Shown here: one piece after another, positions 1 to 64,000 of the stretch
How positions within the stretch are numbered: the first letter of the stretch is position 1
Layout of the letters: the number at the start of each line of letters is the position of its first letter
Origin: Acetobacteraceae bacterium
GTDB lineage: Bacteria > Pseudomonadota > Alphaproteobacteria > Acetobacterales > Acetobacteraceae
Direction of reading: 5' to 3'
Assembly (NCBI GenBank): GCA_024280945.1
Contig: JAMXLO010000031.1
Coordinates: 1-64,000 of the forward strand
Length of the DNA: 64,000 nucleotides
Notes under the pieces: generated by a model
Databases searched by the model: none
The model's input: only the letters and a program-made list of their open reading frames with translations
Told to the model about the DNA's origin: nothing
Program-made: the position numbers and the translations under genes

Positions 1-14
1 GTCCGTCCTTACCA

Positions 15-1778
15 ATGTGCGGCATTGCCGGATTGATCCTGTCGAGTCACGCGCGACCGCCTGGCCCGGAAATCCTCGCCAGGCTCATCAACAGTCTGCA
101 CCATCGCGGGCCCGACGGCACCGGGCACGCCGTGGTGGGCCGCGTTGCTTTGGTGCACAACCGGCTGGCAATCATCGACCTGGTGACCGGTGATCAGCCG
201 CTGTTCGCCGGTCCCGCCGCCCTGGTGTGCAGCGGCGAGGTCTATAACTACCGCGAGCTGCGCGCCGCCATGCCGGAAGTGAGCTTCGCCACCATCAGCG
301 ACTGCGAGCCGCCGCTGCATCTGTGGCTGCGTGAGGGGGCCGATTACCCGCAGCATCTGCGCGGGATGTACGCGATCGCAATCCATGAGCGCGCGCAACG
401 CACTGTGACGCTGACGCGCGACCCGTTCGGCATCAAGCCGCTGTATATCGCTCAGGTGTCCGGCGGGCTGGCATTCGCCTCCGAACCGCAGGCCCTGCTG
501 GAATCGGGTTTGGTCCCTCGTATTGTGCGCCCTGCGGCGCGAGAGGAGCTGCTGCAGCTCCAGTTCACCACCGGCCCCGACTCGATCTTCGAAGGTATCC
601 AGCGTCTGCTTCCGGGTGAGACGCTCACCTGCGCCGACGGCCACGTGCTCGATCGCCGGCGCATGTCGCACATTCCCGAGGGTGGGCCGGAGAATATCGA
701 CGAAGACGCGGCGCTGGAGCGGCTGGACCGCGCGCTGGAGGAGAGCGTCGATCTGCATCAACGGAGCGACGTGCCGTACAGCATGTTCCTGTCCGGTGGC
801 GTCGACAGTTCAGCGCTGCTTGCGTTGATGGCGCGGCTGAACAGCCAGCCGGTCCTGGCTTTCAGCGCCGGCTTCAATACACGAGGTGCGGCAGACGAGC
901 GCGAATATGCGGCCGCCGTCGCCAAGGCGCTGGGCGCCAGACATGAGACCATTGAGGTAGACGAGCAAGAGGTGTGGCAACACCTGCCTGAGATCGTCGC
1001 CTGCATGGATGATCCGGCGGCGGATTATGCGATCATCCCGACCTGGTTCCTGGCGCGCCGTGCACGGCAGGACGTCAAGGTGGTTCTGTGCGGCGAGGGC
1101 GGTGACGAGATCTTCGCGGGGCACTCGCGGTATCGGAATGCCGTCAGGCCCTGGTGGCGCGGCGGGCGTGCGATGTGGGCGCGCGGCAGCTTCGACCGTT
1201 TGGACGTATTGCGCGTGCGCCCGTTATCCTGGCGCGACGGCATTGCGGCGGCCGAGGCGGAGGCTGCGCTCGGTGGCCGGTCACGCCTGGCGGCGGCGCA
1301 GGCGATCGACCTGGCCGACTGGTTACCGCATGGCGCACTTCTGAAGCTGGACCGCTGTATGATGGCGCATGGCGTCGAAGGGCGGACTCCGTTTCTTGAT
1401 CCGGGGGTCGCCAAGGCCGCTTTCCGGCTGCCGGACGGAATGAAGCTGCGTGACGGGATGGGTAAGTGGATTCTGCGCAAGTGGCTGGAGAGGCACCTGC
1501 CGATGGCGCGTCCATTCGCGCCGAAACAAGGGCCCACGTTGCCAATCGGTGAGTGGATCAAGGGGCAGGGGGCGCGGCTCGGCCCGCTCGTGGCGGTGCA
1601 GCCTGGCATCGCCGAAATCGCGGATCCGGCCAAGGTTCGGCTGCTGTTCGGCGATATCCGTCGCCGCCGGCACGGCTTCGCCTGCTGGAAGCTGCTGTTC
1701 TACGCGCTATGGCATCGGCGGCATATTCTGGGCTTGCCGCCCTCCGGCGACGTCTTCGAGACGCTGGCCGCGGTCTAG
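15..1778 (+). CDS. asnB: Asparagine synthetase, glutamine-hydrolysing (AsnB family)
   Basis: This 587-residue protein should transfer glutamine-derived ammonia to aspartate through an aspartyl-AMP intermediate in the cytoplasm. The protein opens MCGIAG, so Cys2 is the N-terminal nucleophile of a class II glutamine amidotransferase domain (about residues 2-200). That makes the ATG at 15 the right start, since the Met must be removed. The PP-loop SGGVDSS of the synthetase domain lies near residue 260, followed by the GEGGDE motif. The length fits the AsnB family. Related proteins also amidate other carboxylates in exopolysaccharide or secondary-metabolite clusters. Nothing upstream is visible, so the exact substrate is less certain than the family. 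Confidence 0.9.
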   Translation: MCGIAGLILSSHARPPGPEILARLINSLHHRGPDGTGHAVVGRVALVHNRLAIIDLVTGDQPLFAGPAALVCSGEVYNYRELRAAMPEVSFATISDCEPPLHLWLREGADYPQHLRGMYAIAIHERAQRTVTLTRDPFGIKPLYIAQVSGGLAFASEPQALLESGLVPRIVRPAAREELLQLQFTTGPDSIFEGIQRLLPGETLTCADGHVLDRRRMSHIPEGGPENIDEDAALERLDRALEESVDLHQRSDVPYSMFLSGGVDSSALLALMARLNSQPVLAFSAGFNTRGAADEREYAAAVAKALGARHETIEVDEQEVWQHLPEIVACMDDPAADYAIIPTWFLARRARQDVKVVLCGEGGDEIFAGHSRYRNAVRPWWRGGRAMWARGSFDRLDVLRVRPLSWRDGIAAAEAEAALGGRSRLAAAQAIDLADWLPHGALLKLDRCMMAHGVEGRTPFLDPGVAKAAFRLPDGMKLRDGMGKWILRKWLERHLPMARPFAPKQGPTLPIGEWIKGQGARLGPLVAVQPGIAEIADPAKVRLLFGDIRRRRHGFACWKLLFYALWHRRHILGLPPSGDVFETLAAV

Positions 1779-1821
1779 CGCCTGGTCAGGCCAGCTCCCG
1801 GTCCCGGCGCCGCAACCAGGT

Positions 1822-2511
1822 TCAGTCGGTGCTGATGGTTCCCGCCTCGGGCCCCTTGGCGCCCTGTACCACGCCCATTCGTACCACCTGCCCCTCCTGC
1901 AGCGGGCCGAGACCCGACCGCTCAAGCACGGTCGCGTGGACGAACACGTCCTTGCCGCCAGCCTCAGGGGTAATGAACCCGAACCCCTTGTCGGGGTTGT
2001 ACCACTTCACCGTGCCGGTCATCTCAACTGCGGTGCTGAGATCGACCTGGCGGCGCGGACCGCCTTCGAAGCTGCGCGGCGGGCGCTGCTGGAAGCCGCC
2101 TGGGCGACGTCCCCCGGTGGGAGACGCAGCGGTGGCCGTACTCTCGTCGACCGAGGTTACCTGGTCCACCTGCCGGCCCTTCTGTCCCTGGCCCACGCGA
2201 ATTCGCAGGGTCGCTCCCGGGCTCACAGTCTGATAGCCAGCACCCTGCAGCGTGTTCACGTGCAGGAACACGTCGCCTGACCCGTCCGTCAGTGCAACGA
2301 ATCCATAGCCCTTTTCCGCATTGAACCACTTTACCGTCGCTTCCACCTCGGGCGCCGAAGACGCAAAGGATGGAAACGGCATCGGGGGTGGCGTGTTGCC
2401 GAAAAAGTTGTCGTCGTCGAAACCGCGACGGCGTGAAGGCCGTTGGCGGTCGTTTCTGGGAGGTCGCAAGTTAGTCGTGTCCCCTGTCGTCGGCTGCTGT
2501 CGAAAGACCAC
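1822..2511 (-). CDS. Protein with two cold-shock domains
   Basis: The 229-residue protein carries two nucleic-acid-binding cold-shock domains, at about residues 57-122 and 164-228. The first has the RNP1-like run KGYGFV and the second KGFGFI, with VFLH and VFVH as RNP2-like strands. The N-terminal 50 residues and the linker are rich in Arg, Gly and Pro and look disordered. Such double-domain proteins act as single-stranded RNA/DNA chaperones or transcription antiterminators, by family knowledge. The start is a GTG with only a weak ribosome site, so the true start could be slightly downstream. It is convergent with the asparagine synthetase gene, 43 bases away. Confidence 0.85.
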   Translation of the reverse strand: MVFRQQPTTGDTTNLRPPRNDRQRPSRRRGFDDDNFFGNTPPPMPFPSFASSAPEVEATVKWFNAEKGYGFVALTDGSGDVFLHVNTLQGAGYQTVSPGATLRIRVGQGQKGRQVDQVTSVDESTATAASPTGGRRPGGFQQRPPRSFEGGPRRQVDLSTAVEMTGTVKWYNPDKGFGFITPEAGGKDVFVHATVLERSGLGPLQEGQVVRMGVVQGAKGPEAGTISTD

Positions 2512-2572
2512 GATACGCCTGATTGCGTCCGCTGTGTAGCGCTACAAGCCGGGCGAGAAATTCTTTCATTTT

Positions 2573-3643
2573 TCAGTCGAATGCCCGCTTGATGCGCGCC
2601 CAGTCCTCGATTGCGCGCTCCTCGCCGGGGGTGATCGGAATGACAATTTGGCTCCACCCCGCGCCACGTAGCGCTTCGACGCGCTGTTTCAGTTCTTGCT
2701 CGGTGGCGGTGAACGTCGTGCGTCGGATCAGTTCGGCGGTTACGAATTTGCGCTCCTCAGGCTTCACAAATACGAAATGTCCACGGTGGTTGTTGAGATA
2801 GCGCGCGTCGGGCGGTTCGAAACCTCGCGCCATGGCAACATAGCCGTCGATCTGCTCTCGCACCGAGCGAGGCACCGGCGAGGTATTCTGCCAGCCCTCC
2901 ATGTCGAGATCGGCAGCGCGATGCAACAGAACCGCGGCCCGCGGACCCGCCTGCGCCACCGCGCGTGGGCTGTCGGACGGTTCGCCTGGCTCGAGTACGC
3001 AGCCGCAGGCCCACGCGGTGGCATAGAGATCGCCGGCGCTGCGACCAGCCGCCTTCCAGCTCTGTCGCATGCTCTCCAGTCCCGTCATTGCGCCATCGAC
3101 ATCAGAAATGAAGCTCTTCCAGCCTGCATTCAGCTTCGCCGTCAGCGCCTGCGATTTCGGCCCGTAGGCAGAGACGTGCAGCCCAATCGGGTCGCGCGTG
3201 TTGATCAGGTTTGCATCGGGATTGAGAAAACGGATCTTTTTGCGCTTGCCCTCGACATTGGTCTCCAGTGTCTCACCATTCAGCAGGCCATAGACGACAC
3301 GGATATACTCTTCCATGTCGGCAAGCTTCATTGCGCCGAGGCCCATTGCACGTCGGGCCGAGAAGCCAGTGCCGACACCAAAATCAATGCGCCCAGGTGC
3401 CATGCCGTTGAGTGTCGCGAACGCGTTGGCAGTGACTGGCGCAATGCGGTTGGAGGGCACGAGCACACCGGTGCCGAGACGAATGCGCGATGTCTTCAGT
3501 GCCGCGGCTCCCATCGCGACGAAGCAGTCGGCAGTGATCATCTGCGTATCGAAGAACCAGGCGTGCGTGAACCCCAACTCCTCGGCGCGCTGCGCGAGCT
3601 TCCACGAGTCGTGTGACGTGGCAATGCCGATGCCGAAATCCAT
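2573..3643 (-). CDS. LLM-class (luciferase-like) flavin-dependent oxidoreductase
   Basis: At 356 residues this is a bacterial-luciferase-like TIM-barrel oxidoreductase that would use reduced FMN or F420. The start MDFGIGIATSHDSWKLAQRAEELGF is typical, and a glycine-rich segment near GRIDFGVGTGFSARRAMG matches the usual cofactor-contacting region. It is the last gene of a seven-gene minus-strand operon. Its ATG overlaps the TAA stop of the biotin-ligase gene by one base (TAATG), implying translational coupling. The operon also holds acyl-CoA dehydrogenases and a CoA ligase, so a role in oxidising an organic acid or its precursor is inferred. The substrate is unknown. Confidence 0.85.
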   Translation of the reverse strand: MDFGIGIATSHDSWKLAQRAEELGFTHAWFFDTQMITADCFVAMGAAALKTSRIRLGTGVLVPSNRIAPVTANAFATLNGMAPGRIDFGVGTGFSARRAMGLGAMKLADMEEYIRVVYGLLNGETLETNVEGKRKKIRFLNPDANLINTRDPIGLHVSAYGPKSQALTAKLNAGWKSFISDVDGAMTGLESMRQSWKAAGRSAGDLYATAWACGCVLEPGEPSDSPRAVAQAGPRAAVLLHRAADLDMEGWQNTSPVPRSVREQIDGYVAMARGFEPPDARYLNNHRGHFVFVKPEERKFVTAELIRRTTFTATEQELKQRVEALRGAGWSQIVIPITPGEERAIEDWARIKRAFD

Positions 3644-4362
3644 TATCCCCTCCCTGTCAGCGATACATCGCCCGCTACGATGCGCGTCCGTCCCTCTGGC
3701 GTGTCAAGCAACAGTGCGCCATCGGCATCCAGCCCGGCGAACTGCCCGGCGATGTAGCGATCGCCCACGTGCACGCTGAGCGGCGCTCCTTCCGGATGCG
3801 CGCGCGCCAGCCACGCGCCGCGGATCGCAGCGAAGCCATCCCGTTGCCAGACGGTAAGCCAGTCGGACAAGGCGGCCAGCAGCTTCGAACGCGTGCCGTC
3901 CACAGTCGCCAGGCCACCACAGCCGACAATGGTCGATACCTTGTAAGGTAGGCCGGCGGGTGCCTGTAACACGTTGAGGCCGATGCCTAGGATAAGGGCA
4001 TCGGTGGCGTTCTCCAGCAATATGCCTGCGATCTTTCCGCCCTGTATCAGTACGTCGTTGGGCCATTTCAGCGTCGCACGTACTTGGCGCGGCAGCAGGG
4101 CTTCCACCGCGTCTGCGACCGCGAGGGCTGCGACGAAGCCGATCTCGGTGCAGCGCGCCGGCGGCAGATCGAGGCGCAGCACGATGGATACGTAAAGATT
4201 GCCAGGCGGGCTGGACCAGCGCCGCGAAAAGCGGCCGCGACCCGCAGTTTGCGCATCGGCGTGCACCACGGTTCCGTGCGCGGCCCCCTCGCGCGCCAAC
4301 CGCGCCGCTTCGTCGTTGGTCGACGCAATACTGGCGTGGTGACGGACGTCGAACGCGATCAC
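3643..4362 (-). CDS. birA: Biotin-[acetyl-CoA-carboxylase] ligase, BirA catalytic type
   Basis: The 239-residue enzyme should activate biotin as biotinyl-AMP and attach it to the biotin-carrier lysine of carboxylases. Visible motifs are GRGRFSRRW (biotinyl-AMP loop) and KWPNDV followed by KIAGIL, both diagnostic of the BPL/LplA catalytic fold. A short C-terminal SH3-like domain follows. The N-terminal winged helix of regulatory BirA proteins is missing, so this is a class I, non-repressor ligase. The start is a GTG whose last bases overlap the upstream TGA (GTGA). Its position inside an acyl-CoA oxidation operon is unusual, because ligases are more often near coaX/nuo genes in alphaproteobacteria. 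Confidence 0.9.
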   Translation of the reverse strand: MIAFDVRHHASIASTNDEAARLAREGAAHGTVVHADAQTAGRGRFSRRWSSPPGNLYVSIVLRLDLPPARCTEIGFVAALAVADAVEALLPRQVRATLKWPNDVLIQGGKIAGILLENATDALILGIGLNVLQAPAGLPYKVSTIVGCGGLATVDGTRSKLLAALSDWLTVWQRDGFAAIRGAWLARAHPEGAPLSVHVGDRYIAGQFAGLDADGALLLDTPEGRTRIVAGDVSLTGRG

Positions 4363-5360
4363 GGCAGAGCGTCGAGCAGCTTCTGTGCGCGAGCACGCTT
4401 GTCCGGGCTGGCATCGCGTGCAACGATGCGCTGAAGCACCGATCTGGCGCGCCGGTCACCTGCCTCGCCAAGCGTGAATCCAAGCGCGTCGCGCTTGTCG
4501 AACCACTGCGGGTCGAATGACTTCACATTGAGTGGCAGACGTTGCCAATAGTACTTAAGCGCATCAGAGCGCCAGTCTGCATACACCTCTTCCCACGACA
4601 GTGGCTGACCGTCCGGGTTGGCATTGTCGAGGTTGAACGGCTCACTGATGAGCTGATAGCGCACGTCCATCGACATACGCAGCTTGTCGCTGCGGTTCGG
4701 CAGGCCCTTATGCACCGTCATGCTGTGAAACAGCAGCACGTCGCCCGCGGCGAAGTCGCCGCTTACCCAACGTCCTTCGAGCGGGTCAATGATCTCGATG
4801 CCGCCAGCACCACCGGCAATGTCGAAGTCATACACACCATTGGAATGCGACCCGGCTGCGACCTGCAGCGGCCCGACATGCAAGGGACAGTCGATCAGCG
4901 GCATCCACGCGGTGTAGACTTCGGTGGTGCCCTGAACGTTGGGAAAATCCTGGTGCGCCTTTGTGGTGTATTCCTCGTGCTGCGGAAAGATATTGCGCAT
5001 CAGTACGCGCGGATGCGGCAGCATCGCGCCGCCCAACATCCGCTCCAGCAGGTCGATCAAAATCGGATGGTGCTTCAGCGCATGGTAGTCCTCGAGCCGG
5101 TTGATCTGACGCAGTGTCTTCAAATAGGTGGGATCGGGATCGACACAAAAGCCTGATGGGTCGGCGATCGCTTCTTCCACTGGATGGTCTCGGCGCAGCC
5201 ATCCTGAATCGCGGGCGATGCTGCCGATCTGCCGCTGCAGAGCCCTCACGTCGTCGCGCGGCAACAGACCTGGGAGGAACAGGTAGCCATCGCGCCGCAT
5301 GCGTTCCGCCAGTGCTGTGCCGTCGGCGATCAGGTCTGATGAGTCGATGAACGCTCGCAT
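4359..5360 (-). CDS. Phytanoyl-CoA dioxygenase (PhyH) family protein
   Basis: This 333-residue protein resembles non-haem iron, 2-oxoglutarate-dependent hydroxylases of the PhyH family. The candidate iron ligands are His and Asp in KAHQDFP (about residue 155) and the His of LFHSMTVHKGLPN; the Arg of MSMDVRYQL is a likely 2-oxoglutarate contact. The open frame extends far upstream, but the ATG at 5360 (MRAFIDSSDL) overlaps the TGA of the preceding acyl-CoA dehydrogenase as TGATG and gives a family-like N terminus. In this operon it could hydroxylate an acyl-CoA or a free acid; the substrate is inferred only. Confidence 0.85.
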   Translation of the reverse strand: MRAFIDSSDLIADGTALAERMRRDGYLFLPGLLPRDDVRALQRQIGSIARDSGWLRRDHPVEEAIADPSGFCVDPDPTYLKTLRQINRLEDYHALKHHPILIDLLERMLGGAMLPHPRVLMRNIFPQHEEYTTKAHQDFPNVQGTTEVYTAWMPLIDCPLHVGPLQVAAGSHSNGVYDFDIAGGAGGIEIIDPLEGRWVSGDFAAGDVLLFHSMTVHKGLPNRSDKLRMSMDVRYQLISEPFNLDNANPDGQPLSWEEVYADWRSDALKYYWQRLPLNVKSFDPQWFDKRDALGFTLGEAGDRRARSVLQRIVARDASPDKRARAQKLLDALP

Positions 5361-6394
5361 CACGTCCATCCCTGCAGCCGTCCAGCCTCTTCGCGGCAGA
5401 GTTCCGGCCCTCCCAGCATCTGGCGGTTGAACATGATCCGCTTGAACCAGTAGTGCAGACCGAGCAGATCGGTGAACCCCATGCCACCGTGCGCTTCTGT
5501 CGCCATGCGTGCGATCTCGCGTCCGACATCGCCCAGATGCGCCTTCGTCTGCAGCGCCGTCACCCGGGCCTCGTCCGGCAGCGCATCCTGTGCATAGGCC
5601 GCATACCACACCATGCCGCGGCACGGTTCCAGCATCGTCACCATGTCCGCAAACTGGTGCTTCACTGCCTGAAAACTGCCGATGATGCGACCGAACTGCT
5701 CGCGCTGTTTCACGAACGTCAGTGCAGAGTCGAACATGTGCTGTGCCGCTCCGAGCGTGTCCGCCGCCAATACGACGCGTCCCGCATCCAGCACACGCTG
5801 CATCGCTACCTGCGGTGCATTGGCTGCATTCAACATGGCTGCCTGCGTCGGATCGAAGGTCAGATCTACCACCGGACGGGTCCGGTCGATGCTGCGATGC
5901 ATCTGCGCCGACGCCTCGTCGGCGGTGATTACCGCCGCATTGCCGTCCGGTAGGTACACCAGAAGATGCGTCGCCGCTCCCGCGTCGATCGCTGCCTGCA
6001 CCTGCCCGCCGTTCCGGCTAATGCCGACACCGAAGCGGACCTCGCCCGCTGCAATGCGTGGCAACCACGCCGCTTGCATTGCTTCGGTCGCCCCATGAAT
6101 GAAGGCAAGCGTCGCCATGACCACACTTCCGGCGAACGGCGCGAACGCCGTCGCGCCGCCGATCACCTCCGCCGCGACGGCGGCGTCGACCATGCCGAGA
6201 CCCGCACCCCCAAAACGCTCCGGCACGAGCAGGCCAGGCAGGCCAAGTTCAACCAGGTTGTTCCACAAACCTTCGTCGAAGCCGCTGCCCGTCTCGGCGT
6301 GGCGACGCAGGGCGTCGATGGTCACACGCTCGCTCAGCAAGCCACGCAGCGAGTCAGCGAACAGAACCTGTTCCTCGCTGAGCGCAAACTCCAT
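5360..6394 (-). CDS. Acyl-CoA dehydrogenase family protein (small subunit type)
   Basis: The protein has 344 residues and begins MEFALSEEQVLFADSLRGLL, the typical helical N terminus of FAD-dependent acyl-CoA dehydrogenases. Landmarks are GGAGLG near the flavin region, FGRIIGSFQAVKHQFADM and EAHGGMGFTD in the C-terminal domain. It overlaps the next acyl-CoA dehydrogenase gene by one base, so the two probably form a heteromeric enzyme like the paired FadE/ChsE or SfnB-like proteins that each lack some catalytic features. I see no clear catalytic Glu in the usual late position, which favours the non-catalytic partner role. The substrate acyl-CoA is unknown. Confidence 0.85.
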   Translation of the reverse strand: MEFALSEEQVLFADSLRGLLSERVTIDALRRHAETGSGFDEGLWNNLVELGLPGLLVPERFGGAGLGMVDAAVAAEVIGGATAFAPFAGSVVMATLAFIHGATEAMQAAWLPRIAAGEVRFGVGISRNGGQVQAAIDAGAATHLLVYLPDGNAAVITADEASAQMHRSIDRTRPVVDLTFDPTQAAMLNAANAPQVAMQRVLDAGRVVLAADTLGAAQHMFDSALTFVKQREQFGRIIGSFQAVKHQFADMVTMLEPCRGMVWYAAYAQDALPDEARVTALQTKAHLGDVGREIARMATEAHGGMGFTDLLGLHYWFKRIMFNRQMLGGPELCREEAGRLQGWT

Positions 6395-7584
6395 CAGGCC
6401 CTCGCCACCTTCGGCTCACGCGGCAGATCGAGGCCACGCTCCGCAATGATGTTCTTCTGGATGTTGTTCGAGCCACCGCCGATCATCAGCCCTACATCGT
6501 ACAGATAGTCGATGTTCCAGGTTGTCGCGTCGTCGTCCTCCGCATCCTCGCCGGCACTCTCGAATGGCAGACCGGCAGTGCCCAGCGCATCGATCGCGAG
6601 CGAGGCGAGACGGAACCCCAGCATCGTGCCGCCATACTTGACGATCATGCGCTTGACGCCGGAATCGACGCCCTGTGCTGCTTCCGTCAGCAGACGCAGA
6701 TTGTGCGCCTTCCAGGCAATCACCTCACCCTGAAGTTTCAGCAGCCGGTCGCGGTACTCGGCGACACCAAGCAATCCATTCGCCTTGAGCAGAGCGATGA
6801 GCTGCTCCAGCCGGGTCGTCATCTTCTCGGCATTGCCGATCATCGAGCGCTCATGCTTCAGCGTCACGTTGGCCACATACCAGCCCTTGCCGCGCCCCAG
6901 CACGATCTGGTGCTCCGGGACGCGCACATCGGTGAAGAACACTTCGTTGAACTCCGCGCGTCCGGTCATCGTCCGCAGCGGACGCACCTCGATACCCGGA
7001 GTCTTCATCGACAGCAGCAAATAGGAGATGCCTTCATGCTTCGGCTTGTCCGGTTCGGTGCGGCACAGCAGGAACATCATGTCGGCATAGTGCGCCGAGC
7101 TGGTCCAGATCTTCTGTCCGTCGATGACCCAGTGGCCATCCTGCAGCACGCCACGCGTGGTCAGTGACGCGAGGTCGCTGCCGGCGCCCGGTTCCGAATA
7201 GCCCTGGCACCAGATCACATCGCCGCGGATCGTCTTTTCGACCCATTGCTTCCTCTGCTCTTCGGTTCCGACCTCGAGCAAAGTCGGCACCAGCATGCTG
7301 ATGCCCTGGTTGGTCATCCCGGCATAGATGCCCGCTGCGGCAAACTCCGAGGCAATCACCGCCGCCTCCAGCACATCGGGCGCCGCACCGAAGCCGCCGT
7401 ATTCGCGCGGAATGGTGCGGCCGACATAGCCGTTATCCACCAGCAGCTTCTGCCAGTCGCGCGTTTTCTGATCCGGCCGCTTCCGCCCGCCACCGAGCTT
7501 CGGCGACTTGTGGCCGTGCTCGCGGACGAATGCGCGGACTTCGTCCTGCAACGCGCGATGCTTGTCGGAGAGGCTCAGGTCCAT
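6394..7584 (-). CDS. Acyl-CoA dehydrogenase family protein (large partner)
   Basis: This 396-residue acyl-CoA dehydrogenase-like protein starts at the internal ATG giving MDLSLSDKHRALQDEVRAFV. The longer frame upstream would overlap the CoA-ligase gene. Features include the FAD-contact signature WCQGYSEPGAGSDLAS, the WVIDGQKIWTSSAHYADMM segment, and a C-terminal GGGSNNIQKNIIAERGL stretch matching the FAD-binding end of these enzymes. It would oxidise an acyl-CoA to the 2,3-enoyl-CoA. Pairing with the following 344-residue homologue, the upstream CoA ligase and the downstream hydroxylase suggests one catabolic route. Confidence 0.9.
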   Translation of the reverse strand: MDLSLSDKHRALQDEVRAFVREHGHKSPKLGGGRKRPDQKTRDWQKLLVDNGYVGRTIPREYGGFGAAPDVLEAAVIASEFAAAGIYAGMTNQGISMLVPTLLEVGTEEQRKQWVEKTIRGDVIWCQGYSEPGAGSDLASLTTRGVLQDGHWVIDGQKIWTSSAHYADMMFLLCRTEPDKPKHEGISYLLLSMKTPGIEVRPLRTMTGRAEFNEVFFTDVRVPEHQIVLGRGKGWYVANVTLKHERSMIGNAEKMTTRLEQLIALLKANGLLGVAEYRDRLLKLQGEVIAWKAHNLRLLTEAAQGVDSGVKRMIVKYGGTMLGFRLASLAIDALGTAGLPFESAGEDAEDDDATTWNIDYLYDVGLMIGGGSNNIQKNIIAERGLDLPREPKVARA

Positions 7585-7588
7585 GGCG

Positions 7589-9688
7589 TCATTTCCTCCA
7601 CACCGCCAGCGCGTCGAGTGCTTCGACCCCCGCACCGCGCACCCAGAGCGGGTTTACCTCCAACGCCTCCAGGTCCGGTCCCAATGCGACCGCAGCGTCA
7701 CCGATGCGCGCGATCACACCGGCAAGTGCGTCAAGATCAGCTGCCGGCATCCCGCGCACGCCCTGCAGAAGCTTGGCGCCGCGCAGTTCACCCAACATCC
7801 GCCTCACCTCTGCCGCGTCGACAGGCAATGGGCGCAGCGACACATCCTGCAGCACCTCCACCCATACGCCGCCAAGACCGACAGCGATCACGTGGCCCCA
7901 TTGTGCATCGCGGGTGCAGCCAACGAACAGCTCCAGCCCGCTCGATCGCATCGGTGCCACCAGAACGCCATCGACCCGCGCGCCCGCCGGCGCGACCGCC
8001 ATGATCTGACCGAATGCATCGGCGACCGCGGCCTCGCCTTCCAGATTCAACGACACGCCGCCGATATCGCTCTTGTGCGCAATGTCGTCGGAGGCGATCT
8101 TCAGCACCACGCGGCCGCCGATTGCGCGCGCCGCCGTCACGGCCTCGCTCGCATCACGCGCCAGCCTCGTCGGCACCACCGGCACGCTGCATCGCGCCAA
8201 GTACTCCAATGTGGCCCGCTCCGACCGCGGTCGCTCGCTTGCATCTGCGATCGTGGCAATCGACGCGGAGACACCGGACAGCCGGCGATACTGCTCGGCC
8301 CACCAGAATGCGTGGCCCAGTGCGTTCATGCCGTGATGCAGTCCAGCGCTGACATAAGGGATGCCGATCTCCTCGATGATCCGCGCAGAGACCTCGGTCA
8401 CCGGTTTGATGGTGTGGCTGATCATCACTGCCGGCATCTGTGCCGCATTCAATCCGGTCGCAATGTGCCGCAGCGCGGTCAGCGAAAAGGCTGTCGCCAA
8501 CTCCTCTGTCACCGGCACGTCGAACAGGCAGGCGAGCGCGGAGAACTCCGGCTGCTGTCCCAGGATGCGTAGTCCCTGCTCGAACAGATCGGGCTGCAGC
8601 ACCGCACCACCGGTGATGTCGAGTGGATTGTGCGGCGTGCCAAAACTTGGCAGCGCCGCACGCAATTCCGCCGACGCGGCGGCAGACAACTCGGGCATTG
8701 GCACGTTCAGTACTTGCGCCCGATCCGCAACCACCTCGCATGCACCGCCGGAGATCGAGACCACCGCAAGGCCGCGTGGCTGCAATACGCCAGTCCGACA
8801 TATGACGTCGGCGGTATACAACAGGTCCTCGATCGACTCGACACGCACCATGCCGAGCTGACGGCAAACGCCGTCGAACACGCGGTCATCGCCGACCAGC
8901 GCGCCGGTGTGCGCCTGCGCCGAGCGCGCGGTGACCTCCGACAGGCCGATCTTCAACACCACGATTGGCTTCGCTGCCGCAATCGCGCGTCGTGCTGCTG
9001 CGGCAAAGCTCGGCGCATGCCGGATCGTCTCCGCGAATAGCGCGATCGCCCGCACCTCGGACAGATCGATCAGGTGGTCGATGAAGTCGGCACAGTCGAG
9101 ATCCGCCTCGTTGCCAGTCGACACCATGTGCGACAGACCGATCTCATGCTGCGCCGCCAGGCTGGAGATAAAGCTGCCGTTGGCGCCGCTCTGGGTGACG
9201 ACGGCGATCGAGCCAGGCTTGCTCGGTGCCCGGAACCCGCCGGTCCAAAGCGGCACATTGTCGATGAAGTTGACGAAGCCCAGGCAGTTCGGTCCCAGCA
9301 GCGACACGCCATGCTGTCGTGCCAGCGCCGCAAGACGCGCCTGATGGTCGGCCCCTTCATGTCCTGTTTCGGCAAACCCCGAGGTCAGGATAACCGCGTT
9401 GTGCACATCCGCCGCGGCAAGATCGGCCAGCGCCTCATCGACCGCGGCCATTGGCACCATCAACAGCGCGAGGTCGATCGGTGCACCGACAGCGACGCAG
9501 GATGTTGCAGCGCTCCGGCCGTGCACGGTGCCGCCACGGCGGCTGACCAGATAGACCTCCCCGGGATATTTGCGGTTGATGAGATTGTCGAACGTGTTCT
9601 GCGACCAGCGCGACCGGTCCGTGGCGCCAACCAGCGCAATAGAGCGCGGTCGCAGCATCGCGGTCAGGTCGCGACGCGGGTTTGTCAT
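7589..9688 (-). CDS. Acyl-CoA synthetase, ADP-forming (acetate-CoA ligase family)
   Basis: This 699-residue single-chain enzyme joins a succinyl-CoA-synthetase-like alpha part (CoA-binding Rossmann domain, SIALVGATDRSRWSQN near residue 17, then GPNCLGFVN) to a C-terminal ATP-grasp beta part (RVVLKIASDDIAHKSDIGGV near residue 540). Such enzymes form an acyl-CoA from a free acid, ATP and CoA through a phosphohistidine, giving ADP. In a clean catabolic operon it would activate the acid that the downstream dehydrogenases oxidise. The start ATG overlaps the upstream TGA as ATGA. The acid substrate cannot be read from sequence. Confidence 0.9.
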   Translation of the reverse strand: MTNPRRDLTAMLRPRSIALVGATDRSRWSQNTFDNLINRKYPGEVYLVSRRGGTVHGRSAATSCVAVGAPIDLALLMVPMAAVDEALADLAAADVHNAVILTSGFAETGHEGADHQARLAALARQHGVSLLGPNCLGFVNFIDNVPLWTGGFRAPSKPGSIAVVTQSGANGSFISSLAAQHEIGLSHMVSTGNEADLDCADFIDHLIDLSEVRAIALFAETIRHAPSFAAAARRAIAAAKPIVVLKIGLSEVTARSAQAHTGALVGDDRVFDGVCRQLGMVRVESIEDLLYTADVICRTGVLQPRGLAVVSISGGACEVVADRAQVLNVPMPELSAAASAELRAALPSFGTPHNPLDITGGAVLQPDLFEQGLRILGQQPEFSALACLFDVPVTEELATAFSLTALRHIATGLNAAQMPAVMISHTIKPVTEVSARIIEEIGIPYVSAGLHHGMNALGHAFWWAEQYRRLSGVSASIATIADASERPRSERATLEYLARCSVPVVPTRLARDASEAVTAARAIGGRVVLKIASDDIAHKSDIGGVSLNLEGEAAVADAFGQIMAVAPAGARVDGVLVAPMRSSGLELFVGCTRDAQWGHVIAVGLGGVWVEVLQDVSLRPLPVDAAEVRRMLGELRGAKLLQGVRGMPAADLDALAGVIARIGDAAVALGPDLEALEVNPLWVRGAGVEALDALAVWRK

Positions 9689-10677
9689 GACGTTGCTTTC
9701 CCCGTCAGGTCGCGCAGCAACGGCATCGCTTCCGCAGCAAATCGCGCAATCTGTTCATCGCGTTGTTCATAGGGTCCGAGCAGGTCCAGCATCACATGCC
9801 GCACACCGGCCGAGTGGAATTCGCGAATGCGCTCTGCCACCTCCTCCGGCCGTCCTAGCGCACAATAGCGCTGTGCAGGCCGGCGAAAGTCCATGGCATA
9901 GCGCACGCTCAGCGTCTCCGTCGCGGCATCGAGCGCCTTGTCGTAGCTATCGTCGATGCGGGTGAACAGCAGATGCCCGGTGGCGAACTGCGCCATGCTG
10001 CGTCCGACGTCATGTGCTGCTGCCTCGATCTTCTCCAGCCCCGCGCGATACATATCCGGCGTAACCACATAGGACAGCCAGCCATCGGCAAGCCGTCCGC
10101 TGCGTCGCAGCGCGCCATCGGAACGACCGCCACACCAGATCGGCGGCCCACCAGTTTGTCGCGGTGGCGGCTGCATCGGCACATCGGTGAACGGCGGATA
10201 GAATTTTCCTCCGTAGCTGACCGGTTCGCCACTCCAGAACCGTCGCAGCAGCATGATACCTTCGGTCAGTCGCGCGCCGCGCTCGTTGTGCGGCACGCCG
10301 CAAACCTCGTATTCCCGCGGGAACTCGCCGCCGACACCGACGCCAAAGACCAGACGTCCCTCGGTAAGGTGATCCAGCGTCGCCACCTGTTTCGCCACCG
10401 GCGCCGGATGCCGCAGCGGAAGCAGATAGACCGAGGTGCCCAGCGTCAGCCGCCGGCTCACCACCGCCGCCTGTGCAAGCTGCAGCAGCGGATCCAGGAT
10501 CGGCACCGCGAACGAGATATGATCGCCGACCCAAAGAGAGTCATAGCCACTGCGATCGACCAGCTGGACCAGTGTCACCAGCTCGTCGATCGCCGGCAGC
10601 CAGGGGCCGCGCGCCGGCTCGGTCCGGCGATGGATCGTCTGGATGCCAATGCGCAGCCTGTCGTCAAGTGGCAGCAT
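9685..10677 (-). CDS. LLM-class flavin-dependent oxidoreductase (probably F420- or FMN-linked)
   Basis: This is the first gene of the seven-gene minus-strand operon. The frame is open from 10737, but the ATG at 10677 gives MLPLDDRLRIGIQTIHR, a normal start for this family, so 330 residues are assigned. The luciferase-like barrel is supported by YDSLWVGDHISFAVPILDPLLQLAQAA and by GRLVFGVGVGGEFPREYEVCGVP, which resembles the phosphate-binding region of F420-dependent members. It and the last operon gene are paralogues, so the pathway may include two flavin-dependent oxygenation or dehydrogenation steps. Confidence 0.85.
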   Translation of the reverse strand: MLPLDDRLRIGIQTIHRRTEPARGPWLPAIDELVTLVQLVDRSGYDSLWVGDHISFAVPILDPLLQLAQAAVVSRRLTLGTSVYLLPLRHPAPVAKQVATLDHLTEGRLVFGVGVGGEFPREYEVCGVPHNERGARLTEGIMLLRRFWSGEPVSYGGKFYPPFTDVPMQPPPRQTGGPPIWCGGRSDGALRRSGRLADGWLSYVVTPDMYRAGLEKIEAAAHDVGRSMAQFATGHLLFTRIDDSYDKALDAATETLSVRYAMDFRRPAQRYCALGRPEEVAERIREFHSAGVRHVMLDLLGPYEQRDEQIARFAAEAMPLLRDLTGKATS

Positions 10678-10908
10678 ACCGTCCTGCACGTGATGTCGAA
10701 CGAGCCGATCCTGGCGACCGGCAAATGACGCTGTCAAATCCTGACACTGCCAGTCCGATCACGCTCAGCGGCATCTAGTCCCGAAACTCGGTTGGCGCGT
10801 TATAGCGCATCATTCTTACGCATTTAGGATTCTTTTACTCTGGCTCCCAATGATCGTGCCGGCACTCATGCCGCGCGACCACCACAGCAATACGCACGCA
10901 TTGCACCG

Positions 10909-10940
10909 CGCCACAGACTAGTACCGCCACAGACTAGTAC
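10909..10940. repeat. Perfect tandem duplication of a 16-base sequence
   Basis: The unit CGCCACAGACTAGTAC occurs twice back to back, at 10909-10924 and 10925-10940, ending just before the chemoreceptor gene. Each copy contains the palindrome ACTAGT. It could be a pair of operators or a recent replication slip. The stretch 10678-10908 between the divergent operon and this repeat shows no gene; it must hold the promoters for both directions. Confidence 0.9.
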
Positions 10941-10969
10941 CAATGCTGGGTCGCAAGGGAGGGTTCGCG

Positions 10970-12670
10970 ATGTCCCTGGTCAAGAGCAACAGCGTAGCTA
11001 AAGTCATCATCGCCTTCAATCTACTGCTTATACTATTCTCAGTCCTGGCGACAGCGGTACTGATCAGAAGCCAGGATACTCTCAAGGTCCATGGTCCCGT
11101 TTACGACCGCATCAAATCCAGCGCCGATCTGACCGCGGACATTCTTCCGCCACCTCTATATCTGATCGAGACGTACCTGACTGTGCTCCAGGCAAGTAAC
11201 ACCGAGGACGCTGGCGAAAGGCAACGGCTTATTGCCTATCTTGGCAATCTGGAGAAGGATTTCGTGGATCGTCGAAACTATTGGGCAACTCAAGCCCTCC
11301 CGACAGAAATCCGCAGCCTTATCGATCAAAGGCTCATCCCTGACGCACAGGCGCTATTCGATGCAGTCGGGGGCCGATTCCTTCCGGCGCTGGCCACCCA
11401 GCGGACTGATGATGTGCATGCGGCGGTACGAGCGATCAGTGTGCTTTACGGAAGACATCGGGAGGGTATCGACGCACTCGTCAGGTTGGCAAATAACTCC
11501 GTGGACGACGCGGAAATCCAGGCAACGAAGACGGAGGCATTCTATCTCCGCGTGACCTACACGACACTAGCACTGGCTTTTCTTGCCGCCGTGGGGACAA
11601 CCATGATCCTGGTCAGAATGATCGGTCATCCGATCCGCCGAATGACGGAGGCTATGCGAGCACTGGCCGCGGGCAATCTGCAAGTCACTGTTCCCGCCCG
11701 CGAACGCCACGATGAGATCGGCCAGATGGCAGAAGCTGTGCAGGTGTTCAAGGAGAATATGGCGGAGGCGGACCGACTGCGGATGGAGCAGGAGGAACTG
11801 AAGCGACAAGCTGCGGCAGATCAGCGGGCTGCGTTACTCCGATTGGCGGATGAATTTGAAAGCAAGGTTGGCCTGTTGGTAGGGACGCTCTCGTCTGCTG
11901 CCACCGAGTTGGAAGCTACAGCAAGCTCGCTGACTGGCACGGCAGATCGGAGCAATCAACAGGCTGCCGGTGTCGCCTCAGCGGCGGAAGAGGCGAGTAC
12001 TGGCTTGCAGACGGTCGCCTCGGCGGCAGAGGAACTGAACGCTTCCATCGGCGAAATCAGCAGGCAGGTCACGCAGTCATCCACCATGACCATGAAAGCG
12101 GTGGCGGATGCCAGGCGCACCGACACGATCGTTCATGCACTTGCCGAGGGTGCTGAAAAGATTGGCGCGGTGGTGGGCCTGATCTCGGACATCGCCGGCC
12201 AAACCAATTTGTTGGCGCTGAACGCCACGATCGAGGCAGCGCGCGCCGGCGATGCCGGCAAGGGCTTCGCCGTGGTGGCTTCGGAGGTGAAGAGCCTCGC
12301 CAATCAGACGGGTAAAGCCACGGAAGAGATCAGTGTTCAGATTGCGCAGATTCAGACCGCAACCAGAGAAGCCGTGGAAGCCATACGTGGAATAGCTGCC
12401 ACGATCGAGGAAGCAAGCGCAATTGCAACGAACATCGCCTCGGCGGTAGAGGAGCAGGGTGCGGCGACATCGGAGATCGCTCGTAATGTACAGCAGACGA
12501 CACAAGCTGCCCAGGAAGTGGCCGTCAGCATTAGCGGTGTCAGTCAAGCAGCCGGCGAAACTGGCACGGCGGCAGGTCAGGTGCTGGTGGCTGCGTCGGA
12601 CGTATCGAAGCAAGCTGAACAATTATCCGGCGCGGTGCAGTCCTTCGTTGCCGGGGTTAGAGCAGCGTAA
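10970..12670 (+). CDS. Methyl-accepting chemotaxis protein
   Basis: The 566-residue chemoreceptor would sense a periplasmic signal and control CheA. It starts at the ATG at 10970, which has AAGGGAGGG upstream; an earlier in-frame ATG at 10943 lacks such a site. A first membrane helix spans about residues 11-31, a helical periplasmic sensor follows, and a second helix lies near residues 200-220. A HAMP domain begins at [14 protein letters not shown]. The signalling tip is visible as [26 protein letters not shown]-like sequence, here [19 protein letters not shown]. No other che genes are nearby. Confidence 0.92.
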
Positions 12671-12874
12671 GAGATCCTTCGCGCTCGCCTGATGACCGCC
12701 GCGCGCGACATAGTCCAATTCGGCTCCTGAAGCGAGGCGACGGATCCCGTTATCAAGGCGAGCCGTGGTCGCCTTGAGTGCCATCTCGGGACAGCAGTCG
12801 CCGATACGGCTCAGCTTTTTCGTGCTGCACGCACTTCGCGCAAAGCCCGGCGAAGGGAGGAAATGCTTTGCCGG
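12671..12874. other. Intergenic region with no recognised gene
   Basis: The gap between the convergent chemoreceptor and thiamine-diphosphate enzyme genes holds only short fortuitous open frames. A weak inverted repeat (GGCGA and CGCC around 12757-12772) is present but has no T-run. Nothing else could be supported. Confidence 0.5.
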
Positions 12875-14548
12875 CTACGCCGGTTCGTACCGCCGCCAAG
12901 CACTCATCTGAATCGCCGAAGTGTGGCAATGCACCACCACCGGCTTTGTCTTCACCGCAAAGGCGCGCGCGATCCCGTCAGCGACTTCTGACTCGTCCCG
13001 GATGGTGATCCCCTCGGCGCCGAACGACCGCGCCCAGGCGGCAAAGTCCGGATTGGTCAGCTTCATCGACTCCTGGAACGGCCGCCCCGGATAGCGCACA
13101 TGATGGTGCATGCCGATCGTGCCGTACATCCGGTTGTCGGAAATGATGACGATTGGCGCGCCGCCATACTGCGCCGCGGTGGCAATCTCGTTGCCGGCCA
13201 TCAGCGCGCCGCCGTCGCCCATGAACGCCACCACCTGCTTGCCCGGCCGGCGCAGTGTCGCGGCGACGGCCATCGGCATCCCCGATCCCATTGCCCCGAC
13301 CACCGCCGATAGAAAGATCTGCCCCGGCTTGAAGCCGATATAGCGGTGAATGAAGCTGCCGAAATTGCCGGCATCCGAGGTCACCGTCGCGTCCGGCGCC
13401 AGATGCTTGTCCACCTCGCAGACGATCGCGGCGAAGTTGACGCCATCCGGCGTCGGCTCCCACTCCTTCGCCAGCAGCTTGCGATGGATCGCGTGCAGCC
13501 CGCTGACCCAGCCGCGCCGCTTCTCGGCACCCGCCGGAGCGCCACGCTGCAGCAACGCCTTCACCACCTCGTACGGATCGGCGGCAATGCCGAGATCGGG
13601 GCGCCAGACGCGGCCCACCTCGTTGGCGTCCGGCCACACATGGACCAGCGGCAGTTGCGGCTGCGGCGCGGCAGGGAACGTGTAGGACTGGCTGACGCTG
13701 TCCGTCAGTCGTTCCCCGATCACCACCATCAGATCGGCCTTCTTCATCTCGCTGATCAGCGCCGGCGGCACGCGGATGCCCATATAGCCGCCGTAGTGCG
13801 GATGGGTCGCGTCGAACAGCTGCGGCCGGCGATGTGTCGGCGATGTCGGCAGCACCCACTCTTCCGCCAGTCGCTGCAGATCCGCATAGACCGACTGCTC
13901 ATGAAGCGAATCGGCGAGCAGCGCGCCGCCCACCAGCACCAACGGCCGCTCCGACTTCACCAGCATTTCCGCCAGCCGATCCAGATCCTCGGCGCGCGCG
14001 CCCGACAGAACGCGTGGCCGCGGCTGATCCACCGGCACATCGGTCTTCTCGTCGAACAGGTCCTCCGGCAGAATCACCGCGACCGGTCCCGGCGTGCCGC
14101 TCTCGGCGAGGTGGAACGCGCGGGCGATTGCCTCGGAGGCCTGATCGGGATCGATCACCTCGATCACCGACTTGGTCACGTCCGACAGCAGCCGCGAGTA
14201 GTTCTGCTCCTGCAGCGCCTGGCGCCCGAAATCCTTGCGCTCGACCTGACCGACCATCATCACCATCGGCGTCGCGTCGTGATACGCCGAGTGCAGCGAC
14301 ACCATGGCATTCGACAGTCCCGGTCCGCGCGATACGATGCAACAGCCGGCGCGGTTCCGCAGACGACCATCGGCCACCGCCATGAAACCTGCCCCGCCTT
14401 CATGCCGGCACACGATCAGCCGCAGCGAATTCATGTCGGTCAGTGCATTGATCAGCCCGACATAGCTCTCGCCAGGCACACAGAAGATCTGGTCGACATC
14501 GTGGGCCTCCAGGCTTTCCGCCAGCAGGCGGGCAACGGAACGGGTCAT
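12875..14548 (-). CDS. Thiamine-diphosphate-dependent enzyme, acetolactate synthase-like
   Basis: This 557-residue protein has the three-domain layout of acetolactate synthase/benzoylformate decarboxylase enzymes. The N-terminal pyrimidine-binding domain shows FCVPGESYVGLINAL, with Glu27 as the likely cofactor-activating glutamate. The C-terminal diphosphate-binding motif is GDGGALMAGNEIATA...N (about residues 440-470). No regulatory ilvH gene is adjacent and the gene stands alone, which favours a catabolic decarboxylase or ligase role over valine synthesis. The reaction is therefore not assigned. A structured repeat lies 25 bases upstream of its start. Confidence 0.85.
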   Translation of the reverse strand: MTRSVARLLAESLEAHDVDQIFCVPGESYVGLINALTDMNSLRLIVCRHEGGAGFMAVADGRLRNRAGCCIVSRGPGLSNAMVSLHSAYHDATPMVMMVGQVERKDFGRQALQEQNYSRLLSDVTKSVIEVIDPDQASEAIARAFHLAESGTPGPVAVILPEDLFDEKTDVPVDQPRPRVLSGARAEDLDRLAEMLVKSERPLVLVGGALLADSLHEQSVYADLQRLAEEWVLPTSPTHRRPQLFDATHPHYGGYMGIRVPPALISEMKKADLMVVIGERLTDSVSQSYTFPAAPQPQLPLVHVWPDANEVGRVWRPDLGIAADPYEVVKALLQRGAPAGAEKRRGWVSGLHAIHRKLLAKEWEPTPDGVNFAAIVCEVDKHLAPDATVTSDAGNFGSFIHRYIGFKPGQIFLSAVVGAMGSGMPMAVAATLRRPGKQVVAFMGDGGALMAGNEIATAAQYGGAPIVIISDNRMYGTIGMHHHVRYPGRPFQESMKLTNPDFAAWARSFGAEGITIRDESEVADGIARAFAVKTKPVVVHCHTSAIQMSAWRRYEPA

Positions 14549-14572
14549 CTCGGTGGCGTCTCCTGGTCAAGA

Positions 14573-14615
14573 GCGTGATGACCGGAGGCGGCATCGCCGG
14601 AGGTCTGAATCACGC
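14573..14615. repeat. 43-base structured repeat, copy A
   Basis: The ends GCGTGAT and ATCACGC pair as an outer stem. Inside, GACC pairs with GGTC and GGCG with CGCC, separated by opposed GGA triplets and a TGA bulge. It lies between the secreted-protein gene and the thiamine-diphosphate enzyme gene, both on the minus strand. Copies recur at 15142, 17466, 40481, 40543 and 40605. Confidence 0.9.
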
Positions 14616-14629
14616 GATCGAACAATCGG

Positions 14630-15106
14630 TCACCGCGCCGGGCAGCGCACGAGCGGGTACGGAAAATCCTTGCAATCAGGGAAGGTGATCTCGTTCTCGG
14701 TTCGCCGCTGCACGCGCAGGACGTCGGGGCTGATGCAACCGAAGCCGACTTCTCCACTGGCGCCTTGCGGGATCGGATTGAACGGAGATGTGGGCGCTCT
14801 GACCGGGCCAGGCGCAAAGCGGAATTCGGCGCCCTCCGTGGTGACCCGAGCAGTCTCCACCAGGCGCTGGTCGTAGAACTGATCGGTGACGACCGCGCGC
14901 ATAACGATGTCGCGGGTGAAGATCACCACCGGCATCGCCAGACACTCCTGCGCACTCAGCACACTTGGTGACGGGAACAGCCCGCCGGTCCAGGCACCGA
15001 ACAGCCAGGCGTGCGGCGGCACGTTGCTTTGCATCTGAGTCTGAGTCTGCGCCTGCGCGGGAGTTGCCAGGGCAAGGATCACGAAGAGGCAGACGATGCG
15101 ACGCAT
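14630..15106 (-). CDS. Secreted protein of unknown function
   Basis: The 158-residue product has a clear Sec signal, MRRIVCLFVILALATPAQA, with an AxA cleavage site near residue 19, followed by a short Gln/Thr run. The mature part has three cysteines (in QECLAMP, GFGCISP and PDCKDFPYPLVRC; four if both in the last segment count), so disulfides are likely. I recognise no domain. Many Acetobacteraceae have small exported proteins of this shape, but that is an impression rather than a match. It is separated from its neighbours by two copies of the structured repeat. Confidence 0.7.
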   Translation of the reverse strand: MRRIVCLFVILALATPAQAQTQTQMQSNVPPHAWLFGAWTGGLFPSPSVLSAQECLAMPVVIFTRDIVMRAVVTDQFYDQRLVETARVTTEGAEFRFAPGPVRAPTSPFNPIPQGASGEVGFGCISPDVLRVQRRTENEITFPDCKDFPYPLVRCPAR

Positions 15107-15141
15107 GAAAACTCCTGGTCTGGCTGCGGCGGCGCAACAGC

Positions 15142-15185
15142 GCGTGATGACCGGAGGCGGAATCGCCCGGAGGTCTGAATCACGC
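15142..15185. repeat. 43-base structured repeat, copy B (one extra base)
   Basis: It has the same outer stem GCGTGAT/ATCACGC, middle stem GACC/GGTC and inner stem GGCG/CGCC as copy A, with one additional C after the inner stem, giving 44 bases. It sits in the intergenic space between the minus-strand secreted-protein gene and the plus-strand YqaA-like gene. Confidence 0.9.
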
Positions 15186-15294
15186 GCTCAAACAAAGAAG
15201 CCAAAGCCGTGGCGAGGTCAACCTGACCTCATCACGCTTTTGGGCGGGTGCGAATCAGTGACCAGGGGCGAGCCGGGTGCTAGGAGACCGGCCC

Positions 15295-15876
15295 ATGCTG
15301 CACCGGCTCTATATGCGCACGCTCGCGCTGGCTGCCTCGCCGCGCGCGCCATGGTGGCTCGCCGTCGTGTCCTTCGCCGAGGCGAGCTGCTTTCCGATTC
15401 CACCGGACGCGCTGCTGATTCCGATGATCCTGGCACGGCCCGACCGCGCCTGGCGCCTGGCCGCAGTCTGCACGGTCGCCAGCGTGGCCGGCGGCGCGCT
15501 GGGCTACGCGATCGGCTACTTCGTATTCGATCAGCTGATGCGCCTGCCGCTCGCAAGCGCATTGTTCGGATCGGACCCACTCGGTGCATTCCAGGCATGG
15601 TACGCCCGCTGGGGCCTGGCGGTGATCCTGATCAAGGGTCTCACGCCGATCCCCTACAAGATCGTCACGATCGCATCGGGTGCCGCCCAGTTCAGCTTTC
15701 CGGTGTTCATGGTCGCCAGCCTGGTTACCCGGGGCGCGCGCTTCTTCCTGGTCGCTGCTCTGCTGCGCGTGTTCGGCTCGCCGGTACGCGACTTCATCGA
15801 GCGGCGGCTGACCCTGGTCACCAGCATGCTCGCGGCCGGCATCGTCGGAGGCTTCCTGGTGCTGCGCTTCCTGTAA
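15295..15876 (+). CDS. YqaA/DedA (SNARE-associated) family membrane protein
   Basis: The 193-residue integral membrane protein starts at the ATG at 15295, eight bases after AGGAG; a GTG at 15277 is a poorer alternative. It has the family signature of an N-terminal re-entrant segment, FAEASCFPIPPDALLIPMILA, and the internal G-x-I-P-x-K-like motif GLTPIPYKIVTIASG. DedA-superfamily proteins are lipid scramblases or transporters linked to envelope homeostasis. It immediately precedes the opgGH genes, so a common role in envelope maintenance is plausible. Confidence 0.85.
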   Translation: MLHRLYMRTLALAASPRAPWWLAVVSFAEASCFPIPPDALLIPMILARPDRAWRLAAVCTVASVAGGALGYAIGYFVFDQLMRLPLASALFGSDPLGAFQAWYARWGLAVILIKGLTPIPYKIVTIASGAAQFSFPVFMVASLVTRGARFFLVAALLRVFGSPVRDFIERRLTLVTSMLAAGIVGGFLVLRFL

Positions 15877-15958
15877 CGATCAACTCGGGTTGAATGGCAT
15901 CATCTCGCCCCAATCGATGGCTTACACCCCCAACCATCGTTGGTTCAGGGGAGACGCA

Positions 15959-17464
15959 ATGCGTCGGCGCGACATCCTGTTGCAGAGCGCGGTCCTACCG
16001 GTCGTAGCCGCATTCGGTTCGGCGGCGCGGGCCGAAGATCCCGCGCCATTCGACAGCATGACGGTGCGCAATCTGGCACGCGAACTGGCGCAACATGCCT
16101 GGCAGGCACCCAACGAGACACTGCCCGATCCGCTGAAGAATCTCGATTATCAGCAATACCGTTCAATCCGCTTCGATCCGCGCCACGCGCTATGGCACGG
16201 ACAGGGTCTGCGCTTCACCGCGGAATTCTTCCATCTCGGCTTTCTCTACAAGCAGCCGGTCAAGATCTTCGAGGTCGTCAATGGCCGCGCGAGCGAGATA
16301 CGCTACAGTCCCGATCTGTTCACCTTCGACAAGGTCACGCCGCCGACCGGCGATATCGGCTTCGCCGGTTTCCGCCTGCACTACCCGCTCAATCGCGCGA
16401 ATTACTACGACGAGGTCTGTGCGTTTCTCGGCGCCAGCTATTTCCGTGCGGTGGCCAGGGGTCAGGGCTACGGCCTGTCGGCGCGCGGACTGGCGATCAA
16501 CACCGCCGATCCGACCGGCGAGGAATTCCCGCGGTTCACCACGTTCTGGCTGGAGCGACCCAACAAGGGCAGCGACGCGATCGTGGTACATGCGCTGCTC
16601 GACAGTCAGAGTGCGGCCGGCGCCTTCCGTTTCACCATACGTCCTGGCCAGCAAACGCTGTTCGATACCGAGCTGGCGCTGTATCCGCGCAGCGACATCA
16701 CGACGATCGGCATCGCGCCGCTGACCTCGATGTTCTTTTTCGACAGCAGCGATCGCACGCGTGTGGATGACTACCGCGCGGCGGTGCACGATTCCAACGG
16801 CCTGCTGCTGCTGAATGGCAGGGGCGAACAAATTTGGCGTCCGCTCGCCAATCCACGCACGCTGCAGATCAGTGCCTTCACCGACGACGGACCGCGTGGT
16901 TTCGGGCTGATGCAGCGTGGCCGCAACTTCGCCGACTACCAGGACCTCGAAGCGCACTACGAGAACCGCCCGGCGCTCTGGGTCGAGCCAAGTGGGGACT
17001 GGGGCCAGGGTATCGTCGAACTGGTGGAAATTCCCAGCAATCGCGAAGTCAACGACAACGTGGTCGCGTTCTGGCGGCCGAAGGAGCCGCTGAAGGCGAA
17101 GAGCGAAGTTCTGAAGAACTATCGCCTGCATTGGTCCTGGTCGCTGCCCGGCGGGACGAAGCTTGCCGAAGTTGCGTCAACACGCTGCGGCCTCTCGTGG
17201 GACCAGAAGAGCCGGCAGTTCGTCATCGATTTCGTTGGCGGCGCCCTGAGGGCGCGGCGCGCCGAACATCTGCCGGCGATCGACATCGGCGCGAGCAAAG
17301 GCAAGATCATCGATCCCGTCGTCGAACCTAATCCGGCAACCGGCGGCTTGCGGCTGAGCTTTCAGCTCGATACCGCTGGTGAAAAACTGGTCGAGATGCA
17401 CGCCCGACTGATGCATGGCGAAACGCCACTGACCGAAACCTGGCTGTACCGGTGGACGACGTAG
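15959..17464 (+). CDS. opgG: Periplasmic glucan biosynthesis protein OpgG/MdoG
   Basis: At 501 residues it matches the OpgG/OpgD family, which shapes the branches of osmoregulated periplasmic glucans. The start at 15959 follows AGGGGAG and yields a twin-arginine signal, MRRRDILLQSAVLPVVAAF, ending at ARA, so export by Tat is predicted as for OpgD. The mature part begins with DSMTVRNLARELAQ and contains the FHLGFLYKQPVKIFEV and GPRGFGLMQRGRNFADYQDLEAHYE segments typical of the fold. opgH follows after 68 bases in the same direction. The stop TAG is immediately followed by a structured repeat. Confidence 0.92.
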   Translation: MRRRDILLQSAVLPVVAAFGSAARAEDPAPFDSMTVRNLARELAQHAWQAPNETLPDPLKNLDYQQYRSIRFDPRHALWHGQGLRFTAEFFHLGFLYKQPVKIFEVVNGRASEIRYSPDLFTFDKVTPPTGDIGFAGFRLHYPLNRANYYDEVCAFLGASYFRAVARGQGYGLSARGLAINTADPTGEEFPRFTTFWLERPNKGSDAIVVHALLDSQSAAGAFRFTIRPGQQTLFDTELALYPRSDITTIGIAPLTSMFFFDSSDRTRVDDYRAAVHDSNGLLLLNGRGEQIWRPLANPRTLQISAFTDDGPRGFGLMQRGRNFADYQDLEAHYENRPALWVEPSGDWGQGIVELVEIPSNREVNDNVVAFWRPKEPLKAKSEVLKNYRLHWSWSLPGGTKLAEVASTRCGLSWDQKSRQFVIDFVGGALRARRAEHLPAIDIGASKGKIIDPVVEPNPATGGLRLSFQLDTAGEKLVEMHARLMHGETPLTETWLYRWTT

Positions 17465-17465
17465 C

Positions 17466-17508
17466 GCGCGATGACCGAAGGCGGAACTCTCGGAGGTCTG
17501 AATCGCGC
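17466..17508. repeat. 43-base structured repeat, copy C, between opgG and opgH
   Basis: The outer stem here is GCGCGAT with ATCGCGC, so both partners of one pair are changed relative to copy A (T-A became C-G). The middle stem GACC/GGTC is kept, while the inner stem is weakened. Exactly 62 bases after its start, at 17528, a second unit begins with GCGTGATGACT and then runs into opgH coding sequence. That second unit carries the opgH ATG, preceded by GGAG. Confidence 0.9.
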
Positions 17509-17532
17509 GCTCGGATCAAGGGACGGAGCGTG

Positions 17533-19659
17533 ATGACTTCATCCTCTCGAAGTCAGCACGCTCCAACCGCGACGACATTCCGCGCCTTGCCGGAGGAAGC
17601 ACCTCTGGCGATGCCGACGCAATCGCTTCGGGCGCCGCCGGCGCGCAAGCCGCGGCTGCCGAGCGCGCCGCGATGGATGGGATTGCGGCGGTTCCTGGTG
17701 ATCGGCGCAGCGGTGGCACTCACCATCGAAGGCGCACACGAGATGTATCTCGTGTTCGCGGTGAATGGCGTCACGCCGCTCGCCATCGTGATGTTGCTGC
17801 TGTTCGCGGCACTGTTCGGTTGGATCGCGCTGTCCTTCACCAGCGGTCTCGCTGGATTCTGCTCGCTGCTCGCGGGCGGGGGGCGCCGGCTCGACACGGG
17901 CTCGGACCAGCCGTTGCCGCAGCTGTCGACGCGGACCGCGCTGCTGATGCCGACCTACAACGAGCAGCCGGCGCATGTCATGGCGGGATTGCAGGCGATC
18001 TGCGAATCGGTGCAGCAGACCGGCGCCGCAGCGCAGTTCGATATCTTCATCCTCAGCGACACCACCAACCCGGAGATATGGGTCGCCGAGGAGGCTGGCT
18101 TTCTGCGCCTGCGACAGAACACCGGCGAACACGCGCACATCTTCTATCGCCGTCGGCCGCGCAACATCGCGCGCAAGTCCGGCAACATCGCCGAATGGAT
18201 TTCCCGCTTCGGTGCGGCGTACCAGCAGTTCCTGATCCTCGACGCCGACAGCCTCATGACCGGCGAGACGCTCGTCCGCCTCGCCGGCGCAATGGAGAGA
18301 CATCCGGATGTCGGACTGATCCAGACACTGCCGATCATCACCGGCGCGGCCACTCTGTTCGCGCGCGTGCAGCAGTTCGCCGGTCGCGTCTATGGTCCGC
18401 TGATCGCGCACGGTATCGCCTGGTGGCACGGCGCCGAAGGCAATTACTGGGGGCACAACGCGATAATCCGGACGCGCGCATTCGCTGAGTGCGCCGGCCT
18501 GCCGGAACTTCGCGGGCGCAAACCGTTCGGCGGTCCGATCATGAGCCACGACTTCGTCGAGGCGGCGCTGCTGCGACGCGGCGGCTGGGCGGTGCACATG
18601 GTGCCAGGGGTGCCCGGCAGCTACGAGGAGGTGCCGCCGACGCTGACGGATCTTGCGGTGCGCGACCGGCGTTGGTGCCAGGGCAATCTGCAGCACGCTG
18701 CGGTGCTGCCGACCCGCGGCTTGCATCTGATCAGCCGGCTGCATCTGCTGACCGGCATCGGCTCCTACATCACCGCACCGTTGTGGCTGCTGTTCATCCT
18801 CACCGGCATCCTGATCGCGGTGCAGGCGCGCTTCGTGCTGCCGGACTATTTTCCCCAAGGCAAGTCGCTGTTCCCGCAGTGGCCGGTGGTGGATCCGGTG
18901 CGCGCCATGTGGATGTTCGTTGGCACCATGGCGCTGCTCTTGCTGCCGAAGTTGTTGGGCTGCATCGCGATCATGCTGCGCGCCAGCGAACGGCGCCGCT
19001 TCGGTGTACTGCGCCTGTTTGGCGGCACGTTGCTGGAGACGCTGATCGCGGGCCTTATGGCACCGGTAGTGATGCTGACGCAGACGATCGATGTTGCCGC
19101 GATACTGCTTGGTCGCGATTCCGGCTGGAACGCGCAGCGAAGAGGCGACGGCGCAATCCCGGCGCGGGAGACACGCCGGCTGTACCGCCGGCACACGGTG
19201 TTGGGACTGGCACTGGGCATGGTTGCCGCACTGGTCTCGGTATCGCTCGCATTGTGGATGCTGCCGGTCGTGCTTGGACTGGCGCTGGCCATTCCGCTTG
19301 CGCTGCTGACGGGACGGCGATCGCAGTCCCGCCTGTTGCGCACGCCGGAGGACATCGCCCCACCGCCAGTTGTGCAGCGCGCGATAGCGCTGAGAAGAGA
19401 ATGGGAAGCCGAAGCCGCGCCAAGTGTTGCGCAACTGCTGGGTGACCGTGCGCTGTTGAATGCACACATCGCGATGCTGCCGGCGCCGCGGCGCCCACGC
19501 GTCGACCCGATCGATCCGGTCCTGCTACAGGCCCGCGCTAAGCTGGAGGAGGCGCAGACGCTGACCGAAGCACTTGCCGCTCTGTCAGCCGCAGAACTGA
19601 CAACCGTGCTCGGCGATGCGACGATGATCAAACGGCTGACAGGGTTGCACAAGAATTAG
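17533..19659 (+). CDS. opgH: Glucans biosynthesis glucosyltransferase OpgH/MdoH
   Basis: The 708-residue inner-membrane enzyme polymerises the glucan backbone from UDP-glucose. The cytosolic GT2 domain (about residues 130-380) shows ALLMPTYNEQPAHV, the DADSLMTG metal-binding motif, SHDFVEAALLRRGG and the acceptor-site motif RDRRWCQGNLQH. Membrane helices flank it on both sides (about residues 60-120, then 410-640). The open frame starts at 17452, but the ATG at 17533 is preceded by GGAG and is preferred. The start codon sits in the first bases of a 62-base repeat unit, an unusual case of a repeat providing translation signals. Confidence 0.93.
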   Translation: MTSSSRSQHAPTATTFRALPEEAPLAMPTQSLRAPPARKPRLPSAPRWMGLRRFLVIGAAVALTIEGAHEMYLVFAVNGVTPLAIVMLLLFAALFGWIALSFTSGLAGFCSLLAGGGRRLDTGSDQPLPQLSTRTALLMPTYNEQPAHVMAGLQAICESVQQTGAAAQFDIFILSDTTNPEIWVAEEAGFLRLRQNTGEHAHIFYRRRPRNIARKSGNIAEWISRFGAAYQQFLILDADSLMTGETLVRLAGAMERHPDVGLIQTLPIITGAATLFARVQQFAGRVYGPLIAHGIAWWHGAEGNYWGHNAIIRTRAFAECAGLPELRGRKPFGGPIMSHDFVEAALLRRGGWAVHMVPGVPGSYEEVPPTLTDLAVRDRRWCQGNLQHAAVLPTRGLHLISRLHLLTGIGSYITAPLWLLFILTGILIAVQARFVLPDYFPQGKSLFPQWPVVDPVRAMWMFVGTMALLLLPKLLGCIAIMLRASERRRFGVLRLFGGTLLETLIAGLMAPVVMLTQTIDVAAILLGRDSGWNAQRRGDGAIPARETRRLYRRHTVLGLALGMVAALVSVSLALWMLPVVLGLALAIPLALLTGRRSQSRLLRTPEDIAPPPVVQRAIALRREWEAEAAPSVAQLLGDRALLNAHIAMLPAPRRPRVDPIDPVLLQARAKLEEAQTLTEALAALSAAELTTVLGDATMIKRLTGLHKN

Positions 19660-19668
19660 CCGGATATC

Positions 19669-20010
19669 CTACGCCGGCGAAAACTGGAGCGGCGCTACGC
19701 CGCAGCGTTGAGTCGCTGAGGAGATCGTCTCTCCGGTCGCCAAGTTCTCGGGGCAAGTCCGACTCGGCTCAGCCGGCAGCGGCGACGGCCACATCGCAGA
19801 GCGGGAGTATTGTCGCTTCTCGGCCACCTGACGCTGGGGCCTCGATCGCGGCGGCAAATGTCGTCGAAGCTCACCGAACCGGTGCTTGCGCTCTAGCAGC
19901 CGAGACAGGATGGGCAGCTTCCAGTGGCCGTCGATCACCGACAACGTCGTCTGGACGCCGCATGTGAGCGCGGCACGCTTCTTCGCCACGGTGAGCAGTC
20001 CCTCGCTCAA
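19669..20010 (-). pseudogene. Decayed HxlR-family transcriptional regulator
   Basis: The first 60 residues read as an HxlR winged-helix protein: CGVQTTLSVIDGHWKLPILSRLL followed by RFGELRRHLP. After that the frame turns into sequence with no resemblance to the recognition helix or wing (expected ISQRMLT and EYRLT-type motifs are absent). A frameshift or deletion near 19830 is therefore likely. It is divergent from the relic of an MFS drug exporter, a normal arrangement for HxlR regulators, and both partners are damaged. Confidence 0.75.
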
Positions 20011-20026
20011 GTTCTGGGCGGAACAC

Positions 20027-20582
20027 TCGTCAACATGGACCTATTCGGCTGGTCGTGGCGACCGATCTTTTTGATCATGCTGGTCTCGAAGATGGTCCGC
20101 GAGTCCAAAGGGGTCGAAAACGGCGACTCTCGATCTTGGTGGTGTTGCGCTCACTTCGTTGGCGTTGTTCCTAGTGCTTTATCCGATCGTTCAGGTTCCC
20201 GAGTCAGGTTGGCCCGCATGGTCGTTTGCCATGCTGGCCGCGGCGCTCCCCGTTATGGCGGCATTTCTCCCTTATGAGCGGACTGTCATTCGACGACGAC
20301 GAACGTCCCTGATCGCGCTGCATCTCTCCGGATCGCCACCATTCGGCTCGGCCTGGCCATCTCGGTGGTGTTCTTTTCCGGCGTCGGTGCTTTTTTTCGT
20401 TTTGACCGTCTTCTTCCAGACCGGATCGAACTACGCGGCCTTCGCTGCATGACTGGTGTTCGTGCCGTTCGCGGTTGGATTCTCCGCCGCGGCGATCGCT
20501 TCCGGCGCCATTGCCAATCGCATCGGCCCCCGAATCATCAATGTCGGCAGCTTTTGGATGGCGCTCAGCTTGTTCAGAGCGA
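20027..20582 (+). pseudogene. Remnant of an EmrB/QacA-type (DHA2) MFS exporter
   Basis: Three reading frames each carry consecutive pieces of one 14-helix drug exporter. GWSWRPIFLI is readable from about 20040; LDLGGVALTSLALFLVLYPI from about 20120; an AISVVFFSGVGAFF-like piece near 20360-20400; and FVPFAVGFSAAAIASGAIANRIGPRIINVG from 20460. A TGA interrupts the path near 20450. The first five helices and the C-terminal half are missing. At least three frame changes show that the gene is dead. Confidence 0.85.
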
Positions 20583-20588
20583 CTTTCC

Positions 20589-20963
20589 CTAAGTCGATTT
20601 CTGCGGCACTTCCACGTATGACCGGATATCAACAATGAGCCACTGACCCGCCTCAGTGCGACACGCTATGCCCACAAGCCGATGGTTGGTCCTGTCGGTT
20701 GTAATCCGCTCCTCGTATTCGCGACACCAGCCGTAGAGAGATGTCCGAATAGTTGCAATCGGCACAACCCTGCCGCGGACACGGCTGTTCTCATACCAGA
20801 AGGCGACGTCTCCACTCAGACTGTTCTCGAATGCCTTTTGCATCGCCTCATATCGTCGCGCCTGCGCGACAGCGTCTAGCGCAGGAAAGGCGCCCGGTTT
20901 CTCGCTAACTGTGGGGGTGCATGCTTGGACACTCGCCGCAAGTGCGAGGGCCGCAACGCGCAT
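20589..20963 (-). CDS. Lipoprotein with 17-kDa surface-antigen-like C terminus
   Basis: The ATG at 20963 has GGAAG seven bases upstream and gives MRVAALALAASVQAC, a short lipoprotein signal whose Cys15 would be acylated. An ATG at 20984 would add seven residues. The 124-residue product ends with CREYEERITTDRTNHRLVGIACR followed by a GQW segment. This resembles the C-terminal domain of rickettsial 17-kDa-antigen/YcfJ-like outer-membrane lipoproteins. An outer-membrane structural role is inferred. Confidence 0.7.
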   Translation of the reverse strand: MRVAALALAASVQACTPTVSEKPGAFPALDAVAQARRYEAMQKAFENSLSGDVAFWYENSRVRGRVVPIATIRTSLYGWCREYEERITTDRTNHRLVGIACRTEAGQWLIVDIRSYVEVPQKST

Positions 20964-21104
20964 CAGATTACTTCCATGCCGCATTTCGACGATGAGCTTA
21001 TGCAAGGTTCGCCTCTCTCGCGCCGCAAACTTAGTTGATCGTGGCATGTTTGGTGCCGCTCGGATGCAGGTTCGCAAAGAGTTCCGTAGGGAGAGCCGAG
21101 ACGA

Positions 21105-21743
21105 ATGAGATCACACGCATTCTCACCCGCATTTACACGCACGCGGCAACTGGGTCCGTCGCTATCGCGAAGGGTCATTCTCTCCAGCGTAACACGCGCA
21201 GCACTACTTGCCTGTTTGGACGCAGCGGCACTGCTGGCTGCCGGAACCGGTGCTGAAGCCAAAGGCGGGGATGGTGGCGGCGGAGGAGGGGGCGGCGGAG
21301 GCGGAGGCGGAGGAGGAGGAGGGGGCGGCGGAGGAGGGGGCGGTGGCGGCGGAGGCGGTGGCGGCGGAGGCGGTGGCGGCAGTGGCGGGGGCGGCAGCGG
21401 CGGGGGCGGTGCCGACAGCGGTGGCGGCAGTGGCGGTGGCGGCAGTGGCGGTGGCGGCAGCGGCAGTGGCGGCGGTGGCAATGCCGGTGGAGGTGGCAGC
21501 GGCGGCGGTGATGGTACCAACGCCGGGGGCGGTGGCGGCGGCGCCAGCAGCGGTGAAGGAACCGGCGGGGCTGGCTCAGGCGCAGAATCTGGTGGCACCG
21601 CATGGAGCGGAGAGCCGCCGTCGAACGCTGCAGTCGATGCAGCTCGCGCCCTCGTTGAGCAGGACAGTCATCACTTGGGGCTTCTTGGCCCGCCGCTCAG
21701 CCGTGAACGCGAGCGCGCCATCATACTACGGCACTGGCGATAA
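21105..21743 (+). CDS. Glycine-rich secreted protein
   Basis: The 212-residue frame starts with a basic segment and a hydrophobic helix, SSVTRAALLACLDAAALLAAGTGAEA, that looks like a long signal peptide. About 110 residues of almost pure glycine with occasional Ser, Asp and Asn follow. The C-terminal 45 residues are of normal composition and end in a charged LSRERERAIILRHWR. The signal peptide and non-repetitive tail support this frame. The repeat region 21258-21560 also stays open in two other frames purely through its GGN composition. A surface or envelope-associated role is a guess. Confidence 0.55.
   Translation: MRSHAFSPAFTRTRQLGPSLSRRVILSSVTRAALLACLDAAALLAAGTGAEAKGGDGGGGGGGGGGGGGGGGGGGGGGGGGGGGGGGGGGGGSGGGGSGGGGADSGGGSGGGGSGGGGSGSGGGGNAGGGGSGGGDGTNAGGGGGGASSGEGTGGAGSGAESGGTAWSGEPPSNAAVDAARALVEQDSHHLGLLGPPLSRERERAIILRHWR
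21258..21560. repeat. Low-complexity GGC/GGA/GGG repeat tract
   Basis: About 300 bases consist of imperfect GGC, GGA and GGG triplets encoding polyglycine on the plus strand. Runs of guanine on one strand throughout the tract could form G-quadruplexes and expand or contract by slippage. The tract lies inside the glycine-rich protein gene. Confidence 0.85.
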
Positions 21744-21885
21744 TGCTGGCGATAATGTCCGCGATCCGGTCAGACGCTCATGAGCCCTGTCCCAGGCGGG
21801 GCTGCATGCGTGAGCAGCCAAAGGGCATCACTGCGCCTGGCTTTCCATGAGTCCAATAAGCAACCGGTGCAACGCGCGAGCAGGT

Positions 21886-22647
21886 CTACCAGTCCACCTG
21901 CAATCCAAGTTGCTCAAGGATGCAGTGGCGCAATTCGACGAAGCGCTCGCTGCCGCGGTGCCGTGGGTAGGGCAGATCGACGGCGAGCTCAGCCACGATC
22001 CGTGCCGGACGGCGGCTCAGGACCACGACGCGCTCCGCCAGATACAGCGCCTCTTCAACGTCGTGCGTCACCAGGAAGGCGGTAAAGCGTTCGCGTTGCC
22101 ACAACGCCATCAGCTCGGCCTGCATGCTCAATCGAGTCATGCTGTCCAGATTGGCAAGCGGCTCGTCCATCAGCAGCACGCTGGGCTCATTCACCAATGC
22201 GCGTGCCAGCGCCGCTCGTTGCGCCATACCGCCGGACAGTTGGTGCGGAAAAGCGTTATCGAATCCATCCAGCCCGACCAGGCGGAGTATCGCGTCGATG
22301 CGGCCGCCCTGCGTCCGGATCAAGCCGCGCGTTTCCAGACCGAGTGCAACGTTCTGCCGAACAGTTCGCCACGGATAAAGCGTCGGATCCTGAAACACGA
22401 GGATACGTGAGGGATCAGGCTTCTCGACCGACCGCTCGCTCATTAGCACGCGGCCGGCATGGGGACGCTCAAGTCCGGCGATCAGGCGCAACAGGGTGGA
22501 CTTGCCGCAGCCACTGGGACCCAGCAAGGCAACGAATTCTCCGGGTGCCGCCGCGAGATCGATCGTATCCAGCACGGGAAGCGCTGCCCCACGCAGCCGA
22601 AACTGATGCGAGAGCTTCGCCAGTCGCACGCCTGCGGCTGCTACCAC
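21886..22647 (-). CDS. ABC transporter ATP-binding protein (nitrate/sulfonate/taurine type)
   Basis: This 253-residue ATPase drives the importer encoded just upstream. Walker A is GPSGCGKST, the Q-loop is VFQDPTLYPWRTV, the signature is LSGGMAQRAALARAL, and Walker B is VLLMDEPLANLD followed by the H-loop THDVEEAL. The frame is open further upstream, but the GTG at 22647 overlaps the permease stop TAG and has AAGGGG eight bases before it, so it is the chosen start. The family is that of SsuB/TauB. Confidence 0.9.
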   Translation of the reverse strand: MVAAAGVRLAKLSHQFRLRGAALPVLDTIDLAAAPGEFVALLGPSGCGKSTLLRLIAGLERPHAGRVLMSERSVEKPDPSRILVFQDPTLYPWRTVRQNVALGLETRGLIRTQGGRIDAILRLVGLDGFDNAFPHQLSGGMAQRAALARALVNEPSVLLMDEPLANLDSMTRLSMQAELMALWQRERFTAFLVTHDVEEALYLAERVVVLSRRPARIVAELAVDLPYPRHRGSERFVELRHCILEQLGLQVDW

Positions 22648-23642
22648 CGCAGCAGCCCCTTCTGCCAATTGAGCAGGCGATCGCGCAGGTGGAACAAGAC
22701 GGAGATCAACCCGCTGCACATCAGCGCCATCACGATCAGCGCCGCGTACATGTTGGAGTAAGCGGCCCAACCCTGCGCCCAACTAAGGTACCAGCCGAGC
22801 CCCGCCTTCACGCCCACCATCTCGGCCACGACCAACACAGCGAACGAACCCCCCAATCCCATGAACAGCCCGACGAACACTGATGGCATGGCGGCAGGGA
22901 TGGCGACACGCAGGATCAGGAAGCGCTGGCTGGCTCCGAGTGTGCGGGCGACGTCGTAATAGGCGGCATTGACGCTCGCCACGCCCGACCACGTCAGCAC
23001 CGTGACAGGAAAGCCGGTCGCCAACGCGATGAGGAAAACGCCCGCGGTCCAGCTCGACGGGAGCACGAAGAACGCCAGCGGCAGCCAGGCTGTGGCCGGC
23101 AGTGGTCCGACGAAGCGCAGCAGAGGATGCATCCAGTAGCCGACTGCGCGCGACCAGCCGATCGCCACGCCGCTGATGAAACCGAGTACCGCGCCGACCG
23201 CGTAGCCGGTGACCAACAGCATGAGCGAGTGCGCCACGCTCTCGATCAGCCGTGGCCAGTCGTCGATATACACCTCCAGCAGCGACTGCGGTGCCGCGAA
23301 GAATGGCCGAGGCAGCAGGTTCAGCTTGGCACTCACCAGTTCCCACGTCCCGAACAGGAGCGCGAGCGCCACCAGCCATGGACCGGTACGGAACAATCGT
23401 GGCAGGGCGAAGTAGCGACTGGTCAGCGTCATTGCCAGCAACAGCAGGCCTATGACTGCCATGCACCCTGCCAGCCGACCCGTCGGTCCCAGATCGCCGT
23501 CGTCGGGCCAACCGTTCGTCACAGCCGCGGCGGCGAGCCACGCAACAGCCGCCACCCCGCCGCACCACCAGATCGGGCGGCGGGTCGCTCTCACCGAATC
23601 TGCAACGTCCTCGCCGGTGGCCTGGATCGCGCCTGTCGGCAC
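22641..23642 (-). CDS. ABC transporter permease (SsuC/TauC type)
   Basis: The 333-residue membrane protein has several helices and the EAA loop typical of binding-protein-dependent permeases, seen in VARTLGASQRFLILRVAIPAAMP. The unusually long N-terminal region contains two extra helices (about residues 26-45 and 55-80), ahead of the standard five- or six-helix core. The start is a GTG two bases after the stop of the binding-protein gene. It pairs with the adjacent ATPase to import a small anion, inferred from the family. Confidence 0.88.
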   Translation of the reverse strand: MPTGAIQATGEDVADSVRATRRPIWWCGGVAAVAWLAAAAVTNGWPDDGDLGPTGRLAGCMAVIGLLLLAMTLTSRYFALPRLFRTGPWLVALALLFGTWELVSAKLNLLPRPFFAAPQSLLEVYIDDWPRLIESVAHSLMLLVTGYAVGAVLGFISGVAIGWSRAVGYWMHPLLRFVGPLPATAWLPLAFFVLPSSWTAGVFLIALATGFPVTVLTWSGVASVNAAYYDVARTLGASQRFLILRVAIPAAMPSVFVGLFMGLGGSFAVLVVAEMVGVKAGLGWYLSWAQGWAAYSNMYAALIVMALMCSGLISVLFHLRDRLLNWQKGLLRW

Positions 23643-23644
23643 CT

Positions 23645-24730
23645 TCAGACGGCCAGGACGTCCACGCAGACACGGTCGGCGAAGCGCGCCGGATCGGTAC
23701 TCTGCTTGAACACGCCGACCTGTTTCAGCTCCTGGGCGTACAGCTGGATTTCTTGCCGCAGTTCCGCACCGGTCGGGTGATGGTCATGCGTGTGGGTGCG
23801 CAGCATCGCCGCTACCTGCTCGCCGGTGCCCGTCTTGCTGTAGCTCGCGAACAGCGTGCCGCCGGCGTCTGGATTGGCCGCCACCCATTGCTGCCCTTCC
23901 ATGATTGCCGCAGTGAGTGCCGCGGCAGTGGCACGTTCGTCGCGCACCAGGCTGGCGCGAATGCCAAGCACGCAGCAGGACCAGTGAGCGAATTCGCCGG
24001 TCAGGTTGTTCGTCACCTCGATCAGGTGGTCGCGGTCGCGCACGATCGAGGCGATCGGATCGTTGCTGGAGAACGCCTGGATCTCGCCCTTCTGTAAGGC
24101 GACGCCGAGTAGATCGGCCGGATAGATCCGCCAGTCGATGTCGCGCAGCGGATCGATGCCGGCCTTGGCCGCCGCGACAGAAATGAAATTGCGGTCGGGG
24201 CTCGCCATATTGAAGGTGCCGACCGCCTTGCCCTTCAGCCCGGCGATGCCGGTGATGCCGGACTGCTGGTTGGTCAGCAGGCGGATGCAGCCTCCATGCA
24301 GCGCCGCCGTGAGCTTCACGTCGAAGCCTTGCTCGAGCGGCTTGAGCCACCCGAACGCCATGCCGACGCCAGCGTCCGCCTTGCCGCTCGCCAGCATCTC
24401 CAGCAGCTGGTCGGCGGCTCCCGCGACGCTGATGCGTTCGACCTTAAGGTTGTGGCGGGCGAAGTAGCCGAGTTGTTCGGTCGCCGCGAGCCCGGTGTGG
24501 CACACCGCATTCGCATTCCAGACGAGCCTGATCTCACGCGGAGTGCTGCCAGGTGCGACGGCATCGGCGGCAATACGGCAGATCGGTGGTTCGAACGGAA
24601 GGCGAGGGGTGCGCCACGATGTTGGGGCCATCGCGCCAAGAGGGACGGTCAGGCCGGTGGCCGCAAATCCCAGTATTGCGCGGCGCCCTGGACGGCTTGG
24701 TGCAGAGGTTAAGTGACGCTTCAGGCTCAT
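23645..24730 (-). CDS. ABC transporter substrate-binding protein (SsuA/NrtA-like)
   Basis: This 361-residue periplasmic protein begins with a twin-arginine-like signal (RRAILGFAATGLTVPLGAMA). It continues with VWNANAVCHTGLAATEQLGYFARHNLKVE, the first strand-helix of NMT1/SsuA-type binding proteins. It is the first gene of a three-gene operon (binding protein, permease, ATPase). Ligands in this family include alkanesulfonates, taurine, nitrate and thiamine precursors, and nothing here decides between them. No desulfonation genes are adjacent. Confidence 0.88.
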   Translation of the reverse strand: MSLKRHLTSAPSRPGRRAILGFAATGLTVPLGAMAPTSWRTPRLPFEPPICRIAADAVAPGSTPREIRLVWNANAVCHTGLAATEQLGYFARHNLKVERISVAGAADQLLEMLASGKADAGVGMAFGWLKPLEQGFDVKLTAALHGGCIRLLTNQQSGITGIAGLKGKAVGTFNMASPDRNFISVAAAKAGIDPLRDIDWRIYPADLLGVALQKGEIQAFSSNDPIASIVRDRDHLIEVTNNLTGEFAHWSCCVLGIRASLVRDERATAAALTAAIMEGQQWVAANPDAGGTLFASYSKTGTGEQVAAMLRTHTHDHHPTGAELRQEIQLYAQELKQVGVFKQSTDPARFADRVCVDVLAV

Positions 24731-24770
24731 GTGACCCTCCCCTTTGTTTTGAGCCAGCCAACGGCACGAA

Positions 24771-24810
24771 CGGCAACGCTACGATACGTATGGCAACACT
24801 ACGATAGGAA
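24771..24810. promoter_or_regulatory. Two 20-base direct repeats upstream of the ABC importer operon
   Basis: Consecutive 20-base units, matching at 16 positions and sharing GGCAAC-x-CTACGATA, lie 41-80 bases upstream of the binding-protein start. A 20-base period is about two helical turns, so two regulator dimers would bind the same DNA face. An operator is inferred only from spacing and position. Confidence 0.45.
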
Positions 24811-24914
24811 ACATCACGACGCCAGCAAGGAAAGGCAGCAGGTCGGCGAGTCTCGTGACGTTGGACAAAACGGTTCCACGCCTCTTCAGTTCGGACAAGC
24901 AATCGAGTGAGGAG

Positions 24915-27209
24915 CTACCCCGACGCGGATGGTCGCGTCAGCGTCGTGCCGATGCGATCGATGGTAAGTGACGGCAGGAACTCCCGATCGGCGCATATTT
25001 CCATCGCCTTCTTTTGGGTCAGCGCGGTCGTGGCACCTATCGTCTGCTCGCCGCCGCCGATCGACCATGCACTCTCCCACAGCACCGCAAGCAGGTGGCA
25101 CCCGTCGCGCATGACACTGATGGTGTCGTCGCCAAACGCTTTCCACATCGCCTCGGCACGTCCCCGCTTGCCTTTCCCAAGCCCGACAAAGGTCTGCACG
25201 ATCTTCGCCGGCGGGATGGCGTTGAACGTGGCGCGCATCAACGCAATGACACGCTGCGCTGCCTCGAAGCCATCGGCGACGTATTCGGTCTTCTTGGCTT
25301 TTTTCGGCGCCCGCTTCAGGCCGTCGAGTATCTGCTGGCGGAACGCATTGACCATCTCGTCTTCATAGGCGCTGTGCACGCCCTTCCCGAGAGGATCGTT
25401 CACCTCATCCGTCGTGCCGTCGCGATGGTGCACGGTGCGCGTCGTCGGCTGCTCCGGATCGCCGTCGTGCAGATATGAGATGTGCAGTGGCTGGCAGGCG
25501 TCGCCGATATAGTGGGCCAGCACGCCCGCCGCGCAAAGGAAACGCTCGCGATCGCCATCCTCCACGAACGTCACCATCGCGTCGAAGATCTGCCAGACGC
25601 GGAACGGCAGTAGGCCGCGATGTTCCGCGGACACCGGATCGCCGGTCAGCAGGTCAGTGACCTGATCGTAGAACGCGTTCCAGCGATCCGGATCGATCCC
25701 CTCGACCTGCGCCGACATGTCGAGCAGCGTCTGGCCTCCCGGACCCGGTTGGTCCATGTCGGCGAAATGGTTCGGTCCCTCGCTGCCGCGCGATGCGCCT
25801 TGCTTGCCATGCTTCCAGTAGAAATCGGGCACGTCGGCGAGTGGCACGAAATCGGCGTCGCCCATCCCCTTGAAGTCGTCGTTCAGGATCGTCCCGTCGT
25901 CATGCCCGATGATTTTCCGGTTGTTCTTGATCAATGCGCTCAGCTTCGGGAATGTGCCGGACAGCGCAACCTCGGTGCGCGCCGCAATCGAGAAGTGCCC
26001 GACAGCCCCCCATGTGTCCGGTTGATCGAGGTTCCAGTCACGGATCGGATCGACCGTCAGCAGAGCGCACACCCTGCTGAGCAGCGTTGCGAGCACATAG
26101 GTCTGAGCACCCGTCCCCTGACGCGCGCCGAACGTGTTCTGCCCCCACTGCATCGCAAGCGGCAGATACTTCGGTGCCTTCCCCGGCTCGATCGGTTCCA
26201 GCAGCCACAACGTTCCCGAGTCACCCGGATGCGTCGCAAAGGCCGCGTGTGCTTCACCGTTGCTGCGCGGCCCGATGAACAGGTCTGCCACGTATTCGAA
26301 GCCGCCCTGCGACTTGTAGCGATAGAACAGGCCGTGGATCTCTCCCAGCATGACGCCACTCGCCGCGCCGTGCCCACGCACATGACAGCCGATCAGCGCC
26401 AATGAGAGATTGTCGACGGCGAAGTCGGCCATTGGCTCCATCGTGCCGATGCCGCGGATCTTCGCGGTCCACAGATCGAGGTCGTCAACCTCGACCATGC
26501 CGATGTCGAGATTGACAAAAGTCTCACGCCCCGGCCAGCCGGGGTACAGTTCGGTGAATGCCAGGCGGGTCAATTGCTTGCCGGAACTGACGCCGATGCG
26601 GATCTGCTTGCCGGCGAGTTTGGCGTAGACGACCTCGCCCATGTCGCCGACCACGTGGCGGTTGGTGAGCGCATAGACCTTGTGACCGTCACCCACCAGG
26701 CAGGCGATGGTCGCCACGTGGCTCTGCCCCTGCACCTCGGCGACAACCGGGTAGCCGCCACCGATATTGTTGAGCGGATAGCGGATCGGCGGCGCAGTGA
26801 CATCGGTGCGTGCCTGCCGAGGTGCCAGGATGACGCAGACCGGTACCTCGCGACCATCGGGCAGATAGAGTGTGCGTGGCACCATCTGATCCGGACGGTA
26901 TTGCCCGCCTTTGCCTCCGAACGCGTCGGCCTCTTCCCACTTCTCGACGAACACCAGCACCGCCGGCCACGAGTATGGACGCACTTCTGAATTCACCAGC
27001 GTCCGCTCGCCCTTCACCGGGTGGCAGTCGCCATGGTCTTGCGGCCAGCCTTCCTTCTTGCGGATGCGATAGCGGCCGACCGCTGTCGCCACGACGTTGG
27101 GATGCCGCATGAGGTGAATGTGATACTGGTCGCGCGCCTCGAGCAGGTCCTTGAGTGAGAGTTGCTCGAAACGGCTCGACTCTCTCTGATAGGACCGAAG
27201 ATCGGTCAT
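24915..27209 (-). CDS. Trypsin-like serine protease fused to an S1/P1-nuclease-like domain
   Basis: This 764-residue protein has no signal peptide. Residues about 150-380 look like a chymotrypsin-fold protease with a complete triad: His185 in LTNRHVVGD, Asp235 in NLDIGMVEV and Ser331 in HPGDSGTLW. Residues about 470-700 carry the zinc-ligand pattern of S1/P1 nucleases and zinc-dependent phospholipase C: His481 in NHFADMD, His566 and Asp570 in AHYIGD, His576 in QPLH, and His612 with Glu616 in VHSAYED. The first 140 residues are unassigned. The gene stands alone with a good ribosome site (GGGGAGA). I know of no named system with this order. It might be a self-activated hydrolase in defence or competition, which is conjecture. 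Confidence 0.8.
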   Translation of the reverse strand: MTDLRSYQRESSRFEQLSLKDLLEARDQYHIHLMRHPNVVATAVGRYRIRKKEGWPQDHGDCHPVKGERTLVNSEVRPYSWPAVLVFVEKWEEADAFGGKGGQYRPDQMVPRTLYLPDGREVPVCVILAPRQARTDVTAPPIRYPLNNIGGGYPVVAEVQGQSHVATIACLVGDGHKVYALTNRHVVGDMGEVVYAKLAGKQIRIGVSSGKQLTRLAFTELYPGWPGRETFVNLDIGMVEVDDLDLWTAKIRGIGTMEPMADFAVDNLSLALIGCHVRGHGAASGVMLGEIHGLFYRYKSQGGFEYVADLFIGPRSNGEAHAAFATHPGDSGTLWLLEPIEPGKAPKYLPLAMQWGQNTFGARQGTGAQTYVLATLLSRVCALLTVDPIRDWNLDQPDTWGAVGHFSIAARTEVALSGTFPKLSALIKNNRKIIGHDDGTILNDDFKGMGDADFVPLADVPDFYWKHGKQGASRGSEGPNHFADMDQPGPGGQTLLDMSAQVEGIDPDRWNAFYDQVTDLLTGDPVSAEHRGLLPFRVWQIFDAMVTFVEDGDRERFLCAAGVLAHYIGDACQPLHISYLHDGDPEQPTTRTVHHRDGTTDEVNDPLGKGVHSAYEDEMVNAFRQQILDGLKRAPKKAKKTEYVADGFEAAQRVIALMRATFNAIPPAKIVQTFVGLGKGKRGRAEAMWKAFGDDTISVMRDGCHLLAVLWESAWSIGGGEQTIGATTALTQKKAMEICADREFLPSLTIDRIGTTLTRPSASG

Positions 27210-27397
27210 ACTTTCTCCCCGCCCAAGAAAACCGGCAGCCGCCTTATATTACTGGATGGCGGCGGTGTGACTTGTGAAGCGGATCACAGGACACTGGCCG
27301 CGGCCGTGATCTCTTGGTGACAAATCCACACGCGAGCTGAGTCGACCCGCAGCCGGTCGAGGCGTTAGGATCTATTTCCTGCGACCGGGGGTGACAA

Positions 27398-27805
27398 ATG
27401 CCAAATCTGAGCGGTGGATGTCTCTGTGGCGACGTCAGGTATTCGGTGTCGAATGATCCGGTGGTCACGTCTATCTGCCATTGTCAGCAATGTCAGAAGC
27501 AAACCGGATCGGCTTTCGTTGAGGTCGTCGCAGTGAACGAGGGCGATTTTACGGTGCAAGGTAACCTGCAAAGCTTCACCTATGCCGGTGACAGCAGGCG
27601 AAAGAAGCACTCAAAGTCTTGTCCGCGCTGCAGCACGACCGTCTTCATTGAAGCAGAGGGTTTTCCCGGACGGGTGTTGATCATGGGCGGGACGCTCGAC
27701 GACCCGAGTTGGTTGAGACCTACAGTGGCCTTGTTCTGCGAGGCGGCCCAACCGTGGATCGCGAGCGAGCACGAGATGACGGAGTTTCTCCGCATGCCCA
27801 CCTAG
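27398..27805 (+). CDS. GFA family protein (glutathione-dependent formaldehyde-activating-like)
   Basis: The 135-residue protein has the zinc-binding pattern of the GFA/CENP-V fold: GGCLCGDVRY at the N terminus, CHCQQCQKQTG around residue 28, and CPRC near residue 75. Members bind two zinc ions and may react with S-hydroxymethylglutathione. Many homologues are of unknown function, so formaldehyde activation is only a family label. It is divergent from the protease-nuclease gene, and the 188 bases between them must hold both promoters. Confidence 0.85.
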   Translation: MPNLSGGCLCGDVRYSVSNDPVVTSICHCQQCQKQTGSAFVEVVAVNEGDFTVQGNLQSFTYAGDSRRKKHSKSCPRCSTTVFIEAEGFPGRVLIMGGTLDDPSWLRPTVALFCEAAQPWIASEHEMTEFLRMPT

Positions 27806-27993
27806 GACAGGCACTCCGAATTATGGGTTGCGGGACGTCAATAACGCGTCCAGCACCGTCTGTCCCGGAACTATCCGCGCCATCCGCAGAAGGGTCGGAA
27901 TGAACTGGCGCATCGGCAAACCGAACACCCGATCGAGTCCGCTTGCGCCCTGCGCGTATGCGGATTGTCCCGACATCTCGCTATCCCTGATCC

Positions 27994-28009
27994 TGGCCCG
28001 ATCGGGCCA
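27994..28009. terminator. Perfect 16-base palindrome between convergent genes
   Basis: TGGCCCGATCGGGCCA lies directly after the stop of the tyrosinase-associated gene and 190 bases beyond the GFA gene. It could act as a bidirectional hairpin, but no T-run follows on either strand. The rest of 27806-27993 shows no gene. Confidence 0.4.
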
Positions 28010-28558
28010 TCAGTTATAGCTGACGAGCCGCATGTCCTCGCAACGAAACACGTTCTCAGTGTCGCACAGATCATTCGCGGCGGTGATCACCGGAACGATG
28101 GTGATGGTGACCTCCTTGTTGGTCCGCGCCAGGTCGCGCACCGTATCCGTCACGGTGACCCGCTTCGATGCAAGCGTCAGCGGGTGAGGGGCGCGGAAAT
28201 CGTAACGCTCGCGCGCGTCCTCGTTGACCTCGCAATGCCCGGGATCACCCAGGCAACCGCCATGGCCGAAGATGTAGAAAGAAGCCGCGTAGCCGTGCTC
28301 GCGGTCGCGCGGCGTGTCATGGCCCGCCTTCGGGTTGTTGAAGAAAATGCGGCCCTCGTACGAGGCCTCGCCGTGGAAGATGCCGCGGATCTCCAGATCG
28401 ATACGCGTCAATCGGTGCTCCGGCGAGGCGAAGTCGATCGATACCGGCCGGGTGGTGAATGTCCTTGCGCCGGCGCCGACCCGCCGCGGCGCATCGAGAT
28501 GCCGCGGGCCAGGCGCACGCTCCTTGCGAGGCGCGGGAGTCCGTGGGGTGCGAGCCAT
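28010..28558 (-). CDS. Tyrosinase-associated protein resembling a polyphenol-oxidase C-terminal domain
   Basis: The 182-residue product begins with a basic, Pro/Arg-rich 40-residue stretch. It then has a beta-rich region with YEGRIFFNNPKA, YAASFYIFGHGGCLGD and VTITIVPV. This order of strands resembles the C-terminal beta-sandwich that caps the active site in plant and some bacterial polyphenol oxidases. The ATG overlaps the tyrosinase TGA as TGATG, so the two are co-translated. I infer that it is a detached cap or shielding subunit of the tyrosinase. It is not a MelC1-type copper chaperone. Confidence 0.6.
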   Translation of the reverse strand: MARTPRTPAPRKERAPGPRHLDAPRRVGAGARTFTTRPVSIDFASPEHRLTRIDLEIRGIFHGEASYEGRIFFNNPKAGHDTPRDREHGYAASFYIFGHGGCLGDPGHCEVNEDARERYDFRAPHPLTLASKRVTVTDTVRDLARTNKEVTITIVPVITAANDLCDTENVFRCEDMRLVSYN

Positions 28559-29355
28559 CAGCCAGTCCCTCCAATCGGCACGACGCTCTGCGCGGCGGCA
28601 TATTCATAGCCAAGGTCGTGCACGTTCAGCACGTCACGGACCTGCAAATTGAAAGGCGCCAGCACCTCGTCAAGCAGGTCCGTCGGAACGTTGCCGTTGC
28701 CGTTGCGCGCCTGCCAGAGCCACCAGATCCGATCGATCATCGCGTGATGCGACCAGAAGATCGGATCGAAGGCCGCCGTGCCGATCACGCCCATGTCGCC
28801 GGACACCCAACCATGCACCTGGTCGTGGATGTCCTCCAGCGCGTCGCTGAAATCCGCCCACTCGGTGCGCGACAGGCAGTCATCCACGTCGGCCTGCCTC
28901 GGCAATTCGTTCGGCGGCCCCGGCGACCGGCGGGTTGGCCGCACCACCCGCGGATTGGCCTGCGGCAGGTTGATGCGGAAGCCGAGTAGCGGGTTGGGTT
29001 GGCCATCGGCGCCCGTGCGCTGGGTGAATATGGCCGGCAGCCCATTCTGTCGCGGGGGTCCCAGCGTCCAGTCCCACCACGGCAGCGTCACACCAGGTAC
29101 CCGATCGCGCATCGCCAGTTCCCAGGTGTAGAGATAGGCACGATGCCACGGCAGGAACAGGCGCATGTTCTGCGCCACCCGGGCGTTCTGCTGGTGATGC
29201 CAACAGTACCAGTCCGGCACACCGTGCCGGCCGGCGAGCACCTGATATCCTCGGTTGTCGTTGATCTGCATCATCTGCCGATACGAATCGCGGAACGCCG
29301 CCACCTGGGAGGCGTCCAGGTTATGGACGCCCTGCCTCATGCGGATATCGGCCAT
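28558..29355 (-). CDS. Tyrosinase family copper protein
   Basis: This 265-residue protein is the dinuclear-copper domain of tyrosinase/polyphenol oxidase. The CuB site is complete: His177 and His181 in DIHDQVHGW and His203/204 in FWSHHAMID. At CuA, His44 (GRHGVP) and His71 (FLPWHRAYLYTWE) are clear. The middle His, normally nine residues before FLPWH's His, is Gln62. A His-His pair at 53-54 lies 17-18 residues before it, as if eight residues were inserted. No export signal is seen. It would oxidise phenols or catechols, but copper loading needs proof. Confidence 0.85.
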   Translation of the reverse strand: MADIRMRQGVHNLDASQVAAFRDSYRQMMQINDNRGYQVLAGRHGVPDWYCWHHQQNARVAQNMRLFLPWHRAYLYTWELAMRDRVPGVTLPWWDWTLGPPRQNGLPAIFTQRTGADGQPNPLLGFRINLPQANPRVVRPTRRSPGPPNELPRQADVDDCLSRTEWADFSDALEDIHDQVHGWVSGDMGVIGTAAFDPIFWSHHAMIDRIWWLWQARNGNGNVPTDLLDEVLAPFNLQVRDVLNVHDLGYEYAAAQSVVPIGGTG

Positions 29356-29443
29356 GTCGCGCGTCTCCCCCGACTATTGTGACGGCCGGAGCCGTCTGTA
29401 ACAGAGCGCCACGGCTGTCGCTACGGAAAGTTGTGATCCATGC

Positions 29444-31339
29444 TCAATGGCGCAACGCCTGCGCTACTTCGTCCAGCGCGGCCGGGTCTTCGATGGTCGG
29501 TGGCACAGCAGGCGTCTCGCCGTCTGCAATACGACGAATGGTCGCGCGCAGGATCTTGCCGGACCGCGTCTTCGGCAGCCGCGGCACGACGCGCGCTTCC
29601 TTGAACGCCGCCACAGGACCGATCCGCTCGCGGACCAGCGCGACCAGTTCATTGGCGATTTCAGACTCTGGCCGGTTCACGCCCGCCTTCAGCACCACCA
29701 GTCCGATCGGCGTCTGTCCTTTCAGGGAGTCCGTGGCACCGACCACGGCGCATTCCGCGACAGCGGCGTGCGAGGCCAGCACCTCCTCCATCTGTCCGGT
29801 CGACAGCCGATGGCCTGCGACATTGATGATGTCGTCGGTCCGCCCCATCACCCAGACATCGCCGTCCTCGTCGATCGTGCCGGCATCGCCCGTGCGATAC
29901 CAGCCGGGGAAGTCGGACAGATATGCCGCGTGGAAACCATCGTCGTTCTGCCAGAGCGTCGGTGCCGAGCCCGGCGGCAGGGGCAGGCGCGCGCACAGAT
30001 TGCCGGTATGACCAGGTGCGACCGGCTGTCCTTCGTCGTCCAAAGCGTGCAGGTCGATGCCTGGGCTGGGTCGTCCGCCTGACCCAGGCTTGAACGGGAA
30101 CAGGCCATACTGGCGAAAGCTTCCGGTGATCGCCCAGCCGGTCTCCGTTTGCCACCAGTGGTCGATCACCGGCTTGTTCAGCAGCTCAGCAGCCCAGACG
30201 GCAGTTGGCGGATCACAGCGTTCGCCGGCCAGGAACAACGCTTGCAGCTTCGACAGATCGTATCGCCGCAGCAGCCCTCCGTCCGGGTCCTGCTGCTTGA
30301 TCGCCCGCATCGCCGTTGGTGCGGTGAACAGCACCTTGACGCCGTGCTGCGCGCACACGCGCCAGAACGCGCCGGCATCCGGGGTGCCGACCGGCTTGCC
30401 CTCATACATCACGCTGGTGCAGCCGCGCAGCAGCGGCGCATAGACGATATACGAGTGCCCGACGACCCAGCCGACATCCGAGGCCGCCCAGTACACGTCG
30501 CCGGCATCCACGCCGTACAGCATCTGCATCGAGTTCCACAACGCGACCGCATGTCCGCCATTGTCACGCACGATGCCCTTCGGCCGACCCGTCGTGCCAG
30601 ACGTGTAGAGGATATACAGCGGATCGGTTGCGGTGACGCTGACCGGATCATGCGGCGACGCCGCTGCCTCGGCCTCCGCCAGATCGTGATCGCGCCCCGG
30701 CACCAGTTCGGCGCGCTCCGCATCGCGTTGCAGGATCAGACATGCATCCGGTTTGTGCGGCGACAGCGCAATCGCTGCGTCGAGCAGCGGCTTGTATTTC
30801 ACCACGCGCCCGGGCTCGAGCCCGCACGAGGCGGACACGATCACCTTCGGCTTGGCGTCCGCAATACGCGAGGCAAGTTCGGCGGCGGCGAAACCTCCGA
30901 ACACGACGGAGTGGATTGCTCCAAGGCGCGCACAGGCCAGCATGGCAATCGCCGCCTCCGGCACCATCGGCAAATAGATCACCACCCGGTCGCCGTACTG
31001 CACCCCAAGCGCCGCCAATGCGCCCGCCATCTTTGCAGTCCGCGTCTGCATCTGACTGTAGGTGAAGGCCTCCACCCGGCCCGTCATCGCGCTGTCCCAG
31101 ATCAGCGCGGGCTGCTCCCCGCGACCCGCGGCGACATGGCGGTCGACACAATTGAAGCAGGTGTTCAGCGTGGCGCCGGCGAACCAGCGTCCGTATGGCC
31201 CGAGGGACGGATCGAAGACACGATCCCAACGCTGATCCCAAGTGATGCCTTCGGCACACCTGGCCCACCACGCCGCGGGGTCCGCACGCCAGGCGTCATA
31301 GGCTTGCACGTAACCGCCCGCAGGCACCGCATCGTCCAT
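29444..31339 (-). CDS. prpE: Propionate-CoA ligase (acetyl-CoA synthetase-like)
   Basis: This 631-residue AMP-forming ligase activates propionate or acetate. The open frame runs to 31744, but the ATG at 31339 is preceded by GGGAGGC and begins MDDAVPAGGYVQAYDAW, normal for PrpE. The core motifs are YTSGTTGRPKGIV, the WWQTETGWAITG motif, GRTDDIINVAGHRLSTG and the catalytic lysine in TRSGKILRATIRRIADG near residue 600. The sequence is closer to PrpE than to Acs, judging by the DVGWVVGHSYIVYAPLLRG segment. No methylcitrate genes are nearby. Confidence 0.9.
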   Translation of the reverse strand: MDDAVPAGGYVQAYDAWRADPAAWWARCAEGITWDQRWDRVFDPSLGPYGRWFAGATLNTCFNCVDRHVAAGRGEQPALIWDSAMTGRVEAFTYSQMQTRTAKMAGALAALGVQYGDRVVIYLPMVPEAAIAMLACARLGAIHSVVFGGFAAAELASRIADAKPKVIVSASCGLEPGRVVKYKPLLDAAIALSPHKPDACLILQRDAERAELVPGRDHDLAEAEAAASPHDPVSVTATDPLYILYTSGTTGRPKGIVRDNGGHAVALWNSMQMLYGVDAGDVYWAASDVGWVVGHSYIVYAPLLRGCTSVMYEGKPVGTPDAGAFWRVCAQHGVKVLFTAPTAMRAIKQQDPDGGLLRRYDLSKLQALFLAGERCDPPTAVWAAELLNKPVIDHWWQTETGWAITGSFRQYGLFPFKPGSGGRPSPGIDLHALDDEGQPVAPGHTGNLCARLPLPPGSAPTLWQNDDGFHAAYLSDFPGWYRTGDAGTIDEDGDVWVMGRTDDIINVAGHRLSTGQMEEVLASHAAVAECAVVGATDSLKGQTPIGLVVLKAGVNRPESEIANELVALVRERIGPVAAFKEARVVPRLPKTRSGKILRATIRRIADGETPAVPPTIEDPAALDEVAQALRH

Positions 31340-31591
31340 CGTTGCCTCCCTGGTGATCGGCGCAGGATGGCGCCGAGGGCGGCCGCGGGCAATGACAAGC
31401 TGGGTCGCGAAGCTGGCCTGATCGGCAGGCTGAGCCGTGCGATCGTTCGCATTCCGCGACATTGCGCCGAAATGCCTACTTGAATTGTGGCAGAACTTTG
31501 GCCCCAGACTGTGGGTCAGTTCATAGGTATCGAACCGACAAAACATGGCCAATGGCAGTCGTCGCACTGGCATTGGCGCAGGAGGAGTAAG

Positions 31592-31750
31592 GTGAAAACG
31601 TCCGCTATCGTCAGCATCGCGAGCAGCCGACAGTTCGACTGGGATCAGGTCGGCATTCTGTTCGCTACATTCGGCATTGCGTGTTCGGGTATCGCCACGG
31701 TGCTCTACAGCGTCGGCTTCCTTATTCAGGCCTTGTCGCATCATGCCTGA
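31592..31750 (+). CDS. Small single-helix membrane protein
   Basis: The GTG at 31592 is preceded by a strong site, GGAGGAGTAAG, and codes for 52 residues. Residues 17-45 form one hydrophobic helix (QVGILFATFGIACSGIATVLYSVGFL). Its last eight bases overlap the start of the next small gene, ATGCCTGA, so the pair is co-translated. I recognise no family. The ribosome site and coupling argue that it is real. Confidence 0.6.
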   Translation: MKTSAIVSIASSRQFDWDQVGILFATFGIACSGIATVLYSVGFLIQALSHHA

Positions 31751-31937
31751 CGCCGTCGCACCCTATCAGGTCGAGGAACGCCTGGTCGGCGATGCCCGCT
31801 GGGTCGCGATCCGCGCCCGCGGCGCCGAGTGGTCCTATCTGACCGCCGAGGAAGCGGTCGATCTCGGCCGACAATGGGTCGAGCGATTTGGCGTGGGGGT
31901 GGCAGCGCCACAACGGATGACGCAAGAGTGGCCATAA
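31743..31937 (+). CDS. Small hypothetical soluble protein
   Basis: The 64-residue product, beginning MPDAVAPYQVEERLVGD, contains a compact pattern of alternating strands (RWVAIRARGAEWSYLTA) and a helix with EEAVDLGRQWVERF. Its ATG lies inside the end of the 52-residue membrane-protein gene. The arrangement suggests a two-component unit of a membrane anchor and a soluble partner. No homologue can be named. Confidence 0.55.
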   Translation: MPDAVAPYQVEERLVGDARWVAIRARGAEWSYLTAEEAVDLGRQWVERFGVGVAAPQRMTQEWP

Positions 31938-32190
31938 TACGCCTCGAGGAGGGTACTCGGGGTAACCGACGAATTCAGACTGAGGCCGCGCTTTCCTACC
32001 GATCTCCGTCCGCTGTTCTGAAAGAGCTTCTGTGCTCTCGACCATGCGGCGAGCATGTTGGGACAGTCACTCACACTCGAGCTGCTGAAGTATACCCACA
32101 GGTCGCTGATTGGTGGTGCTTAGATGCGAGCGTCAGTGCCGTCAAAGCGAACGACGGCACTGACGTTCAGCAGTAGTTTGGCAGGCTTCG
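31938..32190. other. Intergenic region with a strong inverted repeat
   Basis: This convergent gap contains no supportable gene. Near its right end a perfect 13-base inverted repeat, CGTCAGTGCCGTC and GACGGCACTGACG, spans 32131-32165 with a nine-base loop. It lies 25 bases downstream of the VOC gene and could stop transcription from both sides, though no T-run follows. Confidence 0.6.
32131..32165. terminator. 13-bp perfect hairpin between convergent genes
   Basis: Arms of 13 bases (CGTCAGTGCCGTC and its exact complement) flank the loop AAAGCGAAC. The position, downstream of both flanking genes, fits a bidirectional terminator. There is no uridine tract, so a Rho-assisted or mRNA-end-protecting role is also possible. 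Confidence 0.5.
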
Positions 32191-32574
32191 CTATTCGGCG
32201 GTGAAACAATACGCGGCAATCTTATTGCCATCGAGATCACGGGCATAGCCGGCATAGGCATTTGGTGCCCAACCGCGCGGTCCGACCGCGCCCTCGTCGA
32301 CGCCACCGGCTGCCAGTGCAGCCTTGTGGAAAGCCGCGACGGCTGTCCGATTAGGAGCCTGGAAACTGATCGTGCCGCCATTGGCGAAGGTCGCGGGCTT
32401 CCCGTTGGCGGGTTTCAGGACAAAGAATTCTGGGGCGGATACGCCCCAGATTGAGCCGTTGTCGCCCAGGTCCGTCAGGCGCTTGTAGCCAAGCGGCGCC
32501 AATACGTTGTCGTAGAACGAGCGGGCCTTGGCGAGGTCGTTTGTGCCGACCGTAACGTGGGTGAACATAGCCAT
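32191..32574 (-). CDS. VOC (glyoxalase/bleomycin-resistance) family protein
   Basis: The 127-residue product starts at 32574 after AGGAGG. It has the paired beta-alpha-beta modules of the vicinal-oxygen-chelate fold: MFTHVTVGTNDLAKARSFYDNVLAPLGYK at the N terminus, and NAYAGYARDLDGNKIAAYCF at the C terminus. The first metal ligand His (FTHVTVG) is present. The normal second-module Glu is not obvious, so metal dependence is unclear. Function beyond the fold cannot be assigned. Confidence 0.85.
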   Translation of the reverse strand: MAMFTHVTVGTNDLAKARSFYDNVLAPLGYKRLTDLGDNGSIWGVSAPEFFVLKPANGKPATFANGGTISFQAPNRTAVAAFHKAALAAGGVDEGAVGPRGWAPNAYAGYARDLDGNKIAAYCFTAE

Positions 32575-32892
32575 GGCGATCCTCCTGTTGGTTCGAATTG
32601 CTAGCTGATGCTCAGTTGAGCAGGCTGCAGAATAGCGGCCCCTCCAAGGGCCAGCTTCGCAGCTAAAATCCGCTCCGTCGAGCCGCATAAGCGCGGTTCG
32701 CGTCCGGTCAGTGGTGCTGCCTAGTGCCCTGTCCGGGCGACTGCGGCATCAATCTCCGCCTGGCTCACACGCAGTCGGACTCGGAGCACCCCGACGGCGG
32801 CGACCATTTGCCCCGATCAGGATTTCAGCCTTGGTATGATCGGAACTGTCTGCGTCCAGGGGTCAGCACGCGGCCGCGGCGGACACGTGTGG
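32575..32892. other. Intergenic region, with a possible DUF3606-like relic
   Basis: This 318-base gap holds the promoter of the VOC gene, including TGCTCA-GT-TGAGCA at 32609-32622. On the minus strand at 32721-32807 a short frame ends VRLRVSQAEIDAAVARTGH, reminiscent of the C terminus of DUF3606 proteins, with a stop just upstream. No other gene is visible. Confidence 0.4.
32721..32807 (-). pseudogene. Possible remnant of a DUF3606-like protein
   Basis: The 28-codon frame ends with VSQAEIDAAVARTG, like the last helix of DUF3606 proteins (usual wording: GVSEAELRAAVAKVG). The characteristic upstream Tyr-Trp segment is absent and an in-frame stop precedes the ATG. It would be the tail of a lost gene. 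The match is short, so this is tentative. Confidence 0.25.
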
Positions 32893-33654
32893 TCATCCGA
32901 ACCGTTTGCCGGTGAACAGACTGCCCCAGCGCTCTCCGGGCGACGTGAGTTCTCCGATGAGCCGCAGGGACTTCCACACACAGGCCGAGACGGAATCGCA
33001 GATGCGGACACCAGTCTCCATCTCCATCTCGGCCACCAGATGCGCGCCAGGGAAGTTGGTGCAATAGAGGATGATCGCATCCGGCCGCTCCGCCGCGACG
33101 GCCCGCACCATGGCAGCGATGTCGGCGTCGGCGACCGTGCAGTAGGACAGATTATCGCTGAGCCCCGCATGCGCCTGCGCTACACAGGCATAACCCTGTG
33201 CATGAAAGTGTGGCGGGATTCGACTGGCGTAGCCTGACGCATACGGCGTCACCAGGCCGAAGCGCCGGACTCCTGTGGCCGCGAAGGCTTCCAGGATCGC
33301 CAGGCTCGACGTCGTCGCCGGCTTGCCGGTCGCCGCAGTGATGCGCTCACATAAACGGCGATCCGCATCGAGACCGATGCTGCCGCCCTTGCTGCCGTTC
33401 CAGCAGATCACGTCGGGGTCGGCGTGCGACAGCAACTCCGCAGCGCGCATCATGCCGTCCCAATCGTAGTCATCCTTGTATGCATCGGTCGATCCGACCA
33501 CCTCGATGCGAGAGAAATGTCCCGACACCACCGGGAAATCCGCCAGGATCGCCGTTGTCATGCGTTCGACCACGATGTTGCCCGAAGGCGTGATCGTGCC
33601 GATGGCCTTGCGCTGCGTGCGATACCACGCGCGCGGGTCGATCTGCGGCATCAT
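32893..33654 (-). CDS. Maleate isomerase/arylmalonate decarboxylase-like protein
   Basis: The 253-residue protein belongs to the Asp/Glu racemase superfamily. Two cysteines sit where maleate cis-trans isomerases and arylmalonate decarboxylases have them: VICWNGSKGGS near residue 85 and IILYCTNFPG near residue 195. GTITPSGNIVVERMT near the N terminus matches the family's first substrate-contact loop. With both cysteines present, an isomerase or racemase is more likely than a decarboxylase. The frame is open further upstream; ATGATG at 33654 gives a compact start, but no ribosome site is obvious. Confidence 0.8.
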   Translation of the reverse strand: MMPQIDPRAWYRTQRKAIGTITPSGNIVVERMTTAILADFPVVSGHFSRIEVVGSTDAYKDDYDWDGMMRAAELLSHADPDVICWNGSKGGSIGLDADRRLCERITAATGKPATTSSLAILEAFAATGVRRFGLVTPYASGYASRIPPHFHAQGYACVAQAHAGLSDNLSYCTVADADIAAMVRAVAAERPDAIILYCTNFPGAHLVAEMEMETGVRICDSVSACVWKSLRLIGELTSPGERWGSLFTGKRFG

Positions 33655-33775
33655 CGTACACCAACTCGCTGCGTTCGCTGTGTCAACTTGCGATCCAGCA
33701 TCGCCTGGCCTGGCCACTGGCCAGCCGCCCTCGTCGTCGTCGGCAGTGCCCGCGGAGCCACGACCGCCATTGTGG

Positions 33776-34423
33776 TTAGCGGTAGAATTCAACCTTGGCT
33801 TCACGAAACCACAGGAAATTCGCTGGTGCTGCAGAGATCGGCCCGTTGATGGCGAACACCGCAATCTCGAACCGCTCGCCCACCGTGATGGTGTCGCCCA
33901 GTACCAGCCTATTGGGCATGTTAAATCCCTGGATCGCCGCTGGACTGGGTCGCCCCGCCGCCCGTGGCAATACGCCGTTGACCCATACTTCGGCGTAGTC
34001 GTCGACGTTTACCGTGAATACTGCCTTCGCCCCGTCAGTATCGAACCCATCGATACGCTCAGGTATCGTCAAGACTGTGCGGAACCAAAAGAAAGACACC
34101 ATTCCTCCGCCGCGCCGTGCGCCGAGATCGGTGGCCGCGACCTCCGGCCAGTCTGAGTCATCGAACCCGACCAACTCTGCATGCGGCTCTATATCGTAGG
34201 TCGTCCTGAACTCCGGCATCGAATCCGACAGTGCTGGACATTCCACGATCTTTGCCTCCTGCCCCCTCCATCGCGCGCCAAACGCCATCGAGCCCTCGGT
34301 GGTCATCAGATCGACCACGTGCGCCGGCGGTATTAGCGGCGCGATCGGCGGTTGCGGCATGAGCAACGGCGGCATCGCTGGTGCGGCCGAAACAGTCGGT
34401 CTGGTGTATTTGGCAATGGGCAT
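33776..34423 (-). CDS. Galactose-binding-like beta-sandwich protein
   Basis: The 215-residue product begins at 34423 after GGGGAGGA. After a Pro-rich stretch (residues 10-35) it has a jelly-roll region: FDDSDWPEV, SFFWFRTVLTIPERI and VFTVNVDDYAEVWVNGVL. This resembles the sugar-binding domain at the front of family 2 glycosidases. There is no catalytic domain and no signal peptide. A carbohydrate- or ligand-binding role is inferred from fold alone. It is upstream of, and probably co-transcribed with, the maleate-isomerase-like gene. Confidence 0.65.
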   Translation of the reverse strand: MPIAKYTRPTVSAAPAMPPLLMPQPPIAPLIPPAHVVDLMTTEGSMAFGARWRGQEAKIVECPALSDSMPEFRTTYDIEPHAELVGFDDSDWPEVAATDLGARRGGGMVSFFWFRTVLTIPERIDGFDTDGAKAVFTVNVDDYAEVWVNGVLPRAAGRPSPAAIQGFNMPNRLVLGDTITVGERFEIAVFAINGPISAAPANFLWFREAKVEFYR

Positions 34424-34604
34424 CTGTGTGTCCTCCCCCGAAAGCACCGACTATAGGCAAACCGAACACCCGTCACGCCCCTGGCGCATGCGTCCGATTG
34501 GGCGGCGACATCTTTTGCAAATTCATCGTCCCCGCGAGATGTTGGTGCTCGACGGTCGGTGAGTGCTGAGCCTAGCTCTCATGTCACGCCCCATCAGACG
34601 CGTT

Positions 34605-35798
34605 TCACCAGCCAGGATCGCTCGGACGCAATCCCAGCAGGGCTTTCCCTGCCGACTCATAGTGTGCAGGGAACGCGGCATTATGCTGTCTGGCGACGTG
34701 AATATCGCGAAAATGGCGCTCCAACGGATTGCGCGTGTAGATCGCGTTGGTGCCGGCCGCGTGGAATAGCAAACTGACGACGCGGGCCGCCTCGTGAATG
34801 CTATGTGTGACCGCAAGTCGGGCCTGGAGGATTTCCTGCGCCGGGTCAGCCTTGTCCTTGCATGCAGAATCCCAAACGCGCGCCACCGTATCGATGACGT
34901 AGGCGCGAGCAGCGTTGAGAATGGCTTCGGCTTCTGCAGCGCGCGATTGCACGAGCGGACGGTCTCTTAGCAGCGCGGTCGATTGCGTCGATGCTTCGCG
35001 CGCTGCCAAATCGACAAGACTATCCATGGCTCCGCGCGCTATTCCGAGTGCATGCGCCGCGTTCAGCGCGAACAGGAACGTGAAAAGCATACGGGGACGG
35101 AAAAGCGGCCCAGCTTCACAGGGGGGATCACCAAGAAAACAGCTATAGTCCTGACCCACAAAGACATCATCGATCACAAAGTCCTGGCTTCCAGTTCCCC
35201 GAAGGCCCATCACGGACCAGGTATCCTTGATCGTCGCAGCATTCGACGGCAGCCACATCGCCCTGACTGCTTGTGTTCCTGTAGCCGTCAGCAGCGGCTT
35301 GTCGCCGTCCGTGAGCACGCAGGGGCAATAGAGCCAGTTGGCGTTATGTATGCCGCTCGCGAAATTCCACCGACCACTGACGCGATAGCCGCCATCCACG
35401 GGAATGGCGCGCCCCAGCGGGCGCAGTGAACCAGCCGCTCGGAGAGACGCGGGCTGCCCACACACTTTCCGCAGGACACCAGTTTTGAGCCATCCTGCAA
35501 ACAGCGATATGTCGGTGGCGATCATCACGCACCAACCGACCGACCCATCGGCCTTCGATAGTTCCTCAATTGCATGAAAGGCCACCAGCGGCGAAGCCTC
35601 CGGTCCGCCGACTGACCTTGGCAGAAACATCTGGTAGAGGCCGGCATCAGCAATGACCTCGGCCAGTGGCGGAGGTATCTGCCTCATTTCCTCTGCCCGC
35701 TCTCGTGCAAGCACTACTTCCGGTGCCACGTGCTTCGCGGCGGCGAGCAGCTCTGGGACTGTATCCCTCGCTCGCGGAAAATCTTGGCCGCCCGACAT
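34605..35798 (-). CDS. Acyl-CoA dehydrogenase-like flavin monooxygenase
   Basis: At 397 residues, with start ATG at 35798 after a GGGGGGAG site, this resembles the group D flavin monooxygenases (DszC/HpaB/SfnB-like) more than true acyl-CoA dehydrogenases. ADGSVGWCVMIATDISLF, RWNFASGIHNANW and RGTGSQDFVIDDVFV are characteristic. The last resembles the W-(S/T)-G-x-G-T-G-S flavin region of these oxygenases. It would need a flavin reductase, and none is adjacent. The substrate is unknown; phenols, thiophenes and sulfones are used by relatives. Confidence 0.8.
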   Translation of the reverse strand: MSGGQDFPRARDTVPELLAAAKHVAPEVVLARERAEEMRQIPPPLAEVIADAGLYQMFLPRSVGGPEASPLVAFHAIEELSKADGSVGWCVMIATDISLFAGWLKTGVLRKVCGQPASLRAAGSLRPLGRAIPVDGGYRVSGRWNFASGIHNANWLYCPCVLTDGDKPLLTATGTQAVRAMWLPSNAATIKDTWSVMGLRGTGSQDFVIDDVFVGQDYSCFLGDPPCEAGPLFRPRMLFTFLFALNAAHALGIARGAMDSLVDLAAREASTQSTALLRDRPLVQSRAAEAEAILNAARAYVIDTVARVWDSACKDKADPAQEILQARLAVTHSIHEAARVVSLLFHAAGTNAIYTRNPLERHFRDIHVARQHNAAFPAHYESAGKALLGLRPSDPGW

Positions 35799-35976
35799 TT
35801 GCAACTCCCCCCGGCACGGAACGATACGCAAGTGTGCGCATGCTCGCAAACTCGCTGCGACGCGACTTGCATCGCTGGGCGAAAGTTCAGATCACCGGTG
35901 TTGTGGCAGGCGGGTTCAACCCGAGACCCGACTGCTCCCCGAGAGATAGGCGGCAATTCCACGCGGCGCAGCTAAT

Positions 35977-37584
35977 ATGGCGAGTATGCGTCTTCCCGCC
36001 GCGCTGCTGCCTCTGCGTAACTCCACCTTCCGCACCCTTTGGCTGGCAAACGTCGTCGCCTGGCTCGGCACCTGGCTGCAGAACACGGGCGCCGGCTGGC
36101 TGATGACCAGCCTAGCCCCGCAGCCGTTCATCGTTGCCATGGTGCAGGCCGCCACCATCATGCCGGTGTTCCTGCTCGCGCTGCCCGGCGGCGCACTCGC
36201 CGACATCGTTGACCGCCGCGTGTTTCTGATCGGGGCACAGCTTTGGACGATCCTGGCGGCGACAGCGCTTGCTGCGCTGACCCTCGGGCACCTGATGACG
36301 GCCGCGTGGCTGTTGGTCCTGACCTTCGCCATCGGCATCGGCGCGGCGCTGACCGCGCCGGCCTGGAGCGCCATCGTGCCGGAACTCGTGCCGCGCGAGG
36401 ACCTGATACAGGCAATCGCGCTGAACGGCATCGGCTTCAACCTGACCCGCGCGGTGGGTCCCGCCCTTGGCGGCATGCTGATCCTGATCGGCGGCTCCAG
36501 CCTGGCCTTCTCCCTCTATGCCGTGTCGATCATCGCGGTGCTCGCAGCTCTGTTCACCTGGAGGCGAGGCCGGCACTTCACCGGGCTCCCGCGCGAGCAC
36601 CTGCTGTCGGCGATGCGCGCCGGTATTCGCTTTGTCCGCAATACCCCCGCCGTGCAGTACGCCATGGTGCGAACCATCGCCTATTCGGTGCCCGCCGCTG
36701 CTCCATGGGCACTGCTGCCGCTGCTCGTCCGACGCGATCTGGACCTTGGCCCCGGCATGTATGGCCTGATCCTGGGCATGATGGGGATCGGCGGCGTCAC
36801 CTCCGGCATGCTGCTGCCCAAGGTCCGCGGCAAGCTGAGCCGTGGCAACACCGTTGCCGGCTGCACGCTGTTCTCCTGTGCCGGCATCGCCCTGCTCGGC
36901 CTGACCCATCATTGGGTGCCGGCGGCCTTGGGGATGCTGCTGTTCGGTGTCGGCTGGACGTCGGCCTATGCGACGATCCAGGCCGCCGCCCAGCTGGTTT
37001 GTCCGCCCTGGGTGCGCGCGCGTGCTCTTGCCATCTATCAGCTGGCACAGAATGGCGCCCTGACCGCGGGCTCCTTCGCCTGGGGCTGGCTGGGCGATTA
37101 TGCCGGGCTGCCGAACACCCTGCTGACCGCAGCCATTCTCGGGGCCGGCCTCATTCTCGCAGTGCGTAGCTTCTCCATCGACCTTACCGCCGAACGCCGC
37201 TTGCCGCCCGCGCCCGAGCCGCTGCCGATGCCCGAGGCGCCCGCCGCCGAACTGATATCCACCCTTCGGCGCGCTCGCGGCCGGGTGATGGAGACGGTGC
37301 ACTACCGGGTGAATCAGGAAGACCGCAGTGCCTTTCTCCACGCCATGGCCGAGGTCCGCAAGGTCCGTGGCCGTGCTGGTGCCATGTTTTGGCAGCTCTA
37401 TGAGGATGTGGCGCACCCCGAGGGATGGATGGAGGTATGGTCGATGGAAAGCTGGACCGATCACCTGCGCGAGGTGACGCGGCTGTCAGACGAGGACCGC
37501 GCTGTGCTGGCGCGTGCGGGCATCTATCGCTGCGGCAGCGATGGACCGCGTCCCGCGCGGTATATCGCCGTCGATCCGCATTGA
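35977..37584 (+). CDS. MFS transporter, EntS-like, with C-terminal soluble domain
   Basis: This 535-residue protein has about 12 helices (residues 15-410), with NVVAWLGTWLQNTGAGWLMTSL and GALADIVDRRVFLIGAQ typical of the PF05977-type MFS family. Residues about 430-535 form a soluble tail, beginning METVHYRVNQEDRSAFLHAMAEVRKVRGRAGA, which resembles an antibiotic-biosynthesis-monooxygenase-like ferredoxin fold. The tail is normal for this family. A role in export of a small molecule is likely. No ribosome site is clear, and the ATG at 35986 is an alternative start. Confidence 0.85.
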   Translation: MASMRLPAALLPLRNSTFRTLWLANVVAWLGTWLQNTGAGWLMTSLAPQPFIVAMVQAATIMPVFLLALPGGALADIVDRRVFLIGAQLWTILAATALAALTLGHLMTAAWLLVLTFAIGIGAALTAPAWSAIVPELVPREDLIQAIALNGIGFNLTRAVGPALGGMLILIGGSSLAFSLYAVSIIAVLAALFTWRRGRHFTGLPREHLLSAMRAGIRFVRNTPAVQYAMVRTIAYSVPAAAPWALLPLLVRRDLDLGPGMYGLILGMMGIGGVTSGMLLPKVRGKLSRGNTVAGCTLFSCAGIALLGLTHHWVPAALGMLLFGVGWTSAYATIQAAAQLVCPPWVRARALAIYQLAQNGALTAGSFAWGWLGDYAGLPNTLLTAAILGAGLILAVRSFSIDLTAERRLPPAPEPLPMPEAPAAELISTLRRARGRVMETVHYRVNQEDRSAFLHAMAEVRKVRGRAGAMFWQLYEDVAHPEGWMEVWSMESWTDHLREVTRLSDEDRAVLARAGIYRCGSDGPRPARYIAVDPH

Positions 37585-37656
37585 GGCGAGTGCCATGACG
37601 GCAGGGTCGAGCCCGCCCACGACAATTGGAGGCCGGGCAGGCGCCCGTGATCACGC

Positions 37657-38784
37657 ATGAGTGGAGCGGCGAGTAGCATACCGCAGGCCAATCCGGGTGC
37701 CGGTTATCGCGCGTTGCAGGCCGAGATCGATGCCGCGGTCGCGCGCGTGCTGCAGTCCGGCTGGTATATCCTCGGACAGGAGGTGCGCGCCTTCGAGTCC
37801 GAATTCGCCGGCTGGCTCGGTACCGCCGCGGCCGTCGGCTGCGGCAATGGCACCGATGCGCTGGCGATCGCCTTGCGCGCGCTTGGGCTGGGACCTGGCA
37901 TGAGCGTGGTCACGGTGTCGCACACCGCGGTCGCCACCGTGGCGGCAATCGAGATGGTGGGCGCGACACCCGTGCTGATCGATATCGAGCCGGACTACTA
38001 CACGATGGATCCGCGCGAACTGGCCGAAGTTCTCATGCATCCTCCCACAGGCGCCCCGCCTATCCGCGCCGTCATTCCCGTGCACCTCTATGGTCAGCCT
38101 GCGGCGATGCCCGAAATCATGGCCGCATGCCGCCGCCATGGCGTGCCGGTCATCGAGGATTGCGCGCAAGCGCATGGCGCCACCCTAGGGGGCGCCAGAG
38201 TCGGCACGCTCGCCGACATCGCCACGTTCAGCTTCTACCCGACGAAGAACCTGGGTGCGCTAGGCGACGGGGGCATGCTGGCGACGCACGATGCGCAGCT
38301 TGGTGCAGAAATCGCCGCCCTGCGCCAGTACGGCTGGAAGACCCACTACATGAGCGACGCGGTCGGCGTGAACAGCCGATTGGATGAGCTGCAGGCGGCT
38401 ATCCTGCGGGTGAAGCTGGCGCATCTGAACACGCAGAACGCGCGCCGTCGGGCGATCGCGGCGGCTTATGACGAGGCACTGCGCGGCAAGTCATTGATTC
38501 CCGCTGTGCGAGCAGGTGCCGAGCATGTCTTCCACCTTTACGTGCTGCGGTCGCAGGAGCGCTCCGCGTTACAGGCACGGCTGCGCGAAGGCGGGATCGG
38601 CACCGGCATTCACTATGCAACCCCGGTTCATCTGCAGCCGGCCTATCGCGATCGGTTACCGCTTGGGCCAGCAGGCTGTCGGGCGACGGAAGCCGCCGCC
38701 AATCAGGTCCTCAGCCTGCCGATGTATCCCGAGTTGACCGAAGCCCAGGTCTCGCACATCTGCGATGTGCTGCGCGCGATCTGA
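37657..38784 (+). CDS. DegT/DnrJ/EryC1/StrS family aminotransferase
   Basis: The 375-residue PLP enzyme should transaminate a keto-sugar nucleotide. The N terminus has AGWLGTAAAVGCGNGTDALAIALRALGLG, a cofactor-phosphate contact. The Schiff-base lysine is in FSFYPTKNLGALGDGGM near residue 195, and the aspartate of CAQAHGA precedes it. No sugar dehydratase or glycosyltransferase is adjacent, so the nucleotide sugar and the final glycan are unknown. The MFS gene lies 72 bases upstream in the same direction. Confidence 0.9.
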   Translation: MSGAASSIPQANPGAGYRALQAEIDAAVARVLQSGWYILGQEVRAFESEFAGWLGTAAAVGCGNGTDALAIALRALGLGPGMSVVTVSHTAVATVAAIEMVGATPVLIDIEPDYYTMDPRELAEVLMHPPTGAPPIRAVIPVHLYGQPAAMPEIMAACRRHGVPVIEDCAQAHGATLGGARVGTLADIATFSFYPTKNLGALGDGGMLATHDAQLGAEIAALRQYGWKTHYMSDAVGVNSRLDELQAAILRVKLAHLNTQNARRRAIAAAYDEALRGKSLIPAVRAGAEHVFHLYVLRSQERSALQARLREGGIGTGIHYATPVHLQPAYRDRLPLGPAGCRATEAAANQVLSLPMYPELTEAQVSHICDVLRAI

Positions 38785-39135
38785 CTACTTCGGGACAACC
38801 TGTTGATTGCCACCCGCCGTGCCGGGCGGCGGGATCACCGGCATGGTGCCGCGCCCCTGCTGCGGCAGCGGCTGGCGGATGCCGGGGTCGACCGCTGGAG
38901 GCTGTAGGGTCCCCTTCTGCTCCGACAGCTTGTCGCTGAGGGTCTGACCGCCCGGCGCGCTGTCCTTCGGATGTGCCGGCCGCATCTGCTCCGGCGGTGG
39001 CGATGGCGCATTGGGGGGTGCCAGATCCGTGTGCGGCTGGCCCGGTGGGGCCGGCTGCGGGTTCTGCGCACCTGCAACGCAAGGTAACGCCAACGCCGCG
39101 AGCGCACCGATTGCAATCAGCTTCTGTCGCGTCAT
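38785..39135 (-). CDS. Small secreted proline-rich protein
   Basis: The 116-residue product has a Sec signal (MTRQKLIAIGALAALALPCVAGA) and a mature part rich in Pro, Gln and Gly with no aromatic core. It looks disordered. The stop codon abuts the stop of the convergent aminotransferase gene with no gap. I recognise no family. Signal peptide and clean reading frame support it as a real gene. Confidence 0.6.
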   Translation of the reverse strand: MTRQKLIAIGALAALALPCVAGAQNPQPAPPGQPHTDLAPPNAPSPPPEQMRPAHPKDSAPGGQTLSDKLSEQKGTLQPPAVDPGIRQPLPQQGRGTMPVIPPPGTAGGNQQVVPK

Positions 39136-39314
39136 CGTGCCTCAACGATTGAAGACGCGCAGCGTTGCCCCGTCACGCCTATGCGATGGCTCGCGGCTGC
39201 CGCAGACATGGCCGCCTTCGGTGTAACCGTCCGGCTTGGACCGCCTCGCCTCGCGCTTGGCTGATGCCGAGACCACCCAGCGTCTAGGGCGCCGTGCTCC
39301 TCGGCGAGCGAACG

Positions 39315-39341
39315 TGTCACATGGCGTGGCCCTGAATCGTC
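39315..39341 (+). promoter_or_regulatory. Predicted ECF41-type promoter
   Basis: TGTCACA (39315-39321), a 16-base spacer and CGTC (39338-39341) match the consensus I recall for group ECF41 sigma factors, TGTCACA-n16-CGTC. It lies 33 bases before the ATG of an oxidoreductase gene, the type of target expected for the ECF41 gene found just downstream. Sequence match and genetic context agree. Confidence 0.75.
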
Positions 39342-39373
39342 TCTGCATCACTATTGTTGCAAGGAGGGGTGGC

Positions 39374-40486
39374 ATGACACAGCAGGTCCTGATCCTGGGC
39401 GGCGGCTACGCCGGCGCGTACGCTGCGCTGGGCGCCGCGCGCTCCCGCGGGAATGCGAACGTCGGGATCGTGCTGGTGTCTGCGGAGCCCGATTTCGTGA
39501 ATCGGCCGCGCCTGTACGAGCCAGACCCAGGCGAACACCTGCGCCATCCGCTGGCGCCGATGCTCGAACGGATCGGAGCATCATTTCACCTGGGACGCGT
39601 TATCCGCATCGACGTCGGCGCGCGTCATGTGATCCTGGCCGACGGTGCGACGCTTGCCTGGGACCGCCTCGTGATCGCACTGGGGAGCCAGACCGGGCGT
39701 CCGTCAGTGCCGGGAATCGAGCGCGCGTTCGACGTCGGCAGCTACGACGGTGCCATGGCGTTCAATCGTCACCTCAAGACACTGCCGGCCGGCGCGACAA
39801 TCACGGTGATCGGCAGCGGCTTTACCGGGCTCGAGCTAGCGACCGAACTCGCCGAGCGATACAGGGTTGTTTTGATCGAACGCGCCGATGTGATTGCGCC
39901 AGGCCTCGGCGAGGGACCACGCGAGACCATCACGCGCGCGCTGGAAGCTCTCGACGTCGAGGTGAAACTCGGCACGACGCTCGATCGCATCGACGGAGCG
40001 ACCACGGTGTGGTGCGGCGGCATGGTGGCACATCCGCTGACACGCACATTGCACGCGGAGCGCGACGCGCTGGGTCGCCTGGTGACCGAGCCTGGTCTCG
40101 CGGTGCGCGGCGTGCGAGACGTCTACGCGGCCGGCGACGTGGCGTTCGCGATGGCCGATGACGAGCATCCCGCGCTGATGTCGTGTCAGCACGCGATCAA
40201 GCTCGGCCAGTTCGCGGGCCACAACGCGATGAACGAACTGCTCGGGCGACCCACGGTGCCGTATCGCCAGCCCGCCTATCGCATGTGCCTCGATCTCGGT
40301 GGCGCAGGTGCCGTGATCACCGAGGGGTGGGAGTACAGCGTCCTGAAGGACGGCATGGAAGCGAAGGCGCACAAGCGCGAGATCAATTGCGTATGGGCTG
40401 CGCTGCCTGCGGCGACGGATCGCGAGGCACTGCTCGCCTTCGGCGAGCCGGGGACCAGCAAGTACCGGGATGCGCCCAGAGCGTGA
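39374..40486 (+). CDS. NAD(P)/FAD-dependent oxidoreductase (NDH-2-like), ECF41 partner
   Basis: This 370-residue flavoprotein starts at 39374 after AAGGAGGGG; the frame opens earlier. The FAD-binding GGGYAGAYAALGAAR is at the N terminus, a second nucleotide-binding motif, IGSGFTGLELATELAERY, near residue 145, and the FAD contact DVYAAGDVAF near residue 250. ECF41 sigma factors usually sit beside a carboxymuconolactone decarboxylase, an oxidoreductase or an epimerase, and this is the oxidoreductase variant. Its TGA stop lies in the first six bases of a tandem repeat unit. Confidence 0.88.
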   Translation: MTQQVLILGGGYAGAYAALGAARSRGNANVGIVLVSAEPDFVNRPRLYEPDPGEHLRHPLAPMLERIGASFHLGRVIRIDVGARHVILADGATLAWDRLVIALGSQTGRPSVPGIERAFDVGSYDGAMAFNRHLKTLPAGATITVIGSGFTGLELATELAERYRVVLIERADVIAPGLGEGPRETITRALEALDVEVKLGTTLDRIDGATTVWCGGMVAHPLTRTLHAERDALGRLVTEPGLAVRGVRDVYAAGDVAFAMADDEHPALMSCQHAIKLGQFAGHNAMNELLGRPTVPYRQPAYRMCLDLGGAGAVITEGWEYSVLKDGMEAKAHKREINCVWAALPAATDREALLAFGEPGTSKYRDAPRA

Positions 40487-40666
40487 TGACCGGAGGCCGA
40501 ATCGCCGGAAGTCTGAATCGCGCGACCAGACAATGTGCTGGAGCGTGATGACTGGAGGCCGAATGGCCGGAAGTCTGAATCACGCGACCAGACGATGTGC
40601 TGGAGCGTGATGACTGGAGGCCGAATGGCCGGAAGTCTGAATCACGCGACCAGACGATGTGCTGGA
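40481..40666. repeat. Tandem array of three 62-base repeat units
   Basis: Units start at 40481, 40543 and 40605; units two and three are identical. Each holds the 43-base structured element followed by a 19-base tail. In units two and three the middle stem is GACT/AGTC and the inner stem GGCC/GGCC, paired changes relative to copy A. Unit one is intermediate, with one-sided changes at these positions. The array separates the oxidoreductase gene from the sigma-factor gene. Confidence 0.95.
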
Positions 40667-40692
40667 GCATGATGAGCGCACGCTCATCATGC
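40667..40692. repeat. Perfect 26-base hairpin closing the tandem array
   Basis: A fourth unit begins (GCATGATGA) at the exact 62-base period but then turns into GCG-CA-CGC and reads back to GCATCATGAGC's complement, making 12-base arms with a two-base centre. It ends eight bases before the sigma-factor GTG. It could hinder readthrough or ribosome access. Confidence 0.85.
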
Positions 40693-40700
40693 GTTAAGAC

Positions 40701-41576
40701 GTGACCGACGCCGCCGATATCTTCGGCGCCCAGCGCGAGCGCGTATGGGCGACCGCGTATCGGATGCTGGGCTCGGTGGCCGACGCCGACGATGCGGTGC
40801 AGACCGTCTGGCTGCGCTGGCTCGAAGCGGCGCCGTCCGACGTCGAGAATCCAAACGCCTGGCTGGTCACCGCCGTCACTCGTTTGTGCATCGACGAGCT
40901 GCGTTCCGCGCGGCGCAAGCGCGTGACGTATGTCGGTCCGTGGCTGCCGGAACCACTCGTCGAGGGAGCGCATCCTCTGCCGCCGGATCTGGTCGAGCGC
41001 GAAGAGAGCCTGTCGCTCGCGCATCTTGTGTTGCTGGAGCGACTCCGCCCGGTCGAGCGCGCAGCGTTCGTGCTGCATGACGCGCTCGATTGGAGTCACG
41101 GCGACATCGCGCGTGCGATCGGCAAGAGCGAGGCCGCATGCCGACAGATCCTGACGCGCGCCCGGCGTCGATTGAGCGACGTGCGCGTCGCCACGCCCGC
41201 GCGGAGCGCGCACACGATCGAGCTGGGCCGTCGCTTCGTGAATGCGCTGGGGCGTGGCGACATTCCGACGCTCATGCAGGCGCTCGACGTGTCCGCGGTG
41301 TTTATCTCCGATGGTGGCGGCCGCGTGCCGGCGGCGCTCAGGCCGATCCACGGATCGGATCGCATCTGCCGTCTGCTGTCAGGGCTGTTCGCGAAGCGCC
41401 ATGAGCCGTTGACCAGAAAGGAGGTGACAGTGAATGGTGCTCCTGGCCTGTGGCTGGAGCATCCGGACGGCCGGCCGTATGCCGTCTACGGCCTTGGCTA
41501 TTCGAAGGACGGCGAGCGGGTGACGGCGATATACGTCGTGCTCAACCCCGACAAGATGCGCGTGCCACGCGTCTGA
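40701..41576 (+). CDS. ECF41-group RNA polymerase sigma factor
   Basis: This 291-residue sigma factor has region 2 (residues 6-75), region 4 (about 110-165) and a C-terminal SnoaL-like domain that modulates activity in place of an anti-sigma factor. The three hallmark motifs of ECF41 are present: WLPEP at residues 81-85, DGGG near 210, and NPDK at 284-287. The start is GTG. An exact ECF41-type promoter precedes the neighbouring oxidoreductase gene. What signal the C-terminal domain senses is unknown for the group. Confidence 0.93.
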   Translation: MTDAADIFGAQRERVWATAYRMLGSVADADDAVQTVWLRWLEAAPSDVENPNAWLVTAVTRLCIDELRSARRKRVTYVGPWLPEPLVEGAHPLPPDLVEREESLSLAHLVLLERLRPVERAAFVLHDALDWSHGDIARAIGKSEAACRQILTRARRRLSDVRVATPARSAHTIELGRRFVNALGRGDIPTLMQALDVSAVFISDGGGRVPAALRPIHGSDRICRLLSGLFAKRHEPLTRKEVTVNGAPGLWLEHPDGRPYAVYGLGYSKDGERVTAIYVVLNPDKMRVPRV

Positions 41577-41650
41577 GTAGAAGCGCGCGGCACCGAAAGT
41601 GTCACTGGCTGGATGACCGAATGGTGCGCGGCCCGAATGTGTCTGCTTCG

Positions 41651-42415
41651 TCAGCGTCGTCTGAGAAAGCTCTTGGGCCAGTAGGTGACGCGATTGCGCA
41701 CCGCTCCTTCATTGAAGGGAAACCCTGGTTCCTCCAGCACAAAGGCCGGGTTGCGCGCAAGGAACGCTTCAACCGCCGCGACCGGATTGTTCCACGCCCA
41801 GTCAGGCGCGGAGCGCGGTGCGCCGGCAAGCTCCGCCATGATGCCGTCGCATGCCACCATGTAAGAGCCTGGTGAAACCAGTGACGCATAAAGATCGAGT
41901 TCCGCTTCAACGTGCGTGCGACAGTGATTGGAATCCAGCACAACCATCACGCGTTCGTCCCGGCCGATGCTGTTGCGTATTGCGGCGAGCGTTCCGGGTG
42001 CCGTCGAACTGCCCTGAACCAATGTAATGCGGGCACCCATCGGATGCGCTTCGATCGCCATGCGGCTCTGTCGGCGAATGTCGACATCGACCCCAATGGC
42101 ACGACCATTGCCCATCGCCTCGAACAGGCTGGCGTAGAAGACAAGTGATCCGCCATGCGCAACACCGGTTTCCACGATCACGTCCGGGCGCAGGCGCCAG
42201 ATCACCTCTTGGATGCGGATCATGTCCTCCGGCAACTGGATCACCGGCCGACCCATCCAGGTGAAGCCATACACGTATTTCACGTTCCAACCGCAACGGA
42301 GCCACGCGGCGGAAACCGCCTCGAATGCCTCGGGTGTGTCGAGCGCAAGCTCCTCGGTCGTGCCATCGGCCCGGTCGACGGTTACGCGGCCATGTGCCTC
42401 ATCGATGGTGAGCAT
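41651..42415 (-). CDS. Cephalosporin hydroxylase/CmcI-like methyltransferase
   Basis: The 254-residue protein, starting at MLTIDEAHGRVTVDR, matches the CmcI family of SAM-dependent methyltransferases. VIVETGVAHGGSLVFYAS near residue 85 is the SAM-binding loop. VMVVLDSNHCRTHVEAELDLY near 160 carries the metal-binding residues, and the C terminus keeps NPVAAVEAFLARNPAFVLE. Relatives methylate sugars or polyketides, and the name 'hydroxylase' is historical. Its start overlaps the epimerase gene by 34 bases, so the pair probably act on one sugar. Confidence 0.85.
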   Translation of the reverse strand: MLTIDEAHGRVTVDRADGTTEELALDTPEAFEAVSAAWLRCGWNVKYVYGFTWMGRPVIQLPEDMIRIQEVIWRLRPDVIVETGVAHGGSLVFYASLFEAMGNGRAIGVDVDIRRQSRMAIEAHPMGARITLVQGSSTAPGTLAAIRNSIGRDERVMVVLDSNHCRTHVEAELDLYASLVSPGSYMVACDGIMAELAGAPRSAPDWAWNNPVAAVEAFLARNPAFVLEEPGFPFNEGAVRNRVTYWPKSFLRRR

Positions 42416-43245
42416 TGGGCTTCCTGTCCAAGAGCGAGCAGCGCCGGCAAGTCGGCCAGAAGATCGCTGCAGGTGGGTCCGAACTCGGTATCGGTGCGGG
42501 TCGTGTCTATCGGCAGGTGGCGCACAGTCGGTGCGTTGCACGCAAACGAGGTTTGCCAGCCGGTAATAGCGTGCAGGCGGAGAGCGACCTCGGCATGATC
42601 GGTATTTGTGCCCGCAGCAACGTTATAGAGACGATGTCTGCCGGTGCTTGCGATCGCAGGCAGCAAGCGCGCGACAGCAGCGACGCTGACATAGTCCCGC
42701 GCTGATGCGGGGCCTTGGCGAAACACCACCTTGCCGGTAACGTGACCCTGGTGCAGCACTTCTCCGAGGAAGGTAGCTGCTGGCATGTCGATGCCGTAGA
42801 CATTGGACAGGCGTGCAACCCGCGTGGTGGCGCGAGGATCGGCGAGACACAACGCCTCGCCCGCCAGTTTCGTCAGGCTGTACAGGTCCGAGGGATCGCT
42901 CGGCAGCGCCGACAGCATGGCGTCTTCGTGCGTTGCATCTGCATGCGCATAGACGCTGGTGGACGATAGCAGCAGAAACGAATCGAATTTCAGCTCTGCC
43001 AGGCAGTGCGCGACAAGACCGACATGCGCCTCGGCGGCCTCAACCGGACAAGCGCGGCTATCAACGGAAATGCCAACGCAGTCGATGATGTGACCTGCCG
43101 GTCGGCGCGCCGCCAGCAGTGCTGGGAGTGAAGCCCGTGTCACTGCGTGCACAAGCTGGTCTCGGCTTTCCAGCCAGGCGACCAAGGCCCTGCCTAAGAA
43201 GCCACTGGCGCCGAGAATGGTAAACGCCTGACGATCGACTGCCAC
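42382..43245 (-). CDS. NAD-dependent epimerase/dehydratase family protein
   Basis: The product is assigned 287 residues from a GTG at 43245, giving VDRQAFTILGASGFLGRALVAWL with the Rossmann motif GASGFLG at the very front. The frame is open to an ATG at 43365, but the extra 40 residues look unlike the family. The catalytic pair is visible as LLLSSTSVY and YSLTKLAGE (Tyr-x3-Lys). A sugar-nucleotide reductase or epimerase role with the adjoining methyltransferase is inferred. The start remains uncertain. Confidence 0.75.
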   Translation of the reverse strand: MAVDRQAFTILGASGFLGRALVAWLESRDQLVHAVTRASLPALLAARRPAGHIIDCVGISVDSRACPVEAAEAHVGLVAHCLAELKFDSFLLLSSTSVYAHADATHEDAMLSALPSDPSDLYSLTKLAGEALCLADPRATTRVARLSNVYGIDMPAATFLGEVLHQGHVTGKVVFRQGPASARDYVSVAAVARLLPAIASTGRHRLYNVAAGTNTDHAEVALRLHAITGWQTSFACNAPTVRHLPIDTTRTDTEFGPTCSDLLADLPALLALGQEAQCSPSMRHMAA

Positions 43246-43526
43246 TCCAAGGCACCGAACAGCATTGTCTGTCTTGCTTTTAGTTGCTGCCGGTAAATTT
43301 AGCGTTGCTGCACGCACTGCCGTGTACTCGGGTGTGCGAGGGAAATTCGCATACAGAGTGCGCAATCAGGTTTACAGCACCGTTTCGTTCATCGATCTGA
43401 CCAGGATAAGCAGGAAAGATGAAACTGTTCCGCACGCTGACAGCTGTGACACCGGGCGCCCATCGGGCGCGGTTGCTGCCGCCCGTCTCGTGGCCCACAT
43501 TTGATCAAGCTGACAGGAGGCTTTGA

Positions 43527-45395
43527 GTGGCCGTGCGAAAACCGGACTTCTCGTCCTCAATTTGGCTGATCGTCGCAGGACTCGTGGTGATTGCCTCGCT
43601 GGGACTGTTCGGCGGCGGCAATGGCGGCGGCGGGGGAAGCAGCGTGATCCCCTATAGCCAGTTCCAGCAGTATCTCGAGGCCAACAAGGTGAAGGAGGTG
43701 ACGGTCGCCGGCAACGTGATCCACGGCACGCTCACCGAAAAGATGGCCGACGGGCGCACCAACTTCAGCACCGTCCAGGTGCCGCCGGATCTCGCGGACC
43801 AGCTCGCCAAGCACAACGTCCAGTTCACCGGCGCTCCTACCGACGGTGGCGCCATCGGTACCCTGCTTTCGTGGGTGCTGCCGCCGTTGCTGTTCGTCGG
43901 CATCTGGATGTTTGCCTCGCGGATGATGATGGGTGGCCGTGGCGGCTTTGGCGGTGGCTTGCTGTCCGTTGGGCGCTCGCGGGCGAAGCTGGTGGCCGAA
44001 ACCGACGTCAAGGTGACCTTCAGCGACGTGGCGGGCGTCGACGAAGCCAAGGACGAGCTGCACGAGATCGTCGATTTCCTGAAGCGGCCGGAGGAATTCA
44101 CCCGCCTCGGCGCGCACATTCCACGGGGCATCCTGTTGGTTGGCCCGCCCGGCACCGGCAAGACGCTGTTGGCCCGCGCGGTGGCAGGCGAGGCGGGAGT
44201 GCCATTCTATGCCACCAATGGCGCCGAGTTCGTCGAGATGTTCGTGGGCGTCGGCGCCGCCCGGGTGCGCGACCTCTTCGAACAGGCGCGGGGTTCCGCC
44301 CCCTGCATCATCTTCATCGATGAACTCGACGCGCTTGGCCGCGCCCGTGGCGTCAACCCGGTCGCCGGGCAGGACGAGAAGGAACAGACTCTCAACCAGC
44401 TGCTCGCCGAGATGGACGGCTTCGATCGCTCGGTCGCGATCGTGATCCTGGCGGCCACCAACCGGCCGGAGATCCTCGATCCGGCGCTGCTGCGCGCGGG
44501 GCGGTTCGATCGCCAGGTCCTGGTGGACCGGCCCGACAAGAAGGGCAGGGTGGACATTCTGCGCATCCACCTGAAGAACCTGAAGCTCGCAGCGGATGTG
44601 TCGCTGGAGCAGATTGCGGCACTGACGCCCGGCTTCACCGGTGCTGACCTGGCCAACCTGGGGAACGAGGCGGCGGTGCTGGCAACGCGTCGTGGCGGCG
44701 ATGCAATCACCGCGAGTGACTTCACCGCGGCAGTGGAGCGAATCATCGCCGGGCTGGAGAAGAAGTCACGCATCCTGATCCCACGCGAGCGGCGGGTTGT
44801 CGCCTATCACGAAATGGGACATGCGCTGGTGGCCCTGGCCATACCGGGCAGCGACCCGGTGCAGAAGGTGTCGATCATCCCGCGCGGCATCGGCGCGCTT
44901 GGCTATACGCTGCAACGTCCGACGGACGATCGGTTCCTGATGGGGCGGCAGGAACTCCAGGACAAGATGACCGTGCTGATGGGCGGTCGTGCGGCTGAAA
45001 TGCAGCTGGGCGAGGACATCTCCACCGGTGCGGCCGATGACCTCGCGAAGGCGACAGACATCGCACGCGGCATGGTGTTGCGGTTCGGCATGGATGCCAG
45101 GCTGGGTCCGGTGGCCTGGGACACCGAGCAGGGCCAGTTCCTGAACCAGCCCGGCGTGTTCTGGCAGCAGCGCCGCTTCTCGGACGAGACGGCGCACGAG
45201 ATCGATCGGTCGGTACGGTCGCTGCTGGAAGGCGCGCTCGATCGCGCCGTGCGCATCTTGCAGACCAACCGCGCGGCATTGGACGAGGGGGCGGCTGCGC
45301 TACTGGCGCGCGAGACGCTGAGCGCCGAAGAACTGCCAAAGGTGAAGACGGACGAAGCGCCGCAACTGGCGGCGCTGGCCTACGACACCCCCTGA
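43527..45395 (+). CDS. ftsH: ATP-dependent zinc metalloprotease FtsH
   Basis: This 622-residue membrane protease degrades misfolded membrane and some soluble proteins. Two N-terminal helices (about residues 10-30 and 110-130) flank a periplasmic segment. The AAA domain has Walker A GPPGTGKT, Walker [10 protein letters not shown] and the second region of homology ending in RPGRFDRQ-like sequence ([11 protein letters not shown]). The zinc site is YHEMGHALV. The GTG start has AGGAGG upstream. No tilS is adjacent and an ftsH 3' remnant lies 2.2 kb downstream, so this may be a secondary copy. Confidence 0.93.
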
Positions 45396-45424
45396 TGGGC
45401 TGCCGGGGGTGGACCGATAAGCGC

Positions 45425-46195
45425 TCACTGCGCCGTCATGCCGCCATCGATCACCAGTTCCGAGCCGGTGACCCAGGATGATTCGTCGGACGCCAAGTAC
45501 AGCACGCCATTGGCGATGTCCTCGGCGGTGCCAAGCCGGCCCATCGGCGTGCGATCGAGCAGCCCCTGGCGCACAGCCTGATCGCTGAAGCGCTTCTCGG
45601 TGAGCGGCGTATCCGCGTAGCCCGGGTGCACTGAATTGATCCGGATGTTTTCCTTCGCATATTGCAGCGCCGCCGACTTGGTGAAGATCGCGATGGCGCC
45701 CTTGGCAGCCGAATAGGCCGGCGAGGTCGGACTGCCGACGATGCCCATCACCGAGGACGTGTTGATGATCGACCCGCCACCGCCTTTGCGCATGGCCGGG
45801 ATCGCCGTGCGGGTGCCCAGGAAAACCCCCTTGGCATGCACGCCAAGCTCGCGTTCCCAGATGTCCACCGTGATGTCCTCGACCTTGCCTGGAAACGAGA
45901 CACCGGCATTGTTGAACAGGACATCCAGACGTCCGTGCGCCGCCATCACCGCGTCCACCACCTGCACCCAGTTCTGTTCCGATGTCACGTCGAGGTGCAT
46001 GTAGCGCGCGTCATGGCCCTCGGCGCTCAGGGCCGCCGCCGCGCGCTCGCCCAGCTCATCGCGGATGTCGGTCAGCACCACCTTCGCGCCCTCGCGCACG
46101 AACAGATGCGCCGCCGCGCCGCCGAACCCCATCAGCTCGCCCTTGATCGCGGCCGCCGCCCCGGTCAGCAGCGCCACCTTGCCTTGGAGTCGCAT
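45425..46195 (-). CDS. SDR family oxidoreductase
   Basis: The 256-residue protein starts at 46195 after GGGAGGA. The catalytic Ser and Tyr-x3-Lys are in NTSSVMGIVGSPTSPAYSAAKG. The nucleotide motif is expanded: TGAAAAIKGELMGFGGAAAHLF instead of the compact TGxxxGIG, a form I associate with one SDR subgroup. NNAG is present near residue 90. It converges on ftsH with a 29-base gap. Oxidation or reduction of an alcohol/ketone is all that can be said. Confidence 0.88.
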   Translation of the reverse strand: MRLQGKVALLTGAAAAIKGELMGFGGAAAHLFVREGAKVVLTDIRDELGERAAAALSAEGHDARYMHLDVTSEQNWVQVVDAVMAAHGRLDVLFNNAGVSFPGKVEDITVDIWERELGVHAKGVFLGTRTAIPAMRKGGGGSIINTSSVMGIVGSPTSPAYSAAKGAIAIFTKSAALQYAKENIRINSVHPGYADTPLTEKRFSDQAVRQGLLDRTPMGRLGTAEDIANGVLYLASDESSWVTGSELVIDGGMTAQ

Positions 46196-46331
46196 CCTGT
46201 CCTCCCACTTCACTGTTGATCGCCGGCAGGATGCGCCATTTCGTGTTCTGCCTCCATCGCGCCACGGTCCGGCTTGAAGCGGCGGGCTCAAAGCCTCGGA
46301 ATGTCTGAGGCGGATGGAGAGCGGATATCCC

Positions 46332-46688
46332 TCACTCGCGACCCATCGCATAAATTGGCTTAAAGCAGCCGAGGATAAGACGCCTGGGGTCGAACGGAAT
46401 TTCCCCAGAAATGTTGAAACGCTCGTCCTTGTGCATTCTTGCCTCAGCGGAGTCGAGTGTCGCCTTGTCGGGCCAGACTTGCCAAGAGAAGACGATCTTT
46501 TCGTCATCCCTTGCATCGACGGCACGGCGGAAGTCGGTGTATCTGCCAGTCGGAACGTTATCCTCCCAGGACTCGACAATCTCGATGCACCCATATTCCT
46601 TGAAGATTGCCGATCCCTTCTCGGCCCATTTGCGATAAGCCTCCATCTTTTCCTGGGGCACGGGAATTACGAAGCCTGCGATGTACAT
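46332..46688 (-). CDS. DUF1428 family protein
   Basis: The 118-residue protein starts at 46688 (MYIAGFVIPVPQEKMEAYRKWA), which matches the front of DUF1428 proteins, dimeric ferredoxin-like folds related to the ABM/Dabb group. Landmarks are the repeated YGCIEIVESWEDNVP and FSWQVWPDKATLDSAEARM. No enzyme activity is established for the family. It is followed closely by the HpaI-like aldolase gene upstream on the same strand. Confidence 0.85.
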   Translation of the reverse strand: MYIAGFVIPVPQEKMEAYRKWAEKGSAIFKEYGCIEIVESWEDNVPTGRYTDFRRAVDARDDEKIVFSWQVWPDKATLDSAEARMHKDERFNISGEIPFDPRRLILGCFKPIYAMGRE

Positions 46689-46762
46689 GGTCCGGACTCC
46701 TTCGGGTTGCCCATGCGCTGACTCGGCGACGTTATCGGAACGCCTCCTGAGCGGCGCGCGGC

Positions 46763-47572
46763 TCAAGGCGTCGGAACGCCAATGGACTTCAGCCTTGCAT
46801 GGGCTCGCGAAGCGCGGGCCTTCAGGCCATCAAGATAGGTGCTGACGTCGTTGCCGGGCAGGTTCAACACCTTGCACCCAAGCCGCCAGTACTCCTCGAT
46901 CTGCGCCTCGGTTTCCGCCGACCCTCGCGCAAGCTTCCCGTGCGCGTTGCAGGCCTCAGCGATCCGGCGGACGGCGGCCTTGAACGTCGGGTGCTCGAGC
47001 TGGAGATGAACGCCCAGGCGCGCGCTGAGGTCCGAGTGGCCGTAGGCGATCATGTCGATGCCCTCCACCGCCGCGATCGCCTCGACATTGTCCAGGCCCT
47101 CGAGCGATTCGATCGACACGCAGACGATGATGTTGGCATTGGCCCACGGTGCATACTCGGACGCGTGTCGGGCGCCATGGCTTCGGTATCCGGTGTGCAT
47201 CCCCTGTCCCGAGATGCCGCGATGGCCGATCGGGGGATATTTGGCCTGCCGCGCAATCGCGCGTGCCTCCTCGGCGTCATCGACCTCAGAGACCTGAATG
47301 CCCATGATCCCCTGATCGAGAATCGCGGGGATCAGGTAAGTGAAGGATTTGTGGATTCGCACGATCGCCGAGACGTCGGTGGCCTGAAACCACCCGGCGA
47401 GATCTGCGATCGTTTCAAGGTCGAAAGCGCCATGTTCGTGGTCGATCATGCAGTAATCGAAGCCGGAGGCCTCGATGATCCACGGCACGCCGCGCGACGC
47501 GAACTCCTTGAGCCCGGTCCCCAGCGCGGCCCGCCCCTCGCGCACCGCCCGCCATATGCTGTTGTCTTTCAT
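46763..47572 (-). CDS. HpcH/HpaI aldolase/citrate lyase family protein
   Basis: The 269-residue class II aldolase cleaves or forms hydroxy-keto acids with a divalent metal. GFDYCMIDHEHGAFDLETI holds the catalytic His and the start of the barrel, and YPPIGHRGISGQGMHTGY the phosphate/pyruvate-binding loop. The metal ligands Glu in CVSIESLEGL and Asp in IAYGHSDLSARLG are visible. HpaI relatives act in homoprotocatechuate or sugar-acid breakdown. No such pathway genes are adjacent, so the substrate stays open. Confidence 0.88.
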   Translation of the reverse strand: MKDNSIWRAVREGRAALGTGLKEFASRGVPWIIEASGFDYCMIDHEHGAFDLETIADLAGWFQATDVSAIVRIHKSFTYLIPAILDQGIMGIQVSEVDDAEEARAIARQAKYPPIGHRGISGQGMHTGYRSHGARHASEYAPWANANIIVCVSIESLEGLDNVEAIAAVEGIDMIAYGHSDLSARLGVHLQLEHPTFKAAVRRIAEACNAHGKLARGSAETEAQIEEYWRLGCKVLNLPGNDVSTYLDGLKARASRAHARLKSIGVPTP

Positions 47573-47595
47573 GGATCGTACGAGGCTCCTATCGC

Positions 47596-47679
47596 ATCAG
47601 GCTCAGTGCCGAGGAACTGCTGGAGGTAAAGCGGGACCGAGCGCCGCAGCTGCCGACGCTGACGCACGACACTCCCTGA
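47596..47679 (+). pseudogene. 3'-end remnant of a second ftsH gene
   Basis: The plus strand reads LSAEELLEVKRDRAPQLPTL followed by a THDTP end and a TGA. The intact ftsH ends [20 protein letters not shown], then AYDTP and TGA. Roughly 60 percent of residues agree, and the stops coincide. No upstream ftsH sequence is left. This is a diverged paralogue rather than a recent copy, lying between minus-strand genes. Confidence 0.8.
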
Positions 47680-47703
47680 TAGACGAAACTGCCGCAGCGT
47701 CCC

Positions 47704-48624
47704 TCAGGCTGCCGCCTTGAAGGTCCGTGGGATGCCCGCCTTCGGCACCTGGCCGTGCATCGGTTCCGCCGGCAGCCCCTCGTGCAGCAGCCGGCGTGCA
47801 TCGATCAGCTTCTGCAAATCGATGCCGGTGGCAAACCCCATGCTCTCCAGCATGAACACCAGGTCCTCGGTGACGATGTTGCCGGACGCACCCGGCGCAT
47901 ACGGGCAGCCGCCGAGCCCGGCGAGGCAAGCGTCGAAGGCACGGATGCCCTCCTCCAGCCCGGCCAGCGCGTTGGCGATCCCAAGACCGCAGGTATCGTG
48001 CAGATGCAGCCCGTATAGCGTGTCGCCGATCGCCTCCCGCGTCGCCTGCACCACCTCCTTGATCTGCGCCGGGTGTGCATAGCCCACGGTGTCCGCCAGC
48101 ATGATCTGATCGACGCCGGCATCGGCTAGGCCCTTCGCCAACGCGACGGTCTTCGCCGTCGGCACCACGCCATCGATAGAACAGCCGAACGCCGTCGAGC
48201 AGCCCGCCACCACCGGTACCTTGCGCGGCTGCGCGGCCAGCCAGTCCATGATCTCCTGCATCATGGTGATCGACTGCGCCGGCATGCGGTTCAGGTTGGC
48301 CATGCTGTGGCCTTCGCTGACCGAGACGGGAATGCTGATCTTGTGCACGCCGGCGTTATAGGCGTTCTGCACGCCGCGCAGATTGGGCGCGAGCGCCTGC
48401 ACGACCAGGCCGGGGATCTTCAGGCACCGCTCGACGATCTCCGGCGTATCGGACAGTTGCGGAATGACACGAGGCGGCACGAAACTGCCGACCTCGATCT
48501 CCTTCACGCCCGCGGCGGCAATCGCCTGGATCCAGTGCACCTTCGCTTCGGTGGTCATGCGAGTCTCGGCGATCTGCAGTCCATCGCGCGGACCGACTTC
48601 GCAGATCGAAATGTATTCGCTCAT
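47704..48624 (-). CDS. mvaB: Hydroxymethylglutaryl-CoA lyase
   Basis: The 306-residue TIM-barrel enzyme cleaves HMG-CoA to acetyl-CoA and acetoacetate, the end of leucine breakdown. The start MSEYISICEVGPRDGLQ is standard, with the metal-binding Asp in RDGLQ. The metal-binding HLHDTCG follows, and the signature GLGGCPYAPGASGN holds the catalytic Cys near residue 240. It is divergent from an enoyl-CoA hydratase, but the rest of the leucine pathway is not present here. Confidence 0.92.
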   Translation of the reverse strand: MSEYISICEVGPRDGLQIAETRMTTEAKVHWIQAIAAAGVKEIEVGSFVPPRVIPQLSDTPEIVERCLKIPGLVVQALAPNLRGVQNAYNAGVHKISIPVSVSEGHSMANLNRMPAQSITMMQEIMDWLAAQPRKVPVVAGCSTAFGCSIDGVVPTAKTVALAKGLADAGVDQIMLADTVGYAHPAQIKEVVQATREAIGDTLYGLHLHDTCGLGIANALAGLEEGIRAFDACLAGLGGCPYAPGASGNIVTEDLVFMLESMGFATGIDLQKLIDARRLLHEGLPAEPMHGQVPKAGIPRTFKAAA

Positions 48625-48678
48625 GGCAGCACCATGTTGCTCCTCGGGCCGGCAACCTTGCGTGATCCGCAGGAAAGA

Positions 48679-48797
48679 TTCAACACGGAGGGCACGGAGA
48701 ACCACGGAGTTTCACGGGGAAGCCGATCACGCTCCGCGCGGAGCGCCCGTACTTCTTCTCCGCGGCTCTCTGTGGTTCTCTGTGCCCTCCGTGTGAA
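48679..48797. repeat. Long inverted repeat of the CACGGAG type
   Basis: Left arm 48684-48709 (CACGGAGGGCAC then GGAGAACCACGGAG) pairs with right arm 48767-48794; the two differences are G-U wobbles in plus-strand RNA, so 26 bases could pair. Inside is a perfect palindrome, GCTCCGCGCGGAGC (48731-48744). It fills the divergent gap between the HMG-CoA lyase and enoyl-CoA hydratase genes. Confidence 0.85.
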
Positions 48798-48817
48798 ACC
48801 TTTGCCTGGACACCCCA

Positions 48818-49552
48818 ATGTCAGTTGTAACCACAGAACACCGCGGCCTCGTCTCGATCATCCGCATCAACCGCCCGGAGAAGATGAACGCCATCTCCAG
48901 CGCCGTGGCGGTCGAACTGCAGCAGGCCTTCGAGGCGTTCGACGCCTCTGATCAGCGCGTCGCGATCCTCAGTTCGGTCGGCGAGCGTGCCTTCACCGCT
49001 GGTGCCGATGTCACCGACCTGCCGGAGCTGTGGCGCGCCATTCCAACCGTCGGCTTCAAGACCGATAAGCCGATCATTGCCGCCACCTCGGGCTGGTGCA
49101 TCGGCGGCGGCATTGTGATGGTGATGATGTGCGATCTGATGGTTTCGACTGAAAGCACCGTGTTCTACTACCCGGAAGCGAAGCTTGGCGTCACCGGCGG
49201 CATGATAAGCTCGCTCGCCTCCCGCATGCCGCACAAGCTTGCCATGGAGATGATGCTTTTGTGCAGCAAGGTCAGCGCGCAGCGTGCCTACGAGGTGGGC
49301 TTCGTCAACCGTGTGGTCCCCAACGGCCGGCACGAACCCGAAGCGCTGGTGATGGCGAACGAGATGCTGGACGCCGCTCCCCTCGTGATCGGCGCACTGA
49401 AACGGCTGGTGAGCGAGGTTCTGCCGATCGGCCCGGTAGAACGCATGGTGGCGATCAGCCAGACACTTGGTCGTGTGCGCAATAGCGAGGACATGCAGGA
49501 AGGCATCCGCGCCCACCGCGAGCGTCGCAAACCGAACTTCAGCGGGCACTGA
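48818..49552 (+). CDS. Enoyl-CoA hydratase/isomerase family protein
   Basis: The 244-residue crotonase-fold protein keeps both catalytic glutamates: in FYYPEAKLGVTGG and in KLAMEMMLLCSK, the latter matching the AMEM helix of mitochondrial hydratase. The oxyanion-hole motif is GWCIGGGIVMVMMCDL. It should hydrate an enoyl-CoA to a 3-hydroxyacyl-CoA. A diverged, broken copy of its 3' half lies at 51380-51760, just beyond the convergent carboxylesterase gene. Confidence 0.9.
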   Translation: MSVVTTEHRGLVSIIRINRPEKMNAISSAVAVELQQAFEAFDASDQRVAILSSVGERAFTAGADVTDLPELWRAIPTVGFKTDKPIIAATSGWCIGGGIVMVMMCDLMVSTESTVFYYPEAKLGVTGGMISSLASRMPHKLAMEMMLLCSKVSAQRAYEVGFVNRVVPNGRHEPEALVMANEMLDAAPLVIGALKRLVSEVLPIGPVERMVAISQTLGRVRNSEDMQEGIRAHRERRKPNFSGH

Positions 49553-49583
49553 CGGGCTTCGATGCGGGGTGGGTAGAACGAAT

Positions 49584-49616
49584 CCCCTCCCCTTGCGGGA
49601 GGGCGCACGGGAGGGG
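49584..49616. terminator. GC-rich hairpin after the enoyl-CoA hydratase gene
   Basis: CCTCCC and GGGAGG (49587-49603) form a short stem with a CTTGC loop, and a further GGGAGGGGG can pair with the same left arm. It lies between convergent genes. There is no T-run. Similar CCCTCCC-TTGCGGGAGGG stems are frequent intergenic elements. Confidence 0.45.
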
Positions 49617-49659
49617 GCCGAATACGTCAAGCATACGCAATGCCTCTCCCCTATCCCCG

Positions 49660-51348
49660 TTATGATCTGCCTGGCGTCTCGTAGATCAGCACAGTGTCCC
49701 AGAACGCGCACTTATGCGCCGTGGCAAATTCGGTGGCAGTGATCGGCGTCAATCCGGTCACGTTCTGCGCAAGGTAAACCTCGGAGCCTTTGCTGTAACG
49801 CGGCCAGGGTCTGTCGCCCTTAAGGTTTGGGTTGCCGGTGTACATGAAGTCTGTCCAGGCAGCCACCAACTGCCCGGAAAGCATACGTTCCTCCTTGTTG
49901 AGGCTGTGCTGGATGCCCAGCGGGCCACCGTGCCAGTCAGGGAACAGGAACTGAATGTCGATCGTGTGCGCCGCACCATGGTCGAAATGCACCGCGGGGA
50001 AGTACCAGGGCGCCTTGCGATATCTGAATTCGTAAGCATAGAGCGGCACGTATGCCGACACATGATTGTTCAGATATGGGTGCCGGCATACGTTCGCATC
50101 GGTGGCGATGGCGGTCCACGCAGCCCCAGGTGTCGCATAGGCGCTGAGTGGATACTGCTGCATGACCTTGGTCGGTGTGCCGTCCGGATAATTGGGCGGC
50201 CCATTACCAGGACCGGCGGGACCGCCATATGTCGTCTTCACAAGATTGGTGAAACGCTCGACCGTCATTGGCCCGAAGAACAGTTCGTCGATGCTGGCGG
50301 TAAAGGCTCCTTCGTCGGCAACCGGTCCGTTCATGATCGGCATCCGATTGAACTTGCCGGTGCTCCACGCGGCGTCACCCGACATCGGCAGGATCTTGCC
50401 ATCCACCATCAGGCCGTTGACGTACGGCCCATTGGCCGCGGCGGTACCCTGTAACGACAGGATCTTGTCCACCGACAAGGCCCGCAGGCAGGAAGCAGCC
50501 TGTGCACTGCTGTCCGCACCGCATCCGGCAGCCTTGGCAAAGTCGGCGCCGCGCTGCTCGGCCAGGGCCAGCGGAGCAACGGTGAGCAACGGACCGCTCT
50601 GGAAAATAGCGCGGTGGAACAGACCGGCGCTCGCAGGTGAAATCACCGCGGCTGCGGTACTTGTCGAGCCTGCCGACTGGCCACCCAGCGTGACATTGCC
50701 TGGATCGCCACCGAACGCCGCGATATTGCGCTGTATCCAGCGCAGCGCTTCCTGCTGGTCCATCAGCCCGTAATTGCCGAAGTCATGGCCCTCCGCGTCG
50801 AGCGCGGGATGACCGAGATAACCCAACAGCCCAAGCCGATAGTTGAGTGTGACAACCACGGTCGGACCGGCCGGTCCACCGTTGACGAGAGCGCTTGCGT
50901 CATAGTCGTTGCTCTCGCCATCAAACAATCCGCCACCATGGATCCAAAGCAATACGGGCAGCTTCTTCCCATTGCCGCGGCCATTGGTGCGCGTCGTAAA
51001 CACGTTGAGGTAAAGACAGTCCTCGGTGACGCTGACCGGACCGGCGAATACGCCAAGTTCGGTGATCTGTGGACAGGTATTGCCGAACTTCGTGGCCTTC
51101 AGCGTTTCTGTCCATGCCGCGTGCGACTTGGGTGGCTGCCAACGCAGGTCGCCGACAGGAGGCGAGGCATACGGAATGCCGAGGAATTCGCTGATGCCGT
51201 TCTTGACGACCCCCTGAACCGGACCTTCGGCTGTGTGAACGACAGGTCCACCCTTGTCCGCGGCGAGCACCGGCTGTTGCGTTCCAGCCATCGCGCAAAA
51301 AAGCAATAAGGCTCCCGCTTGCCAAAGCTTGCGTCCGCTCTTGGTCAT
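49660..51348 (-). CDS. Carboxylesterase, type B (alpha/beta hydrolase)
   Basis: The 562-residue esterase has a Sec signal (MTKSGRKLWQAGALLLFCAM, cleaved near AADK), so it acts in the periplasm or outside. The nucleophile is the Ser of GGQSAGS near residue 218; the acid is the Glu of VADEGAF near 345; the His is in FDHGAAHTIDIQF near 455. The oxyanion-hole run WIHGGGLFDG is present. Cysteine pairs (NTCPQITE with EDCLYL) match the disulfide seen in this family. The natural ester substrate is unknown. Confidence 0.9.
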   Translation of the reverse strand: MTKSGRKLWQAGALLLFCAMAGTQQPVLAADKGGPVVHTAEGPVQGVVKNGISEFLGIPYASPPVGDLRWQPPKSHAAWTETLKATKFGNTCPQITELGVFAGPVSVTEDCLYLNVFTTRTNGRGNGKKLPVLLWIHGGGLFDGESNDYDASALVNGGPAGPTVVVTLNYRLGLLGYLGHPALDAEGHDFGNYGLMDQQEALRWIQRNIAAFGGDPGNVTLGGQSAGSTSTAAAVISPASAGLFHRAIFQSGPLLTVAPLALAEQRGADFAKAAGCGADSSAQAASCLRALSVDKILSLQGTAAANGPYVNGLMVDGKILPMSGDAAWSTGKFNRMPIMNGPVADEGAFTASIDELFFGPMTVERFTNLVKTTYGGPAGPGNGPPNYPDGTPTKVMQQYPLSAYATPGAAWTAIATDANVCRHPYLNNHVSAYVPLYAYEFRYRKAPWYFPAVHFDHGAAHTIDIQFLFPDWHGGPLGIQHSLNKEERMLSGQLVAAWTDFMYTGNPNLKGDRPWPRYSKGSEVYLAQNVTGLTPITATEFATAHKCAFWDTVLIYETPGRS

Positions 51349-51379
51349 TTCTCCATCCCCGGTTTAGTGACTAGGCGCC

Positions 51380-51760
51380 TCTTCCCGTAAAAGCTGCGCG
51401 CGGTTGGCTCACCTGGCAAGAGCCGCCGTGTCGGAGATGCTGTCCGGTCTCGAAGTGCGGTCGCTCGCCGGTCATTCCACAGCTAGCCGGTCTTCGGCAC
51501 TTGGCCATGCACTGGTGAGGAGGATGGTGTTCCCGTGCAACAAGGTCAGTGCGGACCGCCTGACGAAGTGGTTTCGTCAATCGCGTGGCGCCGCATGGCC
51601 AGCACGAACGGCTGGTGAAACAGAGCTGATGCCGGTCGGATCGGTGGCGCGAATGGCGGTTAGCAGCCGGACACTTGATCGCGTGCGCAACAGCGGGGAT
51701 ATGCAGAACGGCGTCTGCGTCCATCGTGAACGCCGAAGGCTGGAGTTCTGTGGCGGCTGA
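51380..51760 (+). pseudogene. Degraded 3' half of an enoyl-CoA hydratase
   Basis: The last 60 residues (NKVSADRLTKWF...ARMAVSSRTLDRVRNSGDMQNGVCVHRERRRLEFCGG) align with the C terminus of the intact hydratase at 48818 (SKVSAQRAYEVG...ERMVAISQTLGRVRNSEDMQ). The upstream part is scrambled by indels, and a stretch of about 90 bases present in the intact gene is missing. It is not identical enough to be a recent duplication. The ribosome site of the next gene lies just past its stop. Confidence 0.8.
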
Positions 51761-51770
51761 GGAGATGACT

Positions 51771-52217
51771 ATGACAGTCCATCCAGACGACATCGCAGGC
51801 GTCACCGCCTGGTTCGACACGCTCGCTGCGCATGTGCGAGACGTGGACTTCATCGGCGCACGACCGATCTTTGCACCTGACATGATTGCGTTCGGCACCT
51901 TCACCGACTTCATGACCGGTCGCGATGCAGCCGAACAGCAGCAGTGGCGGAATGTCTGGCCGCACATCGACGAGTTCCGTTTCCGCCCCGATATACGTGC
52001 CATCGTCTCGCCCGACAGGTTGCAGGCCGTCGGCATGGGCATCTTCGATTCGACCGGCTATCGCCAGGATCGCACGCCGTATGATCGGCTGGGACGCGCA
52101 ACCATCGTGCTCGTCCGCGATCGCGTCGGTGCACCGTGGCTTGCGCAGCATACGCATCTCTCGCTGTTCCGCGACGTCCCGACACGCAGCTTCAGATCGA
52201 AGCCGGAAAAGCGCTGA
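51771..52217 (+). CDS. SnoaL/NTF2-like protein
   Basis: The 148-residue product is assigned from the ATG at 51771, which has GAGGAG six bases upstream; the ATG at 51765 is within that site. TAWFDTLAAHVRDVDFIGARPIFAPDMIAFGTF and the final RATIVLVRDRVGAPWLAQHTHLSLF are the helix and beta-sheet ends of a cone-shaped NTF2-like fold. In that family ligand-binding or isomerase proteins are common. It is followed 31 bases later by an SDR gene on the same strand, so a paired enzyme role is possible. Confidence 0.75.
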   Translation: MTVHPDDIAGVTAWFDTLAAHVRDVDFIGARPIFAPDMIAFGTFTDFMTGRDAAEQQQWRNVWPHIDEFRFRPDIRAIVSPDRLQAVGMGIFDSTGYRQDRTPYDRLGRATIVLVRDRVGAPWLAQHTHLSLFRDVPTRSFRSKPEKR

Positions 52218-52248
52218 GCACCACACTCCTCCGGAAGGAAGCCCAACC

Positions 52249-53016
52249 GTGACCGAACCGACCAGGCCGCTCGCCGGCCGCACCGCACTGATCACCGGCT
52301 CCGGCCAGAATATCGGCCGCGCCATCGCACTGGCGTACGCGCGCCTTGGAGCAAACGTGGTGGTGAACGGCCACCGCAATCAGTCCGCCATCGACGGTGT
52401 CGCGGCGGAAGCGCGCGCGCTCGGCGTCGGCGCGCTTGCTGTGCTCGCCGATGTCGCCGATCCCGCAGCGGTGCAGGCGATGGTGGACCAGGCCGCCGCA
52501 ACTTTCGGCGGCGTGGACATTTCGGTGTCCAACGCCTCGGTGCGACTGCACACGCCATTCCTCGATATCTCGCTCGAGGAGTGGCAGCGCATCATGAACT
52601 CCAACCTCAACGCGTCGTTCTATCTCGCGCGGGCGGTGATCCCCGGTATGAAGCAGCACAATTGGGGGCGCATCATTCATATCTCCGGCCGCGACGGCTT
52701 CATGCCCATTCCCAACCGCGTGCACAACATCACCTGCAAGGCTGGCGTCTATGCCATGGCGAAGGCGCTGGCGATCGAGTTCGGCCCGTTCGGTATCACC
52801 TGCAATACCGTGTCGCCCGGGCTGATCGATACCACCCGCGACTGGACACAGTACCCACAGTTCCGCGACGGCTACGGCGAACGTGTGAAGGAGATCCCGG
52901 TCCGCCGCGTCGGCCACGTCGATGAGATCGCGGCTGCCTGCACCTATTTGGCAAGCGACGTCGCGGGGTTCGTGACCGGCCAGGTGCTGCACGTCAATGG
53001 CGGCGACATGATGTAA
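52249..53016 (+). CDS. SDR family protein lacking the catalytic tyrosine
   Basis: The 255-residue protein starts with GTG after GGAAGGAA. Its cofactor motif is TGSGQNIGRAIALAYARLGA, with NAS in place of NNAG. The catalytic Ser is present (IIHISGRDG), but the Tyr-x3-Lys position reads NITCK, so Asn replaces Tyr. The fold is otherwise complete to the C-terminal VTGQVLHVNGGDMM. Either the reaction uses another acid/base, or the protein is a binding partner. Its 3' end overlaps the convergent MFS gene by 23 bases. Confidence 0.85.
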   Translation: MTEPTRPLAGRTALITGSGQNIGRAIALAYARLGANVVVNGHRNQSAIDGVAAEARALGVGALAVLADVADPAAVQAMVDQAAATFGGVDISVSNASVRLHTPFLDISLEEWQRIMNSNLNASFYLARAVIPGMKQHNWGRIIHISGRDGFMPIPNRVHNITCKAGVYAMAKALAIEFGPFGITCNTVSPGLIDTTRDWTQYPQFRDGYGERVKEIPVRRVGHVDEIAAACTYLASDVAGFVTGQVLHVNGGDMM

Positions 53017-54154
53017 GGCGTGCGTCGCGCAGCAGCCACCCGCTCACGGCGACGCACAGTTGCAGCAACATCAGCAGCAGGAACGCCGCCGACAGGCTCG
53101 CGCCCTGTGCGATGAAGCCGATCAGCGCCGGCCCGACGAGGATGCCGGCGTAGCCCAACGTGGTGACGGCCGAGACCGCAGCATGTTCGGGCATGGCACT
53201 CTGACGACCGACGCTCGTGTACAGCACCGGCACGATATTGGCGCATCCGGCGCCGATCAGACCGAAGCCGAGCAGTACCAGCGGCCATGACATGGCGAAT
53301 GTCGCCAGCGCGAACCCGAGTGCTGCACAGAGCCCACCCAGCACGACGACGGCCGGGCCGCCGAACCGTGCCACAACACCGTCGCCGGTCAGCCTGCCGA
53401 TGGTCATGGTCGCCGAGAAAGCGGCATAGCCCAGCCCGGCATAGGCTGTTGCCATACCCGATACCGACGTCAGGAATACCGCGCTCCAATCCAGCATTGC
53501 GCCTTCCGCCAGGAAGGCCACGAAGCAGAGCGCGCCGATGAACAACACGATGCCGCGCGGCATGGCGAAGCCCGGAGCGTCACTCTGGCTGCCATAGGCC
53601 AGCAAATGCGGCTGCGCCAGCGCAATCACCGCAACGATGATGGCGACGACGCCCAGGGTGGCGACCAGCGGCGACGCGCCGATGCCCAGTGCCAATGCGA
53701 CGCTGGCCGCGCCCGCGATGCCGCCAACGCTGAACAGGCCGTGGAACCCCGACATCATCGCTCGTCCGCTGGCGCGCTCGACGATGATCGCCTGGATGTT
53801 CATCGTGACGTCGAGCGATCCGAGCGCGCCGCCAAACATCAGCAGCGCGCCCGCCAGAGCGGCCGGATGGACCAGCACCGCCAGCAGCGGCAGGCTGACG
53901 CAGAGCGGCACCGTGGAAGCGATGATGACGCGACGGCAGCCGAACCGCGCGGCCAGAGCGCCCGCAAGCGACATGGTGACGATCGAGCCGGCGCCCAGGC
54001 ACAGCAGCAGCACTCCCAGGCCGTACGCACCGATGCCGCTGCGCGCCTGCGCGTACGGCACCAGTGGCGCCCAGGCCGACATGCCAAAACCGACCACGAA
54101 GAACACGAGGCGCGTGGCCGTCTGCTCACGGCTGCCTGTGTCCGCAGATGTCAT
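52994..54154 (-). CDS. MFS transporter (YbjJ-like)
   Basis: The 386-residue protein has 12 predicted helices with the inter-helix motif GALAARFGCRRVI after helix 2. Typical stretches are GFGMSAWAPLVPYAQ, MMSGFHGLFSVGGIAGA and PVLYTSVGRQSAMP. It starts at 54154; the frame continues upstream without family-like sequence. It resembles YbjJ/fucose-permease-like members of unknown substrate. It overlaps the SDR gene tail to tail, and nothing else suggests its cargo. Confidence 0.88.
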   Translation of the reverse strand: MTSADTGSREQTATRLVFFVVGFGMSAWAPLVPYAQARSGIGAYGLGVLLLCLGAGSIVTMSLAGALAARFGCRRVIIASTVPLCVSLPLLAVLVHPAALAGALLMFGGALGSLDVTMNIQAIIVERASGRAMMSGFHGLFSVGGIAGAASVALALGIGASPLVATLGVVAIIVAVIALAQPHLLAYGSQSDAPGFAMPRGIVLFIGALCFVAFLAEGAMLDWSAVFLTSVSGMATAYAGLGYAAFSATMTIGRLTGDGVVARFGGPAVVVLGGLCAALGFALATFAMSWPLVLLGFGLIGAGCANIVPVLYTSVGRQSAMPEHAAVSAVTTLGYAGILVGPALIGFIAQGASLSAAFLLLMLLQLCVAVSGWLLRDARLTSCRRH

Positions 54155-54332
54155 GCGGGAAAGCAGTGCGACGGCTACGCTGCCAGGGCGCCTCGCGCGC
54201 AAACCGAGCTTCCGCAGTCGTTGATTACGTGAGATCAAGCCGCGGACTTCGCCATCCCCGCACGCCATCGACAGTCACCTGAGGAGCGTCGCTCGACAGC
54301 GATATGATCACCTGAACACCTCGGCGGCGGTC

Positions 54333-55847
54333 TCAACGCGGTGCGTCCGCGATCTCGATGAGCGTGCAGTCCGCGTCGCAGCTTTGGGCTGCCACTCGCC
54401 AGGCCCTACCAGTGATTGACTTGGCTTGCTCCAGACAGCGGCCCACCGCCGCATCGACACATAGGCTGCGGGCGCGTTCCCCATGCGATTCTATTCGTCC
54501 TATCTCGCGCAGGATATTGGCACGGTTACTGGGTGCGCGATCTTCCTCGATCCCGAATGCAAACCCGTGGCGATCCAGTATAAAGACAGTCGGATAGACG
54601 GACCAGTAGCTGCCGGCGACCAGGCTGACATCCAGCCGCTGCGCCTCCGCCACGAAGCGGGCAACATGGTCGAACATCGGGAAGCTGTCGAGACTTCGCC
54701 AGGGTGCAACGAGAAGAACTGGGCAGGCAGCAAGCAGCACCACCAGGGCAGCGGCCCGCACGCTGGTGCGGCACCCTATCAGCAGAACCATTATGGGTGC
54801 CGTAAGGACAAGCATTGCGGCGAAGGTGACAGGGTAGAAATATCGAAAATGCCAGCCATTTGCGGCCACCCAGGCATTTTCCGCGAATAGTCCAAACCAA
54901 ACCAGAGCCACGCCCGCGCACAAGACTATCAACAACCAACGTGGCCGAACTCCGAAAAGCGGACGGGTCGCTATGAAGAGTGCTGCAGCGGTCGAGAGAG
55001 TGGCGCCGGCGAGCAGTGGTCCCCGGGCGAAGCCGAGGCCGAGAGAGCGCCAGGCGCCATTCAAATTGGCCCACACATCGGTCAAGGCGAACTCCCCATA
55101 TGAAGGTCCGGGGAAGCGCATTCCGATCAGCAGCCAAGATCCACAAGCCAACACCGACAACACGAATGCCAGGATCGCTTGGCGACGGACCTCCCGCCAG
55201 AAGATGAACGCTATCACGCAGACCACACTCGTCAGGAGTACCAAGCTCGGATTGAGGCCCCCGCCGAGCCACATCGCGACTGCCGCTGCCGTGATCGTGA
55301 GTGCGCTCAACCGGGCTGGCCGCAGCACGGCAACCAACCCTCCGCCCATCAATAGGCCGGACAGCCCATATGGCTGCCCCTCGGTGACGAAGACGTGCAC
55401 CGCGTACCGGCTGGCTATCGCAAAGAACGTGAATAGCAGTGCCACAAAACAGAGCCAGGCATCTAGTCGACGCTCGCTGCGCATTACCAGTCGCGCCATA
55501 ATGCAGCCGAACAATGCGACCAAACCGATGAAGCCGGCCCCGAATAGAAATATCTGCACGGCGAGGTTTGTATCGGGCCACGGCACTGGTCTGGCCAGCA
55601 GTGGCACCAGGTTGATGAGGCGGTTCTGTCCCCAGATGAACAGTGTCAGTCGCTGTAGCGACATCACCGTCAGTAGCGGCGTGTCGGCATTCATGTAGGC
55701 CGGACCGGCATACATCAGACACATCGGCACCAGGACAACAGCGATGAGCGCCACCAGCACGCAATCTGTCCCTCGCACCAACGGGGGGACGAGAGGATCT
55801 TGGCGTGCCGACAGCACTAGCTTTGCGGCTCCATCACTGGATGTCAT
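54333..55847 (-). CDS. Polytopic membrane protein of unknown function
   Basis: The 504-residue product has about ten hydrophobic segments between residues 27 and 390, followed by a soluble tail of about 110 residues with four cysteines (SLCVDAAVGRC, AQSCDADCTL) that would suit disulfides in the periplasm. The layout, multi-helix body then small extracytoplasmic domain, resembles GT-C-type glycosyltransferases, and an acidic Asp in MYAGPAYMNADTPLL lies in the first loop as in those enzymes. I could not match a named family. Confidence 0.65.
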   Translation of the reverse strand: MTSSDGAAKLVLSARQDPLVPPLVRGTDCVLVALIAVVLVPMCLMYAGPAYMNADTPLLTVMSLQRLTLFIWGQNRLINLVPLLARPVPWPDTNLAVQIFLFGAGFIGLVALFGCIMARLVMRSERRLDAWLCFVALLFTFFAIASRYAVHVFVTEGQPYGLSGLLMGGGLVAVLRPARLSALTITAAAVAMWLGGGLNPSLVLLTSVVCVIAFIFWREVRRQAILAFVLSVLACGSWLLIGMRFPGPSYGEFALTDVWANLNGAWRSLGLGFARGPLLAGATLSTAAALFIATRPLFGVRPRWLLIVLCAGVALVWFGLFAENAWVAANGWHFRYFYPVTFAAMLVLTAPIMVLLIGCRTSVRAAALVVLLAACPVLLVAPWRSLDSFPMFDHVARFVAEAQRLDVSLVAGSYWSVYPTVFILDRHGFAFGIEEDRAPSNRANILREIGRIESHGERARSLCVDAAVGRCLEQAKSITGRAWRVAAQSCDADCTLIEIADAPR

Positions 55848-55938
55848 GTGCCAATTATCGGGAAGATATTTCGGCTTCTCAGCCGCGGAATCTTGAGCGC
55901 CACATCGCGCTGTCTCATGGCGCCGCCCTGCCGCAGGA

Positions 55939-58584
<2,646 letters not shown>

Positions 58585-58700
58585 GGTGGTCAGATGGGTT
58601 CCCGGTTCGCGGAGCGGAAGAACATGAGGTAGCGCGAGACCCACCCGGAGTCACGCCAGCCCGGGGTCATGCCAGGGCGGCCGCTTCCCTATACGAACGC

Positions 58701-58728
58701 TTGACGTTCATAACGCGGGGCGTACATA
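58701..58728 (+). promoter_or_regulatory. Predicted sigma-70 promoter of higBA
   Basis: TTGACG at 58701 and TACATA at 58723 are 16 bases apart. The predicted transcript would begin within a few bases of the higB ATG at 58739, so the mRNA may be nearly leaderless. GAACG and CGTTC (58695-58709) form a small inverted repeat overlapping the -35 box, a plausible HigA operator. Confidence 0.45.
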
Positions 58729-58738
58729 TGCACATGCG

Positions 58739-59038
58739 ATGATCCGTTCGTTCGCTGACCCGGACGCCGAGGCGCTGTTCCGTGATCGCTTTGCCCGACG
58801 GATCGGAGCGGACCGACAGCGTGTTGCCCAACGCAGGCTGCGGCAATTGCACGACGCCGAGACCTTGCGCGATCTGGCTGCACCGCCGGGCAACCGCCTG
58901 GAACCAGCGCAGCGCGATCGGTCGGAACAGCACAGCATCCGCATCAGCGACCAGTGGCGCATTTGCTTCGTATGGACCGACAGCGGACCCCAGGACGTCG
59001 AGATCGTGGATTCTCATCGAGGCCGACGGCATGCGTGA
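58739..59038 (+). CDS. higB: HigB-type toxin of a toxin-antitoxin pair
   Basis: The 99-residue protein is a RelE/HigB-fold mRNA interferase expected to cut mRNA on the ribosome. IRSFADPDAEALFRD is the usual start. The C-terminal QWRICFVWTDSGPQDVEIVDSHRG carries the Arg and Trp of the family's active-site strand. It lies upstream of the antitoxin gene, the higBA order, and overlaps it by eight bases. No ribosome site is seen before the ATG. Confidence 0.9.
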   Translation: MIRSFADPDAEALFRDRFARRIGADRQRVAQRRLRQLHDAETLRDLAAPPGNRLEPAQRDRSEQHSIRISDQWRICFVWTDSGPQDVEIVDSHRGRRHA

Positions 59039-59324
59039 CCTGCCACCCATTCACCCAGGTGAACAATTGCGAGAAGAGTTCCTGAAGCCGCTGGGCCTCA
59101 CCGCGTATCGCTTGGCCAAGGGTCTCAATGTGCCGATCACCCGGATCCAGGCGATTATCAGCGAACGCCGGGCGATCACCGGCGATACCGCGCTGCGTCT
59201 CGCACGCTATTTCGGGACCACGCCAGAGTTCTGGCTGAACATGCAGCGCGATTTCGAACTGGAGCAGGCGGCGGAGGCGCTGGGCGAGAGGCTTGCAGCC
59301 GAGGTTAAGCCGCGGGCTGCCTGA
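59031..59324 (+). CDS. higA: HigA-type antitoxin (XRE family)
   Basis: The 97-residue product starts with MRDLPPIHPGEQLREEFLKPLG, the conserved HigA front. The helix-turn-helix lies at about residues 25-60 (AYRLAKGLNVPITRIQAIISERRAITGDTALRLARYFG). FFGTTPEFWLNMQ-type sequence follows, here GTTPEFWLNMQRDFE. It would bind HigB and repress the operon promoter. The reading overlaps the toxin stop by eight bases. Confidence 0.92.
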   Translation: MRDLPPIHPGEQLREEFLKPLGLTAYRLAKGLNVPITRIQAIISERRAITGDTALRLARYFGTTPEFWLNMQRDFELEQAAEALGERLAAEVKPRAA

Positions 59325-59507
59325 GCCTTGCGCTCCTTGACACCGAGAGCGATGCTCTCGGTCTACCCTTCGCCTCCCCAAGCCTTCCTCAAAGCCGTCT
59401 CAACCGTGCTGCTGCTCGGCTGCATCGCTCATTGCATACGAGTTCGATGACCAACTTTTTTGCGAAGGGAGGGCTTCAGGGATAACGTCGCCAAAGGAGA
59501 TACGGCA

Positions 59508-60065
59508 ATGAAAAAGAGCACGCTGATCTACCTGAGTGTTCCCGCATCGATCGTCATTCTGGCGACCGGTGCCGCTATTTCCGCTCAGGACAAGTACACC
59601 GTCAAAGTGCCAGGCGGGCTCGCGTTCTCCGAGTTCAGGGGATACGAGGATTGGGCGGTCATCGCGATCAGCGAGAACGGCGGCAAGTTCGCGGCGATCA
59701 TGGGGAATCCGGCGATGATCGACGCCTACAGGCAAGGCATCCCCGACAACGGCAAGCCATTCCCCGACGGCGCCAGGATGGCGAAAGTTCATTGGAACCC
59801 GAAAATACAGGCGACCTACCCCGGTCAGCCGAAGGTGCCGGGTGCCCAGCATGACGTCGATTTCATGGTGAAGGACAGCAAGAGGTTTGCGGACAGCGGC
59901 GGATGGGGATGGGCTGCATTCGAGTACGACGCGGCATCCGACACATTCAGGCCCGCGACAACGGCGGACAGTCCGCCGCAGGAAAACGACGCGAAGTGCG
60001 GATTCGCATGCCACACAGTGGTGCAGAAACGCGACTACGTTTTCACAGAGTACGGAAAGAGGTAA
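59508..60065 (+). CDS. Cytochrome P460-like haem protein
   Basis: The 185-residue protein has a signal or anchor (residues 4-26) after AAAGGAGA. The P460 fold is indicated by FSEFRGYEDWAVIAISE, IDAYRQGIPDNGKPFPDGARMAKVHWNPK and GGWGWAAFEYD. The haem attachment is CGFACH (Cys164, Cys168, His169), with three residues between the cysteines rather than two. The lysine in RMAKVHW could be the haem cross-link of P460 enzymes. Family members oxidise hydroxylamine or bind NO. Confidence 0.8.
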   Translation: MKKSTLIYLSVPASIVILATGAAISAQDKYTVKVPGGLAFSEFRGYEDWAVIAISENGGKFAAIMGNPAMIDAYRQGIPDNGKPFPDGARMAKVHWNPKIQATYPGQPKVPGAQHDVDFMVKDSKRFADSGGWGWAAFEYDAASDTFRPATTADSPPQENDAKCGFACHTVVQKRDYVFTEYGKR

Positions 60066-60082
60066 GTATCCGCTGGCGCGAG

Positions 60083-60102
60083 CTGACAACGATCGTTGGC
60101 AG
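60083..60102. terminator. Imperfect 20-base palindrome after the P460 gene
   Basis: CTGACAACGATCGTTGGCAG has one mismatched pair. It lies 18 bases past the stop. No T-run follows. The remaining 60103-60338 shows no gene; an ATG at 60297 in frame with the next gene lacks a good ribosome site. Confidence 0.35.
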
Positions 60103-60338
60103 AGACGCCGATACGATCTGTCGATGACCAACTCCGCCTGTTTCTCTGTCCAACGAGGCGCGGCCCAAAGACGTCCGGGCCATCGCCATTCACCCCACCT
60201 CTCTATCCCGACTGTGGCTTGCTGCGAGGCGAGCAGTATCGCCGTGCGTTACCTGGCAGCAGGAGAGAAGAGATATGATATGAATTGGGCGGCTGAATGA
60301 CTACGCCGCCGAAGGCCGGAATCAAGGAAGGACCAATC

Positions 60339-60710
60339 ATGCAGATCCGCACGCTTGCCGAGGCGATCTCCCAGTACGGACGTGAGGCCTATCTTCTCAC
60401 CGTCGCGAAAGATGGTCCACACACCAGCAATGTCACGGTTGAGCTTCGCGGCGGCTGCATCGGCTGCACGCTTGGTGCATCCGCCGCCAGGAACATCGCG
60501 CAGGTGCCCAACGTGTCGTTGTTCTGGCCACCCACAGAGCCCGGCGGCTATGCCTTGATCGTCAATGGCACGGCTGAGAGCGAGCAGCGGTCGACGGGGG
60601 TGACGACGGCAGAGATCACACTGACGAAATCGGTGTTGCATCGTCCAGGCGCCAGGCCCGACGACAGCGACGGGCCGTGCGCGTCCGACTGTCGCCGTCT
60701 GGCGCGGTGA
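60339..60710 (+). CDS. Pyridoxamine-5'-phosphate-oxidase-like protein
   Basis: The 123-residue product starts at 60339 after AAGGAAGGA. It has the split-barrel pattern of FMN- or F420-binding proteins: QYGREAYLLTVAKDGPHTSNVTVELRGG, then NIAQVPNVSLFWPPTEPGGYALIVNGTAE. Two cysteines in the loop GGCIGCTLG are unusual. Ligand and reaction are open. It follows the P460-like gene in the same direction, with a 273-base gap. Confidence 0.75.
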   Translation: MQIRTLAEAISQYGREAYLLTVAKDGPHTSNVTVELRGGCIGCTLGASAARNIAQVPNVSLFWPPTEPGGYALIVNGTAESEQRSTGVTTAEITLTKSVLHRPGARPDDSDGPCASDCRRLAR

Positions 60711-60731
60711 CCTGTCGCACGGCAGGTGACC
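60706..60731. terminator. Hairpin after the PNPOx-like gene
   Basis: GGTGACCTG and CAGGTGACC form a nine-base stem with one mismatch and a loop whose own ends, CG and CG, can also pair. No T-run follows. 60732-60976 otherwise shows no supportable gene. Confidence 0.35.
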
Positions 60732-60976
60732 GGGCTGCAATCGGCTAACGTGAGGTCTCCTGACAGCGAGACGGACGCCCGGCGCTATCGTCGCAGCCGG
60801 TTACACCCTTTCTGCCATCAGGCGAACTTCAGGTTCAGGAAACTGGCCGCTTCTCGTGTTGCAGATGTAAGCGATTCGCCGCCGCCGGAAATCATTGCGT
60901 AATTGCCGCGCCGAACCATGCGAAGCGCGAGAGCCAGTGCCGGTCGCACTGGATATCCCTGCGCGATGGAGACGGC

Positions 60977-61636
60977 ATGATGAGATCGATGATCAGAAGG
61001 TCCCTGGACCGGGTACGCAATGGCAGGGTCCCCAGACGCGTCAGTCTCGGCGACTGGCTCGGAATCCTCGATGGCCAGCGTTCGCTGACGGAGCTCGATG
61101 ATCGCCAGTTGCGGGATATCGGCCTGACGCGCGACCAGGCGCTTGCGGCGGTTCATCGCGGCGAGCCCCCGGCGACGAGTGAGGCGACAGCCGAGCGGCG
61201 AAGCTGGCCCATGGTCCTCATCGCAGCGGTGGCGCTGTCGCTCATGTTCATGCCGGCCAGCAATGCGGCCGGTTCGGCCGGTCGCGAGCTGCCTTCTGTC
61301 GCTGATCTGCCGCCAGGCACGGTCAAGGTGTCGCCGCCGGTCCCAGGAATGGGCGAACACTGGGCGAACCCGAAGGATCTGCCGCTCGGGCCGATCTATT
61401 GCGTCATGGGCGGCAAGGTGATCTGCGCGGAATTCATGATCCAGCACCAGGCCTTCATCGACGGCAAATCGTTCGAGCGGCTGCGGCTGGGCATGAAGGG
61501 CACGCTGCCGCCGGTGGACCACCTCGAGGTGACCTATATGCCGCACGGCCACGAGGGCTTCGAGGTGCCGCACTACGACCTGCACATGTACTTCGTACCA
61601 CCGGAGGCACGCTTTCCATCCGAGGCGGAACGTTAA
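60977..61636 (+). CDS. DUF1127-like helix fused to a TTHB210-type domain
   Basis: The 219-residue protein joins three parts. Residues 33-62 read SLTELDDRQLRDIGLTRDQALAAV, matching DUF1127. A single membrane helix follows at 77-97. The exported part (110-219) contains GPIYCVMGGKVICAEFM, DGKSFERLRLGMKGTLPPVDHLEVTYMPHGHEGFEVPHYDLHMYFV, resembling the TTHB210/DUF5602 group. The many histidines there could bind metal. DUF1127 proteins normally stand alone as small RNA-binding-like regulators, so this is an unusual fusion. Confidence 0.75.
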   Translation: MMRSMIRRSLDRVRNGRVPRRVSLGDWLGILDGQRSLTELDDRQLRDIGLTRDQALAAVHRGEPPATSEATAERRSWPMVLIAAVALSLMFMPASNAAGSAGRELPSVADLPPGTVKVSPPVPGMGEHWANPKDLPLGPIYCVMGGKVICAEFMIQHQAFIDGKSFERLRLGMKGTLPPVDHLEVTYMPHGHEGFEVPHYDLHMYFVPPEARFPSEAER

Positions 61637-61779
61637 TGCCGCCTGTCACGACCACCTGAAGGCGTCGGTCTCATCTGGAAGGAACCCGATGAACGACGCC
61701 TCGCCGCCAATCGAGTCCGCTCGATCACGGAAAATATTCCTTGACGCGAGCCGCCGCGTCATGATCTTATTCCGGCACA

Positions 61780-62379
61780 ATGGCGGCGCTCCTCGATCTT
61801 GTCCGCAAGCTCATCGACTACGGCAAGGAACTTGCCGCAACGCTCCACCAGCGCGCCGCCGACAACCCCTACTTCGCCCCATTCAACTTCGGCACCAACG
61901 ACCTCGCACTGGTCCTTGCGCGCATCAACCGTGGCCTGCAGCGCGCCGCGGCGTTGGAGGAAAGGCTGCTCCGCGGAGTTGCTCGGGCTCGCCCCGATCA
62001 TCGCGGCCGTCCCGAGCGACAGCGCGCCCCCGCCACTGCCGCACCGCGGTGCAGGCCGCGTCCCCTCCGTCCGGCTGCCCCGGATGCGGATCCATCTCTC
62101 GTCCGCATGCCGACAGTCGAGCAGATCGCCGCGGAAGTGCGCCGCCGGCCGATCGGCGCCGTCATCGCCGACATCTGCCGCGACCTCCGCATTCTTCCCA
62201 GCCATCCGCTATGGCGGGACATCCAGAACGCCATCAACAAGCATGGCGGCAGCTACGTCCGCCTGCTGAAGGATCTGCTCAGGCGGAACTATCAGCTCGC
62301 GGCCGAACTCGTGGCGCCACACGACCCACCGTGTGCGTCCCTGCCATCGCCGGCACCTTCCTGCACTGGCCCACCCTGA
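61780..62379 (+). CDS. Hypothetical protein with two conserved ends and a variable middle
   Basis: The 199-residue frame begins MAALLDLVRKLIDYGKELAATLHQRAADNPYFAPFNFG, a pattern I associate with a recurrent Acetobacteraceae family. Residues about 70-110 are Arg/Pro/Ala-rich and look like a linker. A second ordered part is PTVEQIAAEVRRRPIGAVIADICRDL, with RILPSHPLWRDIQNAINKHGG behind it. The last 30 residues look out of frame. Function is unknown. No signal peptide is seen. Confidence 0.65.
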   Translation: MAALLDLVRKLIDYGKELAATLHQRAADNPYFAPFNFGTNDLALVLARINRGLQRAAALEERLLRGVARARPDHRGRPERQRAPATAAPRCRPRPLRPAAPDADPSLVRMPTVEQIAAEVRRRPIGAVIADICRDLRILPSHPLWRDIQNAINKHGGSYVRLLKDLLRRNYQLAAELVAPHDPPCASLPSPAPSCTGPP

Positions 62380-62444
62380 CGTCGTGTCATTGCAAGCACC
62401 CCGCGAAAAGCGGCGGACGCGGCAATCCCCGCGCCCCCGTGCCC

Positions 62445-63206
62445 CTACATCTTCTTCCCGATCGTCCACCCCCCATCCACCGTCAGCACCGCCCCGGTGA
62501 CGAATCCGTTCGCTTCGTCCGCCAGGAACAGGATCGCGCGCGCGATCTCCTGCGGCTCCGCCCAGCGGCCCAGTGCATGGATATCGCGGATCGCCTGCGC
62601 ATAGGCGGGATCCTGAAAGTACCGCTCGGTCAGCGGCGTGCGCACCACCCCCGGTGCGACCGCGTTGACGCGGATGCCGCGCTCGCCAAGCTCCAGCGCC
62701 ATCTCGCGCGTCAGTCCGACCACGCCATGCTTCGAGGCGGTGTAGGCCGCGCGGTTCGGTGCCGCCATCAGCCCCAGCGTCGAGGCAAGGTTGACGATCT
62801 GTCCCGTCTTGCCCTGCTGCACCAGGCGGCGCGCGAACGCCTGGCTGGTCAGGAACGTGCCCGACAGGTTTACGTCGATCACCCGCCGCCACTCCTCGAA
62901 CGACAGATCGAGCACGCTGACGATCTCGCGAATGCCGGCCGAGTTCACCAGCACATCGATGCGCCCAAGTGAGGTCTCCGCCGCCGCAATGAAACCCGCG
63001 ACAGACCCCGGCTGCGTGACATCGACACGGAACGCATGCGCCTCGCCCTTCTGGCGTCGGATCTCGGCAACCGTCAGTTCGGCGCGCTCATGATCCAGAT
63101 CGCCCACGGCGACACGCGCGCCCTCGGCTGCCGCCGCATAGCACACCTGCTGTCCGATGCCGCTGCCACCCCCGGTCACCAGGAAACCTCGATCGCGAAA
63201 CTGCAT
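62445..63206 (-). CDS. SDR family oxidoreductase
   Basis: The 253-residue protein starts at 63206 (MQFRDRGFLVTGGGSGIGQQV). The cofactor motif is TGGGSGIG, NSAG follows near residue 85, and the catalytic Ser and Tyr-x3-Lys are in NLASTLG and AAYTASKHG. Asp after the second strand (VGDLDHE) suggests NAD rather than NADP preference. It is divergent from another SDR gene that starts 75 bases away. The alcohol or ketone substrate is unknown. Confidence 0.9.
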   Translation of the reverse strand: MQFRDRGFLVTGGGSGIGQQVCYAAAAEGARVAVGDLDHERAELTVAEIRRQKGEAHAFRVDVTQPGSVAGFIAAAETSLGRIDVLVNSAGIREIVSVLDLSFEEWRRVIDVNLSGTFLTSQAFARRLVQQGKTGQIVNLASTLGLMAAPNRAAYTASKHGVVGLTREMALELGERGIRVNAVAPGVVRTPLTERYFQDPAYAQAIRDIHALGRWAEPQEIARAILFLADEANGFVTGAVLTVDGGWTIGKKM

Positions 63207-63280
63207 CTTCGCCCTCCGCTTTCGTCGCTCAGCCGAGCATGGCAACGTCGATCACGACGCATCAAGGGGAGGACATCGTC

Positions 63281-64000
63281 ATGCGGCTCGCAGGCAAGGT
63301 CGCGATCATTTCCGGTGCTGCATCCGGCATGGGCGCGGCGACCGCTCGGCTGTTCGCACACGAAGGTGCGAAGGTGGTGATCGCGGATGTACTGGAACAT
63401 GAGGGCAGGCAGGTCGCCGAGGCGATCGGCGTGGCTGCACGCTTCGAAAAACTCGATGTCACGGACGAAGACAACTGGGCTGCTGTCGTCGCCGCCACCA
63501 CCCGCGCCTTCGGCAAGTTGGACGTGCTGGTGAACAACGCCGGCATATCCGGCAGCGCCGAGCAGGATTTCTACAGCACCGACGCATGGCACCGCATCAT
63601 GGCGGTCAACGCCACCGGCGTGTTCTTCGGCATCAAGCACGCGATCCCCGCCATCAAGCACGCCGGCGGCGGTTCCATCGTCAACCTGTCATCGATCGCC
63701 GCCATCATCGGCAGCGAGCACGTGCACATGGCGTACAACGCCTCGAAGGCCGCAGTGCGGCTGATGACCAAGTCCGTCGCGGTACAGCACGCCACGGATG
63801 GTATCAGATGCAACTCAGTGCATCCGGGCATCATGCCGCCGATGCGCACCTCCGGCCGTACCGCCGATCCTGCCATCCGCGCCGAACGGATGCGTGTCAT
63901 CCCGATGCGGCGGCCGGGCAGAGTCGAGGAAGTGGCCAACGCCATCCTGTTCCTCGCCTCGGACGAGGCCAGCTACATCACCGGCTCCGAGATCCATGTG
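63281..64000 (+). CDS. SDR family oxidoreductase, truncated by the window edge
   Basis: The first 240 residues are present, starting after AAGGGGAGG with MRLAGKVAIISGAASGMGAATARLF. The nucleotide motif is GAASGMG, NNAG lies near residue 88, and the catalytic Ser and Tyr-x3-Lys are in NLSSIAAIIG and MAYNASKAAV. The C terminus lies past the window end, at SYITGSEIHV. Asp in VIADVLEHEG again suggests NAD. It is the divergent neighbour of another SDR gene. Confidence 0.9.
   Translation, partial: MRLAGKVAIISGAASGMGAATARLFAHEGAKVVIADVLEHEGRQVAEAIGVAARFEKLDVTDEDNWAAVVAATTRAFGKLDVLVNNAGISGSAEQDFYSTDAWHRIMAVNATGVFFGIKHAIPAIKHAGGGSIVNLSSIAAIIGSEHVHMAYNASKAAVRLMTKSVAVQHATDGIRCNSVHPGIMPPMRTSGRTADPAIRAERMRVIPMRRPGRVEEVANAILFLASDEASYITGSEIHV

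Follow-up and report, generated by a model that had tools for sequence, protein, structure and literature searches.

We identified a gene encoding a 764-residue protein in which a trypsin-like serine protease of the plant NARROW LEAF 1 (NAL1) type is predicted to be joined to a zinc enzyme of the phospholipase C and S1/P1 nuclease fold, and in which the tryptophan that aligns with the N-terminus of the free zinc enzymes is conserved in the middle of the chain, at position 400. The reading that we favor, with a probability of about 0.5, is that the protein is an intracellular zymogen cut before Trp400 by its own protease, which would complete the zinc site of a cell-death-like effector. Under this model, the protease (residues 9–396) and a trinuclear-zinc phosphodiesterase (residues 400–764) would be made together as a cytoplasmic zymogen. 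After a trigger, the protease would cut the 399/400 bond, either in its own chain or in another copy, and Trp400 would become a new N-terminus whose main chain could coordinate zinc, as happens in the free enzymes. The freed enzyme would then turn on phospholipids or nucleic acids of the cell itself. More tentatively, and at slightly worse than even odds, we propose that this is a new activation chemistry, in which a protease domain replaces signal peptidase and a self-made N-terminal Trp arms a tethered phospholipase or nuclease for suicide.

The gene is located on the minus strand of the window, by which we mean the whole stretch of 64,000 nucleotides that was analyzed (Table 1), and is present in a single copy in the source genome (6.4 Mb, 156 contigs). 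An earlier note on this DNA had read the locus as one 764-residue chain without a signal peptide; the open reading frame was found at the same coordinates, and a simple hydropathy scan detected no strongly hydrophobic stretch among the first residues. That note had also called the architecture apparently undescribed, which is true in part. A search of NCBIfam with the fusion protein gave no matches and the protein is annotated as hypothetical in all four plasmid records that carry it, but a profile in PADLOC-DB already covers the two-domain protein. In a literature search with most subscription journals outside its coverage, the fusion was not described in titles or abstract openings.

Table 1. 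Features of the fusion gene and its upstream neighbors, in window coordinates
Feature	Coordinates	Strand	Basis or remark
Protease/zinc-phosphodiesterase fusion gene, 764 aa	24915..27209	-	ORF, ATG start
NAL1-type trypsin-like protease region (predicted), residues 9-396	26022..27185	-	Pfam Nal1_C and NAL1 structure match
Catalytic His185	26655..26657	-	Alignment column
Catalytic Asp235	26505..26507	-	Alignment column
Catalytic Ser331	26217..26219	-	Alignment column
Residue 357, predicted S1-pocket position	26139..26141	-	Covariation with residue 399
Linker 396-400, proposed cut Thr399/Trp400	26010..26024	-	pLDDT < 50
Zinc phospholipase C / S1-P1 nuclease-fold domain (predicted), residues 400-764	24918..26012	-	Alignment, model, fold comparison
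182-aa protein, no Pfam match	28010..28558	-	Upstream; also in G051
Tyrosinase	28558..29355	-	Upstream; also in G051

Catalytic and metal-binding residues were counted in an alignment of 58 rows, consisting of the window protein and 57 homologue rows. Three loci taken as duplicates (L001, L018, and L053, of P0001, L002, and L003, respectively) and five that were broken or split (L004, L006, L007, L010, and L048) were left out, and L005 was unmatched. Judged by this alignment, the C-terminal domain contains nine metal ligands, Trp400, His405, Asp459, His481, His566, Asp570, His576, His612, and Glu616, an assignment for which we rely on family knowledge of the phospholipase C and S1/P1 fold together with the aligned motifs. 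The five that the earlier note had recognized as a zinc-ligand pattern (His481, His566, Asp570, His576, and His612) are at the positions it gave and present in each of the 58 rows. Among the four added here, Glu616, which forms a His-x3-Glu ligand pair, is likewise present in all 58 rows, and Trp400, His405, and Asp459 are each present in 57. The exceptions are L028, which has a Gly directly before a masked run in place of Trp400, and is perhaps misaligned, and is masked at His405, and L039, which has an Asn in place of Asp459.

When folded alone from Trp400, the zinc domain was modeled with a pLDDT of 95.1 and a pTM of 0.94 (mean pLDDT of 91 for the first ten residues). This model matched Bacillus cereus phospholipase C (1ah7; Z 18.1, rmsd 2.9, 226 aligned) and S1 nuclease (5fb9; Z 18.1, rmsd 3.5, 231 aligned); the 29 listed phospholipase C and nuclease entries score Z 15.7 to 18.1, and the next row drops to Z 3.7. 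In the AlphaFold2 model of the whole fusion (mean pLDDT 87, pTM 0.56), residues 400–722 matched phospholipase C and S1 nuclease at Z about 17. Against viral folds, the zinc domain gave a weak match (E 0.14). The protease half is, by predicted fold, a bacterial homologue of NAL1: the Pfam model Nal1_C matched the window protein with 35.8 bits, above its curated cut-off of 26.1, and the rice NAL1 structure 8pmi_B matched residues 9–396 with a Z of 35.5 (rmsd 3.0, 337 aligned, 25% identity), the next-best folds being alpha-lytic-type proteases at Z about 20. The two folds for which the earlier note had proposed structure prediction and comparison are thus supported by both models and Z scores. 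The catalytic triad it had named is also at the claimed positions and conserved among homologues, with His185 present in 52 of the 53 rows that have a residue there, Asp235 in 54 of 54, and Ser331 in 55 of 55. The one exception, L046, has a Tyr in place of the catalytic His, which counts against the zymogen model. A stand-alone NAL1-like protein of 347 amino acids is encoded in another genome of the phylum (G357; L068:1504-2547, minus strand), indicating that NAL1-type proteases occur in bacteria without the zinc domain.

The start of the zinc domain is what suggests a cut site. All 29 phospholipase C and nuclease alignments with the zinc domain alone start from Trp400, the first residue of the model, and on the partner side from the residue that opens the enzyme domain of the solved chain, numbered 1 (the phospholipase C family, P1, and AtBFN2), 21 (S1), 26 (TBN1), or 27 (SmNuc1); in the comparison with the whole fusion, the row for 8cqm_B starts at 401 rather than 400. 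Like that of S1 nuclease, the chain starts of the other matched structures are mature ends. Mature S1 nuclease begins at Trp21 once its 20-residue signal has been removed, and its zinc ions are described as coordinated by the N-terminal main chain at this residue (PMC5201275). Trp400 is aligned with the N-terminal Trp of the free enzymes, yet lies in mid-chain in the fusion. In a direct comparison, residue 1 of Arabidopsis endonuclease 2 matched the Trp400 segment with 1.2 bits, which is not significant, and the zinc-helix segment alone was significant. The zinc-helix motif was present in 15 distinct frames from a phylum search, in 10 of which W-x3-GH is located directly behind a signal-like stretch (judged by eye), and the Trp motif was absent by pattern from the other five. 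Eight sequences (L069, L071, L072, L073, L075, L077, L078, and L081) start with W-x3-GH and do not contain the GGN motif, unlike typical S1/P1 nucleases, and are candidates for the closest relatives of the zinc domain among free enzymes.

With an internal Trp400 kept and no visible signal peptide, the simplest reason would be that the chain is cut there. The protease region ends just upstream of Trp400, the match to NAL1 terminating at residue 392–397, and the pLDDT of the fusion model falls below 50 in just three stretches, residues 1–3, 105–107, and 396–400. The pTM of 0.56 makes the placement of the domains unsure, including whether the protease active site reaches the linker. The earlier note had suggested release of the nuclease by the protease, which comes near the reading that we judge most likely, and Trp400 and His405 supply both a concrete site and a reason for it.

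If the chain is cut before Trp400, the pocket of the protease should fit residue 399, and covariation with this residue was therefore examined. Over 57 rows, residue 399 is Tyr in 26, Thr in 15, Phe in 10, Ser in 3, Leu in 2, and Arg in 1. The coupling set consisted of 50 rows, 33 with Tyr or Phe and 17 with Thr or Ser, and included the identical L009 and L035 as separate rows. All 33 aromatic rows have Gly in column 357 and none of the 17 Thr/Ser rows does, these having Gln, Ala, Arg, Met, or Glu instead. Among 708 columns, it is the sole separator of the two classes apart from 399 itself, in a search that was run after residue 399 had already been picked out. Eight rows were left out of the tree and coupling analyses (L065, L066, L062, L059, L054, L028, L003, and L023, the last with Arg at 399); L059, L054, and L003 obey the rule with an aromatic residue and Gly, L023 combines Arg with Gly, and L065, L066, and L062 do not have column 357. 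From the W-G-G motif of NAL1 and chymotrypsin numbering, we take column 357 to be residue 216 of the chymotrypsin pocket, with 217 also possible. In chymotrypsin and elastase pockets, a Gly at 216 leaves room for large side chains, and bulkier residues there favor small ones. The coupling is suggestive of a match between the pocket and residue 399, and it cannot reach significance because each trait changes just twice on the tree.

The fold of the C-terminal domain is common to phospholipases and nucleases and alone gives no substrate. Both Pfam models fell below threshold on the window protein, with 13.6 bits for S1-P1 nuclease against a cut-off of 29.5 and 15.7 bits for zinc phospholipase C against 26.8. 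Among the members of the A2 alignment, matches at an E value of 0.1 or better were obtained with the S1-P1 model for 48 of 48, with zinc phospholipase C for 43, and with Nal1_C for 38; at an E value of 0.001, the domain set gave 36 of 47 for S1-P1 compared with 13 of 47 for zinc phospholipase C. The GGN motif that follows the HxxxD..QPLH stretch in five S1/P1-type sequences (L084–L088) was found in none of the 58 rows. The last ligand in P1 is Asp. The earlier note is right about the S1/P1-type fold and zinc site, but, with Glu as last ligand, GGN absent, and equal Z scores for phospholipase C and S1 nuclease, its designation of the domain as a nuclease is only a possible one. Glu616 and the missing GGN lean toward phospholipase C-like chemistry; the Pfam S1-P1 matches point the other way.

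A scan of species genomes resulted in 56 loci, 48 of which encode the fusion complete and in a single frame; the domain order for which the earlier note had suggested a search is thus shared by 48 intact proteins, spread over eight phyla as judged from record titles and including some metagenome bins. The other eight loci are a split gene (L048), two without the protease (L065 and L066), and five with partial coverage of the query. Division of the fusion into several frames was seen on two rhizobial plasmids (L007:6974-9270 and L010:6971-9321) and in Paraburkholderia (L048:3980-6339). Four of 72,556 plasmid records carry the fusion, three belonging to Rhizobiaceae and the fourth to Sphingobium. 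Searches of phages gave no matches, and of 33 pattern matches in viral contigs none was confirmed. Within the family of the window organism, 5 of 299 genomes matched. Besides the window protein, long homologues were present in G051 (84% identity) and in G205, where the gene is cut off by a contig end, and the match in G121 was fragmentary. A match in G001 was rejected, since by eye it runs antisense to a gene resembling dnaA. In the protein tree, the Bacteroidota group together, the Pseudomonadota need five changes, and the Actinomycetota need three, a pattern compatible with transfer.

The two loci without the protease are from Leifsonia and encode the zinc domain alone (positions 7950-9053 of L065 and L066), with the ligands kept. 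At the chosen start codon about 17 residues precede the Trp; they contain no clear signal peptide, and their hydropathy does not exceed that of some fusion rows. Either another protease trims these proteins or a free Trp is unneeded, and the latter would weaken the zymogen model. In L066, the zinc-domain gene comes after a likely secreted NlpC/P60 gene (by eye).

The genomic context of the fusion was then considered. In the window, as in G051 of the same genus, the fusion is downstream of the 182-aa gene and the tyrosinase, with a glucosyltransferase (by eye) on the other side. Of 40 genomes, G051 and that of the window gave a full-length match to the tyrosinase, and the 182-aa protein is possibly its partner. 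In the window, a GFA-family gene (27398-27805, plus strand) separates the 182-aa gene from the fusion, which it does not in G051 (L002), and a very glycine-rich repeat tract (proline-rich on the other strand) with overlapping open frames spans 21105-21743. The annotated neighbors of the fusion in the window are metabolic, and none of the 10 window proteins scanned with PADLOC matched. Clustering of neighbor ORFs from a crude caller gave no partner family in more than 4 loci, apart from the fusion and its antisense-frame cluster. Profile scans covered 94 ORFs, consisting of 90 of 191 listed neighbors and 4 window neighbors. PADLOC returned 13 models, each in one or two ORFs and the gasdermin model in one; Pfam returned 115 families, the best 25 of which were topped by HipA, CHAD, and sigma-70 regions with 3 of 94 each. 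Near the Ramlibacter fusion, an E1-like gene (PADLOC E1-E2, BilD) and two small genes (L063:1286-3362, minus strand) possibly form a ubiquitin-like conjugation cluster.

The PADLOC-DB profile PDLC03017 matched 48 of 48 family members; its best match, L060 from Bradyrhizobium tropiciagri SEMIA 6148, has an E value of 3.3e-257 and the window protein one of 2e-40, in both cases over almost the entire length. In L060, the next gene on the same strand encodes a gasdermin (E 4.3e-48), and upstream are AbiEi/AbiEii genes, at some 5 kb, and RmrA/RmrT-like genes. A gasdermin of B. tropiciagri has been crystallized (PMC9079055, PMC10989679). The gasdermin model PDLC02986 matched in 1 of 47 genomes with a family member, in a search that took 50 of the 56 loci, and in none of a further six genomes or records, among them the window's, where the control matched nowhere either. 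One gasdermin sequence compared with the window ORFs gave no matches, a search that divergent gasdermins could escape. The pairing in L060 is therefore an exception in the fusion family, and this, like the failure of any partner gene to recur in more than 4 loci and the metabolic neighbors in the window, counts against the zymogen model. By analogy, and given this one gasdermin neighbor, a role of the fusion in phage defense is plausible.

That same neighbor raises the prospect that a separate protein, such as a gasdermin or a regulator, is what the protease cuts, in trans, and that the zinc enzyme folds constitutively and serves as a second effector or scaffold without any need for cleavage. 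The Leifsonia zinc domain without a protease fits this explanation, as does LypC of Caulobacter, in which the peptidase activity is reported to be the part that matters (PMC13236601). We nevertheless regard it as unlikely, as the gasdermin model misses 46 of the 47 genomes, Trp400 remains conserved in mid-chain, and residue 399 covaries with a column of the protease pocket. Less probable again is a housekeeping role, in which the zinc domain would be active without a free Trp in intracellular phospholipid or phosphate metabolism and the protease would serve trimming or turnover. The few defense-gene matches among the neighbors and the Leifsonia variants are in keeping with it, but a gene of general metabolism would be expected to be distributed more evenly than one with a long homologue in 2 of 298 other family genomes (G051 and G205).

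Export of the fusion without a classical signal, for example by a contact-dependent secretion system, with the protease freeing the enzyme outside the cell, appears very improbable. Relatives of the C-terminal fold do carry signal-like stretches, and Het-C, a predicted relative of the phospholipase C/S1 fold, is described from secreted toxin systems (PMC3482391); against this, no recurrent secretion-system partner was seen in the clustering of neighbor ORFs or among the best 25 of the 115 Pfam families in the neighbors. If the zymogen model is instead correct, an enzyme that uses its N-terminus as a ligand would stay safe inside cells, its active site being incomplete until the cut. The immune effectors that are activated by proteases would also gain a member consisting of one chain, a NAL1-type protease would be seen at work outside plants, and three constructs would suffice to test a family whose present annotation is hypothetical.

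Each half of the fusion resembles known proteins. NAL1, which has been called plant-specific (PMC12915138), shares the predicted fold and triad of the N-terminal half, and the matched NAL1 chains differ in having no zinc-enzyme domain. The secreted zinc phospholipases C and S1/P1 nucleases share the predicted fold, the ligands, and the conserved Trp at the matched domain start, but are led by a signal peptide (established for S1 nuclease, judged by eye for relatives) in the place where the fusion has a protease. The L060 system belongs to the same two-domain family as the window protein; the profile name 'trypsin-like' ignores the zinc domain, and the window genome, unlike L060, gave no gasdermin match with PDLC02986. 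Other single-chain proteins also combine a trypsin-like peptidase with a hydrolase C-terminal to it: the trypsin-NucA systems have the same chain order with a NucA-type partner of the HNH superfamily (PMC7159879), and LypC has a flexible linker and an endonuclease rather than a zinc enzyme of the phospholipase C/S1 fold (PMC13236601). The endonuclease of LypC is described as dispensable for lysis and its peptidase activity as essential (PMC13236601), which advises caution, as the fused hydrolase studied here may be dispensable too. Protease-activated pro-nucleases have been shown in Hachiman and AVAST (PMC12799240). In HamM/HamAB and Avs1a/Avs1b, a trypsin-like protease arms a dormant hydrolase, as proposed for the fusion, with separate genes, an MBL fold, and gating loops (PMC12799240). 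Assignment of the window protein to such a gated pair was rejected on its predicted C-terminal phospholipase C/S1 fold and its single chain. Compared with HamM and Avs1a, the fusion would thus combine protease and hydrolase in one chain, employ the phospholipase C/S1 fold, and be activated through a metal-binding N-terminus.
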